Shown piece after piece: positions 1 to 64,000 of a stretch of 64,000 bases of DNA. The stretch is taken from the NCBI GenBank assembly GCA_963921825.1, contig OY997596.1, positions 3,043,001 to 3,107,000 on the forward strand, in the 5' to 3' direction. The notes under the pieces are model-generated. The model had not been told where the DNA came from. It ran no database searches and was given only the letters and a program-made list of their open reading frames with translations. Made by a program: the position numbers and the translations under genes. Source of the stretch: Erodium maritimum (lineage: Eukaryota > Streptophyta > Magnoliopsida > Geraniales > Geraniaceae). Each line of letters starts with the position of its first letter. Within the stretch, counting starts at the first letter, position 1.

Positions 1-669
1 TGATTGTAGGTCCAGGATGATCACCTTGCTCGTGAACTCCTTGAAGAGCTTTTAGACCATTCTTACACGCCCAATGCATACAATCGAGACTACCGATACA
101 ACTTAGAAAACCACGCGTTTCGTTTACACAATACCATTACCGTTGGGCTTCCTCAGATAGGTCTTACCAAAGATATTTATCACGGTAAAGAAAAACGGAT
201 GCATGCACTCGAGGGCCGTTGTTTTCACCATTTTCAAATACTCGTCCAAGTTGTCGGTCGATTAACTGTAACGGAGCATCTATATAGCGGTCATACATTT
301 TTGAATCGCTGAGAGCCCGGCCCAACCACGACAATCAACTTTTTGGGTAAAGTAATCATCAAACTCGGATAAGCCACCTAAAAGTTTCGTGAAAACAAAT
401 TTGCGCCATACGAAAACCCCTCCGAAACATTTTTCATCGTACAACGACTTCGCTATGAAGTAGTCGGAATAAGCCAGTCATGAGCATCGCTTCGATCTCT
501 GAAAAAATAATTCCTTATGTGCTTCACTCGAACGAGGTTCGTCATCCATTCTTCAACTTCCATAACCGTTGCCCGTAAGGACTACATCTCATTCTCCTCC
601 TGTCCTCTCCTGTAACATTGCATAGTCGCTTTCCCCTGCATCATACTCCTCACCACTCGATGAATCCAT
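1..669 (-). pseudogene. Decayed PIF/Harbinger (HARBI1-like) DDE transposase, 3' part outside the window
   Basis: On the minus strand an ATG at 669 opens an acidic N-terminus of the kind seen in plant Harbinger transposases. After about 26 codons an in-frame stop follows, and the homologous reading then wanders between frames with several stops. Near 62-105 the minus strand reads GSLDCMHWACKN, the conserved block around the first catalytic aspartate of HARBI1-like nucleases; the two better preserved copies in this window have the same block. The catalytic core beyond that point is off the left edge. It cannot make a functional transposase. It differs enough from the copies at 39.8-41.2 kb and 55.6-56.9 kb to be a separate lineage. 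Confidence 0.75.
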
Positions 670-901
670 TACGAAACGAAAAAATATAACTATCTTTAGA
701 GGACAAAGACAAGGAAACAATTGACGGTGTGGGAAAGAGAACAATGAAGGGTATTTATAAGAAAATTCGTATTATATAAAAAAAAATTATACCGTCTAAA
801 ACTACCTCTCCGCTTCAACGAAGGATTGGACTCAGATTTGACGCTAAAAATCAGAAATCGACACGCAAATCAGTGAGGAAAAGACCCAACTATGGGTGCT
901 C
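1..901 (-). mobile_element. PIF/Harbinger DNA transposon, left part outside the window
   Basis: The right terminus is visible. The element ends ...GCTC at 901 and is followed by TAA (902-904), the usual 3-bp PIF/Harbinger target site. Read on the minus strand the terminus starts GAGCACCCATAGTTGGG, of the same GAGCA type as the elements at 55283-57199 and 41506. The other end and its TAA copy lie outside the window, so the target duplication cannot be confirmed. Everything inside is accounted for by the decayed transposase reading frame and its leader. Confidence 0.7.
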
Positions 902-1330
902 TAACTCATCGGTGCACGCACTGAATCGTGTACATATATGGTGGCCCTGACAGTGGATAAGCATATTTCTTAAAATTCATCTGCGCTGTTATTTAATCAA
1001 ACACTGAAGAGTTTGTTGAAATAATAATCTACAGGCTCGGACCAAAGTTTTACAAATCAAAAATCATATTACAAATCAACAATAATTCTGTAAAAACCTG
1101 TTATGGAAAAAAATTGAAGAACAAGAAATAAAGGATCTCAAACCTCCCAGAAACTATCACTCAAATGCTAATCACGAACTTAGCTCACCCCTAATCCCGC
1201 CAGCTCCCGCAACGTGATTTTGATTTTTCCTCATCCGCCCCTTCAATGGTGGGTGGGCTGTGTAAATCAAAGTCTACAAGTGTATATATACTGGACAAGT
1301 TTTTTTTGATAAATCCCCACCTTTCCAATG
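902..1330. other. 3' flank / 3' UTR of the alpha-adaptin gene
   Basis: No coding sequence is visible here. The stretch between the Harbinger target site and the alpha-adaptin stop codon must contain that gene's 3' UTR and polyadenylation region (transcription runs right to left). It is AT-rich, but I did not settle on a single poly(A) signal. Confidence 0.5.
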
Positions 1331-4300
1331 TCACAGCAAACCCGCTAGAATTGCACCGGGATCTGTTGAGGGTGGTGGCGTTGTAACTGGAGGAGCTGGT
1401 GTAGCAGCCGGTGTGGGAATGCTAACCAGGTTTTCCTTGATAAACTCCTTCAACCTGCACACACCAAAGACACATGGGGACAAAAAAAAACTATTAATTC
1501 CACAACTTAGAAGTGTTGTTTTAAACCCGATTTCATACAATCAGGCGCTTTAAACTGGTGGAATGATTTGTCAACAACTAAGCAAGTCAATGTTCCTGGG
1601 TACTGATTTTTAGAATACCGACCCGATTTCATATAAATATTATTGGGTTTATTTTTGCGGTAACATTAATAACACACCCCCCACGACCTTTTGATTCCAA
1701 AAACACATGGGTTAATTGTCAAAAACTACCCTAAAGTATTGTCCACAAATGAAAAAACTACCTAAAGTTTTGTCCACCGACTTCCGTTAGAAAAATACAA
1801 TCCCCGTTTGGAAAATACAAACACATGGGTCAGTTTTTTGCATGTGACTTCACATATTTACCTGGGGGTTTGATGTCTATAACCAAAATTAACATAATCT
1901 GTGGTTTTTATATTTATGAGAAAGGTGACAGTGTGTTCCGGATAAGACAGCACCCATACACTGTTTTTTGTAAACCAAAGGTTGTCAAAGGGGTGTAAAT
2001 AACGTTTTTCCCTGTATTTTTTTAAGGATATTAATGTTGCAAATATTAAAATATTTATAGTACAATTCCTATTTTGATTGTATAGATATATAATAGTTTA
2101 TTTGACAAAAATTAGAAAAATACAATCCCCATTTGATCCCAGGAGACACTATCCGCCCGGCCAGCATCTAGCGGTTTTTAAGGTTGTTTTTTTAGGTAAG
2201 GTCTCAAGTTCAAGACTTGGTGCATGTATGCATCAATGTATCATATACATTGCCTATGAACAAAACAAGAGAACTGGAAGTGGTGTGTGCATTATACACA
2301 TTGATAATGAAAAAGATATGACTGAGAAATAGAAGCGGACACATACTCAATTGTTAGAGTGGGATCTCCCGAGGCAACTGTCATGCGCAGCTGGGTTCTG
2401 TCTGCTGGGTCTGTTTCAATTCTAATCTGCATATCATTAGAAATGAACAATGGTTACCAGAACAGAAGTATCATTTTAATAAAGTTACGGATTATTACAG
2501 TAACCTTACAGCCTTTGGGCCCAACATTAACTCTTGGGATAATGGCAAAAACACATATTCTCTTTTTGCAACTTGTAGGCCCTCTTCTATGATAATTACA
2601 AAAAAACACACCCTGAGCTAGTCTTTTTGTTGTAATTTGTATAAAAATAACGATTTCAGCCTTACATTTATATTTAAAAATAACAAGTAAAAAACAAAAA
2701 ATCAAAATTTTCATAACCCTCAATTTTCTTCCTCTTTGTACCATACGAAGAGTAAGAAATGTAAGAGATGAAAATTTGGATTTTTTGTTCTTTAATTATT
2801 ATTATTTTTAAAATTTGAATTTCCAAAGGTAAATAATCATTTTGCAACAAATTTATACATGTGCAACAAAAAAGACAAGTTCAGGGAATTATCAAAGAAG
2901 ATGGCTACAAGTTGAAAAAAGTGAATACGCCAGTATACTTGTTTGCAATTATCCCTCAACTCTTATATACAACATCAACTCTAAGCAACATTCTATAGAC
3001 TAAGTTCAAGAAATCCTAATACATATTCACCTAATATCTCGAATTCAGTGAACTTGCTACGAAGAGGAAAATGTTCCTTACCAAACAGAGCATGGCCCGT
3101 ATACTTTCTGAAAAATACGTTGTGCTTCCAACCAGATTGTTCGGATTTGGATCCTATAAATGGAAAATACGTCAATGAAGTTAAAAGGCAATACTTAACT
3201 AAAAGAAGCGACGTCCAATAAAGAGGAACTTACAATTCCTGGACAAACCATGATCCGTAAACTGTTGAATAAGTTTGCCATTTCTTGGGGGGGCATTGGT
3301 CTTACGCCTCTTACCTGTGCAGTTCAAAGGAAAATATGGGCAAACCAAAATGTCATTAAGTAGACTGCGGAAAAAAGTAATTACAATTTATGCGTGTATG
3401 GTTATTAACTTCAAAACAAATTATACTCCACCCATTACAGAATAAGTGTCCCTGGATTTTGACAAAAAATATGAACTAGGAGTTGGAGGTCCATTTTACC
3501 ATTATGTCCTCAGGTGCTCCCACTTGCTAAGAGCATCTCCAATGGTGCTGACAGTAGTAGTGTCAAGGAGCAGTGTCAGGAAGTGCTTTTTTGCTTCCTA
3601 ACACTGCTTCCTGACACTGCTCCTCCAATGGTCAGTGTCAAAGAGCCATGGTTAGAAGTATTTTTGGAGCAAAATGGGCTTGGCGTCGTTGCTGACACGA
3701 CTTGGCGTCGTTGCTGGAACCAGCCACGACCCGCTGACACGACCGCGTGACACGACGAGCCGTGCCAGCGAGTCGTGTCAGGGCCGTGTCTGAGCCTGCC
3801 ACGACCAGCTGCAACGACCCGTTGGAGCTGCTCTAAGCGTTCTAAAAGTCCCACTAACTCCCTGACAACTCGGTGAAACTTAAGCATACAAGGAAACCGG
3901 TCCAAAATATAGTCAAACTCGGTCATCTATTTTTCATATACACTGAAAGTGTACATGAAAATCTGTACTTGAAGATCTACACAGTGTTTTGGCCGATCCC
4001 AAGTATTAGAACCTTGGCCAAGACACTCATGCAGATAACCAACTTGTTTAAGTTGATTATTGCCAATTTATGCATAATTCCTTCCTCAAATGGAAACTGG
4101 ACACTTATTTTGGGGAGAGTAGAATACAAAAACTCAGAAGAATAAAAAACCAGTAGATTAAGATTTCATTCACACAAGCACTCACAATTCTTAATGAAAT
4201 GTAGAATACACATACCACTTCTTGAAGCTTTAAAGGTGGTCCCGAAAGTGACCTCCATTGAGAAAAGAACTCCTCAGCAGACACTGCTATAGGATGAAGA

Positions 4301-7300
4301 AATTTATTCAACACGGCTGGCAGGCGAAGTTTGACATTGACCTATAAAGAAGAAAAACAAGTCATCTCCATGTGAAAATATGCACAAACGTCTAAAAGTT
4401 CAAAACATATAACAAGTTTCATTTACGAGTACCATGTTGGTACCAAACTTGTACGCGAAGTCAAGAACAGCTGCATCCCTGCTTGGGCGGAGATTCACAA
4501 CTTCAAGTGGGCATTGTACCTATACAATCACAAGCAAAGGCATAAGACCATAAGACAATCCAGTACCAGCTATCCATGATCAATTGGAAATTTATAAATA
4601 TGAGTAATAATTGCAAAAACTGACTGTAGTTTACATTTTTTGCAAGTTGGTACGTCTTATAAAAACCATTGCAAGTTGATACCGTGAACAAATTTTGTTT
4701 TTTGCACCTGTCAGTTACATTTAACGGGAAAGGGTAAATTAGGTCACCTGACATGCACATGACTTCCTTTTTTAAATACCTATTTTGCCCTTAATGAAAA
4801 AAGGGAAAAAAAATCTCATCTTCAAAAGTACACAGAAACTTTTCTTGAATTCAATATTTAAAAATAAATTATTTCTAAATTTTGTTATTTAAAGGGGCAT
4901 TTTTTACTCTGATTATTAATGGTGCGAAATAAAAATTATTGACGGTACCAACTTGCAAACCGCAGTCAATTTTTGCAATTACCCCTAAATGTAACAAATA
5001 ACCTCACCTGAGCCCGGGGAGGAATGGTTTCAGGTACTAAAGAAAGCTCCATCTTAAAATGAGAGGGAGGCAATATTGTAGCCTGAACTGAAACAAGAGG
5101 TGAAGTGTTCTTGTTCCCCAAGAAAAGCCCAATGCGCCCCTGATGAGCTCGCCACTCTGCTTTAACACCAATCTGGATGACATTTAAGTAAAATTAAGCA
5201 GGCCTTCTAGAAAGTTCTAGAAGAGGATTACGCCAAATGTTAGCTCAAACACAATGTAAAAGCAGAAGACAATAAGTCATACCTGAATATTAGGATCCTC
5301 ATAAAGAACACCACTATCCTTCAAGCATAAAGCATGAAATCTTTCAGCGATGTTTCCTATTGGCTGCAATATAAACAGAGTAACTCGTTAAAAGATTTAT
5401 GATATATCTGATGAATTAGTCCTAATGATGTTTCGGCTCCCCCCAATTCTATCCTGTCACTCTATTTTTTATTCAATTATAATTTAACTCAGATATGTAA
5501 CACCATAAAAAGGGAAGGATTGCAGGATACCATGATGCATTGATGCCTAAACAAGGGGGTAAGTAGTACAGTTAAAGACAGTAATGCTTTTTTTCTTACC
5601 AACTAAATCAGGTTTATCTAAGTTTTTTGGCCTCAAGACCTTGCTTATGTATAAGTAAGGGAGCACCAAACAATTTTTGACAGTATCTACCCCAATTGAT
5701 TAGGAAAATTGCAGTACCTGAACAGTATTGGTCTGTTCTCAAAAAGGTACGATGACAGTATATGTTTTTTTATAGTTAAAGACAGTACAGTACCTGCACA
5801 GTATTTTCCTGTTCTCCAAAAGGTACGATGGCTGCTGCATCTGCTGCATCAGGAAGACCTTCATGACCAGATATTGTATTTTGCTCAGACTCGGAAGTAG
5901 TACCCGGAGGACCTTCTATAGCCAATGGACTAAGAAGATCCCCTAGGAGATCTGCTGGCTGAGGTTGAGGGTCTACTTTGTTCACAGTCCCATTCATATC
6001 TGCTTGACTATAGTCCTGTCAACAGACAGAACATAGCACTTTCTATCAAAAAGTATTACATTTGTGCATTCAAACTATTGGACAAAATTAACATGATTCA
6101 TAGGGTTAAAAAAAAAGTAAGAACTGACCACATTAGTGGTCATGCTGGGCATTTTAACAAGACCAAGATGGCCAACTGGTGGTGTCCCATTAGACGGGGG
6201 TTGGTCACTCACAACCAAGGCATTGGATGTATTCTGCTGAGCTCTCAACTTGATAGCACTTTGCTCTGCCGTATCTATTTCAGTATCCTCAGCTTTTTTT
6301 ATCAATGCAGACTACACTTGGAAAATGTATCACAGTTAGTATTACTTGACTTTAAAAAAAAACAGTACCCTTAATGATGAGTAAAACAATCCTAGAGAAT
6401 TATGGTGGAGCTATATTGCATCTGAAAGAAAGTAAAGCCATAGACAAACCTCACGCTCAGGAAACTTGGGCATTTCAGCTAAAATATCTACAAGAGCTGC
6501 CCCCTTTCGACTCAATGCAAAATACTCCACAGCACGCTGTTGTATCTCAACATCAATACAACTCTCGTATCTGAAGTAATGTGAAGTGGTTTAGTAACCA
6601 CAAAGTACCAAATCTGAGTGTGCAACAAGAGGCAAAAAGGAAAATCTTACTTGCTGAATATCGCCCAAATCTGTTTTTGCAGTTCTGGCTCAGGTGGTTG
6701 AGTGTGCATTAAGATCTTAGCATATGTAGATAGAAGAATAGAAACTGTGGACATCCTGCAAATGCATTGCATTGCATCCAAGCATGAATAAATAAATAGA
6801 CAAATGATGAAAATACTAAATACTAATGAAAGATTCTTCTCTTACGACACAGTGGGAAGTTTCTCGTGTATTTTGCTGAATATTTCCTTTGGACTACATC
6901 CAGGTCGTCTAGCCAGAAGGTGGCTGTACTCTCCAAGAAGATAAGCACTAACCTGTTCTCATAGACAATTCGAAAATAAACTAACTGCATTCCTGTAGAT
7001 TAGTTTCAATATTTGGATGTATCAAATCTATTTAACCTAATAAGTTGTTGAAAAGCAATTGATTCTTGCATCAGTTAATACATGGTTGAACAAAAAGCCT
7101 AATATATATATGATAGATAACCATCGATCTCTTCATATATAATGTTTCCTTGTAAAATGTATTACACCTTGAGTATTGATAGATACCCTAAAAAATAGTG
7201 CATATCTAACAGCATGTACTCAGCAACTTAAGTGTCCGACATGAAGAACAAACCAGAAAAACTATAACTGTGCAGTGAGGCAAAAACTATTGCCGTAAAG

Positions 7301-10300
7301 CCATCAGTATGCATTAAATATCGGGATAATGGAAGAAGTATACCGTGTACTTCAATTTGTTTGCATGTTGGTACTGTCATCTTCATTTTGTAGCAGATTG
7401 TTACACTGTACTGTTTTTAGTTGCACCGTTAGTTGAAATCCGTTAAAAGTTAAAACTGACAGAAAAAGTGACTTACAGCAGCACGTGAGACACATGCGAC
7501 CTGCCGAATTTTCAAAATGACAAATTAACCTTTTCCTCTTGTTTGAATTTGAGTTAAAATTGGGAATAGTTTAGTCTTTCGATTGATTTTTAACTCCGTT
7601 ATAGACGGTGCAACTGAGAAAGTACAAGGTAATAACCTGGTACAAAATAAAGATGACAGTAACAACCTCCATACAAATTAAAATAAACAGGTATATTTTT
7701 GTCATTATCCTTTAAATATATTATCAAGCAAGTATAAATCTTATGGCAGGTGAATCAAAGTGACCATACCTTGACCATCGTCTCATGTATAGCTGGCTTG
7801 TCAAGATACTCTCTGGCCTTTGCTGCAGCATAAGGCTGGTTCGACAGAAGTTTTAATCAACCGATTTCAATGAACATTTACTCAATACAAGATGCTCTCA
7901 ATGTATGTTACAAACATTTTGCTCACCTGTAGGTCTTCATTGTTTGTTACAAACTGTACCACACGAAACCAAATGTCATCACTTACAAAATCCCCTGCCT
8001 TGTCAATCAGCTGAAGGATAACATCCACGTACCTGTGGAACAGTGCGAAGACAGTTTATTACACAGTATACCTAATGCACAAGCTAGCTATCTCAACTAC
8101 AAATAAAATACTCGAAGTTTCAATGGAGGGCTAAAACTAAAGGGTGTGTCGCTAACCCAAGGGAAAGATAACTCTCACCCTTGTGAATTAACTTTCATAA
8201 AAAAACACAGAATCTTTCAATTTTTAACACCAACAGTCATTACCACGATAGGTCAGGGGCAAATTTTTCAGCAAGTATAGCTGCTTTGAGTGCCAATTCC
8301 TCGCGCATTGCAAAGTCTGCTGTGCTAAGATACTGAGAAAGAAAGAAAAAGGTAAGACAGCTCATTATGTACATAATCACTATTAAGTAAGAGGTTGATT
8401 TTTCAGATAATATAAAATAAATAATCCATGTGCAACAGTTCAGTACCTGCAACAATTCTTCAACTATGTCTTTTGCATTTGAAACATCACACATGCCATA
8501 GAGCAAATCAAGAGCACGTCTGCGAATGCTGTTGAGGGAGCATGGGGAGAGAAATTATGTCAGCATGCAATACAAAACTATGAAGTTCAAGCATAATGTT
8601 GTGCACATGTTAATTATACAATGTGCATACAACTGAATTTTCTAGTAAAGAATAACTTATTAACAGAGACAATGGCATGGAATCATAAAACTTGAAAAGA
8701 GAATCCCTGCACTTTGAGAAGTATGGTTAAAGTGGGATGAGCAATCATTTACCAAAATACAAACCCTGGCTAGATGATAAATCATATATCATTAACCCAA
8801 TTTCAGTCTTGGCTAAAAAAGCACCATAATTTATTTGGCTGTTTGCATCTATGTAATGAACATCAACAACAAAAAAGACGAACAGAAACCTGAAGGGAAA
8901 TCCCCGCACAGATTAAGCAAGCAGATCCCAAAAAGAAAGATGGTTCTACGTAGGTTATTCGCAAATAGCCACTCATAGAAGCCTAGCAGGAGGTGGATAT
9001 ACAGAGTTAGTCATCAACTTTCTCTACATTTTTTATAGAAGAAAGTATTACCATTCTTTCTACTAATGATTGGTCCGCTCTGAATTTCCAAAGTCAAACT
9101 CCAAGCAAAATAATAAGAATGGACACAAACCTAGGCATTAGGACTCTTATTTTTAAAGTTTGATTATCCTATTTGGCTAATGAATCATAAGCATCCAGAT
9201 AGTGTCAGAATGGTGAAACAAGTACAGACATCTTGGTGGTTTTGACCTTAATTTAAGATAGAAAATCCTATGTAGATCCTATGTCATAGATAAGCAGCCA
9301 GATTTTGCAAATATATCAGCAGCAAGATTAAGTGTTCTGACTGAAAGTTCCATTCCAGAATTTAACTCAACCTGATGTCAGGGTCCTTCAAGGAAGTGAT
9401 GATTTGGGCCTGATGTCTTTTGATGATATCTTGAACATCAGCCACCATCAACATGCGAGTCATATTCTCCTGCATAAGAGCAATGTGACATCAGATGCAT
9501 TTGTACATTAGCAATTCACTCATCAAGTCCACTTGGATATGCTTTATCATAATTTTCTTCAGAACGCAAATGTTTTCACAACTTACCAAGCCAAGATATC
9601 TAATATTTGGTTCCCTTACGGCAATAAATTTCCCAAGGAGGGCAACACATTGAGACATCATCTCCTTCTCAGCATCAAGATGCATGACCTGTCACAAGGC
9701 AATCATAATAGACAAGCATAACAATGAAACTTTAATGACAATAAAATGAAGTTATGTTCTGTTTTGGTTTCTCTGTTTTCTATACAGGTGAATCACAGTG
9801 TTTAAGGATAGATACATTCAGGAAAAAAATCAAAGAAATCACACACAAAATCCTAAAAACAAATACAATATGAAAGCCCCAACATGACAGTCAAAGTCGT
9901 CCCTACTACACAATAATCACTTCTAAAAAAGGACAGCATACGAACATGCAAGTACAGTGCATACATGTATGTTAATTTAACCACAGTTTGCATTAACGTT
10001 TATATTATAGTAACAGATGTATGTTTGTTCGAATTTAATGTATCCATGCCACCAGTTCGCAAGTAATAATCCAACAATCCCCTTCAGTTTTGCTTCATTC
10101 AGTGCCTAGGATATTTGGCTTCATTGATCCGTTTAATATTTCATATAGGTCACTGGTTCCAAACACGCACCAAACATTGCTGGGTAAAGCAACTAAGCAA
10201 GTAAGCAATTATGCACGTGAATAGGCAAGTATCTGTATGCACGAGCGTACATCAATTAAATGTAAGTATGCAGGTATGTACACAATGGGTATACTTGGTT

Positions 10301-13300
10301 CCATTTCATTAAGATGCTAACTAATGCCAGATTCAGTAGTGTGAAACTAACATGTACTGTTTGGACAATAGGGCATAACAGAATTGAAGAATAGCTAAAC
10401 AATACTTAGCCATTTCAAATACCCAAATTGATGTCCTAAACAAAAAGGTTGTGAACATACCAGGGCAAGGGCTTCAAAGAGAACAGCATGTGATGCATTG
10501 TTCTTGTTAACATTTTTAACAACATCAGTGCCCATCAATATACGTTGTAGAACCTGAAATAAACAAGATAAGGATTTCAGAATCACCGAAATTAAAAAGA
10601 TGTTCCCAATTTTATTGAGAGAAAACAAACCTCAAACAATGATCGTCTAGTATTTGGATCTTCAACGGTTGGAAAATACTGAAGAGCCCTCATTGTCTTG
10701 ACCTGTGCTAGCCGAATATCACAGTGCAATATAATGAACTTGTTAAATATGATTGTGCAACAACACTAAACTGCACAAACCATATATTGATAGCAATAAC
10801 ATGAACTTGTTAAATATGCATTGACAATTTACTAATTAGCAAATATTCACTTCCACGGAGCACTGCTCAAAACTTGAAATGCAGCAGAATTAAAATGTAA
10901 ACAACTATTTAAAGACTCAACATAAAGCAGAATAGATGAATGAAAGAAAAGAATGTTGTTGGAGTTAACAGTGAGTACAGTTCTTCACGATATAAGAGCT
11001 ATCTAAAAGGGAAAAAAACATTTGATATTTGAACGAACAATAGCTATTTGATGTTCACAATGTAAACAATAAAGGTATCTATACCAAACCGAAGGTTGAG
11101 GAAAACTAGTAATTTTCAATGTTTGGTTGTTAACCAAGATCTTCATTAACAACAAAATTATAATTGCAAGGAACTAGTAAAATCCAAAAAAAAAAGCACT
11201 TAATGATGCTGATATCAGCACTGGGTTGTCTTAACAATAATAGGTACTGGAATTTACTAACTTTAGCAAACCAAAGGTTGGGAAGATATGGCAAGAAGTT
11301 GATATAATAACTATCAGATAACTTGTTCTAATCCTCATACTTTCAATTATTGCCTATAAAAAAAAGGTAAATCTAGCAGATTCTGAGCGCATTACAATTT
11401 ACAAACATATGCATCTACAGTCAAGAAGCAACGAAATGGATGGAACATAGGAATGATGAAGTGCACAGAATTAGCAAATCAACATTTGGTGGATTCAGTA
11501 TAAGGAAATGACTTGACTTGGGTAACCAGCCCGTACAACAGTTAACTTTTTCCAGAAAAAATCTGTGTCCATTTAAGTATGAAATAAAGATATCAATGAA
11601 AACTCTGTAAGTGCTCAGTTCTTCACATGGAATCTAAACTAAACTATATATCCATAACAAGTTCCTATTACACTATAAGTTAAAAGAAATAGACAGCACC
11701 AACCTGAAGCCAGGGAGACGGGATACCATAGTAGGTATACTCTTGAGGAACATCCTGGTTCCTAGCAAGCCTTTCCAATATCTTCACACACTTTGGGAGA
11801 CAACTCCAATACGAATCATGGTGATTTGATACTAGAGCAACAAGAAGACTCATAGATGATGTCAAAACACCAAGATCACGTTCATCTAAAAGTTGTGCCA
11901 TTCTGTCCGCCCTGGGTGTGCAGCCAAAAGAAGTAAATAAAACAGTACCATGGAACCCTAATATTCAAAATTATATTTATCAGGGGGGAATGTAATATAC
12001 TAATATTCAAACGTACCAGCCATCTATATTGACAACATCAGGATTTTTTCTATACAAGCGCAACAGACATAATGCAGCTTTTTTCCTCACTAGTGGTCGA
12101 CAGCTGCTAGAAATCTGAAACAAATGAAGTTGATTAACTGACTACTTTCCACTAGTAAGAACCATAAATTGTGAAAATCGCTTACAAGTAACTTCTGAAC
12201 ATCAGGTGCCAATGATTCAGCAAACTCTCTCCCGCCAATATTCCCAACCTAAGAAGATGAAAACGGAATAACAGAGTCAAATATAGACATGGAGAAACAT
12301 GTTATGATGTTAAAGATAGTAAGCAGTAATGAAGAGTCCAACAACATATTAAGGGGAAACACAGTGGGTTAACAAAACTTTAGAATTTTGTTCCGTCCAT
12401 TTAAATGTAATTTGAAATAAGATGAATAAACATCAATAGTTTTGTTAAAGTCATACCATAGTCAAAGCCAGGCACTGGAAAGTTTCACTGCGACCAATTA
12501 TATCATTCCGTACAGTATTTATTGCTAATCGCAAAAAGTCATGGTTCTCATTCAACAAAGATGATGTCACTATGTACCCAACCTGCAATTGTTTACAGCA
12601 AGATCAGAAGTCAATTCAACATTATCGTCAAGCACCATTCTTTCTGAACATAAAGCGACATAAAATGATAACTTTATTTCAACATAAAGTTTTTGCCCTT
12701 TTTCACTTCAGTGGTCAATCACCATGTTTAAGGATTAAACATATTCAAAATGATAACTTTATCATTTAGGGCCCGAACGGCCTTCTAATTTATGACAGCT
12801 GCAAAGAAAGAAAAAACAAAATTCATCTGTACCTCCATCATTTGATATACTCATTATAGACTTATAGTTTATAAATTGATTTTTCATACAGGTGTTGCCC
12901 ATATTACATTGCATTGTATGAATTCTTATATATGAATATGTTCATATTTCAACACAAGCCAATCATACAGCAATTGTACAACCATGTGAAATCAGCACAA
13001 ATATAATAGGTCTTGAAATGAGTAACAACTTCTTCATAGAGCTAGAAATGCAAAGGAGGCTGTTACCTGTTTTTCTGGATACTTTGGTGCAGATATTAAT
13101 GAAACAGCTTCCATGTGACCAAAATCTACATCATAACCCAACATATAAATGTAAAGCATTTTCCAAACATATTTCTTCTTTTCATAATGAGATAACCCCT
13201 GTTACAACAAAAAAAGAGGAACAAATAGTTAACCACTAATTGATCGTAGTATAATACAGTATTACATTGGAGAATAAGCAAGAATCCACAAGAACATCAT

Positions 13301-14635
13301 AACAGTTACAAAGAAAGCAGGCAATATATGAAAACTGCATATAAATACAACCATAAAATTCAAAGAAAAAAATAAAGGATAAGGAATTGACATAGTAATT
13401 TTCAAAGAGAACACAATGGAGGGAAGACAAAGGAATTTAACAGTGCACCACTCCCACTTAGTCAAATAATCGGTCATTGAGAGACGATGACAAAATTTAT
13501 TCACACAAAACCTTATAATAAGATTCAAATGAAAAATTCCACCTTATACGATGTCACATTACGGAGCCTGATCCCCTAGCCATTAAAATTTAATTCATTG
13601 AGATTAACAAATCAAGCTACACCGGCCCAACTTTCATGTCTGGTCATTACAACGCCTAACTGGATAAATAAATCATCTCCAAAATATGAGATGACTACCC
13701 CTCGGATAAACTTAACCATCTCCAAGAATCCATGTGTCTCTGCCCTACTACCTCACAGATATGAAACAGGTACCAGGGCATGAGTAAACATAAATGACCC
13801 CTTCTGACACGCGTTTCAGGAAGAAAAAAAATACCTCTTCAAATGTCATTGGTACATTGTTGAGACAGAAATGATAGCCTCGTGCTAAAAACAATTGACC
13901 CGAGTAAACCGGACTAAGAGGGTCAATGGCAACCTAACTCGAGTAGAAACACAATCTTAATTTGCTCTTGCTAAACTTATCCCTATGCAGACATTACTTC
14001 TACACTACTTTCCAGTGTTCATTTCAGCTCCCTCATTCCATTATTGCACCATTTCCAGAAACACATATAAAACAAGATCTAAGACTAACCCAGACATCAG
14101 TGCCTTAAACCTAACAATTAGAAGAGTGAGAATCACAAAGTAAGTAATAAGCAACAGCTCAATTCAAGCAAGAATACAGTTCACTAAACCTAACGTTTCA
14201 TTCTGATCATGTCAACCTGGAAGTAAAAAAACCCAATTTTGATGCAAGCTCAGTATGCTGAAAATTGACCAAACCAGCACTACGAATTCTGAAGGAAAAC
14301 GTTCATGGATAGCATAGAACTGAAACTCTCTCTCATTTCCTACATTTTCTCAGCAACCAATTGCCCCCAAAACCACGCCGAAAAAATAAAACTGAAACCT
14401 AAATAACTTCGACATTCCTCAAAACCAACATAAGCACCAAATCCAAACCACAAAAACAACAACACGGAAATGCAGAACAAAACAGAAGCGGGAAAGGACC
14501 AACCTTCTCGTGCTTGAAGCGGGAACGGATGTTGCCGAGCTCCTTATCGACGCGGAGCCGCTCCAGTTCTTTGTTCTGGCAATTGCGAATGTCGCTGATG
14601 AAGACGGAGAGACCTCTCATGCCTGACAACGCCAT
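1331..14635 (-). CDS. ALPHA-ADR: AP-2 complex subunit alpha (alpha-adaptin), 27 coding exons
   Basis: Large subunit of the AP-2 clathrin adaptor, which links cargo and PI(4,5)P2 at the plasma membrane to clathrin during endocytosis. Exons, 5' to 3': 14635-14504, 13198-13067, 12582-12457, 12248-12186, 12114-12017, 11911-11704, 10702-10631, 10553-10461, 9688-9587, 9469-9372, 8528-8447, 8332-8244, 8032-7927, 7835-7770, 6952-6846, 6755-6651, 6570-6450, 6311-6129, 6015-5794, 5363-5283, 5172-5008, 4519-4433, 4341-4216, 3314-3234, 3153-3082, 2426-2347, 1454-1331. All junctions are GT-AG and the frame stays open: 3021 nt, 1006 residues, against about 1012 in Arabidopsis. Start [20 protein letters not shown], end [10 protein letters not shown]. 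Residues 1-600 are the adaptin trunk (e.g. [20 protein letters not shown]), 601-735 the hinge with [12 protein letters not shown], 736-1006 the appendage. No damaged exon was seen. Introns hold several small transposons, described separately. Confidence 0.97.
1455..2346. repeat. Last intron of alpha-adaptin with a duplicated 24-bp segment
   Basis: An 892-bp AT-rich intron with no coding content. A 24-bp segment starting TTAGAAAAATACAATCCCC occurs at 1787-1810 and again at 2112-2135 with one difference. Sequence around 1700-1780 (GGGTTAATTGTCAAAAACTA and following) looks like the end of a dispersed foldback element, but I could not find a matching inverted end. Confidence 0.4.
3531..3833. mobile_element. 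Non-autonomous PIF/Harbinger MITE nested in the Stowaway element
   Basis: 303 bp flanked by TAA on both sides (3528-3530, 3834-3836). TIRs are GAGCATCTCCAATGGT (left) and GAGCAGCTCCAACGGG (right, reversed). Subterminal sequence is full of GTGTCAGGAAG/GACACTGCTCC inverted repeats and of GGCGTCGTTGCTGG-type repeats. Both motifs recur at the ends of the coding Harbinger element at 55283-57199, which is the likely source family. No coding capacity. Confidence 0.8.
3837..3990. repeat. Dispersed repeat shared with an intron of the UDP-apiose synthase gene
   Basis: Starting at GTTCTAAAAGTCCC, this stretch aligns by eye with 32385-32570 in intron 7 of the UDP-apiose/xylose synthase gene. Shared landmarks in order are GTTCTAAAAG, GAAACTTAA, GTCAAAC.CGGTCA, TGAAAATNTGTACT and AAAGATCTA. 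It lies in the right half of the Stowaway-bounded segment. Family unknown. Confidence 0.5.
4602..4986. mobile_element. Foldback MITE in intron 21 of alpha-adaptin
   Basis: Terminal inverted repeats of about 50 bp. The left arm contains TTGCAAAAACTGACTGTAGT and GCAAGTTGGTAC; the right arm reversed contains TTGCAAAAATTGACTGCGGT and GCAAGTTGGTAC. Flanks TAAATATGA and TAAATGTAA agree at 7 of 9 positions, a possible degraded 9-bp Mutator-type duplication. No ORF. Confidence 0.55.
5709..5760. repeat. Duplicate of the 3' end of alpha-adaptin exon 19 with its splice donor
   Basis: About 44 bp of intron 19 repeats, with about 6 differences, the end of exon 19 and its donor site (5788-5838), 79 bp away. 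On the minus strand the copy reads like the exon end ...EQTNTVQ followed by GTACTG, but with TGA in place of a glycine codon. It is a decoy donor directly downstream of the real one. Confidence 0.7.
7322..7710. mobile_element. Foldback (Mutator-like) MITE in intron 14 of alpha-adaptin
   Basis: Imperfect inverted arms of about 100 bp. The left arm begins GGATAATGG and contains TGTTGGTACTGTCATCTTCA; the right arm reversed begins GGATAATG and contains TGTTACTGTCATCTTTATTT. Both arms carry AGTTGCACCGT. Flanking ATTAAATAT and TTTAAATAT agree at 8 of 9 positions, consistent with a 9-bp target duplication. No coding capacity. Confidence 0.6.
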
Positions 14636-14935
14636 CTCCCCTCAGATCCAGGGCGGTAGAGAGGAGAATCTTCAGCTAGTCGTCGCTGTTGAAGAATGTT
14701 TGACTCCGGAACCCGATCTAGGACTAATGGCGAGATCCACTCTCAAATTGAGGCGAAAATGGAGCAGCAGGTCGCGACCAGGTCCAGAGGAAGGAGAAGG
14801 AGAAGAAGAGTGTGTGTGATCCGTGGAGAGAGAGAGAAGCAGAGGAAGACGAAGAGCAGAGGAGGAGGAGACTGAGGAAATTCGGAAGCAGTCGTAAAAG
14901 AAGTGCACGAAGAAGAAAAGACTTTTATTTACTGT
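14636..14935 (-). promoter_or_regulatory. 5' leader region of alpha-adaptin, purine/pyrimidine-skewed
   Basis: Directly upstream of the alpha-adaptin ATG. On the coding strand it is strongly pyrimidine-rich (TCTTCTTCTCC-type runs), as in many plant 5' UTRs. Plus-strand ORFs here are products of this skew. The transcription start was not located. Confidence 0.4.
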
Positions 14936-16937
14936 CCGTCACCGTTTCACATCATTTCTTCTTCCCACTTTTCCTACCTAATGCTTTGCTGCTAATTTTA
15001 TTTTTGCCAGCTATTTTTATTAAAAAACTAATTGAGATAATATATATGTTAAAATATTTCAGTTTTCAAATCATTATTCTAATTTTTTTTTTGTTATCGT
15101 AATGGTACAAATGTTTCAAATTACTCTTTTCCGTTCTAGACGAGAAATGATCATGCTATTTTTTTTAAATGAACAAATCACATTTGTCTCTTCAAACCCT
15201 AATTCCCCTGAAAGTTTCCAGTTCCACCACCTTTAAAGATCACCGTCTGCTTCTCAGTCAGGGAAACCAAACATGAATCCCCCTATACTCAAAAACCAAT
15301 CTAGCCGAAACTCTATACTTTCTTTAATAGTTATTCTTGGACTTGATATAGGTGAATGGTTTCCTCTAGGGACGAAAATAAACACTGACTTCCACGCTTA
15401 AGGTTGTTGTACATGAGACACGAGCTAAGGTTTTAATTGAGAGTCATCAATTAATTAATTCTCTTTGATGTTTGGATGATAGGAAAGTCTTTCTGGCTCA
15501 TTCTTCACTAATAATGTTTTTCATTTTTTATATTTTTCATTTGAAGCCTTAGTGCTTTCCATTCTTCTTCTTCTCCCTCTTTCTTCTAGATCGCGACAGA
15601 GTGGTTGTTGGACCGTCAGTGAAATTGAGTACTGGGTTGATTATGGACGAAGCTCCTCGAGCACAAGTTGGGTTGTTGTCGTTGGATCGAAACACATCTC
15701 CGTCGAGGGCAACGAACTAGAGAGGTGGATTTCGAAACACATCTCCATCGTTGGGTCACAGGTGAAGAGTAGAGGCTCTCGTTCTACACTCTCTCCTTCA
15801 TCTGCACCATCATTCTATCGACGGCAAGCTCTAGATCCAGCTTCCGACCTCCACTCGGAACACCCCAAAACCTGACCCGAGCCTGTGGAAAACAATTTAT
15901 CTCATCATGCCCACCAACTAAATGAGTTAAAGGGGCATCGACACGTTGGTGGCCAACACTGTTAAACGACAGAAAAAGACCGGTGGCCAAAAAATTTTTA
16001 AAACTTTAAAGCCCTTAGAAACAGATCCTTTAGTCTTCAAACAAATGACTAAATACCAATAACAATTTGTTGGAGACCAATATCTATATTGACTGACGCG
16101 CCCCAACCATTACAGTGGAGGGGAACATAAAAGAGCAAAACGAATCTACATCTAAAGTAAGAATAGTGCCTTCACAAGAAATTGAGTAGGTAAAGAAAGT
16201 GAAAAGAGAAACCTTATCCATTGGGACGACATCGAAATGGAAGTAGCACCACCTTCACCTCCGCGGGGAGGTCTGTGCACGACACCAGAGACAAAGGAGA
16301 GGCTCCAAGGTGACCGAAATATCGACGGAAGACGAGGAAAGAGCAACACAAACTAAGTTAAGGTTTTAGTTCTAGAGAGAGTTCAAGAGGCAATTTCGTT
16401 TTAAGCATATGAAAATGTATAATATTTTAGTAGTATGTAGATTGCAATCTGTAAGATTATAAGGCCAAGACTCTCAACTTTGTTTCAACTTCCTCTTGTT
16501 TTCGTTACGACATTTAAGAGCCCACTAATCCATCAATTTGCAGACCTCTTCCAATGCTCCACGCTCTTCTTCGATTCTATTATCTCTGTGGGAACAACCG
16601 ATCCTCTCCAATCCTCCTCGGTCTCGCTTGAAACCTTCAGATTCAGGTGAAGCAATCAATCGATCCGAGCTCTAAATTGTTGTTCATTTTCGCTCCTTCG
16701 ATAAAGGTTCAGAATTCATGTAATAAAATTCCTATTTAAGATTGTTTTTTATTACCGAATATTAATTTTTACAACGTAAATATTAAGCGACACTCTCATG
16801 AAGTGTTCACCTTTGATATGATACTTTAATTTAGAATACATGATTAGCGAGATGCGGGGTTATGTTTTCTTTATAATTTGTAAAGTTTTTTTTGTTTATG
16901 AGAAATATAACAAAAGTAAAGTGACTTTAGTAACTTA
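14936..16937. other. Intergenic, no gene recognised
   Basis: Upstream of alpha-adaptin. The left part (14940-15540) is AT-rich. 15560-16400 has higher GC content and short open frames in several phases, without a recognisable protein. The stretch 16530-16700 looks like a leader exon (pyrimidine-rich, then ATTCAG/GTGAAG) but leads into no reading frame I can follow. Confidence 0.4.
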
Positions 16938-17180
16938 GGGCATCCATAATCATATAGCTGGTTGCTGGCAGGGAAAATAAAAAATTATTTTTTGTTGGCT
17001 TATAGCCAACTCCCCAGCCAGTACCCTACAATGCTAACCCTTTTTGTTGGCTTATGGTAACCACTTTTATTCACATTTTTGCTCCCAGCCGGCGGGGAGA
17101 AGAGGTGAGGAGCTCCCAGCCAGCTCCTCGCCGGCGATTGCTCCCCGCCAGCGCCTCCCTGCCCACGACTGTGGATGCCC
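16938..17180. mobile_element. Tourist-like (PIF/Harbinger) MITE
   Basis: 243 bp flanked by TTA on both sides (16935-16937, 17181-17183). TIRs are GGGCATCCATAATC and GGGCATCCACAGTC. GC-rich subterminal repeats built on CCAGCCGG/CTCCCCGCC lie in the right half. The length, 3-bp TTA site and TIR length fit Tourist MITEs. It belongs to a different TIR family from the GAGCA elements. Confidence 0.75.
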
Positions 17181-17706
17181 TTAAGTATGTGCGGAGAACA
17201 ATGTCAGTAACTTAAGTATGTGTGGAGAACAACTGAAAAATTCATTGACCTCATTATCGCTTCTTTGTAAATAGGGGTAACGACATTTTCGTGTTGTAGA
17301 TAAAGGTGAAAGTGGTAAGTCCATACTATGGCGACCTTTATGTTCAAGTCATGTCAGAAAACGACATTTAATTTCAAAAAATGATGAAATTTGTTAAAGG
17401 TGGCGCTGACATTTACAAAAAAGGCCATATATTTTTTGAAAATAACTAAAAGTCATTAGTAAGACTTGAAAATAAAAAAAAGATCACTAGTAGGACTTGC
17501 ATACAAAGGTGGTTACAGACTTACAGTACATACATATGATAAAAAAGTCATTGTATGAAAATGGGGTTTACCCTAAAAACATTTGTTGCCACTACAAAGA
17601 TATACATGGTTTATATGGACAAAGTTTGGATGAAGAAAGAGTTATATAGAAACCGGTTGAATGAAACTACGTGTAATATTAATGATGGGAATAAAAGATC
17701 TTTTTA
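17181..17706. other. Intergenic, no gene recognised
   Basis: Contains a short direct duplication just right of the MITE (CTTAAGTATGTG.GGAGAACAA at about 17180 and 17213). The rest is AT-rich with no supportable reading frame. Confidence 0.4.
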
Positions 17707-18358
17707 GAGTACGTATAATGGATCGAGCCTTATCCTTAAACTATATCATCAAATCATATGTTGTCTATATAAAATAATGGTTTGCAAGTCTTAAAATAAA
17801 TTGTGTTTCACAATGGGTCAAACCGGATAAAGAGTTGTGGTGTGGGTGAATGTTGAATTGATATTTTATTAATTTTATTAAAGAAATAAATATTATATAA
17901 GATTGGAATAAATTTGACACAAATAAATAATAATAACATAAATTAAAATAAATTTTATTCATCCCCGAATAATGCCATCAAATACACAAATGTTGCATAT
18001 AAAAAGATTTCTTCAATCATCGTTGGGATTGTAATGTGCTCCAAATCGACCTCATATATGCTCAATCTGATTTATTAAATTTAAAAAATATATAAAAAAC
18101 CTTACTTTTATTTTCGGAGAGTTGCTAACGGTGGGAATTTTTTTCTTCTCCTCAGAGCCATGTGTCGCGCGTATTGGTTGGCCTAATGAATCGGTCTGCA
18201 CGAACTGCGACGCGCGATACCGGGCGCGAATCGTGCATCGCACACTGAACCGCGTTTTAGCGGTTCGCGAGTTGCGTAATCTACGCATCGACTCGTGAAC
18301 CGCTAAAACGCGTTTCGTTTCGCGGTTCACGATATGATTCGACCGACTTTATATGTTC
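17707..18358. mobile_element. Putative non-autonomous PIF/Harbinger element
   Basis: 652 bp flanked by TTA (17704-17706 and 18359-18361). Ends are GAGTACGTATAATGGATCGA (left) and GAACATATAAAGTCGGTCGA (right, reversed); they match only partly. A block near 17950 (TTTTATTCATCCCC) also occurs at about 39765, in the 3' region of the second Harbinger transposase, suggesting a deletion derivative of a similar element. No transposase remains. Confidence 0.5.
18251..18312. repeat. 62-bp hairpin-forming inverted repeat
   Basis: Arms CGCGTTTTAGCGGTTCGCGA (continuing GT) and its complement pair over 22 bp with one mismatch. They are followed by a second perfect 6-bp stem TGCGTA/TACGCA around a 3-nt ATC loop. 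It lies in the GC-rich right end of the putative Harbinger element and is probably its subterminal repeat structure. Confidence 0.75.
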
Positions 18359-18775
18359 TTACGCTATGTAGATAGTCCATGTCTAGAACATGATTTTTAC
18401 GACGGATCTTGAACAGGCTGTTTTTGATTAATTAGACTAATAAAATTTCATGAGTTGCTTTTGGTACCTTCTTGTTTACAACAAAGAAAAGAAGGGGTAG
18501 GCTAATTTAGCCTTTTTCAAGTTGTTAAACGGATTCTATAACGGAATCCTACAATATGTGGGGTATTAAACTTTTACCAGATACGTATGTGATAAAAAAT
18601 TGATGACAGATCAGCTTTTGAGACGAAAAGTCTTTTTTTTAAAGGAAAATTTATAAATATAAATCATAATTTTCGAGTAGAGAAACGAGGACAAGACCTG
18701 AAACCCTTAAATTCCATAACAAGAGCATGCCGACATAGGCACCTCGAGGTGAAATCGGCTACAAACCACTTTTAA
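18359..18775. other. Intergenic, no gene recognised
   Basis: AT-rich sequence between two transposon insertions. No reading frame or terminal repeat that I can support. Confidence 0.35.
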
Positions 18776-19267
18776 CCTAAAAACTAGAGAACCAATCCTA
18801 GCCACATACACCTAAGATCCAACATTCACCATGATGCCACATCATCACCCCAATTTCACCAAATCTCACGCCAATTTCATCATTTCTCACACAAGCAAGA
18901 GCATAATTGTAAAAGCATGGTGCCATGTGGACAAGTGTCCATTTTTTTCTTCACCAATTCACTAATTTAATATTTTCCGATTCGTTTGAACTCCGATTAG
19001 CTTCAAACTTGCGCCAATATTTTTATTTTTTCAAGGGCTTTAAATCAAGATCAATCATGAATATATTTTGAAGCACGAAAATACAAAGGTATATCGGAGT
19101 GATAAAAATAATGTTGAGTGTTGATAAATCTTCACTAATAAATGTTTTATATCAGAGGTATCAAACTAGTGCTAAATGTTGATAAAAACATGTACTGAGG
19201 TGATAAAAACCATGTTCAATTATGATAATAAGTGTGATATACTAGAGTTTAGCGTTGATAAAAAAAC

Positions 19268-19745
19268 ATGTGATGGAGTGATAAAAACACATGTAATTTA
19301 ATGATAAACATAGTTTTAGTGTTGATAAAACTGGTGTTCATAAAAAGCACGTGATGAGATGATAAAAATCATGATCAGTTTTGGAGAATGGGGTGATAAA
19401 ACCAGTGTAGAGTGTTGATAAAACCAGAACAAAGTGTTGATAAAAATTAGCTAGATATAATTTCTTTAAAAACCAGCCCCGAAATAAATAAATAAAATGC
19501 GTGCTTCAAAAAAAACATGTGATGGAGGTGATAAAACACACGTAATTGAATGGTAAACCTAGTGTTTAGTGTTGATGAAACTAGTGTTCATAGAAAGCAC
19601 GCGATGAGGTGATAAAATCATGATCAGTTTTGGAAAATGAGGTGATAAAACCAGTGTAAAGTGTTGATAAAACCAATGTAAAAGTGTTGATAAATCCAGA
19701 GCAAAGTGTTGATAAAAATTACCCAGATTTTTTTATAAAAAAAAT
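19268..19745. repeat. Two tandem copies of a ~247-bp unit rich in GTGTTGATAAAA
   Basis: The segment beginning AACATGTGATGGAGTGATAA near 19267 recurs near 19515 as AACATGTGATGGAGGTGATA, and the order of landmarks (GTTTAGTGTTGAT, GTTCATA.AAAGCACG, ATCATGATCAGTTTTGGA, GTGATAAAACCAGTGTA) is kept. Within each unit the short motif TGTTGATAAA or GTGATAAAA repeats many times, and similar motifs extend back to about 19095. Confidence 0.75.
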
Positions 19746-19905
19746 CAACACCGAAATATTTTTTTCTTTCGTGCTTCAAAATATATTCATGACTGATCCT
19801 GATTTAAAGCCCTTAAAAAAACAAAACTAATGACGCAAGTTTGAAGCCAATCGGAGTTCAAACGAAGCGGGAAAAAATAAATTAGTGAATTGATTAAAAA
19901 AAATA

Positions 19906-21137
19906 GGGTTATTTACGATAAGGGACCCTTATGTTTCGTCCACGAACGATAAGGTACCCTAATGAATTTTGTGTCCGATAAGGTACCCTAATGATTCGTC
20001 CACGAACGATTTGATTTAAAATTGGCATATTCCGTTAAAAACTAACGAAATATTCCTCTAACTTAGACATTTTCAGTTAAGTGGGGTGTGAAATGACGAT
20101 TTTACCCTTTCTTATTTTAAGCTTATAAATTTGATAGAAAAAATTATCATTATACCCTTAATTATATAATACAATAAAAATATAATAAATAAATTTAATT
20201 TTTTTAAAATTTTGAAATTAAATTATTAAAAATAATATTAAAAATATTAAAAAATACAAAAAATTAAAAAATCATTTTATTTTTAAAAAAAATTAATTTT
20301 ATTAAAAAAAATCGCAGAACAGAACTCGTCTTCTCCGGCAAGCTCCGGCCACCCCTCCTCCGGCATCTCGTCCCCGACCACCCCCACCTCCGCCGCCGAC
20401 TCCTCCCTCTTCCACCTCCCATCGTCTGAAACCTCGTCGCAGAGCTGAAGCTCGCGATTTGGTTCAGATCTGAACCAAATCGCGAGCTTCAGCTCTGCGA
20501 CGAGGTTTCAGACGATGGGAGGTGGAAGAGGGAGGAGTCGGCGGCGGAGGTGGGGGTGGCCGGGGACGAGATGCCGGAGGAGGGGTGGCCGGAGCTTGCC
20601 GGAGAAGACACAGTTCTCCGATTTTTTTTTATAATAAAATTAATTTTTTAAAAAAATAATTTGATTTTTATATATAAAACTGTTTTTAATAAAAAAAAAT
20701 TATTTATATATAAAAAAACTAATTATTAAAAAATAAAACTAATTAAATATAAAATCTGATTTTAAAATATAAAAATCTGATTTTAAAAAAATAAAAACTG
20801 ATTTTTGAAAAAAAAACAAATTCAGTTTTAAAAAAATATAACTTTAAAAATATATATAATTTATTTATTTTATTTTGAAAATTAAAATTAATTAGAAAAT
20901 ATAAATTAAGGAAAAATAATAATTGAGGGTATAATGGTCATTTCACTCTTAAGTCAAAAGTCAACTGAAATGTCAAAGGGCAAAATAGTCATTCTACATG
21001 ATTCTGTTAGTTTTTTAACAGCATTAAACCAAATCGTTCGTGGACGAATCATTAGGGTACCTTATCGGACACAAAATTCATTAGGGTACCTTATCGTTCG
21101 TGGACGAAACATTAGGGTACCTTATCGTAAATAACCC
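19906..21137. mobile_element. 1232-bp foldback (Mutator-type) element with central palindrome
   Basis: Flanked by an exact 9-bp duplication AAAAAAATA (19897-19905 and 21138-21146). The terminal inverted repeats begin GGGTTATTTACGATAAGG, are near-identical for about 115 bp, and contain the direct repeat GATAAGGTACCCTAATG. Sequence then diverges and becomes AT-rich, but the centre (20329-20608) is a GC-rich palindrome of two 140-bp arms meeting at CAGATCTG with one mismatch seen by eye. The 9-bp duplication and long TIRs fit the Mutator superfamily. No transposase is present; a transcript would fold into a long hairpin. It lies in the right arm of the older element at 18776-21274. Confidence 0.85.
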
Positions 21138-21274
21138 AAAAAAATATATGATAGTTTTACTAAAAAGCTCTTACCACTTACTAAAAAGTTTTTTTTTTGC
21201 AGTCAACTACTCAACTGCATCTCATCCATCCATTCTTAAAATTGATGGCTTAGATTGGTTCTCTAGTTTTTAGG

Positions 21275-21875
21275 TGAAGACATGATTTGTATTTTATTTC
21301 TCCTCTAGGCACCTCAAACCAACATAACCGAGACCCAATAATAAGTGAATACAGATCTAAAAACTCATATTTACATATCGTGAAGCAACATTGAAACTCA
21401 ATTAAGGGAAAAAGTGAAAACAACCATGAAACTCAAAACAAACAAACCCCAAACACCTGCCACGCTTACAGACTATCGCTCACCGAAATCTCGGTCCCCA
21501 TCAACATAATACCGAGAGAACTCTGATCCACTGCAACAAAATCCCAATTGACAACACCGAACACTACTCGAACCTTACCAGAAGATTTCAACCGAAGCCA
21601 ACACTACCGATCAATCCTAAACAGAGAGTTGGAAGGTCATTAGACGGTATGTTTTTTGTAATTTTCCCCAAAAAGCGTACCCAAATCCACGTTACAAACT
21701 TGCGTAATTTCAGGTAGAATCATCTTTGTTCTCATTGAATCGGTCAAAGTCCTTCTCTTTCCTTTCATGGACTTACTAAGTTGAAAAGGATTGGAGAGAC
21801 CAATTCTAATAAGATAGTGACAAGATTTGAAGAAAAATTGGGTCCATAAACGCGTTAGTTTAATGCACATAAGCC
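21275..21875. other. Upstream region of the receptor-like protein gene
   Basis: About 600 bp with no coding sequence, between the old inverted-repeat element and the TATA box of the receptor-like protein gene. The plant promoter and any elements would lie here; I recognised no specific regulatory motif. Confidence 0.35.
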
Positions 21876-21883
21876 TATAAAAG
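21876..21883 (+). promoter_or_regulatory. TATA box of the receptor-like protein gene
   Basis: TATAAAAG lies 67 bp upstream of the chosen ATG (21943), leaving room for a leader of roughly 30-40 nt. This is a short but acceptable plant 5' UTR. It is the best TATA match in the upstream region. Confidence 0.5.
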
Positions 21884-21942
21884 TTGGGTAAGAGTTTGGT
21901 GTATATTCGTTCCTCATAAAGAAAACATTTGTGCCGATTAAA

Positions 21943-24849
21943 ATGGTCATGGGGTCATCTCTTTGGTACCTTTTCATGTTCACATTTGTTTCAAATTCTC
22001 ATATAGTCAAGGCAATGCCATGCCAGGCCACAGACAACTCTGCTTTGATCGAGTTCAAGAAAAGCTTCACGATTCGCAAGTTTGCCTCCTCCGATCCCCG
22101 CGCTCATCCAAAAATCCTCTCGTGGGCTCTCGACGGTGATTGTTGCTCGTGGGACGGTGTTCATTGTGACGTTGAGGGCCATGTGATTGGCCTCGACCTC
22201 AGTAGTAGTTGCCTCTTCGGTTCAATCCACTCCAATAGCAGCTTCTTGAAGTTGAAACACCTTCAGTCCGTGAACCTAGCGGACAACCATTTCAACTACT
22301 CTCCCATACCGCCCGAATTGGCCCGTCTTGCTAGCACCCTAACTCATTTAAACCTTTCCATGAGTAAGCTAGCGGGCCAAATCCCGCCAGAGGTTTCCAC
22401 CCTGTCAAAATTAGCCGTTCTTGACTTGAGTTCAAATGTTGAGTCTTCTTCAATGAGTTTGCTACAGCTCAAGAGCGCGACGTTTACAAGTTTGATCCAG
22501 AATTTGGCGAGCCTTGAAGATCTTACCCTCGACGGGGTGAACATATCATCCACGGTGCCTAGCGCATTGTCGAGGTTATCTTCTCTGTCGAAGCTCAATT
22601 TAAGGGGCTGCAATCTCGTAGGTGAGTTCCCATCAAGTATTTTCCTGTTTTCCAACATTCAGTATCTCAACATTCAATTCAACCCACAGCTATCTGGCCA
22701 TTTGCCAGAGCTGAGTTGGAGCCCTCTCAAGTCACTAAAACTTAGTGACACGAGCTTCTCTAGCCAGATGCCTTATTCGATAGGAAACATTCGTTTCTTG
22801 ACAGAACTGAATATCAGCATGTCCAAGTTCTCGGGGCTTATCCCGTCTTCATTTGGCAACCTCACCAAACTCACTTCTCTCGATTTCTCCTACAATAACC
22901 TTAGCGTCGGGGACTTGAGCTGGCTTGCTCGTCTAACCAGCCTCAGAACCTTGTCTTTCAAGAATGTCAACATAAGCAGTGATATCCCATCTTCCCTGTC
23001 AAGCCTCACCAAACTTAACTTCTTGTGCTTGCAAGCCTGCAAGTTAACTGGTTCCATCCCGACCGGGCTTCAAAGCCTCACCCAACTGACAACTCTGGAT
23101 CTTGGTCGTAACTTTCTGCAAGGCCCTCTTCCAGAACCTGTCTTCTCCAGACTTGTGAACTTGGAGTTGATTTGCCTGTATGCAAATAACTTCAGTGGGA
23201 GGCTCGATTTTCGCATGTTTCGCGACATGAGGAATCTCACTGTCCTGGATTTAGGGTATAACCATATGTCAATTCTTGATCACTCTGTAACGCTTCCAAA
23301 ATTGAGCGTTTTAAGCTTGGCTTCGTCCAATTTGAACAAGTTCCCGAGTTTCTTGAGGCGTCTCAAGAATTTGAGTTGGTTGTCTCTAGCAAATAACAAC
23401 ATACATGGTGAGGTGCCCAGCTGGTTATGCAGCACAAGCAGAGAAGCTCTTGTTACCTTGGATCTCTCCAACAACTCATTGACAGGAATTGGCCAATGTG
23501 ACGCTTCTCGTTCGTGGCCTAATCTACAGTATTTGGAGCTTTCCCGTAACTTGTTACGGGGGCCTCTCCCTACCCCGCCGCCCTCCATCACCTACTACAT
23601 TGTCGGGGACAACGCGCTCACCGGGGAAATTCCTCTCCTCTTCTGCAATTTGGATTCCCTTGTCATTCTTGATCTGTCGCGTAACGACTTGAGTGGCAAG
23701 ATTCCTTATTGTCTTGCAAGATTGAGCAACTTATCCGTGCTAAGTCTGCGCAACAACAACTTCTCTGGCACCATTCCCCGGATGTGCAGGAATGGGACTA
23801 GCAAGCTGGAGGGAATCGATTTGAGTGAAAATCAGTTGCGAGGGAAGATCCCGAGATCCTTAGCCAATTGCACAATGTTGAGAGGCATTGATGTTGGGGG
23901 GAATCAAATTCATGGTGCATTCCCCTTTTGGATGGGGAAGCTTGAGAGGCTGCAACTCCTCATGCTTCGATCAAACCGATTTCATGGTTCGATACAGAGT
24001 TGTGATGTTGTAAACAATCATGAGTTTCAAAGTTTGAGAATCATTGATCTTTCTCACAATGGGTTCTCAGGTCTTTTACCCTCTTGTTTGTTCTATAAGT
24101 GGAGTTCCATGAAGAAGTCCAACCCAATCCACTTCACATACATGAAGACTAACAGAAGCTTCTCTATCGTGTATGCTGAAACCATAGCTTACAACGCTTT
24201 CTCAATGATTTTGGCCAACAAGGGAAGTGAGCTAGAATATGGGAAGATCCCAAATGAGTTTGCAGCGGTCGATTTCTCGAGCAACAACTTCAGCGGAGAG
24301 ATTCCTGAGTCCATTGGAAATCTAAATGGTTTGTATGTGCTCAACCTTTCCAACAACTATCTTACCGGGCGCATCCCTTCTTCTCTAGCAAGCCTATCCG
24401 AGATTGAATCTTTGGATCTTTCCGACAACAAGCTGTCTGGAGAAATTCCGCGACAACTGGTGCAACTCAATTTTCTTGCTTTCTTGAATGTCTCTGGCAA
24501 CAATCTTGCAGGGGAAGTCCCGCGAGGGAAGCAGTTTGATACGTTTCAAGATGATTCGTTTGGTGGGAACCCGAGACTATGCGGAGCCCTTTTGATCACC
24601 AAAAGATGCAGGGGTTCTACGCCTTCAAACGCACTGCCCACTTGTTCTGCAAATTGTGAGGAGGTTGGGTCATCGATCCTGGCTAAGTCGGATTGGATAG
24701 CAATGGCAATGGGTTATGCGGGTGGACTGTTGGTTGGCGTTGTTATAGGCAATTCGACCATGGCAAAGAAATCTAAATGGTTCGGCAAAGTGTTTGAAAA
24801 AATGATAAAACAACCAACAAGAAGTGGCCGAATGAGCCTCGGAAATTAA
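21943..24849 (+). CDS. Leucine-rich-repeat receptor-like protein (RLP, Cf/EIX type), single exon
   Basis: Cell-surface LRR protein of 968 residues without a kinase domain. Such RLPs usually signal with the adaptor kinase SOBIR1 in immunity or development (family knowledge). The open frame extends to a GTG at 21931, but the first ATG is 21943. Order: signal peptide (about 1-24), LRR N-terminal cap with CCSWDGVHC (67-75), LRRs of the plant type (LDLS.N.LSG.IP), a non-LRR island (about 711-766, including KWSSMKKSNPIHFTYMKTN), four more repeats (VDFSSNNFSGEIPESIG onward), C-terminal cap with GNPRLCG, a membrane segment (about 917-940: WIAMAMGYAGGLLVGVVIG), and a basic cytoplasmic tail of about 30 residues. 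It is intronless and undamaged. The ligand cannot be inferred; resistance-gene versus developmental roles cannot be told apart here. Confidence 0.93.
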   Translation: MVMGSSLWYLFMFTFVSNSHIVKAMPCQATDNSALIEFKKSFTIRKFASSDPRAHPKILSWALDGDCCSWDGVHCDVEGHVIGLDLSSSCLFGSIHSNSSFLKLKHLQSVNLADNHFNYSPIPPELARLASTLTHLNLSMSKLAGQIPPEVSTLSKLAVLDLSSNVESSSMSLLQLKSATFTSLIQNLASLEDLTLDGVNISSTVPSALSRLSSLSKLNLRGCNLVGEFPSSIFLFSNIQYLNIQFNPQLSGHLPELSWSPLKSLKLSDTSFSSQMPYSIGNIRFLTELNISMSKFSGLIPSSFGNLTKLTSLDFSYNNLSVGDLSWLARLTSLRTLSFKNVNISSDIPSSLSSLTKLNFLCLQACKLTGSIPTGLQSLTQLTTLDLGRNFLQGPLPEPVFSRLVNLELICLYANNFSGRLDFRMFRDMRNLTVLDLGYNHMSILDHSVTLPKLSVLSLASSNLNKFPSFLRRLKNLSWLSLANNNIHGEVPSWLCSTSREALVTLDLSNNSLTGIGQCDASRSWPNLQYLELSRNLLRGPLPTPPPSITYYIVGDNALTGEIPLLFCNLDSLVILDLSRNDLSGKIPYCLARLSNLSVLSLRNNNFSGTIPRMCRNGTSKLEGIDLSENQLRGKIPRSLANCTMLRGIDVGGNQIHGAFPFWMGKLERLQLLMLRSNRFHGSIQSCDVVNNHEFQSLRIIDLSHNGFSGLLPSCLFYKWSSMKKSNPIHFTYMKTNRSFSIVYAETIAYNAFSMILANKGSELEYGKIPNEFAAVDFSSNNFSGEIPESIGNLNGLYVLNLSNNYLTGRIPSSLASLSEIESLDLSDNKLSGEIPRQLVQLNFLAFLNVSGNNLAGEVPRGKQFDTFQDDSFGGNPRLCGALLITKRCRGSTPSNALPTCSANCEEVGSSILAKSDWIAMAMGYAGGLLVGVVIGNSTMAKKSKWFGKVFEKMIKQPTRSGRMSLGN

Positions 24850-25460
24850 TGTTGTTCCTAGTACATCTATGAGCAGCAAAAAATGTGGTTCAAGGGGGTG
24901 TCTTTGGTGCATGTTGCTTGTACTATAGGATTTAATGTTTACATAAGCATTGAAGTTGTATGGATCGGTAAATAAGTTTTAGAGTTATTCCAGCTCAGAA
25001 TGTGATATAATTTTTCTTATGATTTGATCTATTGTTATTTTTTCCTACGCTGAATGATTGTATAAAATCATCGTTCAAAGTGAAGGAAAAGAATAGAGGG
25101 TCATGAATCAACACACTCAGTATGGACCAGAGCAATTTGTAAAAACAAACTATAAACAGATAAAATCTTCGTTCAAAGTGAAAGAAAAGAATAGGGGTTG
25201 ATGCATTGCATATTGAAGATCTTTTGACGAATCGACTAGAAAACTCGAAAATGCAGCAGTGTCCGAAATTGACGAAACCTTAGTATTTTTCGGGTCGAAA
25301 CAGGCTCCTGAGCAAAATGTCAGACGGAATTAGTAAAAAGAAACTATCAACAAGTTCGAGTAAAACCCCGACTAGTAAAAAACAACAATCAGGTCTTACA
25401 CCAATATTCTTTCAACCACTCTTTTGATCTGTTCAACCTTGTTTTCGCATATATTATATA
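24850..25460. other. 3' flank of the RLP gene, then intergenic
   Basis: Contains the RLP 3' UTR. A 32-bp segment (CGTTCAAAGTGAARGAAAAG) occurs at about 25072 and again about 93 bp further on. No other feature seen. Confidence 0.4.
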
Positions 25461-25868
25461 GGCATAAATATACTTTTTAGTTCTGTACTTTACTTTAATT
25501 TCACGTTCTAATTATGCTTTATTTTTCGTTTCAATTCCTAACCGTGACTTTTTCAAAAAAAATTAAATCCTACTATAAAGGTGAGAGTTAACATCATTTC
25601 CTAACCCTCGCCTTTATCTCATTTACGCGTCCAAACTACGGTCGATCTTCATTTTCATAAACTACCAAAAAATTATGCATTTACAATTGCATTTTAGAGG
25701 TTGAGGTACTCAAACAAACGCATCCGTGAAGTTAAACGGATTTCGTCACTTTTACGCTATGATCTACGAATTTTTAAAAAGTTACGATTATAAATTGAAA
25801 CGAAAGGTGTAGAACGATTATAATATGAAATTGAGGTAAAGCACAAGGCCAGAAAGTTTATTTATCCC
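25461..25868. mobile_element. Foldback (Mutator-like) MITE, 408 bp
   Basis: Exact 9-bp flanking duplication TATTATATA (25452-25460, 25869-25877). TIRs are GGCATAAATATACTTT (left) and GGGATAAATAAACTTT (right, reversed); the arms keep matching inward (TTTACTTTAATTTCA against TTTACCTCAATTTCA). No coding capacity. Confidence 0.8.
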
Positions 25869-27407
25869 TATTATATATAATATTGTATTTTCTATTTTGT
25901 CCACGATTTTGGTGGTGTTTTTGTATTTTTGTAGGAGAGAGAGTTCAAGGATTGACCTCGTTGAAGCATTGACCTCATTGAAAAACTCAAGAGTTCATTT
26001 TTTTGGAAATTAAAGGTCCTTTTCTGACAGGACTTGAACATAAAGGTCATCGTAATATGGACTTACCACTTTTACCTTTGTCCGCAGTACGGAAATACTG
26101 TTACCCCCTTTTTTATCCGTTAATGCTTTCAGGCCACCAATTAAACATTCACACCCATAATTCTATCAGTAATACATATATAATATAATGTTTTACATGA
26201 TTTATTTGCCAATTCAAAAGAAAACAAAGAAACAGAAAAACCCTTTGATCTATGCACTATTTGTCCATTGTTCCGAGATAATCTGTCACCTTCTTCACAG
26301 CTTTTAGACAGGGAGAAGAAGAATAGGTTGATGTTAAAATCATACTGGAAAATATAACAATAATAAACTGCTTATAAAGAGTAGTATCATTTTCAACTAA
26401 AAGTACATTATGTTGACATACTCCAAACTATACGCGTTTAACGGATTAATACCTCAAAGTTCATTCGTAACAATAACCTACCCCGAACTAACCATAAGTA
26501 ACGACATCCCCCTTCTATCCATGATTGTTATTTTTTTTGTAAAATAACGAAAATACCCTCAATTGTTATCCATATTTACACTGTCATACCTTTCAAACCC
26601 TAGAATTAGTTTTTAATTATTTTAAAATCAGATTTTTTTTTAATTCCTTTAATTTCATTAGAAATATATTGATGATTTTCTAAATTTATTTTTTCATTTT
26701 TTTCTACTCATTTTTATAACCGCTTCTAATTTTTTTTATTAATTTTCTTCAAAACTTTTTCCTCTCTCTTTTTATGTTTTATTGTTTTTTTATTTCTTTT
26801 ACTATTTTTTTGGAATAGAAATTATCAAAAAATGCAGAAAAAAATCAGGGTTGAAGAACACGAATTTGCTTTCGATTTCAATAAATTTTAATTTTAAAAT
26901 TATCAAAAAATGGAGAAAAAAAATGAGCGTTGAAGACAACTTAATCATAATCCCTTAATTCACAACCTAGAAACAGAGTCAATTCAACAACCCTCAAATC
27001 GGAAACCCTAGATCTGGAAATGAAAAAAAAAATCGATGGCAGATCTGCGAAGATAAGGAGGTGCTGGTGGTTTGAGCGTCACTCTAGTAGTCCTCCACTC
27101 CCATCGCGGGTCCAGATCCTCCGTGACCATATCTGCGAGCAACACCGGAATCGAAGCTCACCCGGAATCTAGACAGCCTGACCCTCCTCGCCATCGACCG
27201 GAGTAGCAGAGCTCACACGAGGAAGAACCAGATCTGCTGCAATGAACTATCTACTCCTTAATCTCCAGCGCTGCCCCTTCATCTGGTGTTTATGGGTGAA
27301 GTATGAGGTTGTTGTTATGATTGTGAGAGAGATTTTGAAAAAAACGGTAGAGATAACAAAAGATTTGGTTTGATTTGTTGAGAGATAAAGATGTCAAAAT
27401 GGAGTAA
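25869..27407. other. Intergenic, no gene recognised
   Basis: Mostly AT-rich. 26400-26520 resembles the start of a dispersed repeat, with phrases like those at foldback ends, but no partner end was found. 27030-27250 is a GC-richer patch with short open frames only. Confidence 0.35.
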
Positions 27408-29626
27408 GACTATCCATAACGGGATCAGACCGAATCGGTCTAATCTCAGTCTAAATCGCTCCTTTTTCCAAATCAGACTATCAATATCCATCCCAAATAG
27501 ACGTCGATTCGCCCAGAGAGCCGAGTCTAATCTTTTTGTGTACACAATGGCGAAGACCGTGATTGGCCTTGGAATACATAGCGTGTAGTGTTTGGCTTGA
27601 TTTTTTTATTGCAATGTTGACGGATTTGAATGTTTATAAAGTTAGCGAACTATATATGTTAGTCATCAATGCAAAGTACAATAAAATAATATTAATTGAC
27701 TAAGAAAGCTTGGTTAATTCCTCTTCCGTTTCCCTAATTTAGTCGTTATTGGATGGTATAAATCTGAGCAATGTTGGTTGTGTTGGTGTAAAGCTCTGGT
27801 GGAATGTTGTTTGCGTTGTGCGATAGAACGATAAATCTTCCCAACATCCTGAAACATAAATAACGTAGATTAATATTAAAAAGCCCAGTACAGAAACAAG
27901 ATTTTGGTATTTACAACAAAAAACTGAACAACTTCTCAGACCAACCCCGACATCCTCTTGGCCATGCCCTCCAGAAACAACTGATGGGTTGCCGCTGCCT
28001 GCAGGACCATGTTGGATGTATCCATCTCCTGGAGTAAGCGGTACTCCCGCATAAGGGACTCCAAGCCCTGTTGTTGGAGGGTCCGCTCGTGCTCGATGGC
28101 CTGCAAGCTAGCGGCCAGTGCTTGGTTGTCTTGAGGTTGGCCTCCCTACAGGCTCTTCCCCTTCTTAGCCTTCGCGATAGTTCGACCAATAGGTCGGCGC
28201 CCGCGAACTGGTCCATGCCGTTTTCCATCGCCATATTCAACAGCGGCCGTTAGCATGTCCATCTGAGTCATTCGGTCGCTAAGGCCAAAATTTGTAGGTG
28301 TGCACCGAGTCTCACTCCCAATGAAAGCACCGGTTCTGGCCGAGAACTCGTTCTCGAAACGATGCTGCCAACATGGCTTCTCTCGCACAAGCTTCCACTA
28401 GTGCTTCCAAGAAAAGACGTGGTTGTATCTCTCCACGTATTCCTGCTCCACATCATCGGTGACCTGCTCATCGGATCTACCAGATTGGTATATGTGCTTG
28501 AACTTCGACCAACAACCTCGGAACATTTTGACCTTCCGGTTAGTAACGCTCTAATGTTGCTTTCAATTCTTTGCACTTCGCTCTAGGCCATGTCTCAGCT
28601 CGACGCTTCGACGAATTCACGGTGGATGCCCACCCAAAAGTAATCCAACGACTGGTCAGGCCCAATGCTTGAGTTCTCGGAGTTGTTCAACCAAGCTGAA
28701 ACCAAGGCCAACTCCTCCACCCATGTCCATTTCTGATACCAACGAGAAGGAGGCAGAGTCTTGGACTCCGGCTCAATTGGAGGTGGTGGTGGGACGATCA
28801 CCTGGTATGTTGGTGGAGTTGGTCGTGGACGGTGTGTAGTAGGGATTGCCTTCCCGGTGTAGCCCTTGCGTGCGGAATAATGTCCCGACCCCATATAGCA
28901 AGTATGTGGACCTTCGTACTCCATTCCACTGAGGAATGACAATGATGAACCCAACGTATCTGGGTTTTGGCTACGCAAAGGGGTGGCCGGTAAAGTACGT
29001 TGATCAGGCGGCGATGGGACATATTCCTCCGGATCTTGGCCCCAATGCCTCTCCTCTTCGTCGACACCGTAATGTAGTGAATCGGGTACGAAATCGCATT
29101 CCCGCCGATTTCTCCGATAATACTCTTCATCCACTTCCTTTGGACTGTTAGGTGCTGGCAAAACGTCATCTTCCAAGTGGAATCCGGGGGGGGGTACCAC
29201 AAGCTCTTTGACCCTACCATTTAAGTAGACGAAGTGGAAGGTGGGTAAATTTGGACGTCGAGGAAACGCCGAAAAGTTGACAACAAGTTTGCTGAATCAG
29301 AATGGTACTGGGAAGCACTAGAGAGCACAAACGGTGGTAAGTGTGGGTGAAGTTGCAGAGGATTCGTGAAGAAGAAGCTTCGAGGTTGGATATTTAAGAG
29401 CCAAAATTAATTTTAACATTTAAAATCGTTGCCACGCGTCGAAAGCTTATTCGCAGGGCCCGATTTGCTTGTGCCCGTTTCCATCGATTCGACAAGCCCT
29501 CGAGTCTTCGGATCCCTCGACGCCGATTCGGAAATTTCAAAGATTCGACATCAAACAGACGGGCCGACTCGATTTGACGTCCGAAACCTGCGGCCCATAC
29601 GATTCGACAACGCAATTATACCCCAT
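27408..29626 (-). mobile_element. Putative PIF/Harbinger element carrying only an ORF1 relic
   Basis: Flanked by TAA on both sides (27405-27407, 29627-29629). The ends GACTATCCATAACGGGATCA and, reversed, ATGGGGTATAATTGCGTTGT are only weakly alike, though both are followed by CGAATCG. Inside on the minus strand is a decayed ORF1 of the Myb/SANT-like type used by PIF/Harbinger. No transposase ORF is present. The boundaries are less secure than those of the GAGCA elements. Confidence 0.5.
27936..29215 (-). pseudogene. Decayed Harbinger ORF1 (Myb/SANT-like, NAM-associated C-terminal type)
   Basis: The first open part (29200-28595) has a Pro-rich N-terminus and then the trihelix/Myb-like core WTWVEELALVSAWLNNSENS with DQSLDYFWVGIHREFVEAS. 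This is the signature of plant proteins often labelled glutathione S-transferase T3-like, which are ORF1 products of PIF/Harbinger. A stop follows, and the homologous reading continues through at least two other frames: RIESNIRALLTGR, FENEFSARTGAFIGSETRC, MDMLTAAVEYGDGKRHGPVRG (here cut to its core) and MAKRMSGLV before a stop at 27936. Family knowledge: ORF1 binds DNA and helps bring the transposase to the element ends. It is clearly broken. Confidence 0.75.
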
Positions 29627-29839
29627 TAACAGTGGGTACTAAAATGGAATTAATGAAAGTTTAGGCTATTGATATAATAGGAAAAAAAAATTAGAATACC
29701 ACTCAGTTTCCCTACCGTTCATACCCCTTGTAATAAGAGTTCATCAATCCCTGTCTCCCAAGAAATTATCTGCCCCTGATCGTTTTAGAGGGAACGTACT
29801 TGATTAGCCCGCTGACGAAAAGAAGTTGCGGTGTGCAAG

Positions 29840-30340
29840 AATTTTGTATTCCAATCTCCCTTAGTAAGCCAATGGCGCTTGACTCGTTGTCTCCAGAGCC
29901 AAGGCCGACTCATACTGGGCCTGAGTAGCCTCCCTACCGTTCATACCTGCCATGTTTGTACACTCATTAAGTCGAGTGATCTGCTTCTGGCACCACTTAA
30001 TGTGGTTCAAGTTGACCCGATACATATCCCGATCCCATACCCCCAAAACCTCCCCAATCCAAGTAATACAAGATCTCATGGTCTCCATCTCATGTCCATT
30101 CCAAGACTCCTGAACAATTCGTGCACACTCATGCTCCTGAGTCCACATACTCAAATCTGAACTTCCTCACTCCACATCCTTCTTGGCCGAGGCGAGGATC
30201 AACAATATTGTATAGTGGTCCGATATGGTTGTGCCGATATTCTACAGCTCATCCAAAACAAAAGTACGGTCCAAACAGGATTCCACCCGACGACCCACTC
30301 GACCCCGAAACCAGGTAAAAGGGTTGCCTAACAAAGGGCA
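29840..30340 (-). pseudogene. LINE (L1-type) ORF2 fragment
   Basis: On the minus strand the open stretch 30154-29861 includes MWTQEHECARIVQESWNG (codon phase as in 30145-30090), and then a helical segment with NHIKWCQKQITRLNE. This is the linker between endonuclease and reverse transcriptase typical of plant L1-like ORF2. Upstream (30150-30330) the same protein continues in other frames with stops. No endonuclease, reverse transcriptase core, tail or target duplication was identified. Confidence 0.5.
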
Positions 30341-30852
30341 TCAGCCATCCCGACATCTTGAAAATCCAAAACGAGAAGGTAGGGATACAGGTTAATTAAT
30401 ATTTTTTATCATCTGAAAAACAATTCATAAAAAGACATGAGTGTATAGAAAGAGAGAAAGAAGTCAATGAGCTAATTCATGAAGTATTAAATCAGAACAA
30501 AGAATTCACATAATTTATTGAAATCAGTAATTATTAAATTAAAAAAAATACAAGAACCTGAACCAGAAGAATACAACAAACCAACCCTTGGAAAGAAACA
30601 AGGCATGAGGGAGGGAGAGGAGGCAGGAAACAGAGATTTACTTGTATAACAAACTACAGTACCTTTTACCCAACAATAGATTCCACCTAAAGTTGTTGTA
30701 TGCATAAAAAACAACACAAATTCCTGAGCTTTACTAGGAGCCTATATCAATCTACAGACACCGCAGGGACAACGAAAAAGAAGAAACATATATGAGAGAG
30801 AACCAGTTGTTTAAGACATATTTAAGGATCCCATAGGAAGAAACAGTCTTTC
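30341..30852. other. 3' flank of the UDP-apiose/xylose synthase gene
   Basis: Noncoding. It must include the 3' UTR and poly(A) site of the gene whose stop codon is at 30853-30855. No separate feature seen. Confidence 0.4.
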
Positions 30853-33800
30853 TTAGCTGGTTGCAGCTGGTTTTGCCATGGCCTTCTTTATGGCTTCCGC
30901 GTAGGTCCTGTGCTGATAGGTGAGGGTCGATTCGAGCAGATCCCAAAGCGATGTCTTTGGATTCCAACCTGGGATGCACAAGAAATCCCCCAAAGTCGTC
31001 AAAAGGTAAAATCGTCATTTTGAAACAAATTTACACAGTTGACAAAAGGTTCGAGGGACTTTTTTGCAATTATCAAGGAAGAAGGGATACAACTTGCAAC
31101 AGATGAATACCTCAAGGTACATTTTTGCAATTATCCCTACTTCAAGAGATAATCTCACAGAAATCCACTCAGTTTCTAACTCAACTACACTACAATTTCA
31201 AATCTTCTTAATTTTGGTAAGGGAAAATATCAGATTGGTATCTTTAACTATACGTTTTTAACACATTGGTACCCTTAACTAATTTAATCACTAAAAAGGT
31301 ACCTTAAGTTTTCAATCAGTAACACTTTAGTGTTTTCCGTCCATTTTTGGACGGAAAATGGTCATGGTGGTGGAGATGAAGGCTGGGGAAGAAACAGAAT
31401 GAAGGAGAAACAGAATGAAGGAGGCGTATGTATGAAATAAAATGGGAAGATGAAGATTGCGTAAGAGAAATAAGGTAAAAGAATAATTAGGGTTTGGAAA
31501 ATGGTCATGGTGGTGGAGATGAAGGCTGGGGAAGAAACAGAATGAAGGAGAAACAGAATGAAGGAGGCGTATGTATGAAATAAAATGGGAAGATGAAGAT
31601 TGCGTAAGAGAAGTAAGGTAAAAGAATAATTAGGGTTTTAATTTAGAGGGGTATTTTTGTCATTTTTTGAAAGTTTAAGGTCATGTGCATTGCACATGAC
31701 CATTTTCCGTCCAAAAAATGGACGGAAAACACTAACGTGTTACTGATTGGAAACTTAAGGTACCTTTTTAGTGATTAAATTAGTTAAGGGTACCAATGTG
31801 TTAAAAATGTATAGTTAAGGGTACCAATCTGATATTTTCCCTTTTGGTAATGAATGAAAAAATTACCCTTAATTCATTTACGAAAATGGGACACTGCTAC
31901 CATGAATTTTGTCAAAGTTTCCTAAATTGTTGCATTGCAGGGGTATTTTTGTTATCAAATAAAATGAGGAAACTTGAAAGTTTGGTGTAGTTGTGTGAGA
32001 AAATTTAAAAGTCAATTTAATGAGAAAGATAACAAGTTTAGTGTACTTTTGTGAGATTGTCCCTGGTTTGTTTTATCAGCTCAGAAGGACAATAGTTATA
32101 GCACATGACAGAACATTATTGAGAATAGGAACAATAAATATTAACATACCGAGCTGTTTGTTGATGATGGTCATGTCTGGAATCCTCTTATCACTGTCAT
32201 CGTATCCCTCACCATAAAATTCCTTGGAGCTCACATCAATTGTAGGTGTCTCCAATGAAGGTTCTCCACTAACCTTAGTGTAAACCTGCAGAGTGAAAGG
32301 ACAAAACTCTCAGTTCCCGAAAACATAAATGCCAATCCAAGACCCAGAACACGAATTGGAAATAAGAACGGTGAATAAATACCAATGTTCTAAAAGCCCC
32401 AATATCTCCCCAAGAACACAGCGAAACTTAATCACCGGGTTCGATAAGTGGAAATCAGTCAACTTGGTCAATTGAATCAAAATCCAGTCAAACACGGTCA
32501 ACTATCATGCATACATAATTCTGAAGTGTATGTGAAAATTTGTACTCAAAGATCTATGCATAGTACAAAGACTAAAAGATATTATGGTAGCAAGTTCAGT
32601 TCAATTTTCAAATACAATTCTATTTCACAGAACATGGATTAATGTGTTTGAAACTACCTAATTTACTAAACTATTGCTATTTTTGTTGTCTGCAATAGAT
32701 GTATTATATATTAATGTATATTTAATACAAAACGAATTTCACCTATAAGTACACATCATAAAACTAATTTCTCACCTGAGTCATCATCTCAGCAAGCTGC
32801 CTAACTGTAACTTCATTGTTAGGATTGCCAACATTGAAAATATGACCGTTGGCTCTGGCAGGATTTTCCTGAGAAGGAGAAACACGGCCATTTCTCAAAC
32901 AGTTAATTATCGATGTAAATTACAAAAAAAAAAGCGAACAAAAGGAGTGATCATATTTTGAAACGTACAATCATCAGTAGAACAGCCTCAATAGCATCCT
33001 TTATATAGACAAAGGTTCTCTGGGATTCGCCACCATCCACAAGTTTGAGTGGTTCACCTCTTAGGAGACCCTGGGATGCGACAAAAAGAAGATTTTTTTA
33101 TTGCTACCGAGATGGAAAAGATGCAAGATTATCTATACAACAAGGCCATATTTCAACTCACATTACTGAAGCATGCCAAAACCCTTGGAACACCCTCACT
33201 TGGTCCATCGATGCCGGGGATAAAATCCATTCTGGGTCCAATCCAGTTGAATGGTCTCACAATAGTGAACTCAAGACCATTCTCAGCACCCTCAGCTATA
33301 AGCCAAATTTCAATGAGAGAAATTAACAAAGTTATAATTTAAGAATAGCTTAATAACAATCAGATCAATAGACAACTGCTCACCATATATTAGCCTCTCA
33401 ATCAATTGCTTAGCACAAGCATAAGACCACCTTTGCTTCTCAATGGAACCAAAAATGCAAGGGGATGAATCTTCTTTCAGAATATAGTAAGCAGGGTCCT
33501 ATAACAACATAACAAATAAATTAACTCAAAACTTCCAATACTTGTACCAACTGAATGGCAGGAGATAATACGAAGTGATATTCAACATCTTAGTAAGCAA
33601 AGATCAAAATTTGAAGTCCCAAACGATTAGTTCAAAGTTTTAGCAAAATTATCACATGAAGAATCAACTACATGTCTACATTTTTCCTACATAAGTCAAC
33701 AGCCAACTTTGATGTTACCACAAATACCCAACAACTGGTTGCACACAACATTCTTGTTTAAGCAAATGTATCTGAGCTTCCAGCCAAATAGTTTGCCCTA

Positions 33801-35066
33801 CAACCTTATTTACAATATTCAAGAGATGTATTGGCAGATACGTGAAGAAAACTACTCCCTGATCTCCACAAAATAGACTGCATTTGGCATCTAACAGTTC
33901 ATAATGAAAACATCGAACTTTCTGGTGAACAAAGGCTCAAGCACAAATCTGATTCAACAGAATGCTTAATCTAATAAATCCAATTCAGGTACTAGATCAC
34001 CTTATATCAGAAACAAACTACAGAAAATGGAAGATCATTAAAATAAGTGGTAATTCGATAGACATGGAAATGCTTCAACTGAGGGTATAATAATAGTAGA
34101 ATACTGAAGACACGGCCTCAGATCACAACCAATAATCATTATTTCAGTACCCAAAACTTATTAAATCCCAATTCCTAACCTTACTTGGACCCAAACATAT
34201 CAATCAATACTCCATTCTACTGAATATTAATTTATTGGTACTAACCTAAACAATTGACAAAAAAACTCGCAGAGAAGACACAGATCTAATATGAGCAAGC
34301 AGATCCTTAAACAAATCAACCCATGGAATGTGAAAGCTCACCTGACGGAGAGGTGAATCTTTAGGAAGAAAGCTTCCTATGGTCTTCCCATACACTTCAC
34401 AGGTAGAGAAGTGAATCAGACGCTTGTTGTTTTCAGAACAGTACTTCAACTGAAATCCACGTCAAGAACAACATGCGTCAACCTCAATCAATTCCCTAAT
34501 TATCCAAATCAATAGCTCGAAATAGACCAAATCGCGCTAATTGATTTCGAAAATGACGCCAACAATCAAATCTACGAAAACGAAATGTTTACCACTGGGA
34601 GAGCATCGATGAAGTTGCTGTAAATGGTGTCGAGCGGGCGCGTGTTGTAGTCCGCCGGAGTGCAGATCGCCGCCAGATTTATCGTCTGCACCACAAAACA
34701 AACCACCGCAATTCAGCCCCAAATCCAACAAAACCACCACACACACCATAAACAGAAAAAATCCAATCAATGAGGCACTAGCAGAGGCGTTACCAGATCT
34801 GACATCTTGATGAGTCCTTCGAGGCGAGAGTCGTTCTTAATGTTGAGGCGGTGGAACTGGATGCGATCGGCCCACTGATTCGTGGCGGGCTCCAGGAGGT
34901 GCTTGATCTTGTCATTGTAAACGTCGAGAGCCAGCACCTTGTGCGGCGTCTCCGTCAAGATCTTGTCGCAGAGGTGGGACCCGATGAAGCCTCCGGCGCC
35001 GATCATGCATATCGTCATCGGCTTGATCGGCTTCCCGTCGAGATCCACCCTCGCCGCCGACGCCAT
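30853..35066 (-). CDS. AXS: UDP-apiose/UDP-xylose synthase, 9 coding exons
   Basis: Converts UDP-glucuronate to UDP-apiose and UDP-xylose with NAD+ in the cytosol, feeding apiose into rhamnogalacturonan II and apiosylated metabolites (family knowledge). Exons, 5' to 3': 35066-34794, 34685-34593, 34449-34342, 33498-33384, 33295-33162, 33070-32969, 32868-32776, 32285-32150, 30968-30853. All junctions are GT-AG; 1170 nt, 389 residues, the same length as Arabidopsis AXS1. Seen: Rossmann motif MIGAGGFIGSHL near residue 21, C99 in AAICTP, C139-E140 in STCEVYG, and Y184-K188 in SYACAK. These correspond to the catalytic C100, C140, E141 and Y185 of AXS1 with a one-residue offset. The C-terminus ends KPAATS. 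The last intron (1181 bp) carries a 621-bp foldback element; no exon is damaged. Confidence 0.97.
31221..31841. mobile_element. 621-bp foldback (Mutator-like) MITE in intron 8 of AXS
   Basis: Exact 9-bp duplication TTTTGGTAA (31212-31220, 31842-31850). TIRs of about 145 bp begin GGGAAAATATCAGATTGGTA and differ at only a few positions. The core is a tandem duplication (31353-31638). No coding capacity. The close match of the TIRs suggests a fairly recent insertion. Confidence 0.88.
31353..31638. repeat. Two tandem copies of a 143-bp unit inside the AXS intron MITE
   Basis: Each unit starts GGAAAATGGTCATGGTGGTG and ends ATTAGGGTTT. By eye the copies differ at one base (GAGAAATAAGG against GAGAAGTAAGG). 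The duplication is internal to the element, so it arose in or before it. Confidence 0.9.
32385..32570. repeat. Dispersed repeat shared with an alpha-adaptin intron
   Basis: Partner of 3837-3990. Both begin GTTCTAAAAG.CCC and end with AAAGATCTA. This copy is longer in the middle by about 30 bp. It lies in intron 7 of the AXS gene. Family unknown. Confidence 0.5.
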
Positions 35067-35572
35067 TTTTCCGCAGCGGATCGGACGATGTTGAGCCCGC
35101 TTCGTCTCGCACGCGGTGGAGGTGACTAACGTGCGCAGGGGTCGCAGAGAGAAGGTAGCGAGAAACGAGAGCTTCTACTGCGGAGGAGAGGGAGATTTTC
35201 GTTGAGCGGTTTTATTTAACGGCGAGTACACTACATACTGTGTGTAGTTGCTGACGTGGGGTCCACAAGTAGCGTCGGTGGTGGGTTACGGTGGGATCGG
35301 AAGCAGGTGATTATTTATTTTGGGCGCTGGTAATGACTTGAACGTGGTCTGATTAAGCGGCAATAATAGAGATTAAGGACTTGTAATTGACAATAATCGA
35401 AGACTGTTTAGACTCCTACGGACCTGTTTGGATGACAGCTATTATATACTACACTCTCATGACATGACATGGCCATGTGGAAGGAAGAACGGGCTCAAGT
35501 TGCTTGTGCAAGTGGTTAAGCATCCAAGATTGTAATGGTTTGATTATAAAGTAAACTATAAATACGTACGTA
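35067..35572 (-). promoter_or_regulatory. 5' leader and promoter region of AXS
   Basis: About 500 bp between the AXS ATG and the left arm of the 35.6-37.1 kb element. The 100 bp next to the ATG are GC-rich (leader). No TATA box was assigned with confidence. The inverted-repeat element begins only about 510 bp upstream of the start codon. Confidence 0.4.
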
Positions 35573-37133
35573 ACGTATCCTAAACTTGTCACGATTAATT
35601 GATATCTACCTCATCTTTTTTTATAACCAATACATACTCAAATGTTCCCGAAATATAACCGATAGCCCCTACCGTCCATCTTCGTCAGTCTCTTTTTTGT
35701 TAAATGACGAGACTACCCTCAATAAACTTTCAATACTGCATCAGCATGCTATTCTTTTTATTTATTTACTTTATTTTCTTAAGTTTTAATTATCTCCTCC
35801 CTCTCTCTCCCGATCCTATGTCTCCTCCCTCACTCCTCCCTCTCTCTCCTTCCTCCCCCTCTCTCCTCCTTCCACCACCGCCCCTCTCTCCTCCCTCCAC
35901 CACCGCCCCTCTCTCTTCCATTTCAATACCACCACCGCCACTGACCCTATGTCTCGAGGGCTTCGGCTCTGGAGAACAAAAACGGTGTCGTACTAGAGAG
36001 GTCGCAGCACGGTATCAAGACCAGCTTGAACGTGTCCTTGAGAGTCAGGGCACAGCTCTTCTCCCCCGTGAACACTCCTTCACTGCCTTCTCCAGTCTGG
36101 CGGTGCCGCCGTCGCCGTTGAGAATCCGGCGGAAGAATTTCCGGGAGGAGGAGGATCGGTAGAATCGCTTCCCTTGTTGAGCGAGGAGCTTCCACGTGTC
36201 CTCCGCCTGAAAAATGGGGCGACGCTGAACCTTGGTGGCGAAGAGCATCGCCGTGAAGATGCCTCCGGTTACGGTCCCGAAGGCGACGTCGAAGAAGTCG
36301 GCAATTCTGGCGTCGGGGTCGCCAGACTTGGTCTTGAGGGCCTGCTCGAGGTAGTGGAGAGCCTAACCGGAGATGATCCCACGCATGGCGGTGCCGTCGA
36401 TGGTTAGGACGCAGATTTTGGGATTGTGGTTGGGAGGTGGGAGAGGTTTGGGGATCCAGAGGTTGTGATCGTTGTAGCCGAAGAGGAATTTGGTCAGCGA
36501 GGAAGAGGAATCAGCGAGGAAGAGGAATCAGCGAGATTGGGTGAACGAGATTGGGTGAGGAAGAGGGGATGAGATGAAACTGATTTTTTATTTACTGTTA
36601 TTCGATTTTTTTATAAATATTCAATATTTATAAATTTTTAATTAATAAAAAAAGGATTTCTGAAAAACATTAAAATTACATTTAAAATAAATCAATGAAA
36701 ATAAGAAATATTATTAAAATTAGTTTGAATATTAAAATCTGAATTTTTGTATTTTTATATTAAAATATGTTTTTTTATATATTTTTATATTAAAATATGA
36801 ATTTATATATTTTTTAAAATTAAAATTGAATTTCAAAAATTAAAATTTTAAAATTTTAAAATAAAAAAAATTTATAAATATAAATTGAATTTATAAAAAT
36901 AAAACAATAAGAAATTATTTTTGTAAACAATGGTATTTTCGTAAATAAATGATGGTACTGTGGGTTTAGGGTTAAAGGCATTGTTGGTATTTTTGAAAAA
37001 ACTAACAGAAAATGGATGGAAAATCATACGACAGGGGCTATCGGTTATATTTCGGGAACATTTGATTATGTATTGGTTATAAAAAAAGATGGGGGTAGGT
37101 ATCAGTTAATCGTGACAAGTTTGGGGTATTAAA
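35573..37133. mobile_element. Inverted-repeat element carrying a captured gene fragment (Pack-MULE-like)
   Basis: TIRs of about 90-100 bp. The left arm has AAACTTGTCACGATTAATTG and then ATAACCAATACATACTCAAA with ATGTTCCCGAAATATAACCG; the right arm reversed has the same order with few changes. No clear 9-bp target duplication was found, so the exact ends are uncertain by several bases. Inside is a patatin-like gene fragment (35947-36506) in reverse orientation, flanked by AT-rich filler and a CTCCTCCCTCTCTCC tract. No transposase. TIR plus host gene fragment is the Pack-MULE arrangement; without the target duplication the superfamily remains an inference. Confidence 0.65.
35947..36506 (-). pseudogene. 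Captured fragment of a patatin-like protein (PLP) gene
   Basis: On the minus strand the reading starts FLFGYNDHNLWIPKP, continues PKICVLTIDGTAMRGIISG and meets a stop. It resumes with LEQALKTKSGDPDARIADFF and DVAFGTVTGGIFTAMLFATK, then EDTWKLLAQQGKRFY. After a frameshift near 36075 it ends LTLKDTFKLVLIPCCDLS and PFLFSRAEALET before a stop. This is the N-terminal half of plant group-III patatin-like proteins. Family members normally have DGGGMRG at the oxyanion loop; here it is DGTAMRG. The stop, frameshift and missing C-terminal half rule out an active acyl hydrolase. No introns are seen in the fragment. Confidence 0.8.
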
Positions 37134-37307
37134 AAACTTGTACGATTGGAAATCGATCGGTGTATCGGATTATGTTGATATCGACGGTGGCGTTTTTTTT
37201 ATTAGCAATGCATATATTAAAACACTGATTCTTTGAAATAAAGAATATGATGGGTGGAAATGAAACATGAAAGAACATTCCTTTCGGAACCTCAAGAAGC
37301 CCCACAC

Positions 37308-37556
37308 TGAGGAATGACTGGGTACGCAGACCCGGAAACATGAAGAAACCCCACATCGGAGAAATGATTGGGTACACAAACCCTGAAACAAGAAGCCCCA
37401 CACAGGGGGAATGATTGGGTACGCAGACCCTGAAAATGACCAATGAATGGGTACACAGACCCAAAAACAAAGAGTGGGTACGTAGACCCTGAAGCAATGA
37501 AAGGGTACGCAGACCCTGAAACAATGAAAGGGTACACATACCCTGAAGCTAACAAG
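37308..37556. repeat. Degenerate minisatellite, unit about 26 bp
   Basis: The motif GGGTACGCAGACCCTGAAAC recurs about eight times with variants (GGGTACACAGACCC, GGGTACACATACCCTGAAGC). Spacing is regular (about 26 bp) at the right end and longer at the left, where GAAGCCCCACAC-type filler is interspersed. The open frames across it, on either strand, are the repeat being translated. Confidence 0.8.
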
Positions 37557-39829
37557 CAAATAAAGAAAGAGTCTAACACCCAAAAAAACCATGAAGCCCG
37601 GAAAAGCACGACAACAACTGGCTAATCTTTTAAAACCAAGCCAAGCAAGAAAAGAAACAACTTCCAAGTCACTCGGCTAGCAACTCTCTGCGAGAGGATA
37701 CCTAGAGACAAACCAAATTGGACTTACTAAACTAAGCGCAGGGCTTCTGAAGAGGGAAGACAATGCCCAATGAAATCGTCGGCAACCAACACCTTTGAAC
37801 CGACGAACTCGACCCACGCCCGGGTCGAGGTGAAGCGAAACCAATACGCAAAGGAAAGCAAGAAGAACAAGGGGAAGCAATCAAACCATACAGAGCGAGA
37901 AAAAAAGAGCAGACCTCAGAGGACAACCCATCATACCAGATACCTTAGACCGGATAAAATGCTCAGTCCTTCCTAAGTTCTGGCCAACACCGAGACACTC
38001 AAAGGAGAAGACCAATATTTCTATCGAGCATAAATACAGACTAGAGAATAGTCAGGGGATACCTCAGAGCACAAGAGGTTGAAGCGAAAAGCTAAGTAAC
38101 CACTACGATGCCAAGAGCTTTACCAACGAGCAGAAAATAGAGGAGAGTCGCAACAATCCTAGTAAGCAAAGCCTCCCACGAGCAACCAAACCTCTACCAA
38201 TCAAACCCCCTCACCACAACCAAACAGGAGAGAGATGATGAACCGTCCTACGCCAATCTTCACCAGAGGATGGAGAAAGAGCTCTCACTCAAGTCTAGAA
38301 CAACACCAACTCCCAAGCTGAGGAGAAACTGAATCAGCACACACCAGCAGCAGCCACCAACCGCACCTTACTCCAAACCGAGGTCGGTCTGAATCCAACC
38401 CGAGCCCACACTGCCGACCGAGGATTGCCCCTCCATTAGCTGGGGATCCGAGACTGGAACTCGAGCTAAGCGTTCTAATACCAAAACTGATAACTCCTCG
38501 TCGGCCAACACCAAACGAGGACCCGAAGGAGAAGGCCTGTAATAATACCGAGCTCGAGAGAAGCCAAACCCGAAAAGAGTCCAAAACCAGATCAGACCAG
38601 AAACCAAATCTGACGCGCGAGCTTGAACTCCCACAAACAAAGTTCCCGAGAAGTATAAAAGGCAACACAACGAACATAGAAGCATCGAGTGGAAGGAGAT
38701 GAACATGCAGCCCTTGAAATGGACCCTAGTGTACCCGAATCAGCACAGCCTGAAATTGCTCGACCCGGTTCAGCCCATTTGGTTCAGCCCACCCGGTCCA
38801 GTCGGTCCGGTTCTACCCGACCCGAAGCAGCCGACCCGGAACCAAACCCACAGACCCGACCCGCCCACGAGTACCCTACCCGGTTCAAACCAGACGAGCC
38901 CGAGACGCCGAACCCGCCGCCTCTACCATTCTTCCCCACGCCGACCAGAAACGCAGGAGGTGTGAAGCAGACACCAACGGAGCAGGCCACGACCTACTGC
39001 TGGACGAGGACGCGAGCACGGTCTCAGACCATGGCACGAGCAGACCACAGCACGAGATGCTCCAGCAAGGCACGAAGGGAACAACGACCAAACCGAGTAT
39101 ATAGACGTCCCCGAGCAGCATCTGAACAGAGAGCACAGGACCCGAGAACACTGCGAAAGAAGAAGAAAATCTGAAAAAAAAAGCAAAAAAGAAAAAGAAA
39201 AAGGGAGGTCGAAGACGAGCACGGAGAAGGTAAGGGGGTAGGGAAGAAGAAGGGAAGGGGAAGGGTCTACCGGCAATATCCATGGCCGGAGCCGGCGGAC
39301 ATCGCCGGTAGAGAATAGAAGAAAATGTGTTGTGGCAGCTGAGAGAGGTTAGAGAGGGAAAAAAAAGGGCGAACAAACCTCTTACTTTAGACCTATCGGC
39401 GGTTGCGTTGAGTCTGAATGAATGGTTTTCGAATATATTCGTTTTCGGGTATAGTCACTTTAAGATATACCAGATAACCGGTTAAACGAGACTTGGTCGT
39501 CAAAGTATACAAGTAGCATGTTATGAGATGTTTATTGTTGATATAATGACAACTGTGATGATTAATATGATCTGTTGATCAAGTGTCATCAACGATTAAA
39601 ATGTAATCCCTAACTTTAATACCCAATTTTTTTTATGAGTTTTATTTAATTCTTCACGAGAAAACGTTTAAATTATTTAAAATATAAACAAATGTGAAAA
39701 AAATAATTAATGACAATCAAATAAATAATAAATAATTTTAACACGAATAAAAATGAACTTGTAATTTTATTCATCCCCTTTTAATACAACCCAAAAACTA
39801 GCTCCAAGAGTACAAACGACTACTCGTCG
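37557..39829. other. GC-rich region, no gene recognised
   Basis: Open frames on both strands (Pro/Arg/Ser-rich) overlap one another and show no domain. A TATAAAAGG at about 38655 and the mix of CpG-rich and purine-rich tracts would fit LTR retrotransposon debris, but I found no terminal repeats, primer site or coding domain. 39420-39829 is AT-rich and includes the 3' flank of the Harbinger transposase. Confidence 0.35.
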
Positions 39830-41194
39830 TCACGGAAACCAGCTCCATATAGACCCCATAAGATCATTTTGTAGCTGCCTGTGGGTCTCATGATTTGTGA
39901 CACTTTGTTGACAATCCACTCGTTGCTAGTATACCAATGACCCTCATTGGTGCCATCGTTCCGGTGGTGTCCAATTCGGCATTTCAGGAGGTTGCTCGTA
40001 CAACAACTCCTCATCCCCATACTCGTACCGGCCGCGCTCATCCTCTACAATCATGTTATGTAGAATGATCCAAGTGTGCATGATATCAACCAAAATGTGT
40101 TTGCTCCAAGTACGAGCGGGACGGGAAATGATGTGCCACCTTGCTTGAAGTACTCCAAAAGCCCTTTCAATATCTTTCCAAGCACCTTCTTGGCATTTAG
40201 CAAACAACTTCTCTTTGGGCTCGTATGGATGCCGAATAGTCTTCACGAACCGTGCCCATGTTGGGTAAATGTCGTCCACCAAGTAATAAGGTCGGTCGTA
40301 CCGATGGTCGTTGATCACATATTCCACTCCCAGCTCACGGCCATAGTAAGCGTCTTGGAATAAGTGGTTGTTGCTGAGGACGTTGATGTCGTTGTTCGAG
40401 CCAGCCATCCCGAAAAACGCATGCCAAATCCATAATTCACGGGACGCTACAGCTTCAAGCATAACTGTCTTGTCCCCGTGGTGACTTCCCCGTCCATGGG
40501 CTGCCTGGTCTTCGGTTGGACAGTTCTTCCACTTCCAATGCATGTAGTCAAGACTCCCCGCCATTCTGGGAAACCCTCGGTTGTACCCTTCTCGGAGTAA
40601 GCGCTCCATGTCAGCCGCTGTGGGTGTACGCTCAAACTCGGCTCCGAATACCTCAATGACGGCCTTGCAAAACTTACGTAAACATTCAAGTATGGTGCTT
40701 ACCCCAATGTGCAGAGTTTCGTCCAATGAATCGGCCGAACACCCATACGCAAGCATCCGTATCGCGGTGGTGCACTTCTGTTCCGTTGATAAGCCCAACC
40801 GTGAGGCCGCGTCGGGCTTCTGAACGAAGTAATAGTCGTAGTGCTTGACCTTGTCCATAATCCGTTGAAAAAGTTGTTTGCACATACGGAACCAACGCCT
40901 AAACATATATGGGCCATGTATGGGTTGATCGAAAAAATAGTACCTCATTAATTGGTCGTGAGCTTCAGCACGACCTCTGTTAATCTCTCATCGCATTGGT
41001 TCCCCACGGGCGGCCCTCTCGATCCTTGTCATTGCTCTCTGCATGCTCCTCTCAATCCTCTGTCGGAGTCGTCGCTCAACTGGCCGCATTCGGGCTGCCA
41101 TCTCCTCATATGTCGGCAGTTGGGCTGCCATCTCCTCATACGTCGGCATTTGGGCTGCCATCTCCTCATATGTCGGAACCTCATCGTCGGACAT
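39830..41194 (-). pseudogene. PIF/Harbinger (HARBI1-like) transposase with three in-frame stops
   Basis: 455 codons from ATG 41194 to the final stop at 39830 stay in one frame except for stops at 40988-40990, 39944-39946 and 39926-39928. The N-terminus has three tandem copies of PTYEEMAAQ. Then come FRRWFRMCKQLFQRIMDKV, SLDYMHWKWKNCP with the first catalytic Asp, NNDINVLSNNHLF (second Asp), YYLVDDIYPTWARFVKTI, KDIERAFGVLQARWHIISRP (catalytic Glu) and ILHNMIVEDERG. After the last stops the frame still reads a family-like C-terminus (HETHRQLQNDLMGSIWS). The catalytic residues are intact; only nonsense changes, no frameshift, were seen, so decay is recent. Confidence 0.88.
41090..41182 (-). repeat. 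30-bp tandem repeat inside the transposase N-terminus
   Basis: Three copies of GCTGCCATCTCCTCATANGT (plus strand) at a 30-bp period encode the three PTYEEMAAQ repeats. Because the unit is a multiple of three, the copies keep the frame. Confidence 0.85.
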
Positions 41195-41509
41195 TTTGGA
41201 AATTAGAGAGTAGAATATGGGAATGAGAGAGTGAAATTGGAGAATGAGTGTGAAAAAAATGAGGTTGGAGTATTTATAGGGTTTAAATTATTTTAGATTT
41301 AATTAAAAAAAAAGAGTTGTTGTCGACCGTTGTCAAACGGTCTGAATTGGGCTGCCACGTGTCGCCACGCGAGAGGACGAGAGCGAGCCAGGGCCGAGGG
41401 ACGCGCGCCCGGCCCGCGTAAAAACCGTCCCACAATGGGACGGCCCGCGTCCCGCGGACCGCGAACGCGCGGGTCGGGCCCGAGGACCGACCCGTTGTGC
41501 ATGCTCTAA

Positions 41510-42677
41510 TTACACCAGAAAGCAATTAGCACCGACACGACAACAAGTCAACAAAACCCAGCACAGACTCGCCACGCTCTCTTAAGCGCGTACGCAGACA
41601 TTGCCCCGCAGAAGCAAGAGTGTCACGGCTTCTATTTATGTCCAAGTGGGCTGAGCGGTGGTGGCATGTTCGGCGCGTGTTACCGGAGGCGATGATTCTC
41701 TGTAGCAGACCTGCCTCCTGGACAATCTCCAGTTCTACCAGATCAGATCATCAGACCAGATCAACGGACCTCCTTTGTTGGCCCCAAAACACTAATTATT
41801 TGAACTCTCTCCCTGTTCCAATATGAAAAATGTGTTGGTACTTGAAGTTTGGATCATACGTACCATTTATTTTTATTTTGTTAAATCTTAGCAGGTAATT
41901 TTGTAAAAAAATATATTTGAAATATCTATGTCAATTTTTAATATTTATTAAAAACAGGCACATCCAGCTACATCAAAACTCGATCGACAGCAATAAACTT
42001 TGTAACGACCTTTTATGCTTCACAACATATTTTGTCATTGATTTTTTTGGTAATTGTATTTTCATTTTGTTTGGTTAACACGTTTTGTAAGTTGATATGT
42101 ACATTAAAAATTTGTTCGATTTGAATATATATATCAATTAGATGATATCCGCTGTAATATTTGAACGTATAAAATAATAAATTTTAAACTCATTAGACGG
42201 ACGAATACATACAATAAATACAATTATTTGTTCAGACCGAATCGAACTCATCAAGACATTCCATTCCATACAGAGGCTTAAGCCTCGACTATTGAGATGT
42301 TCCCATTGAGACTTATTTGATACTTCAAAAATATGTTGTATTTTACGTTTTTTTTTATCAAAGCGAAAATTTGGTGTTTTTATAAAGTTATAATTTTATT
42401 TTATTTTACCAAAACGGAAATCTGGTGTTATTTAAAAAAGTGTTAGAAGTCACATGATGTGTACAAATCAAACTAACCAATTTCTCATTAAATATGGCAG
42501 ATGATACAAAGAAAATCAAACCACACGGTATAAAGTTAGGACATTTCTTTGCATAGGATACCAAATTCCAAAACTTGTCAATCACAAAACTGTTCCATAT
42601 TTAGTGAAAAGGGTGTTCAAATTTGAACCGGTATAAACGTTCAAAATGAATCCACAGTAACTCATATGATCTAAACA
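41510..42677. other. Intergenic, no gene recognised
   Basis: 41510-41830 is moderately GC-rich with one short open frame and no recognisable domain. 41830-42677 is AT-rich. Nothing else seen. Confidence 0.35.
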
Positions 42678-43010
42678 TACCTGATACTCTCTAAACGAAG
42701 GGAAAATGTCATTTCGTAGCCCCGGTTAAAAAAAATCATTTGTAAATATAGTTTATGACAGATTCTAACACAAATGTGGTAATTTGTTACAAAAAAATAA
42801 AATAAAGATAGTATTTTGTTACAAAAAAATAGAATAAAGGTGGTATTGTTTTTTACAAATCCTAGTCTCCTTTTCATAATTATTTTACACGTGATTGGTA
42901 GTTTTTGTAAACGTGTACCACCTTTGTGTTGGGATCTATCACTAACGGTGGAGCACGGTTAGGATGTGCAAATGACATTTCCGACTAGACTAGGAATCGA
43001 CGTTACCCCC
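42678..43010. mobile_element. Foldback MITE, older copy of the 45111-45421 family
   Basis: Inverted arms contain GGGAAAATGTCATTTCGTAG (left) and CGGAAATGTCATTTGCACAT (right, reversed). The core has repeated GTGGTATTTTGTTACAAAAA-type phrases and AATTATTTTACACGTGATTG followed by AAACGTGTACCACCTTTGTG. The same order occurs at 45111-45421. The ends are approximate and no target duplication was settled. Confidence 0.55.
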
Positions 43011-44128
43011 TACAAGAATTCACTTCAAATTAGTTTGAAACACTCCGTATACTATTTGAAGTTGCGTTTTGTATGAGCTTTCATTTAAGTATACATGTAT
43101 CTTTTTCGTTTTTTAATCAGTACTATATCTGTCATTTCATTAATTTCTTCAAATACGGATAAAATGGAATAATACCCATATAGATATAGTCAAGATTATA
43201 GTCTGAGGCCTCTATTAATAGTGGGTGTATCAGCACTCTAAGCCAAGTAACAAACTCCTAATAGGTAACCTAGGATGACAAGAACGGAATGAACTGTCGA
43301 GAATGATAAAGCGGAGACTAAGAGCAAGATACCCTATCGAGTGGTTGTCTTGATCTGCTAGGGTACTTCGAGCGGTCCCAACCTGAGGAAGAGAAGTAAG
43401 AGAGATCGGCCCTTGCCCTAGCCCAATGGGCTTCCACCCCACCCCTCCCTCATATTCCCATTAGACCCCATCTCCCAAGACTCATGGCTCTCGACGAGAC
43501 TGTTTGACAGGCTTCGTCGGAGAGAGTAATCTTGGGCACGACGACGATGACGGGTGGCGACAAGCAACCCTAGGCGTAGAGGCAACGGCGACAGGGAACA
43601 TCGAGAGCTTTATAAAACCCGACGAAGGGAGAAGACCAATCAAAACTGAGATCTAGAAGCCCTACTATGGGGGGAGAGAGCCGAGAAAAAAACGTGCAAG
43701 GAGAACCGTTGCAGCCTCTAGAGATCCCAAAGAAGAGAGGAAGAGATAGATATTGACAATTCTAGACGACGCGATGACGGCGACAACAAGGCACTAGGTA
43801 TGAGGGTGGATGAAGAGCCACCTATGGTAGACGGCGACACTAAAGTTTAGGAGAGGGAGATCTCTCTCATTACGTGATCCTTCACATGTATCTTTTCACC
43901 ATAGATCAATTTCGTATAACATACTACGATGTATTTTCTTTCTCTATTATCTTTGCGCATATTTCTTAATAATCTATCATTTTTCTTCGACTTATAGTAT
44001 ATCAAATTACGTTGTAAAAATTCTCAGGGACGGTGAAGCCAAGAATTCTATACCCATAATCTTTTAATGGGAATACCAATAACAACCGAAATATTACAAT
44101 AGACTTTAATACCATTAATATGGTTATG
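43011..44128. other. Intergenic, no gene recognised
   Basis: 43200-43900 is GC-richer with short unrelated open frames. 44048-44125 (ATACCCATAATCTTTTAATG onward) resembles 52445-52515, a dispersed repeat of unknown type. Confidence 0.35.
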
Positions 44129-44513
44129 AAGATTTGTTAGAACGCGATGGTTTCACAATCGCCGTCATACTGTATGGATGTGTGTGTTGCCCCTCGTCAA
44201 CGGTCAGGCTTCTCACTCTTGGTGAGTTGGTGTCCACCGTAGTAGGTCAAGACTACCCTCGTTTGGGCTTTAGAACCTTGTCCCTGCTTATTGTACGGAT
44301 CGTTGCTCTCATTTATTGAGTTCATGTATTGTCCTCGCAGTTGTCTCAGGAGATTGTTTAAGATTAGCGTGCCAGAATACATGCCAATTAATGGGGGTCT
44401 CGGCCTTATTTCCGGTTTTGTTTTGGATGTATTCCCGTTGAGTGTATTACCGTGTTTGTTGACGCTTATTGATAAATGGCGCATAACCTTTTTTTAAAAA
44501 AGATTTGTTAGAA
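44129..44513 (+). mobile_element. Short LINE-type (5'-truncated) or SINE-like retroposon insertion
   Basis: A 14-bp direct repeat AAGATTTGTTAGAA brackets the insertion (44129-44142 and 44500-44513). The 357-bp insert ends in CCTTTTTTTAAAAA directly before the right repeat. A target duplication of variable length plus a T/A-rich 3' tail indicates target-primed reverse transcription. No clear pol III boxes and no domain in the 61-codon open frame, so a 5'-truncated LINE tail is more likely than a SINE. Confidence 0.6.
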
Positions 44514-45110
44514 GGCAGAATTCGTAGTCCATTCCCAAAAAGGGGGGTTGAATCCCTCAATCCGGGTCTAGGGCACCATCGAATCAAATGTCTAAAAGGT
44601 CGATCAATGAATCTACCGACGCTCAGTGACGACTTTTAACCACCTGACACTAATCCTCTACACGGCGACGCAGATTTTAAAAACATAAAACGTTTTAGCA
44701 ACTTCCAACTTGTACCCAAAACATTAGTCACCCTTAATACATACAAAACACGAGCAAAGACTAGAGTAAAAACAAGTGGTTCAAAAAAATTGTTGGTATT
44801 TAAGCGTGCGTCACAAACACAGTTCATATCTTTGTAGCCTATAAAAAAAACATCTTTTAGAGCTAAGATTAGTGCTAAGCTTAAGACCAAGTAAAATGTG
44901 TTCTACTACTGTTTTCTTATTGGTACGAGGATAAAGGGAAAAAGAAGAATATTGTCTTGACTTGCAAGCTTTAAAACGTAAGAACATGTAGAAAACATAG
45001 AAAAGGTAAAGAGTTTAATAACCAAAAGCAAGAAATAATACAAGTATATGAAACAAAAATAGCTAACATAAACAGATAAAAATATCCACCAGACGAGTTA
45101 GTAATTTGTA
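44514..45110. other. Intergenic, no gene recognised
   Basis: AT-rich and noncoding. Phrases around 44870-45060 (AAAATGTGTT, TTAATAACCAAAAGCAA, GAAATAATA.AAGTA) recur around 50758-50830 and 53590-53670, so part of it is a dispersed repeat. Confidence 0.35.
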
Positions 45111-45421
45111 GAGAAAACGCCGAATCCTAACTATCTGAGAAAAAGTCATTCGTAAGTTTTAACTACGCTCCACCTTTTGTCACAGATCATAACACAAATT
45201 ATTTTGTTACAAAATTAACATAAATGTGGTATTTTGTTAGAAAAAGTAACGTAAAAGTGGTATTTTGTTACAAGGAACACCATTTTTTCATAATTATTTT
45301 ACACGTTTTTGTTACTTTTGTAAACGTGTACCACCTTTTTGTTAGATCTGTGACAAAAGGTAGAGCGTAGTTAGGACCTGCGAATGACCTTTCTGAGACC
45401 GTTAGGATTCGGCGTTATCCC
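45111..45421. mobile_element. Foldback MITE next to the copia element
   Basis: TIRs begin GAGAAAACGCCGAATCCTAA (left) and GGGATAACGCCGAATCCTAA (right, reversed) and continue through GTCATTCG, GTAGTTA/CGTAGTTA and CACCTTTTGTCACAGATC. The flanks TAATTTGTA and TAGTATGTA agree at 7 of 9 positions. It ends 38 bp before the left copia LTR. No coding capacity. Confidence 0.65.
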
Positions 45422-45459
45422 TAGTATGTATTGTGATAGTGATTTTTAGTAGACGAGTT

Positions 45460-45592
45460 TGTTAGCATATCTAATTCAAATATCAAATGTAATGTATTTG
45501 AATTGTAGTTATCCTTATCATGTATAGGATATGAGGTGTATATATTTCTGATTAATGGAATACAGAAGACACGATTCATACCAAAACCATTA
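45460..45592 (+). repeat. Left LTR of the copia element (133 bp)
   Basis: Starts TGTTAGCATATCTAATTC and ends AAACCATTA. I compared it with 50278-50410 base by base and saw no difference. The promoter and terminator of the element lie in this short repeat. The terminal dinucleotide is TG...TA rather than TG...CA. Confidence 0.96.
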
Positions 45593-45604
45593 TGGTATCA
45601 GAGC
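45593..45604 (+). promoter_or_regulatory. Primer binding site (initiator tRNA-Met)
   Basis: TGGTATCAGAGC begins at the first base after the left LTR and is the standard plant copia site complementary to the 3' end of initiator methionine tRNA, which primes minus-strand DNA synthesis. Confidence 0.95.
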
Positions 45605-45841
45605 CTTGAGTTCTACTCCAACTCTACCTCTTCTCTAAATCTATCTCTTCCGCTTATTTCAAATTCTCTACTCTACTCTATCACGTCTATTCCTTTACTA
45701 TTGACGCAGGTTCTATTTGCAATATCATATTCGCATATTGCATATTGCAGCAAGTTCTATTTGCAAAACCAGAATAGCATATTGGCAACAAGTACCAGAA
45801 TCAGTTCCTGCAAGCTTAAGCCACTCTACAACCGGCTGTAC

Positions 45842-47137
45842 ATGGCGAGTCACCCTGCTCTCACCGTCACCAATATACGTCTAGCTATTCCTATTATGCT
45901 GGACATGGAGAAGCAACACTATTCCTCGTGGGCGGAGCTCTTCAAAATTCACTGTCGGGCGTTTCAAGTAACTCACCACATCCTCCCTGATGTGCCGCCC
46001 TACCCATCCTTTGTTATTGAGGAGTCCAGTGAATCCATTGATGCATCCAAACCAGCTGCAACAGAGTCCGAAAAATCGACAGATACAAGCAAAAAGGCTA
46101 CCACAACTTCAACTCCATCGGTTGATTATCAGGTGCACTCTTTCTCTACTACACCCAACACTGAATTATGGTATCGTGTTGATGCTGTTGTGTTGCAATG
46201 GATATATGGAACTATCTCGGGTGATTTATTGCAAACGATTATTGAACCTGACTCCACTGCTGCTCGAGCTTGGTCTGCTTTACGTAGTATTTTTCAGGAT
46301 AATCGACATACCCGAATAGTTCATCTTGAGAATCAATTCTCAAACACTCAGCTGGAGTCATTCACGGGTGTGTCCGCTTATTGTCAGGAGCTCAAATCTC
46401 TCGCTGACCAACTCGCCAATGTCGGAGCACCGGTGTCCAATAACAGATTGGTTGTGCAGATGGTCACGGGCTTATCTAATGCCTATGATCATGTCGCTGC
46501 TCTTATACAACAGAGGGATCTGTTTCCCATGTTCCACGAAGCCAGATCCCAACTCATCCTGGAGGAAGTTCGAAAGCAGAAGCAAGCCATGTTTTTGGGA
46601 CATTCTTCAGCACTACTGTCCCAGATTTCCGGCAACTCAAACTTGCCTGGTGGAGCACCTTCCGGCCGGCAGCATCGTGGGCAGTGTCCTGACAAGGGAG
46701 GTCGAGGACAGAACAGGAACGACGGTGTTCGTTCGCAGCATCGCACGTCCCATGGTCATCGTAGCTCCGATCGGTTTATCGCTGCTGACGTGCGTTCTGA
46801 ATCTCAATTCCAGAATCGTAGGCCTCCATACCATCATGGACCGTGCCCTTATCCGACCCAGGCCGAGTGGTCTGGACAGCAGCAACGGGCTCAATGGGCG
46901 GCCCAAACTCAATTCTGCAGCAACAGACGCACGCACCTCACTCTCCCGGTGCTGGCAGCGCTGGTTATCAAATGTCTGCGGGCTTACTTGGGCCCAATCC
47001 TACCTCACGTGGCCCAACCCAGCATCAGAATGGAGCTGCCCACTCCTATTTCAGCCATGCACCCCGAGCATCCTCCATCACCCCCGGGACAGAGCACAGC
47101 GTTTCTACACATATTGATGCCGCCTTCAACTCTATGA
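45842..47137 (+). CDS. Copia gag (UBN2-type) reading frame, ends out of frame with pol
   Basis: The first ATG in the gag frame after the primer site is 45842 (MASHPALTVTNIRLAIPI); the frame itself is open further upstream. The capsid region shows WAELFKIHCRAFQVTHHIL, WIYGTISGDLLQTI, LRSIFQDNRHTRIVHLENQF and YCQELKSLADQLANVGAPVS, as in copia gag of the Retrofit/Ale type. The C-terminal part is Gln/Arg/Gly-rich; I see no CCHC zinc knuckle, which is often missing in this lineage. From about 46905 the gag frame loses meaning and the family-like sequence continues in the pol frame. A 1-nt deletion or a minus-1 translational shift would explain this. Confidence 0.85.
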   Translation: MASHPALTVTNIRLAIPIMLDMEKQHYSSWAELFKIHCRAFQVTHHILPDVPPYPSFVIEESSESIDASKPAATESEKSTDTSKKATTTSTPSVDYQVHSFSTTPNTELWYRVDAVVLQWIYGTISGDLLQTIIEPDSTAARAWSALRSIFQDNRHTRIVHLENQFSNTQLESFTGVSAYCQELKSLADQLANVGAPVSNNRLVVQMVTGLSNAYDHVAALIQQRDLFPMFHEARSQLILEEVRKQKQAMFLGHSSALLSQISGNSNLPGGAPSGRQHRGQCPDKGGRGQNRNDGVRSQHRTSHGHRSSDRFIAADVRSESQFQNRRPPYHHGPCPYPTQAEWSGQQQRAQWAAQTQFCSNRRTHLTLPVLAALVIKCLRAYLGPILPHVAQPSIRMELPTPISAMHPEHPPSPPGQSTAFLHILMPPSTL

Positions 47138-50100
47138 CGTTAACTCCACCCGACCAATGGTACATGGACTCAGGTGCAACTTCCCATATGACTTCCCAAT
47201 CAGGTAGTCTCCATTCTTATGTCAATTGCAATTCAAATCGTCATGTTGTGGTAGGAAACGGCAATCATATTCCAATTGTGGGTTATGGTGATGCATCCTT
47301 AACACCCGACCATCCATCTTTAACCTTATCTAATATTATTCATGCCCCTCACATCATTAAAAACCTGGTATTTGTACGCCGTTTCGTCACGGATAATAAT
47401 GTTTCTGTTGATTTTGATCGGTTTGGTTTCTCTGTGAAGGATTATCAGACGGGCAAAGTTATGCTGAGATGTGATAGCTCGGGAGATCTTTATCCTGTGT
47501 CTTCATTATCCACCTTCTCTCGTGGTGCAGAGTCTTCGTTTTTGGTTTCCTCCTCGTCGATTTGGCACTCCCGGTTGGGTCACCCTGGTGCTCCAGTCTT
47601 TGATGCTCTTCGGCGTAATAATTTGGTCCGATGTGGATCACATTCTAGTTGTTTCTGTCAGTCTTGTGCACTTGCGAAAAACATTAAATTGCCATTTCCT
47701 ATTTCTCGTACTTGTACTTTTGCACCATTTGACATTATTCATGGGGACTTATGGACATCGCCTGTTTTAAGTTCTGCAGGGCATCGTTACTATTTATTAT
47801 TGATCGATGATTTTACTAACTTTGTATGGACTTTTCCGTTACAAACCAAATCTCAAGCATATTCTGTATTTGTATCGTTTCACTCATATGTCCGTACTCA
47901 GTTTGGCACATCCATCAAGGCGTTCCAATGTGACAACGGGAAGGAGTTTGATAATGGACCACTTCGCAAAATCTGCTCGGAATTTGGCATGCTATTTCGC
48001 CTCTCGTGCCCGTACACATCTCCTCAAAATGGACGTGCAGAATGTAAATTTCGTACGATCAATAATATTATTCGTACTCTTCTGGTACATTCTTCTGTCC
48101 CTCCTAAATTCTGGCATTTCGCTTTGTCTATGTCTACATATCTGCACAATATTCTTCCTTCTAAAAGACTTAATTTTGTCACTCCTACTCATTACTTATT
48201 TTCTCGTATTCCATCGTATGATCATCTTCGTATATTTGGTTGTGCATGCTATCCTCTTACTCCTGCTGTCTCAATTCACAAATTACAATCCCGGTCTGTT
48301 CCATGTGTGTTCTTGGGTTTTCCATCTCAGCATCGTGGTTTTCTATGCTTTGACCCGAAGGCAAATCGAATCATTGTGGCGAGACATGTTATTTTTGACG
48401 AAACGGTATTTCCATTTGCTACTAATCTTCCTTCCCCTAATGATTATGATTTTTTAGATCTTACCACTCCACTGTTTTCAGTACCTGACAATACCTGCCC
48501 AATACCAGTACAAAGCTCGCCCTCGGTCTCACCTGTCTCTCCATTGACACCTGTACCTTTGGCACCGACCCCTTCCCCTCCAGCAGATACTACTCCGCCG
48601 ACCACTCAACCCTCGGTCGCTGTACCTACTGCTCCTCCACCGCCAGCTCACCCTATGCAGACTAGATCACGGTCGGGAATTGTCAAACCTCGCACATTAT
48701 TTAACCTATCAGTTTCCACCCCTCCATCTCCAGTCCCTAAATCCACCAAGGATGCTCTTCTTGAACCACATTGGCGTCGTGCCATGCATGATGAATATGA
48801 GGCGTTGATTAAGAATAACACATGGGAACTTGTACCTCGTCCTCGTACTGCTAATATTGTCCGGTCTATGTGGCTTTTTCGTCATAAAGTTCGTTCTGAC
48901 GATTCTTTTGAGCGCTATAAAGCTCGTCTTGTAGGTGATGGAAGCTCTCAACTGGTTGACGTGGACTGCACAGAGACGTTTAGCCCCGTGGTTAAACCAG
49001 CTACTATCCAGACGGTGTTGAGTATTGCTCTTTCTCGTTCATGGCCGATTCACCAGCTGGACGTCAAGAATGCTTTTCTTCATGGTGATTTGTCAGAGAC
49101 TGTTTATATGCACCAGCCACAGGGATTTCGCAGTACTACACATCCAGACTATGTTTGTCTTCTCCGACGGTCCCTCTATGGCCTCAAGCAGGCTCCACGA
49201 GCATGGTATCAACGGTTCACAGATTATGTTGCCACTATTGGATTCTCCCACAGCAAGACTGATCACTCGTTGTTTATCTATCGATGTGGGTCTGACACGG
49301 CATTCCTCCTCCTCTACGTAGACGACATTATCCTCACTACATCTAGTGACACACTTCGTCTGTCTATCATGGAGCTATTGGCCTCCGAGTTTGCCATGAC
49401 GGATCTTGGGCCTTTGTCGTACTTCTTGGGCATAGCAGTCACTCGTCACACTGGTGGTCTATTCTTGTCCCAACGTAAGTATGCTGAGGATATTATTCAT
49501 CATGCTGGCATGGAATCTTGCTCACCATCAGCTACTCCAGTCGATTCTAAGGGTAAGCTCGGAGCCTCTGCTGGTGAACCGTTCTCTGATCCGTCGCTCT
49601 ATCGAAGTCTCGCAGGAGCTCTACAGTACCTCACCTTTACTCGTCCTGACATCGCCTATGCTGTTCAGCAGGTCTGCTTACATATGCATGATCCTCGTGT
49701 TGGACATATGGGAGCGCTCAAGCGAATCATTCGATACATTCAAGGGTCGCTACACCTTGGACTACATCTCTATGCTTCTGCAACGATGGATTTGGTTGCT
49801 TACACGGACGCAGACTGGGCGGGGTGTCCGGATACACGCCGATCTACTTCTGGCTACTGTGTCTTCCTTGGCGATAATCTGATCTCTTGGTCGTCTAAAC
49901 GACAACCCATAGTTTCTCGTTCGAGCACTGAGGCTGAATACCATGGGGTTGCACAAGTTGTCTCTGAGTCATGCTGGGTCCGTAATCTCCTCATGGAACT
50001 CCACTGCCCGTTATCTCGTGCTACCCTGGTCTATTGCGATAATATCAGTTCCATATACCTGACCGGGAATCCAGTTCAACATCAGCGGACTAAGCACATC

Positions 50101-50283
50101 GAGCTTGACATACACTTTGTACGGGAGAAAGTCACTCGTGGTCACATTCGTGTTCTTCATGTTCCTACACGCTCACAGATTGCTGACATATTTACCAAAG
50201 GACTACCTCAGGTTCTGTTCGTTGATTTTCGAGCTAGTCTGAACGTTCGTGATCCTCCCGCTCTGACTACGGGGGTGTGTTAG
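46850..50283 (+). CDS. Copia pol: protease, integrase, reverse transcriptase, RNase H
   Basis: One open frame (its formal upstream limit is a GTG, not a true start). Seen in order: protease WYMDSGATSHM (about 47160), GAG-pre-integrase HSRLGHPG with the H-H-C-C zinc site ending CQSCALAK, integrase core with GDLW, CDNGKEFD and NGRAEC supplying D-D-E, reverse transcriptase with ETFSPVVKPATIQ, LDVKNAFLHGDL and the catalytic YVDD at 49315-49326, and RNase H with YTDADWAGCPDTRRSTSGYC and SSTEAEY. No internal stop is present. The stop TAG (50281-50283) lies inside the right LTR, so the last codon before it comes from the LTR. Confidence 0.95.
50269..50277 (+). promoter_or_regulatory. Polypurine tract region before the right LTR
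   Basis: ACGGGGGTG directly precedes the right LTR. Its position is right for the plus-strand primer; the run is G-rich but shorter than a textbook polypurine tract. Confidence 0.6.
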
Positions 50284-50410
50284 CATATCTAATTCAAATA
50301 TCAAATGTAATGTATTTGAATTGTAGTTATCCTTATCATGTATAGGATATGAGGTGTATATATTTCTGATTAATGGAATACAGAAGACACGATTCATACC
50401 AAAACCATTA
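50278..50410 (+). repeat. Right LTR of the copia element (133 bp)
   Basis: Looks identical to the left LTR and is followed by the target copy GAGTT. It also contains the stop codon of pol at its fourth to sixth bases. Confidence 0.96.
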
Positions 50411-50415
50411 GAGTT

Positions 50416-52430
50416 AGCAATTTGTTGTGTCAGTTGGGGAAGTTCATAAATTTACGCATTCTAGTCTCATATTTTAACCATCAAATCAAGGTTGTGATCC
50501 ATGATTTGATCTCACGCTAGATGAGATTCACTTGTTTAGAAGTTACTTATACTAAACAAGTTACTTATACTTGTATATTACCAGTATATCGTGATTCGAT
50601 GTTTTATTTAGTTCTCCTTAATTATCGGTGACCACATTTATTGTGGTGTTCGATAATTATGTTGATTGAACTAAGCGTAGTTAAGTAGATCGTTGAGTAT
50701 TTTATAGCCTAAGGGGTTTTAGAGCTATAATGCTAAGCATGTATACACAACCAATTAAAATGTGTTGTATTCCCATTGGTGAGAGGATAGAAGGGAAAAG
50801 ATGCATACTACCCTGACTTGCAAGCTTTAAAACATTTGCCAAGAACACACAGAGGGGAAAAGATGCATACTACCATAATTGATAGAAGTTTGTTAGGTAA
50901 CCTAACGTGCAAGAACACCTGCTTTATTATGGGATTTACGACCTATATCTCGTCTTGTTTTGGGGTTTTTCCTTGTTTTCTTAAACAAAGGATATGGGTT
51001 CAATTAATAAGGGAAAAAAACTTACATCTGATACAAACAAACAAGATAGTCTAGCGATAACCCCCGATACAATCTACGGTAGCATTCGGGATCCCCCTCT
51101 CTAAACTCGAGAAGGTGATCCAACTCATATGGAAATAAGCTAAAACTTCTACGAACAAATGTAGAAACAGATAGATACCAGAGATACGCACTATAACGCA
51201 TTGCCAGGAATCTAAATACCGGTGAAGGTAGTTGTCATGGCTCGTGGAGGGGCATATGTAATCACCCCAAGGAGTGTGGCCCTTCTAGATGGGGCCTAGA
51301 GCTGTTGGAAAGCTAAGACTCTGAGGCCCCCAACCCCCTAACACCTATCATAATTCACGATGAGGTTGCTTTCCAGCTCTCGTCGATGAAAATGAATGGG
51401 TCCCTTCGGGCTGGTCTTGTTCTGGAGGAGAGTTCTCCAGCTGGTGAAAAGGCCTCTTTCGCGGTAGGTGCAGGTCCAGAACTCCAATGCTGCTTTCTCG
51501 CCGATTTTATTTTTCATTGAGGTCCACCCGTGTCATTGACTGCGATAGGCGCGACTACTATGGTTCCAACTTGGGCTGCTTGCCGACTAGGGAACATATC
51601 TCCTGCCTGCTCCATGCGCACATGGATCCTATGATGGGGTGGCCGGTGAGTCTCCCGTCGGGACTGAGTAGCCTGTCTCTCCCGAACCCTCCTATCTTCC
51701 CGAATGAAGCTAGATAGGAAGTTCTTCTGGTCAGGTGGGATGATTGGTGAAGTGAGCTGCAAGGGAAGGGGCATACAATCAGTCCCTTCTCCTCCCCCAC
51801 TCTCCGATCACCCCTCATCGATGGGCTTTATCGGACTCATTGTTCTTTTATGTAGTCTTAATTTGTAGCTTCCCCCATTCTGAAAACCCGGCTTCCGAAA
51901 CCCTAGGCGTCCCTGACGGATTAGCAGTAGTCGTGCACCAAGGACCTACAAGAGAAGCAAACAAAAAGGTCACCAAGGGGGGTGCCTTTTAGAATATCTG
52001 GTCTGAATGTGGCCGGTGTTTTTATTATTCCCGTCAACTGGCTCTCCATGAGAAGGGGTTATGGGGATATGATTGTCATGTGATCCACTCCCGGTAAAAA
52101 AATCAATTTTATTTAATATTTACTTTTAAAAATATGAATTTAATAAATTCGACAAAAGAATAATTAATTATCCAATCAACATTCACTCAACAATTTTACA
52201 AACCACAATCCTCATACGTGATTCTGTTGACGTGGAACTCTTTCAGTTTTAGAGATTCGCATCACAATTCATCATAATTACCCCCAAAATCCTGATCCCC
52301 TATATGTGATCCCCTTGATGTACATGCTCTTACATTCAAACCATCAAAGAGAGATTACATAGTCTGTTTCATAAATAAATTCTGAACAAGATGAAACTAA
52401 AAATAAATCAATTGCACATTTTAGACATCT
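50416..52430. other. Intergenic, no gene recognised
   Basis: 50416-51060 is AT-rich. 51060-52090 is GC-richer (CCCCGATACAATCTACGGT, then several short open frames) and has the look of retrotransposon debris, but no domain or terminal repeat could be supported. Confidence 0.35.
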
Positions 52431-52880
52431 CCAACGGGATAATATACCCATCAACTTTTTATGGGAATATATCAATAGCTAGAGAAATGTTGCAACAGAC
52501 TTTAATACCAGTAGGTAGTAAAATATTACAGTAGACTTCACATATGATTAGTTTGATAGATACACTATATTATAGTAGCTAGTGAAATATTAGAGTAGAC
52601 TTCACATACGATTAGTTTGATAAATAGACTATATTACAGCAGCTAGTTAAATATAAGTTAAAACAATACACTTAAGAGGGTCAGTTTGTCCTGAACAAGT
52701 GCTCTCTTGATTCCTCTGTAAATTAAGATCAACTTCAAGCAGTTTCTCCTGAACAAGTGCTCTCTTGATTCCTGTGTAAATTAAGATCAAAGTTAGAACA
52801 TTCTGAATAAGCCACCACTTTCCTGTCATATAAAACTCAATTGATTGAATTAAATAAACATTCTGAATAAGCCAAAATAG
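52431..52880. repeat. Cluster of short tandem duplications
   Basis: Two tandem families lie side by side. A 64-bp unit (AGTAGACTTCACATANGATT) repeats at about 52530 and 52594. A 60-bp unit (TCCTGAACAAGTGCTCTCTT) repeats at 52688 and 52748. The phrase ACATTCTGAATAAGCCA recurs near 52800 and 52860 at the same 60-bp spacing. The start (52445-52515) is related to 44048-44125. No coding content. Confidence 0.7.
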
Positions 52881-53315
52881 ATATACAAATCCTGCTCTCT
52901 GATTTTAACCAGAGAACTATATAAAAAAAAGTAACTGATAAAAATAAATGATTTTAATAGAAAATTTGAAGTTTAATGGAAGTCAATATTGGTATTTCAC
53001 AATTTTTTCTGTTTTAAGAACCAATGACATGCTTTAGAAAAATTTGATTGTTAATGAGGGACACTTTGGACTTTTTACATCTTTTACATGGAAAATTAAC
53101 GAAATTGAGTACAATGAACATTTTGGAAAGTTAGGATATCTCTCCGACAAAAAAAATAGCTAGGTACAGTTAGGTGAAAATACGTGATAGTTAAATGCAG
53201 CTAGATGTAATTTCCCAAGAAATAACATTAGTCCAAAAAAATTGCTTGTTAAAATGTGTTCTATTGTTGATAAACACTATGACGAAGGAAGAAAGCATAA
53301 ACACTATTGTTAAAA
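52881..53315. other. Intergenic, no gene recognised
   Basis: AT-rich, with no reading frame or repeat end that I can support. Confidence 0.35.
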
Positions 53316-53589
53316 GGGTTAATTATCTTTTGTACCCCTTTTCTATTGGTAACATACCTTTTGTACCCCTGCGTTTTGTAACGTTCAATAACAGTCCCTC
53401 AGTTTTGGTAACTGTCATTTAGTACCCTTTATGAATTGGTCACAGATCATTTAATACCCCTTATGAATTGGTCACATATCACCAAAATGACGTAAACTTG
53501 ACCAAAATTTTGTCCAGAGCGTTACCAATACATCAGGGGTACTAAAAGAGTGTTACCAATAGAAGAGGGGTACTAAAGGTAATTAACCC
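53316..53589. mobile_element. 274-bp foldback (Mutator-like) MITE, GGGTTAATTA family
   Basis: Exact 9-bp duplication TTGTTAAAA (53307-53315, 53590-53598). The TIRs begin GGGTTAATTATCTTTTGTAC and GGGTTAATTACCTTTAGTAC (reversed), and both continue CCC.TCTATTGGTAACA. No ORF. The same family is present, broken in two, at 57277-58054. Confidence 0.85.
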
Positions 53590-53598
53590 TTGTTAAAA

Positions 53599-53991
53599 TG
53601 TGTTATATCGTAGGAAGAAAGCATAAACAGTATGACGAAGTTAATAACCAAAAGCAAAGAAATAATATAAGTACAGAATAAAAATAGCAAAAGAGTAAAC
53701 CAATACGAACAACAATCACACAACAATACCGCAAGTAAAATCACAATCCCTGTAACTTACAATAGAGCCACTTAAACAGATAAATGAACAAACCAAGATA
53801 AATAATCACTATTCTGATGCTTTGAAGAAGGTCAGATTTGATAATTTAGAGCTAGGGATTGGTTAAACAATGTGATATAAACATACACAATTCCATCAAG
53901 AAGGTTCCAAAATAAAGTGATTAAACACAGTAGAATACTTGTAGTTCAAATAGAAAGTATTTGAAGCAAAAAGAAGAGTCTAACCTTAAGG
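53599..53991. other. Intergenic / 3' flank of the two-part gene
   Basis: AT-rich sequence containing the likely 3' UTR of the minus-strand gene that ends at 53992. No further feature. Confidence 0.35.
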
Positions 53992-55156
53992 TCAGTATGA
54001 CTCGTCTTCTTCGGATGAAGAGTAACACAATTCACCGGCCAACCTCTTAGCCTGCCTCTCGGCCATCCTTCTAGACTGCCTCTCATCTTCGTCCTCCGCA
54101 ACGTAGAGGGGTAATGTAATTTCAAGGACCTCGTCATCCTTATCATGGATCAAATCATTCAGTGAGTAGATCATGACCTTAACCTTGAGCTTCTTGTCAA
54201 TGCGCCTCCTCCTTTGTCTGCGCGTGATGTTTATGTCGCCCTCTATAAAATCAAAATAATACTGCCCGACTTCATTGCTGCCCCTGAGCTCAAACATTTT
54301 GGATTCAGCCACAACAGAGCAATGAAACTCAGAGCGTTTGAACTTCAAATTGAGTGCAATTCTCATAAAAGAGTCCTCCCCGTTTAAATGAGATGGATTT
54401 ACATCCGGCTCCCCACCACACTCAAGTATCAAGCGGTTCATATCATCAACATAATCGCTCTCCAAGCGTACAGGGGCAGCGACGAACTTCCTATCCAGAG
54501 GAATTGTCCGGGCAGGAGTAAGGAAGGGGTAGCCAAGGTTGATGACGGGAACATCCTTGAGTCGGATAGGATCGGACTCAGGTCTATCCAAAAGAGTCAA
54601 TTTCCTCTCAAATTGAGCTCCTGTTTGTATCGCCGTGACCGTCCCTGAGACGAGCCACTCTGCATCAGAGGGGTCGATATAACCAAGTCATCGACATTGT
54701 GAGCTTGCCCTGATCTCCGGTGAAGCAAGCGTCGAAACTTTGATTTGAATCCCTGTACGGCTCGAGAACAAGCGGAAACGCCGCCCGAAGGAAAGGGCGA
54801 GGAGCTCCTCCTCCTTCTATGTCCAGTTCATGGAGATCCACATAGAGGATTTCTGGAAATTCGACGCAGTGGCGGGGCCCACACAGGGTCAGGCATCGCT
54901 GGGACGAGATCGAGACGATCTCGGCCTGCTCGGAGGTCCGGTGATAGATGCAATAAGCCATGTTCACATGGCCGCGGTTGACATGGATGTCACCGAAGAT
55001 GTGGCGCTCTCCATCTCCGGCTGTGATCTCCAGCTTCACCGACTCGATGCTCAATAGACAAGTTTGAATCCTAGCTAGCTGGTCACATCTATCGGAATCA
55101 GAAGACTTCGTTTGAAGCTGGTCAGATCTAACGGAACTACAAGACTTGAGGTCCAT
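53992..55156 (-). pseudogene. Uncharacterised two-part protein with a frameshift (possibly DUF6598-like)
   Basis: ATG 55156 opens 163 codons ending at 54665. A second frame, open through 54600 to a stop at 53992, carries about 200 more. The second frame already reads sensibly from about 54685 (YIDPSDAEWLVSGTVTAIQT), just where the first loses meaning, so one shift near 54680 separates two halves of a protein of about 385 residues. The first half has GERHIFGDIHVNRG and SQRCLTLCGPRHCVEFPEIL, reminiscent of DUF6598 proteins known mainly from grasses (tentative). The second half has LGYPFLTPARTIPLDRKF and an acidic/basic C-terminus ending SSSEEDESY. A GT...AG intron of 24 nt at this spot would be too short. 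A gene with one recent frameshift or a sequencing error are both possible. A Harbinger element lies 127 bp upstream of the ATG. Confidence 0.5.
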
Positions 55157-55282
55157 CGCCTTTCAAATTAGGTTTCCTTCTGCAACTCCATCGAACAAGG
55201 CGAGAGGTTGAGATATTAGCAGAGGTTGTTGATGATCGGGCCTACAGGTGAACTGTGGCTTCAGGCCCAATTCAAATACTAA

Positions 55283-57199
55283 GAGCACCTCCAACGGTCG
55301 TGTCTACGCGTCGTTGCTGGCGTAGACACGACTTGTCGTTTCTACGAGGCGTATCTGCAGGGTCGTGGTTGCGCGTCGTTGCTGGTTCTGGCAACGACGC
55401 TGCTGGTCGTGTCTGGCGCCAACGGCTAGTCGGCTAGCCAGTCACGACCCGCCACGTGGCGACGCCGACCCCCCCAAAGCCCAACAGTTTTCTATAAATT
55501 CAGATCTGCCCCAATTGAAATCTCTCTTCTCCTCTCTTCTTTCGAGCTTCTATTCATCTGTTCTCTCCAAATCCTATAGTGTTTCATATTATTTTTTTTT
55601 CCGATGGCTAGTCTTCCGACGCTAGACGAGATGAAGCAAATGACGGAAAAACAAATAGACGCCGCGGTGGATAGGTATCTGGAGGCAACACAACAAGCAT
55701 TGGAGGATCAACTGATGGCAGCCGTACAACCAATGAGTGATGATGATGATGATGAGGCCGAGAGCTCATTGTCGGCGCCGAGACCCAAGCGGAGAGTGAT
55801 TGAGCGCAACCGCGAAGATGCACACGAAGGGCTGATCCGTGACTACTTCGCGCCTCAACCGGTGTACAGCGAGCAACAATTTCGGCGACGGTTCCGGATG
55901 TCGAGGGACATGTTCATCCGGATCATGAATGGTTTGAGTGCCCGGTACGCCTACTTCCGTAACGGAAAGGACGCTACGGGGAGGGCCTCTTTCACTCCAC
56001 ACCAGAAGTGCACGGTAGCACTTCGTCAGCTCTGTTATGGAAGTCCAACCGATGCTTGCGACGAGTATTTGCGAATGGCGGAGACCACTGCGCTGGACTG
56101 CCTGAAGAAGTTTTGCATTGGCGTCATCAAGGTGTACGGGCGGACCTATCTACGACGCCCGACCGTGGACGATACAAAACGGTTGTTGCGAATCAACGAA
56201 GAGCGCGACTTTCCGGGGATGTTAGGGAGCCTGGACTGCATGCATTGGGATTGGAAGAACTGTCATGTGGCATGGGCTGCACAGTTCGCAAGTAGGGACC
56301 ACGGGAACGTCCCCACAATCATGCTCGAAGCCGTAGCATCCCAAGACCTTTGGATCTGGCACGCTTTCTTCGGGACACCGGGCTCCAACAACGACATCAA
56401 CGTGCTCAATAGGTCTACACTATTCTCCCAAGTAGTAAAAGGCTTCGCCCCAGATGTGAAGTTCAAGATCGGCGGTAGAGAGTACGAAACCCCGTACTAC
56501 TTGACAGATGGAATCTATCTTGCTTGGGCAACATTTGTGAAGTCCATACCTGCTCCACAAACGCCGAAACAACGATGCTTTGCTAGATACCAAGAGGCGT
56601 GTAGGAAGGACATCGAACGGGCGTTTGGAGTTCTACAGGCCCGGTTTCACATCGTTACTCGCCCGGGTCGAATGTGGGATAGGGGCTCACTCGCAATTAT
56701 CATGACTGCTTGTGTGATCCTACACAACATGATCGTATAGGATGAGCGTAGGCCGTGGCCCACTGATCCGCTTGCAGATCTTGTTGTCCCGGACCACACC
56801 GTACGTAGAGGACCACCCCCAGCGGTGACCAACGAAAGTATCTTGGGCCATAGAGCAAGGATTCGGGATCGGAATGTGCATCACCAACTCCATGATGATC
56901 TCATCGAACACATTTAGGCAAAATTTGGAGATGGCGGCCTTAATTAAATATTAGTCAGCAACGTTAATGTAATTTCTATTTTGTTTGTAATAAAAAAAAT
57001 AGTTATGCAATTCGTATTTGGGTATAATTAAAAGTGTCAGAAATATTTGGGTGCTTTTTTTAATTTAGTGAAACTGTGTAGACACTGCGTAGACACTACC
57101 ATTGGAGGAGCAGTGTCTGGAATCAGTGTCTAGAGGCCAAAAACAGTGGTTAGACACTACGCATAGACACTGTGCAGTGTCTAACCATTGGAGATGCTC
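55283..57199 (+). mobile_element. Nearly intact PIF/Harbinger element, 1917 bp
   Basis: Flanked by TAA on both sides (55280-55282, 57200-57202). TIRs are GAGCACCTCCAACGGT and GAGCATCTCCAATGGT (right, reversed). The 5' subterminal region repeats GCGTCGTTGCTGG and TAGACACGAC; the 3' region repeats TAGACACT. It carries one transposase ORF and no Myb-like ORF1, so it is smaller than a classic two-gene PIF element. The TIRs and subterminal repeats match the MITE at 3531-3833. Confidence 0.9.
55604..56917 (+). pseudogene. PIF/Harbinger (HARBI1-like) DDE transposase with one premature stop
   Basis: The frame opens at ATG 55604 and runs 378 codons to TAG at 56738-56740, then continues in the same frame for another 58 codons to TAG 56915-56917. 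Seen: an acidic patch DDDDDEAESS, FRRRFRMSRDMFIRIMNGLS, the SLDCMHWDWKNC block (first Asp), SNNDINVLNRSTLF (second Asp), YYLTDGIYLAWATFVKSI, RKDIERAFGVLQARFHIVTR (Glu), ILHNMIV. In the sister copy at 39.8 kb ILHNMIV is followed by EDERG; here the stop replaces the Glu codon position and DER follows it. All catalytic residues precede the stop. Whether the truncated protein works is unknown. Confidence 0.9.
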
Positions 57200-57276
57200 T
57201 AATAGGAAACTCGGTTAATTCAAATACATTGTGCATGTTGGGGAAATTAGGAAAATAATTTTAACTGAAAATTTTA

Positions 57277-58054
57277 GGGTTAATTATATTTAGGGTTAAT
57301 ACCATCTCAGTACCCTAAATCTTTCATATTTCATTTAGAATACCCTAAATCTTTTTTGTGTCATCTCAGTACCATAAATCTTTCATATTTCATTTCGAGT
57401 ACCCTAAATCTTTTTTGTGTCACCTCAGTACTCTAAACTTTTATTAGTTCCATTTTAGTACCCTAAACTTTCATTAATTTCATTTTAGTACCCACCGTTA
57501 ACTTTACCATAATTTTGGTTATTGGTGAGGGGTAGTATGGTCATTTTACCTGTTTTGGATGTAAAATCATATGTAAAGTTAAAGGTGGGTACTAAAATGG
57601 AATTAATTAAAGTTTAGGGTACCGAGGTGACACAAAAAAGATTTAGGGTACTCTAAATGAATTAATGAAAGTTTAGGGTACTGAGGTGACACAAAAAAGA
57701 TTTAGGGTACTCTAAATGAAATATGAAAGATTTAAGGTACTGAGGTGGAATTATCCCTTATATTTATTACCCTTTATGTATTGGTAACACTCATTTAGTA
57801 CTTTGATGTATTGTTAATGTTTTGGAAAAAAATTTGGTCAAATTTACGTCATTTTGATGATCTGTGACCAATTCATAAGGAGTATTAAATGTTCTGTTAT
57901 CAATATATAAGGGATATTAAATGGTATGTGACCAATTCATAAAGGTGACTAAATGTGTGTTACCAAAATAGAAGGCCTGTTTTTGAACGTTACTACAATA
58001 AATGTACTAAAGCTATGTGACCAATAGAAAAGGAGTACAAAAAGTAATTAACCC
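57277..58054. mobile_element. Older foldback MITE of the GGGTTAATTA family, split by another MITE
   Basis: The left end GGGTTAATTATATTTA (57277-57292) and the right end, reversed GGGTTAATTACTTTTTGTAC (58035-58054), match the TIRs of the 53316-53589 element. The body resumes at 57758 with TTATATTTATTACCC and contains TATTGGTAACAC phrases as in that family. Flanks AAAATTTTA and AAAGTCTTA agree at 7 of 9. The 57293-57757 element interrupts it 16 bp from its left end. Confidence 0.75.
57293..57757. mobile_element. 465-bp foldback (Mutator-like) MITE nested in another MITE
   Basis: Exact 9-bp duplication TTATATTTA (57284-57292, 57758-57766). TIRs are GGGTTAATACCATCTCAGTA and GGGATAATTCCACCTCAGTA (reversed). 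The arms are built of tandem variants of TACCCTAAATCTTTCATATT and TTAGGGTACTGAGGTGACAC. No coding capacity. Confidence 0.88.
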
Positions 58055-58808
58055 AAAGTCTTATTCGTTAAATGGCCTTGTCTTTTATTTCTTTAGTTAC
58101 ATGACCTTTATTTTTAATGAACTCTTATTTCTTTTCAAAATTTGATTTCTCTTTATTTTTTTTAAATATAAAATTTCACCTCATTTTTCAAGACTAAATT
58201 TGGTGGATCGACCATGAAATTTGGTGATCATTTTATGATGGTTTTATCAAATTCTATGGTTGATCGACCAAATACCATAAACTTGGTTGATCGCTCATGG
58301 TCAATCCACCAAGTTTATCCTTGGTGTGGTTGATCGACCAAATCCATGGTCCCGATAGAGATCCCCCATATTGAGAAGAAGAAAGAAGATAAAAGTAGGA
58401 GAAGAAGAAGACAGTGGCTTCATGGTGAGCTCGACGGGACGGTGATGGTGGCAAGCTCGACGGGACAATGGCGATAGTTTCGTGTCGTGTTCAACATGAC
58501 GACGATGGATGAAGTAGGAAAAGTAGGAAGAAGAAAAGGAAAGAAGTTTGAAGGGAAATTGAAAGAGAGAAATTGAAGAGTTGTGTTAGAGTTGGAGAGC
58601 TGAAAAGTTGAAGGGTATTGAGAAAAGATGAGGGAAAAGGAAAAGTTTTAAAACGAGGGATCAAGTGGTACTTTTGTAGGTCTGGGTTAAAAAAAGAGGA
58701 GGTAAAAATAAGAAGGTTAGATTACAAAGATTGTAAGGGAAAATGGTCGATTCCCTAATCCCCCGTGTATATTACGATGATTCCATGTGCATTTGAACCA
58801 ATGAATCG
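58055..58808. other. Intergenic, no gene recognised
   Basis: Contains a local run of TGGTTGATCGACCAAAT-type repeats in both orientations around 58200-58340, able to form small hairpins, and a purine-rich stretch at 58375-58640. No gene. Confidence 0.4.
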
Positions 58809-58811
58809 TAA

Positions 58812-59010
58812 GAGCATGTACATTGGAGCTTTTTGGACCCGAGATAGTAGTCTCGACGCAACGAATGCATTGGCCCAGCAGGCGATGACACGACGTAGTG
58901 GTGACGGGCCAAGGGATTGTGAAGTAGTGACACGTGGCGCCAACGATTCTTTGCCTAGGTAGTGTGCTGCTGCAACGACTCTTTCTTCTCTCAACCCCAA
59001 AAATTAAAAT
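58812..59010. mobile_element. Isolated 5' end of a PIF/Harbinger-type element
   Basis: TAA (58809-58811) precedes GAGCATGTACATTGGAGC, a GAGCA-type TIR. Subterminal GACACGACGTAGTGGTGACG and GTGACACGTGGCGCCAACG resemble the leader of the other Harbinger copies. No opposite end was found, so it is probably a truncated remnant; the right boundary is approximate. Confidence 0.5.
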
Positions 59011-59322
59011 TTGCGATAGTATCATAAAGTTTTTCTTAACTAAAAGTTAATTTTATAAAGTTACACCTAACTTTTAAAAGTAACAAATTAATACCTTAAC
59101 TTCTAACTTTGCTCAAACTAGTCGGTGACGTTAAATTTTTATTTGAATTGACAGTTTACCCCCTTCTTAAGTATAGCCTCAAACGACTACTGTCTTAACC
59201 TAATTTTGTTGTCAGGAAGTTGATGTGGGGACCGAGTGCGTGGAAGGTGAATCGATTCTGCTGGAGCTGACGAATGGTTCTACTAGAGCTGTCTGTGGAA
59301 GAATGAGTCGTCAACCGGTAAG
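59011..59322. other. Intergenic, no gene recognised
   Basis: AT-rich stretch leading to the microsatellite; no feature supported. Confidence 0.3.
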
Positions 59323-59391
59323 TCTTCTTCTTCTTCTTCTTCTTCTTCTTCTTCTTCTTCTTCTTCTTCTTCTTCTTCTTCTTCTTCTTCT

Positions 59392-59464
<73 letters not shown>
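59323..59464. repeat. (CTT)n microsatellite, about 142 bp
   Basis: Almost pure CTT/TTC with a few CCT interruptions near 59410-59430. The long poly-Leu and poly-Arg open frames on the two strands are this repeat translated and are not genes. Confidence 0.98.
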
Positions 59465-59465
<1 letters not shown>

Positions 59466-59744
59466 AGCTCAGTTCTGAGTATTTAGGATTTACGATTATT
59501 TGGGTTCGGATTTTTTGGGTTGCGACTATTTGAGTCCTGGCACGATTTGATGTAGAAATATGAACCACCCATGCATTTGACTATCGACTGTTAGAAATTT
59601 ACCATGAGAGAAGTTTGTGGACGGAACAATCTGTATAACAAGGAGATATTGTTCACCCATTCATCATTATCGCAAATAAATTCGGATATTTTAAGATGAT
59701 GGGTTTAATATCTAAGTTAGGTTGTCAGGGAATAAGTACAATAC

Positions 59745-60137
59745 AGTGGAGGAGGAAGAAATCAATATTGCAATTTTGTGAGTGATAATTGTATCGAGAA
59801 GTTGTTCAATTGTCAGAAAAGTAAGAAGGATGTCATTCCATTGTATGTAGTTGATGGTGTTGCTCCTTTACGGATAGTTTTTTCGTCTGAGAAATCGTTG
59901 GGAGGCATAAAATGTAGTGATCAGTTTGAGGGATGCAGTAGGTTCCAAGAAAAAGAGGTTTTGCATAAAGATTATGTAGAATATTACACAATGGATGAAG
60001 TGAAGACATTAATCGAAGCTGAGTATGATTTGCATGATTGTACTCACAATGGGAAGAAGATTGTAGAAATTGTCAAAAGTGGGTTAAAGTTTGAGGGAGA
60101 ATCCGAGGGTAACTTTCCTATACGAGTACACATCTGA
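59745..60137 (+). CDS. Unrecognised ORF fragment, possibly transposon-derived
   Basis: About 125 codons are open to a stop at 60135-60137. The formal start is a GTG at 59778 and the frame stays open a little further up, so there is no convincing ATG. The product has CIEKLFNCQKSKKDVIPLYV and YYTMDEVKTLIEAEYDLHDC. I do not recognise a domain. Downstream (60140-60300) other frames give acidic GVEK/NGIEK-type repeats, as seen between the N-terminal domain and transposase of some plant Mutator proteins, so a MULE N-terminus is one possibility. It may also be a decayed host exon. Confidence 0.3.
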   Translation, partial: SGGGRNQYCNFVSDNCIEKLFNCQKSKKDVIPLYVVDGVAPLRIVFSSEKSLGGIKCSDQFEGCSRFQEKEVLHKDYVEYYTMDEVKTLIEAEYDLHDCTHNGKKIVEIVKSGLKFEGESEGNFPIRVHI

Positions 60138-62367
60138 CGAAGAAAAGGTGGATGTAGATGATAATGGTGTTTACAGGGAAACAATGGGTATAGAGAATAA
60201 TATTGTCGAGAATAAAATAATGGTGTAGAGGATAAAGGTGTTGAGAAGGAAACTGTAGGTGTAAAGTACAATGGTATTGAGAAAGATAAAGTAAAATGTG
60301 GGTGATGAAGTCGACAATAAAGACTTTAATATTGAAGAAAAACTAAAACAAGAAAGAATTAAGAAGGACGAGGAGAATATTTCTAAAATTTAATTATAGA
60401 CGGATGTACATAGGGCCGAGGGGTGCCCCCCACTTTATGCAATTCTCTCTATTTACCTATTCTTATGAAAAATTTGAAGTGTCCCATATGAAAGATTTGA
60501 TTTTTTTAATGTTAATATTGTTCAGTTTCCTAATGATAACTTCTTAAATCTTTACTTGTTTTATTACTATTTTCTTTTTAAATTTTCATTTTTTTGTTTT
60601 TACTGAAACGAGTAATTGAGGAAGTGCATTAATGCTAAATGTAAACCATACAAAGTAGGGCGTAAAAGCCCTGAGTTCTAGATATATGTCCTGGTTTCTC
60701 GTAGTCAACCCGACGCTCATGGACCCGTAGAAAAATATTGCTTTGGATCGTGGATACAAACTCAAGACATCCCCTTACTTGCATTTCAAAAGTACGAGAC
60801 AAAAAATAAATAGTCCAACAATCGAAAGGAACTAATCAACACAAACTAAAGTAAGAAAAAGCATAAAGTAAACCTGAAAAGAGTGCTCTAATTGCAACTT
60901 TTTTGAGACTTCCCAATACCGGCAGTCCCGAATTTGTGGGTATAGGCCATGTTGGAGCCTTCCCACCCTCATCGAGTCCTCTCATTGCTCCGAAGGAGGT
61001 TGTGACACCTCCATCTGTGGCTCCTGAACTTCCTCCTCGTCCCTCATTGGGTGCATGGTGGAGCAAATTTCTGACTTCCCTCAGGGATGTGACGTCGCCC
61101 GATCCACTTCAATGGGAGGTAGACACAGAAGTCCCTTACCCACCTTTGACCGAGTAGGACCCATTCCTCCAGCTTGGCCCTGAGGTTCCTTGTGCGTCCA
61201 TTGTATTTGCATTTGTTCACCTGCAAATAACACAAGAAAGGCTCTTCCCCCATGCAGATCCCGATACTGGACGTTACCCCCGGTGGTGTTCTATGGTTTC
61301 CTCCCCCCCCCCCCCCCGTTCGAGGGCGAGGACGAGGTCCAATTGTCGGGGTACGTCGCAATAAACCCCGACGATAACTCATCATGTGCTCTTGCATGTA
61401 TCGACCTCCCAAGCCCTTGATGATCGTCGGTCGGTATTCCTTTTCCCTACGATCCGAGAGCGATACGATTTGTCTCCACCGAGACCCCATCTGCATCCGG
61501 CGATAGATATCATGAACGACGCCGAGGGGGTTCATGCATGTTTTTCAGGTCGGTACCGGTCACCACGGTGTGATCGTTCTGACATGTAGTCACCAAAGCG
61601 GGACTCGAATAGTTCGATTCCGAGAGTTAAACAACTATGAGGAGGATCATAGCGGTTGGGGGATCGGTGGGAGCCTGGGCTGTGAGTATGGTGCTTGGCC
61701 TCACCGACTTGTGTTGATCGGAGTCCACGGAGGTGGTCCGAAAGGGATGCAACGGAGAAGGAGATGGGATGACGTTTGTCAAAACCCTAGAGTTACGAGA
61801 GAGGGTTTTCCCTTTTATTTATTTTATTTTTTATTTTAAATGTTTAGTAATTCCTTTATATTTCTTATTATATTTATTTATAGAAACTAATTTCCTTATG
61901 TTATTTACATTTATAATTATAACTTATTTATAACCTAAATTTTATATATAATTTTTTGATAATATAAATAAAAATTATGGTTTAAACCTATTTATTACCT
62001 TTTTGATTGTTTATCCTTAAATTTTATTTGTTTAATTTTTTTATTGTATTATATTTCTAATCATGGATCACCGTAATATACTCTACAAACAACAATTAAT
62101 TAAGAACTTAAAATGTATATATGAATAAGTACATAAATGATAGATAAAGAAAATCATATTTCTAAACTTTGTCGCTGAGAAAAATATATACTTATCATTA
62201 CTCAAAAAAAAACAATACTTATATATAGAGATGAAGGAGTAAATTGAATATAAAATCGATGAGTACATGATAATATGATTGTAGTTAGAAATCATATTTT
62301 TATTGTATTCATAGTAAAAATATTTTACAATATGTATAAAATACAAAATCTGGACGCCACTTCTTCT
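60138..62367. other. Intergenic, probable transposon debris
   Basis: 60420-60850 is AT-rich and noncoding. 60890-61800 is GC-richer, with overlapping short frames on both strands (Pro- and Arg-rich) and no domain. It includes a C15 run at 61303-61317. 61810-62367 is strongly AT-rich. I see no gene. Confidence 0.35.
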
Positions 62368-62382
62368 AATAAGAAGTTATTT

Positions 62383-62554
62383 CTATGTGTTAGTCTAGTG
62401 GTGAATACCTCTTCACATCTCACCTCTCACCTCTCTTTGAAGTCACATGTTCGAATCCTGGTGGGTACACTTGGGAGTAAGTGTGAGTGTTGGGTGGTGG
62501 GTTAGATTAGGGTAAAATAGAATTTCCCTGTATTTCTCTCTGATCAAAAAAATA
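62383..62554 (+). mobile_element. tRNA-derived SINE, 172 bp
   Basis: Flanked by an exact 15-bp duplication AATAAGAAGTTATTT (62368-62382, 62555-62569). The internal pol III promoter is complete: A box TAGTCTAGTGG (62391-62401) fits TRGYNNARNGG, and B box GTTCGAATCC (62449-62458) fits GWTCGANNC. The 3' end is a short A-rich tail (CAAAAAAATA). SINEs rely on LINE machinery for movement (family knowledge). The perfect duplication indicates a recent insertion. Confidence 0.9.
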
Positions 62555-62769
62555 AATAAGAAGTTATTTTTATATAATATTAATTTATATTATTTCACCG
62601 TTATTTATTTTTATCAAAAAAAATTGGTGCCCCCACTCGTTAGAAAAGATGGACCCGCCACTGAATATAAGGAAGATGATGAGAAGTATATATGATTGAA
62701 TACCATATAAGATGATGAGAAGTATATGTGATTGAATACCATATAATTCAAAAGCTATGAATATCCTAG

Positions 62770-64000
62770 TTGATGTAGGAACCGCCCCGGTCGAACCGGT
62801 GAACTTTGGACGAAGTTTGACTTTCGGCCGGAAAAGGCAACCGATGACTCCGGGAGTCATTCGGGACCTTTCCGGGGCCCAAAAATCTTAGCCGTCATCA
62901 TGGTTAGCTTAGTTGGGCCGTTCCCTTTCCGTTGACTGTAATATTGGAAAAAAAGTCAACCCGGGACTTTTATCGGTCAAATGTGGTTCGATTTAGAACC
63001 AAATCCGATAAAACTGTGTGCTGGAATTTATTTAAGCCTTGGAGTGGTCTCCACATGGACATGTGTCCGTGCTTGCTTGGAAGAGAAGACTTGGGTGTGT
63101 TATGACCCTTATACCCTCATTAGTGGTTTTGGGGGAATAGTAAAGCTAAGGGGTATTTTGGACACTATCCCTTCTAGGTTTTAAGCCCCATTTGGTGCCC
63201 ATTTCAGCACAAATCCCTAGGCAGCCGTTTTTGGAGAGAGGGTGGAGAGAGAGAGTGAAGTGTGAAGCTTGAAGGAGAAGAAATGTGAGAAAAGGAGGAT
63301 TTTTGGGCCATTTCTCCACCAAAGAGGCTTGATTCTTCCATTTTCTTCTTCTACCCATCATTTCCAAGGTGAGCTTCTAATCTATTTTCGTTTTTATGGA
63401 TTTTAGTTCATGGGTTTTGGAGAAATTTGATGAACAATGGACGGGTTTGGAGTTGGGTGTTAGATGATGAAGTTTTGGAGGATTTTGAGGTTGGATGATG
63501 GATTTAATTCGTATTTTTGAAGTTTTGATGAACACACATGGTGGGTTTTGAGGTAGAGGCGTTTAGGAACTGTTTTTGGAGCTTTAGAAGGTCATCCATG
63601 GAGGTTTTGGGGGTTACAATCGTGAAAACCCGAAGTTGGAGGAAGTAGACGGATGAACAGTACCAGGCGTCACGGCTCCGTGAGGGAGACCGTGATGGCG
63701 TCAAGTCATGGCTTCGTGAGGAGAACCGTGACGGCGCAGGTAACGGGTCCATGACCCGAACTGTGACAGACCTGTTTTGGGGCCTTTGAACCCACTTTGT
63801 TGGAAATCGACCTTTAGGACGGTTATCTATAACCAAGTTCTTTTAAGGTAGTTCGGGAGCGTTTTCATCTTTAAGCTTTTGTGGATTGATCCTAATTCAC
63901 GAATTGTTTTGTGTTCCAAGACCTTGGACCCGAGCTCGACGAAGGAGAATATCTTGGGAACCACGTGAGAAGGCGGAGAGGAAGCGAGCTAGCAACTAGG
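62770..64000 (+). mobile_element. LTR-retrotransposon-like sequence running off the right edge
   Basis: From TGTAGGAACCGCCCCGGTCG the composition changes abruptly to GC-richer sequence. Phrases such as GTCACGGCTCCGTGAGGGAG and ACCGTGACGGCGCAGG look like plant Ty3/gypsy LTR material, and a pyrimidine-rich leader ends TTCCAAG/GTGAGC near 63370. The second LTR, primer site and any coding region would lie outside the window, so this is suggestive only. A host gene 5' region is the alternative. Confidence 0.35.

What the first reader, a model, noticed from the sequence alone, without database searches (positions are those of the whole stretch)
19906..21137. 1.23-kb foldback element with a near-perfect 2 x 140 bp palindrome at its core
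Seen: exact 9-bp target duplication, ~115-bp near-identical termini, and a GC-rich central palindrome (20329-20608) with about one mismatch in 140 pairs. The intermediate arms have diverged far more than the core or the ends. Inference: the core was duplicated into inverted form recently, or is kept matched by gene conversion or selection. A read-through transcript would be a natural hairpin-RNA source of siRNAs. The GC-rich core differs sharply from the AT-rich arms and may be captured host sequence.
Basis: partly seen in the sequence, partly recalled or inferred. Interest (0 to 1): 0.72.

Follow-up and report, generated by a model that had tools for sequence, protein, structure and literature searches.

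The report
Plant foldback transposon with palindromic core
A small plant jumping-gene remnant that looks like the Mutator type carries a short GC-rich stretch copied head-to-head into a near-perfect hairpin; it looks like an ordinary element of a known kind, and whether the hairpin makes small RNAs is untested.

Summary
Window 19906-21137 is a 1,232-bp insertion with an exact 9-bp target duplication (AAAAAAATA), 114-bp terminal inverted repeats (111 of 114 match) and a spacerless GC-rich palindrome at 20328-20609 (140 of 141 pairs match). The arms between are more diverged, though for part of them homology is not shown above shuffles. Its ends fit a non-autonomous Mutator-like (MULE) foldback element. 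A MULE foldback with almost identical long inverted repeats and 9-nt duplications (MuTAnT) and GC-rich capture by MULEs are published. But the core is not significantly better matched than the termini (p = 0.33). The siRNA and captured-host-gene ideas are untested: all eight host-genome searches did not complete, and no plant sequence collection or small-RNA data was at hand. Verdict: real feature, new member of a known kind, modest interest.

The parts
19897..19905 (.). left copy of the 9-bp target-site duplication, AAAAAAATA
19906..20019 (+). left terminal inverted repeat, 114 bp, 97.4% identical to the right one
19915..20010 (+). three spaced subterminal repeats of CGATAAGGTACCCTAATG type within the left terminus (about 31-bp period); possible transposase-binding sites (inference)
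20020..20266 (+). diverged left arm; outer part homologous to the right arm (0 of 200 shuffles reach the score of 20020-20130), inner AT-rich part not shown to be homologous (26 of 200 for 20131-20266)
20267..20327 (+). left AT-rich flank and 16-bp junction next to the core
   Evidence: 41 of 45 and 10 of 12 aligned bases, with 3 and 4 gap columns
20328..20468 (+). left arm of the GC-rich palindrome (141 bp)
20469..20609 (-). right arm of the GC-rich palindrome, no spacer; single mismatch 20377/20560
20610..20669 (-). right junction and AT-rich flank matching 20267-20327
20670..21023 (-). diverged right arm, 354 bp against 247 bp on the left; its inner part (to about 20836) is covered by overlapping weak AT-rich tandem-repeat calls
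21024..21137 (-). right terminal inverted repeat with three exact subterminal repeats (21050-21067, 21079-21096, 21110-21127)
21138..21146 (.). right copy of the 9-bp target-site duplication, AAAAAAATA

Best explanation
A non-autonomous, Mutator-like (MULE) foldback DNA transposon in a plant genome, moved in trans by a MULE transposase encoded elsewhere. At some point it took up a GC-rich stretch of about 140 bp, most likely DNA from outside the transposon. A template-switch or snap-back repair event (for example during gap repair after excision) copied that stretch head-to-head, giving a spacerless palindrome. Shown: the target duplication, inverted termini, repeated subterminal motif, palindrome and divergence pattern. 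Inferred: the MULE transposase, the capture, the copying event, and the possibility that a read-through transcript would fold into a long hairpin and be diced into siRNAs that silence the element. Matched core and tips against diverged middle arms are best read as recent re-copying or arm-to-arm conversion of those two segments, helped by fast slippage change in the AT-rich arms. The confidence given is for the MULE foldback reading with an inverted core; the capture step alone I hold at about 0.6.
For: 9-bp duplication directly at the ends; 114-bp, 97.4% inverted termini with an internal motif array. PMC4858842 gives the typical MULE as 100-500-bp inverted repeats with 8-11-bp duplications (passages). 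No ORF of 150 aa or more overlaps the element, and six peptides from the core gave no Pfam hit. A second inverted-repeat element with an exact 9-bp duplication (TTTTGGTAA), 31221-31841, lies in the same window. MULEs capture GC-rich sequence preferentially in rice relatives (PMC4858842, passages). Sharp identity step at the core edge. The single core mismatch is compatible with a C-to-T change in a CCG context (read from the sequence), as expected in methylated repeats (general knowledge, not tested).
Against: No MULE transposase domain among the 10 window ORFs scanned, out of 15 of 150 aa or more; the two transposase ORFs found there bear Plant_tran and DDE_Tnp_4 domains instead. The target duplication is A-rich and therefore weak. 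The terminal motif occurs nowhere else in the window with up to 3 mismatches and gave no exact match in viral or prokaryote contigs, where none is expected, so family and mobility rest on this one copy. No parent of the core was identified. The core matches no better than the termini (p = 0.33).
Confidence: 0.8

Rival explanations
1. The GC-rich palindrome is an old, normal internal part of this transposon family rather than captured DNA; the whole element is one foldback whose AT-rich arms simply mutate faster by slippage and indels. (This differs from the best explanation in the capture and re-copying steps only, so the two confidences overlap.)
For: The match between halves runs on from AT flank through junction to core (20267-20669, 92.7%); core and termini are equally matched within error; the innermost arms are nearly pure A/T and carry tandem-repeat calls.
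Against: The 16-bp junction is not homopolymeric yet is diverged, and so is the outer arm 20020-20119 at 31% GC; slippage in A/T runs alone does not explain these.
Confidence: 0.35
2. The palindrome is a young hairpin-RNA locus: a captured gene fragment in inverted form that makes siRNAs against its parent gene (the inverted-duplication route to new MIR genes, or a silencer like Mu killer).
For: Long near-perfect RNA hairpin; 100 of 121 21-nt registers perfectly paired. The inverted-duplication model of MIR origin is described in PMC10004981 (passages); Mu killer was seen only as titles in a reference list. Full-length but sub-threshold Rfam matches to MIR839 (183.5 bits, cut-off 200, E 3.9e-41) and MIR7533 (138.8 bits, cut-off 230, E 7.8e-31).
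Against: Both Rfam scores are below the curated cut-offs; the MIR7533 match is nearly equal on the two strands (138.8 and 136.7) and rests mostly on pairing rather than shared letters; a different family came out on top in each call (17, 18). No transcript, small RNA, promoter or target is shown. Within the window, 21-mers of the core match outside it at 13 start positions with 3-4 mismatches and none better, 8 of the 13 in the CT-rich stretch around 35831-35910; this exceeds 20 letter shuffles of the core (0-9), but those shuffles do not keep dinucleotides.
Confidence: 0.12
3. The perfect core is partly an assembly product: consensus building or polishing made two near-identical arms look the same, or a chimeric read created the inner palindrome.
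For: Near-identity stops sharply at the core edge; spacerless palindromes are hard to sequence (general knowledge).
Against: The palindrome is nested in diverged inverted arms, inverted termini and a target duplication, which a fold-back read artefact would not give; one mismatch remains inside the core.
Confidence: 0.08

Closest known systems
MuTAnT (Medicago truncatula MULE foldback; PMC4486113, passages)
   Same: Mutator-like foldback; the first element described is 292 bp with almost identical 144-bp inverted repeats; 9-nt target duplication; distal nucleotides GGGG/CCCC (here GGG/CCC); hairpin-forming.
   Different: 90% of MuTAnTs are 200-300 bp and they target TA microsatellites; this one is 1,232 bp, sits in an A-rich tract and has a GC-rich palindromic core. 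No sequence comparison was made.
FARE1 (Arabidopsis foldback element; Windsor and Waddell 2000)
   Same: Foldback element carrying long palindromic repeats on both ends, now classed with MULEs, as stated in PMC4486113 (passage).
   Different: Original paper not held, so its duplication length and interior were not checked; no sequence comparison was made. Older plant foldback papers (Rebatchouk and Narita 1997; Tnr8) were seen only in a reference list.
Pack-MULEs (PMC3310237, Results part 1 of 2 and Discussion; PMC4858842, passages)
   Same: Non-autonomous, long inverted repeats, 8-11-bp duplications, acquired interior that tends to be GC-rich.
   Different: An identified gene parent belongs to the definition and was not found here; the interior is an inverted duplication.
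Tm1 histone-hairpin elements of root-knot nematodes (PMC3169594, passages)
   Same: Mutator/Foldback grouping, 9-bp duplications in most cases, composite inverted termini built of tandem motifs, non-coding interior with a hairpin motif.
   Different: Animal host; different terminal motifs with asymmetric outermost 7 bp; its hairpin is a histone hairpin motif.

Membership tests
Mutator-like elements (MULEs) | 8-11-bp, usually 9-bp, target-site duplication | tested here: met
   exact 9 bp, AAAAAAATA; low complexity noted
Mutator-like elements (MULEs) | long terminal inverted repeats (usually 100-500 bp) | tested here: met
   114 bp, 111 of 114
Mutator-like elements (MULEs) | related autonomous copy with a mudrA-type transposase and the same termini | tested here: inconclusive
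Foldback elements | long inverted repeats with internal repeats; element able to fold back on itself | tested here: met
Pack-MULE | interior derived from an identifiable host gene | tested here: inconclusive
   no Pfam hit for six peptides of the core; four PDB matches, best E 0.32; no plant genome or plant protein set could be searched
MIR gene (MIR839, MIR7533 in Rfam) | score at or above the Rfam gathering cut-off | tested here: not met
   183.5 of 200 bits and 138.8 of 230 bits
siRNA-producing hairpin locus | small RNAs mapping to both arms | not testable with these tools

The most novel reading that the evidence does not exclude
A MULE has turned a captured gene fragment into a spacerless hairpin whose arms, like the element's tips, are kept identical by ongoing arm-to-arm conversion. 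That makes it a mobile hairpin-RNA cassette that can land next to genes (here about 0.8 kb upstream of an LRR receptor-like gene) and direct siRNAs at the fragment's parent.
Probability: 0.07. Interest if true: 0.6.

Novelty: new member of a known kind. Interest (0 to 1): 0.24.

Why it matters
If the core proves to be a recent inverted copy of a host gene fragment, this locus would be an early stage of the inverted-duplication route to silencing hairpins and new MIR genes, carried by a mobile element. As it stands it is a well-preserved example of a known element type, useful mainly for asking why core and tips stay matched while the arms between them drift.

Tried and rejected
Copies in the host genome were asked for eight times with the same request and never answered, so copy number, sister elements and the parent locus are unknown. 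The terminal motif CGATAAGGTACCCTAATG gave no exact match in viral contigs or prokaryote genomes, as expected for plant DNA. Six core peptides against Pfam at E up to 1: nothing. One 106-residue core frame against PDB: four matches, best E 0.32, taken as chance. The Rfam MIR839 and MIR7533 matches, though their E-values are small (3.9e-41 and 7.8e-31), are below the curated cut-offs and were judged structure-driven; no control hairpin of unrelated sequence was scored. The idea that CpG content marks the core as gene DNA was dropped, because other GC-rich stretches of the window span the same values. The 77.5%, 40-nt match of the core to 35872-35911 was taken as CT-rich low complexity, although the count of near 21-mer matches (13 positions) exceeds all 20 letter shuffles (0-9). 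A neighbouring repeat, 18944-19903, has inverted ends that abut the insertion; joining the flanks showed the similarity to its other end running to the junction and ending within a few bases of it, so it gives no independent empty-site test, and no target duplication of 7-11 bp was found for the neighbour. Literature searches: (two returned no papers); in those listings I saw no paper on this arrangement (MULE foldback with a spacerless GC-rich core), which does not show that none exists. One search failed on a search-term rule; one search asked the same question in other words.

Full report
What is there. The window looks like plant nuclear DNA, judged from content: an LRR receptor-like ORF (21931-24849), a copia element (gag, integrase and reverse transcriptase domains, 45536-50283) and two ORFs with Plant_tran and DDE_Tnp_4 domains (10 of the 15 ORFs of 150 aa or more were scanned). 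The species was not identified. At 19906-21137 lies a 1,232-bp insertion flanked by exact copies of AAAAAAATA. Its 114-bp ends are inverted copies with 3 mismatches. Each end holds three spaced copies of the motif CGATAAGGTACCCTAATG (one of the six has 2 mismatches, five are exact); these six are the only places in the 64-kb window with up to 3 mismatches, against 0.03 expected by chance. No ORF of 150 aa or more overlaps the element.

The core. 20328-20468 and 20469-20609 are reverse complements at 140 of 141 positions with no spacer. Under one search rule the next-best spacerless palindrome in the window has 17-bp arms and lies in the same element. Stretch 20267-20669, taken as RNA, folds into one long hairpin at -368.3 kcal/mol, against a mean of -123.9 and sd of 6.1 for 100 shuffles. 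The one mismatch, 20377 A / 20560 C, is compatible with a C-to-T change in a CCG context, read from the sequence; its direction is not known.

Divergence along the arms (global alignment; tests). Termini: 111 of 114. Outer arm 20020-20119: 74 matches, 9 mismatches, 51 gap columns. Inner arm 20120-20266: 120 matches, 18 mismatches, 108 gap columns; this is 7.5% GC, and for 20131-20266 against 20670-20889 26 of 200 shuffles score as well, so true homology is not shown. Flank 20267-20311: 41 of 45, 3 gap columns. Junction 20312-20327: 10 of 12, 4 gap columns. Core: 140 of 141. Fisher tests: core against outer arm p = 0.0007; termini against outer arm p = 0.03; core against flank p = 0.013; core against junction p = 0.016 on substitutions alone and 0.00035 with two indel events added; core against termini p = 0.33. 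The tests were chosen after seeing the data and are not corrected for number; a gap-rich alignment flatters the middle arms.

What it is. The ends and the duplication length fit a non-autonomous MULE foldback. PMC4858842 (passages) gives MULE inverted repeats as usually 100-500 bp and duplications as 8-11 bp, and reports preferential capture of GC-rich sequence in Oryza and a relative. PMC4486113 (passages) describes MuTAnT, a MULE foldback whose first element has almost identical 144-bp inverted repeats, with 9-nt duplications, and places FARE1 among MULEs. PMC3169594 (passages) describes Mutator/Foldback Tm1 elements with mostly 9-bp duplications. PMC3310237 (Results part 1 of 2 and Discussion) describes MULEs with duplicated termini. 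A second inverted-repeat element with a 9-bp duplication, 31221-31841, lies in this window. Against: no mudrA-type domain in the 10 ORFs scanned, and only one copy of these termini is known to me.

How it most likely works. Moved in trans by a transposase that binds the repeated terminal motif (inference). The GC-rich stretch was probably taken up from elsewhere and made palindromic by template switching or snap-back repair (inference; no parent found). Later re-copying or arm-to-arm conversion, plus slippage in the AT-rich arms, explains the uneven divergence (inference, partly supported by the sharp edge at 20327/20328). If transcribed, the hairpin would be a good Dicer-like substrate: 100 of 121 21-nt registers are perfectly paired. 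That is capacity, not evidence of function.

The Rfam leads. MIR839 (183.5 bits, cut-off 200, E 3.9e-41) and MIR7533 (138.8 and 136.7 bits on the two strands, cut-off 230, E 7.8e-31 and 2.5e-30) fall below the curated cut-offs, and the printed MIR7533 alignment rests on pairing more than on shared letters; the MIR839 alignment was not printed. PMC10004981 (passages) names miR839 among Arabidopsis miRNAs whose precursors resemble their target genes, the basis of the inverted-duplication model, so the likeness is one of shape and no membership is claimed.

Limits. Everything rests on one copy.

Verdict. Real and well preserved, but an expected kind of plant element; interest 0.24, new member of a known kind.

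Noticed in passing
window 31221-31841: Second MULE-like element: about 146-149-bp inverted ends at 96% with an exact 9-bp duplication TTTTGGTAA, holding a 143-bp tandem duplication (31353-31638, 99%).
   Followed up: partly
window 18944-19903: Repeat with inverted ends (18944-19100 / 19748-19903, 86%) and internal TGATAAAACCAG-type tandem repeats; its right end abuts the insertion site of the studied element.
   Followed up: partly
window 53316-58054: Inverted-repeat pair (53316-53577 / 57763-58054, 74%) enclosing a Plant_tran ORF (55604-56740) and nearly all of a 498-bp imperfect palindrome (57276-57773, 80%) built of GTACCCTAAA-type tandem repeats.
   Followed up: no
window 35576-37128: 1.55-kb unit with 95-96-bp inverted ends at 92.7%, a CT-rich part and an AT-rich part; no target duplication of 5-11 bp found within 6 bases of the ends.
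   Followed up: partly
window 21931-24849: 972-aa LRR receptor-like ORF, no kinase domain among its Pfam hits, first in-frame ATG at 21943, about 0.8 kb downstream of the element.
   Followed up: partly
window 45457-45592 and 50275-50410: Direct repeats (136 bp, 99.3%) bounding a copia-type coding region, possibly its long terminal repeats, which would suggest a young insertion.
   Followed up: no
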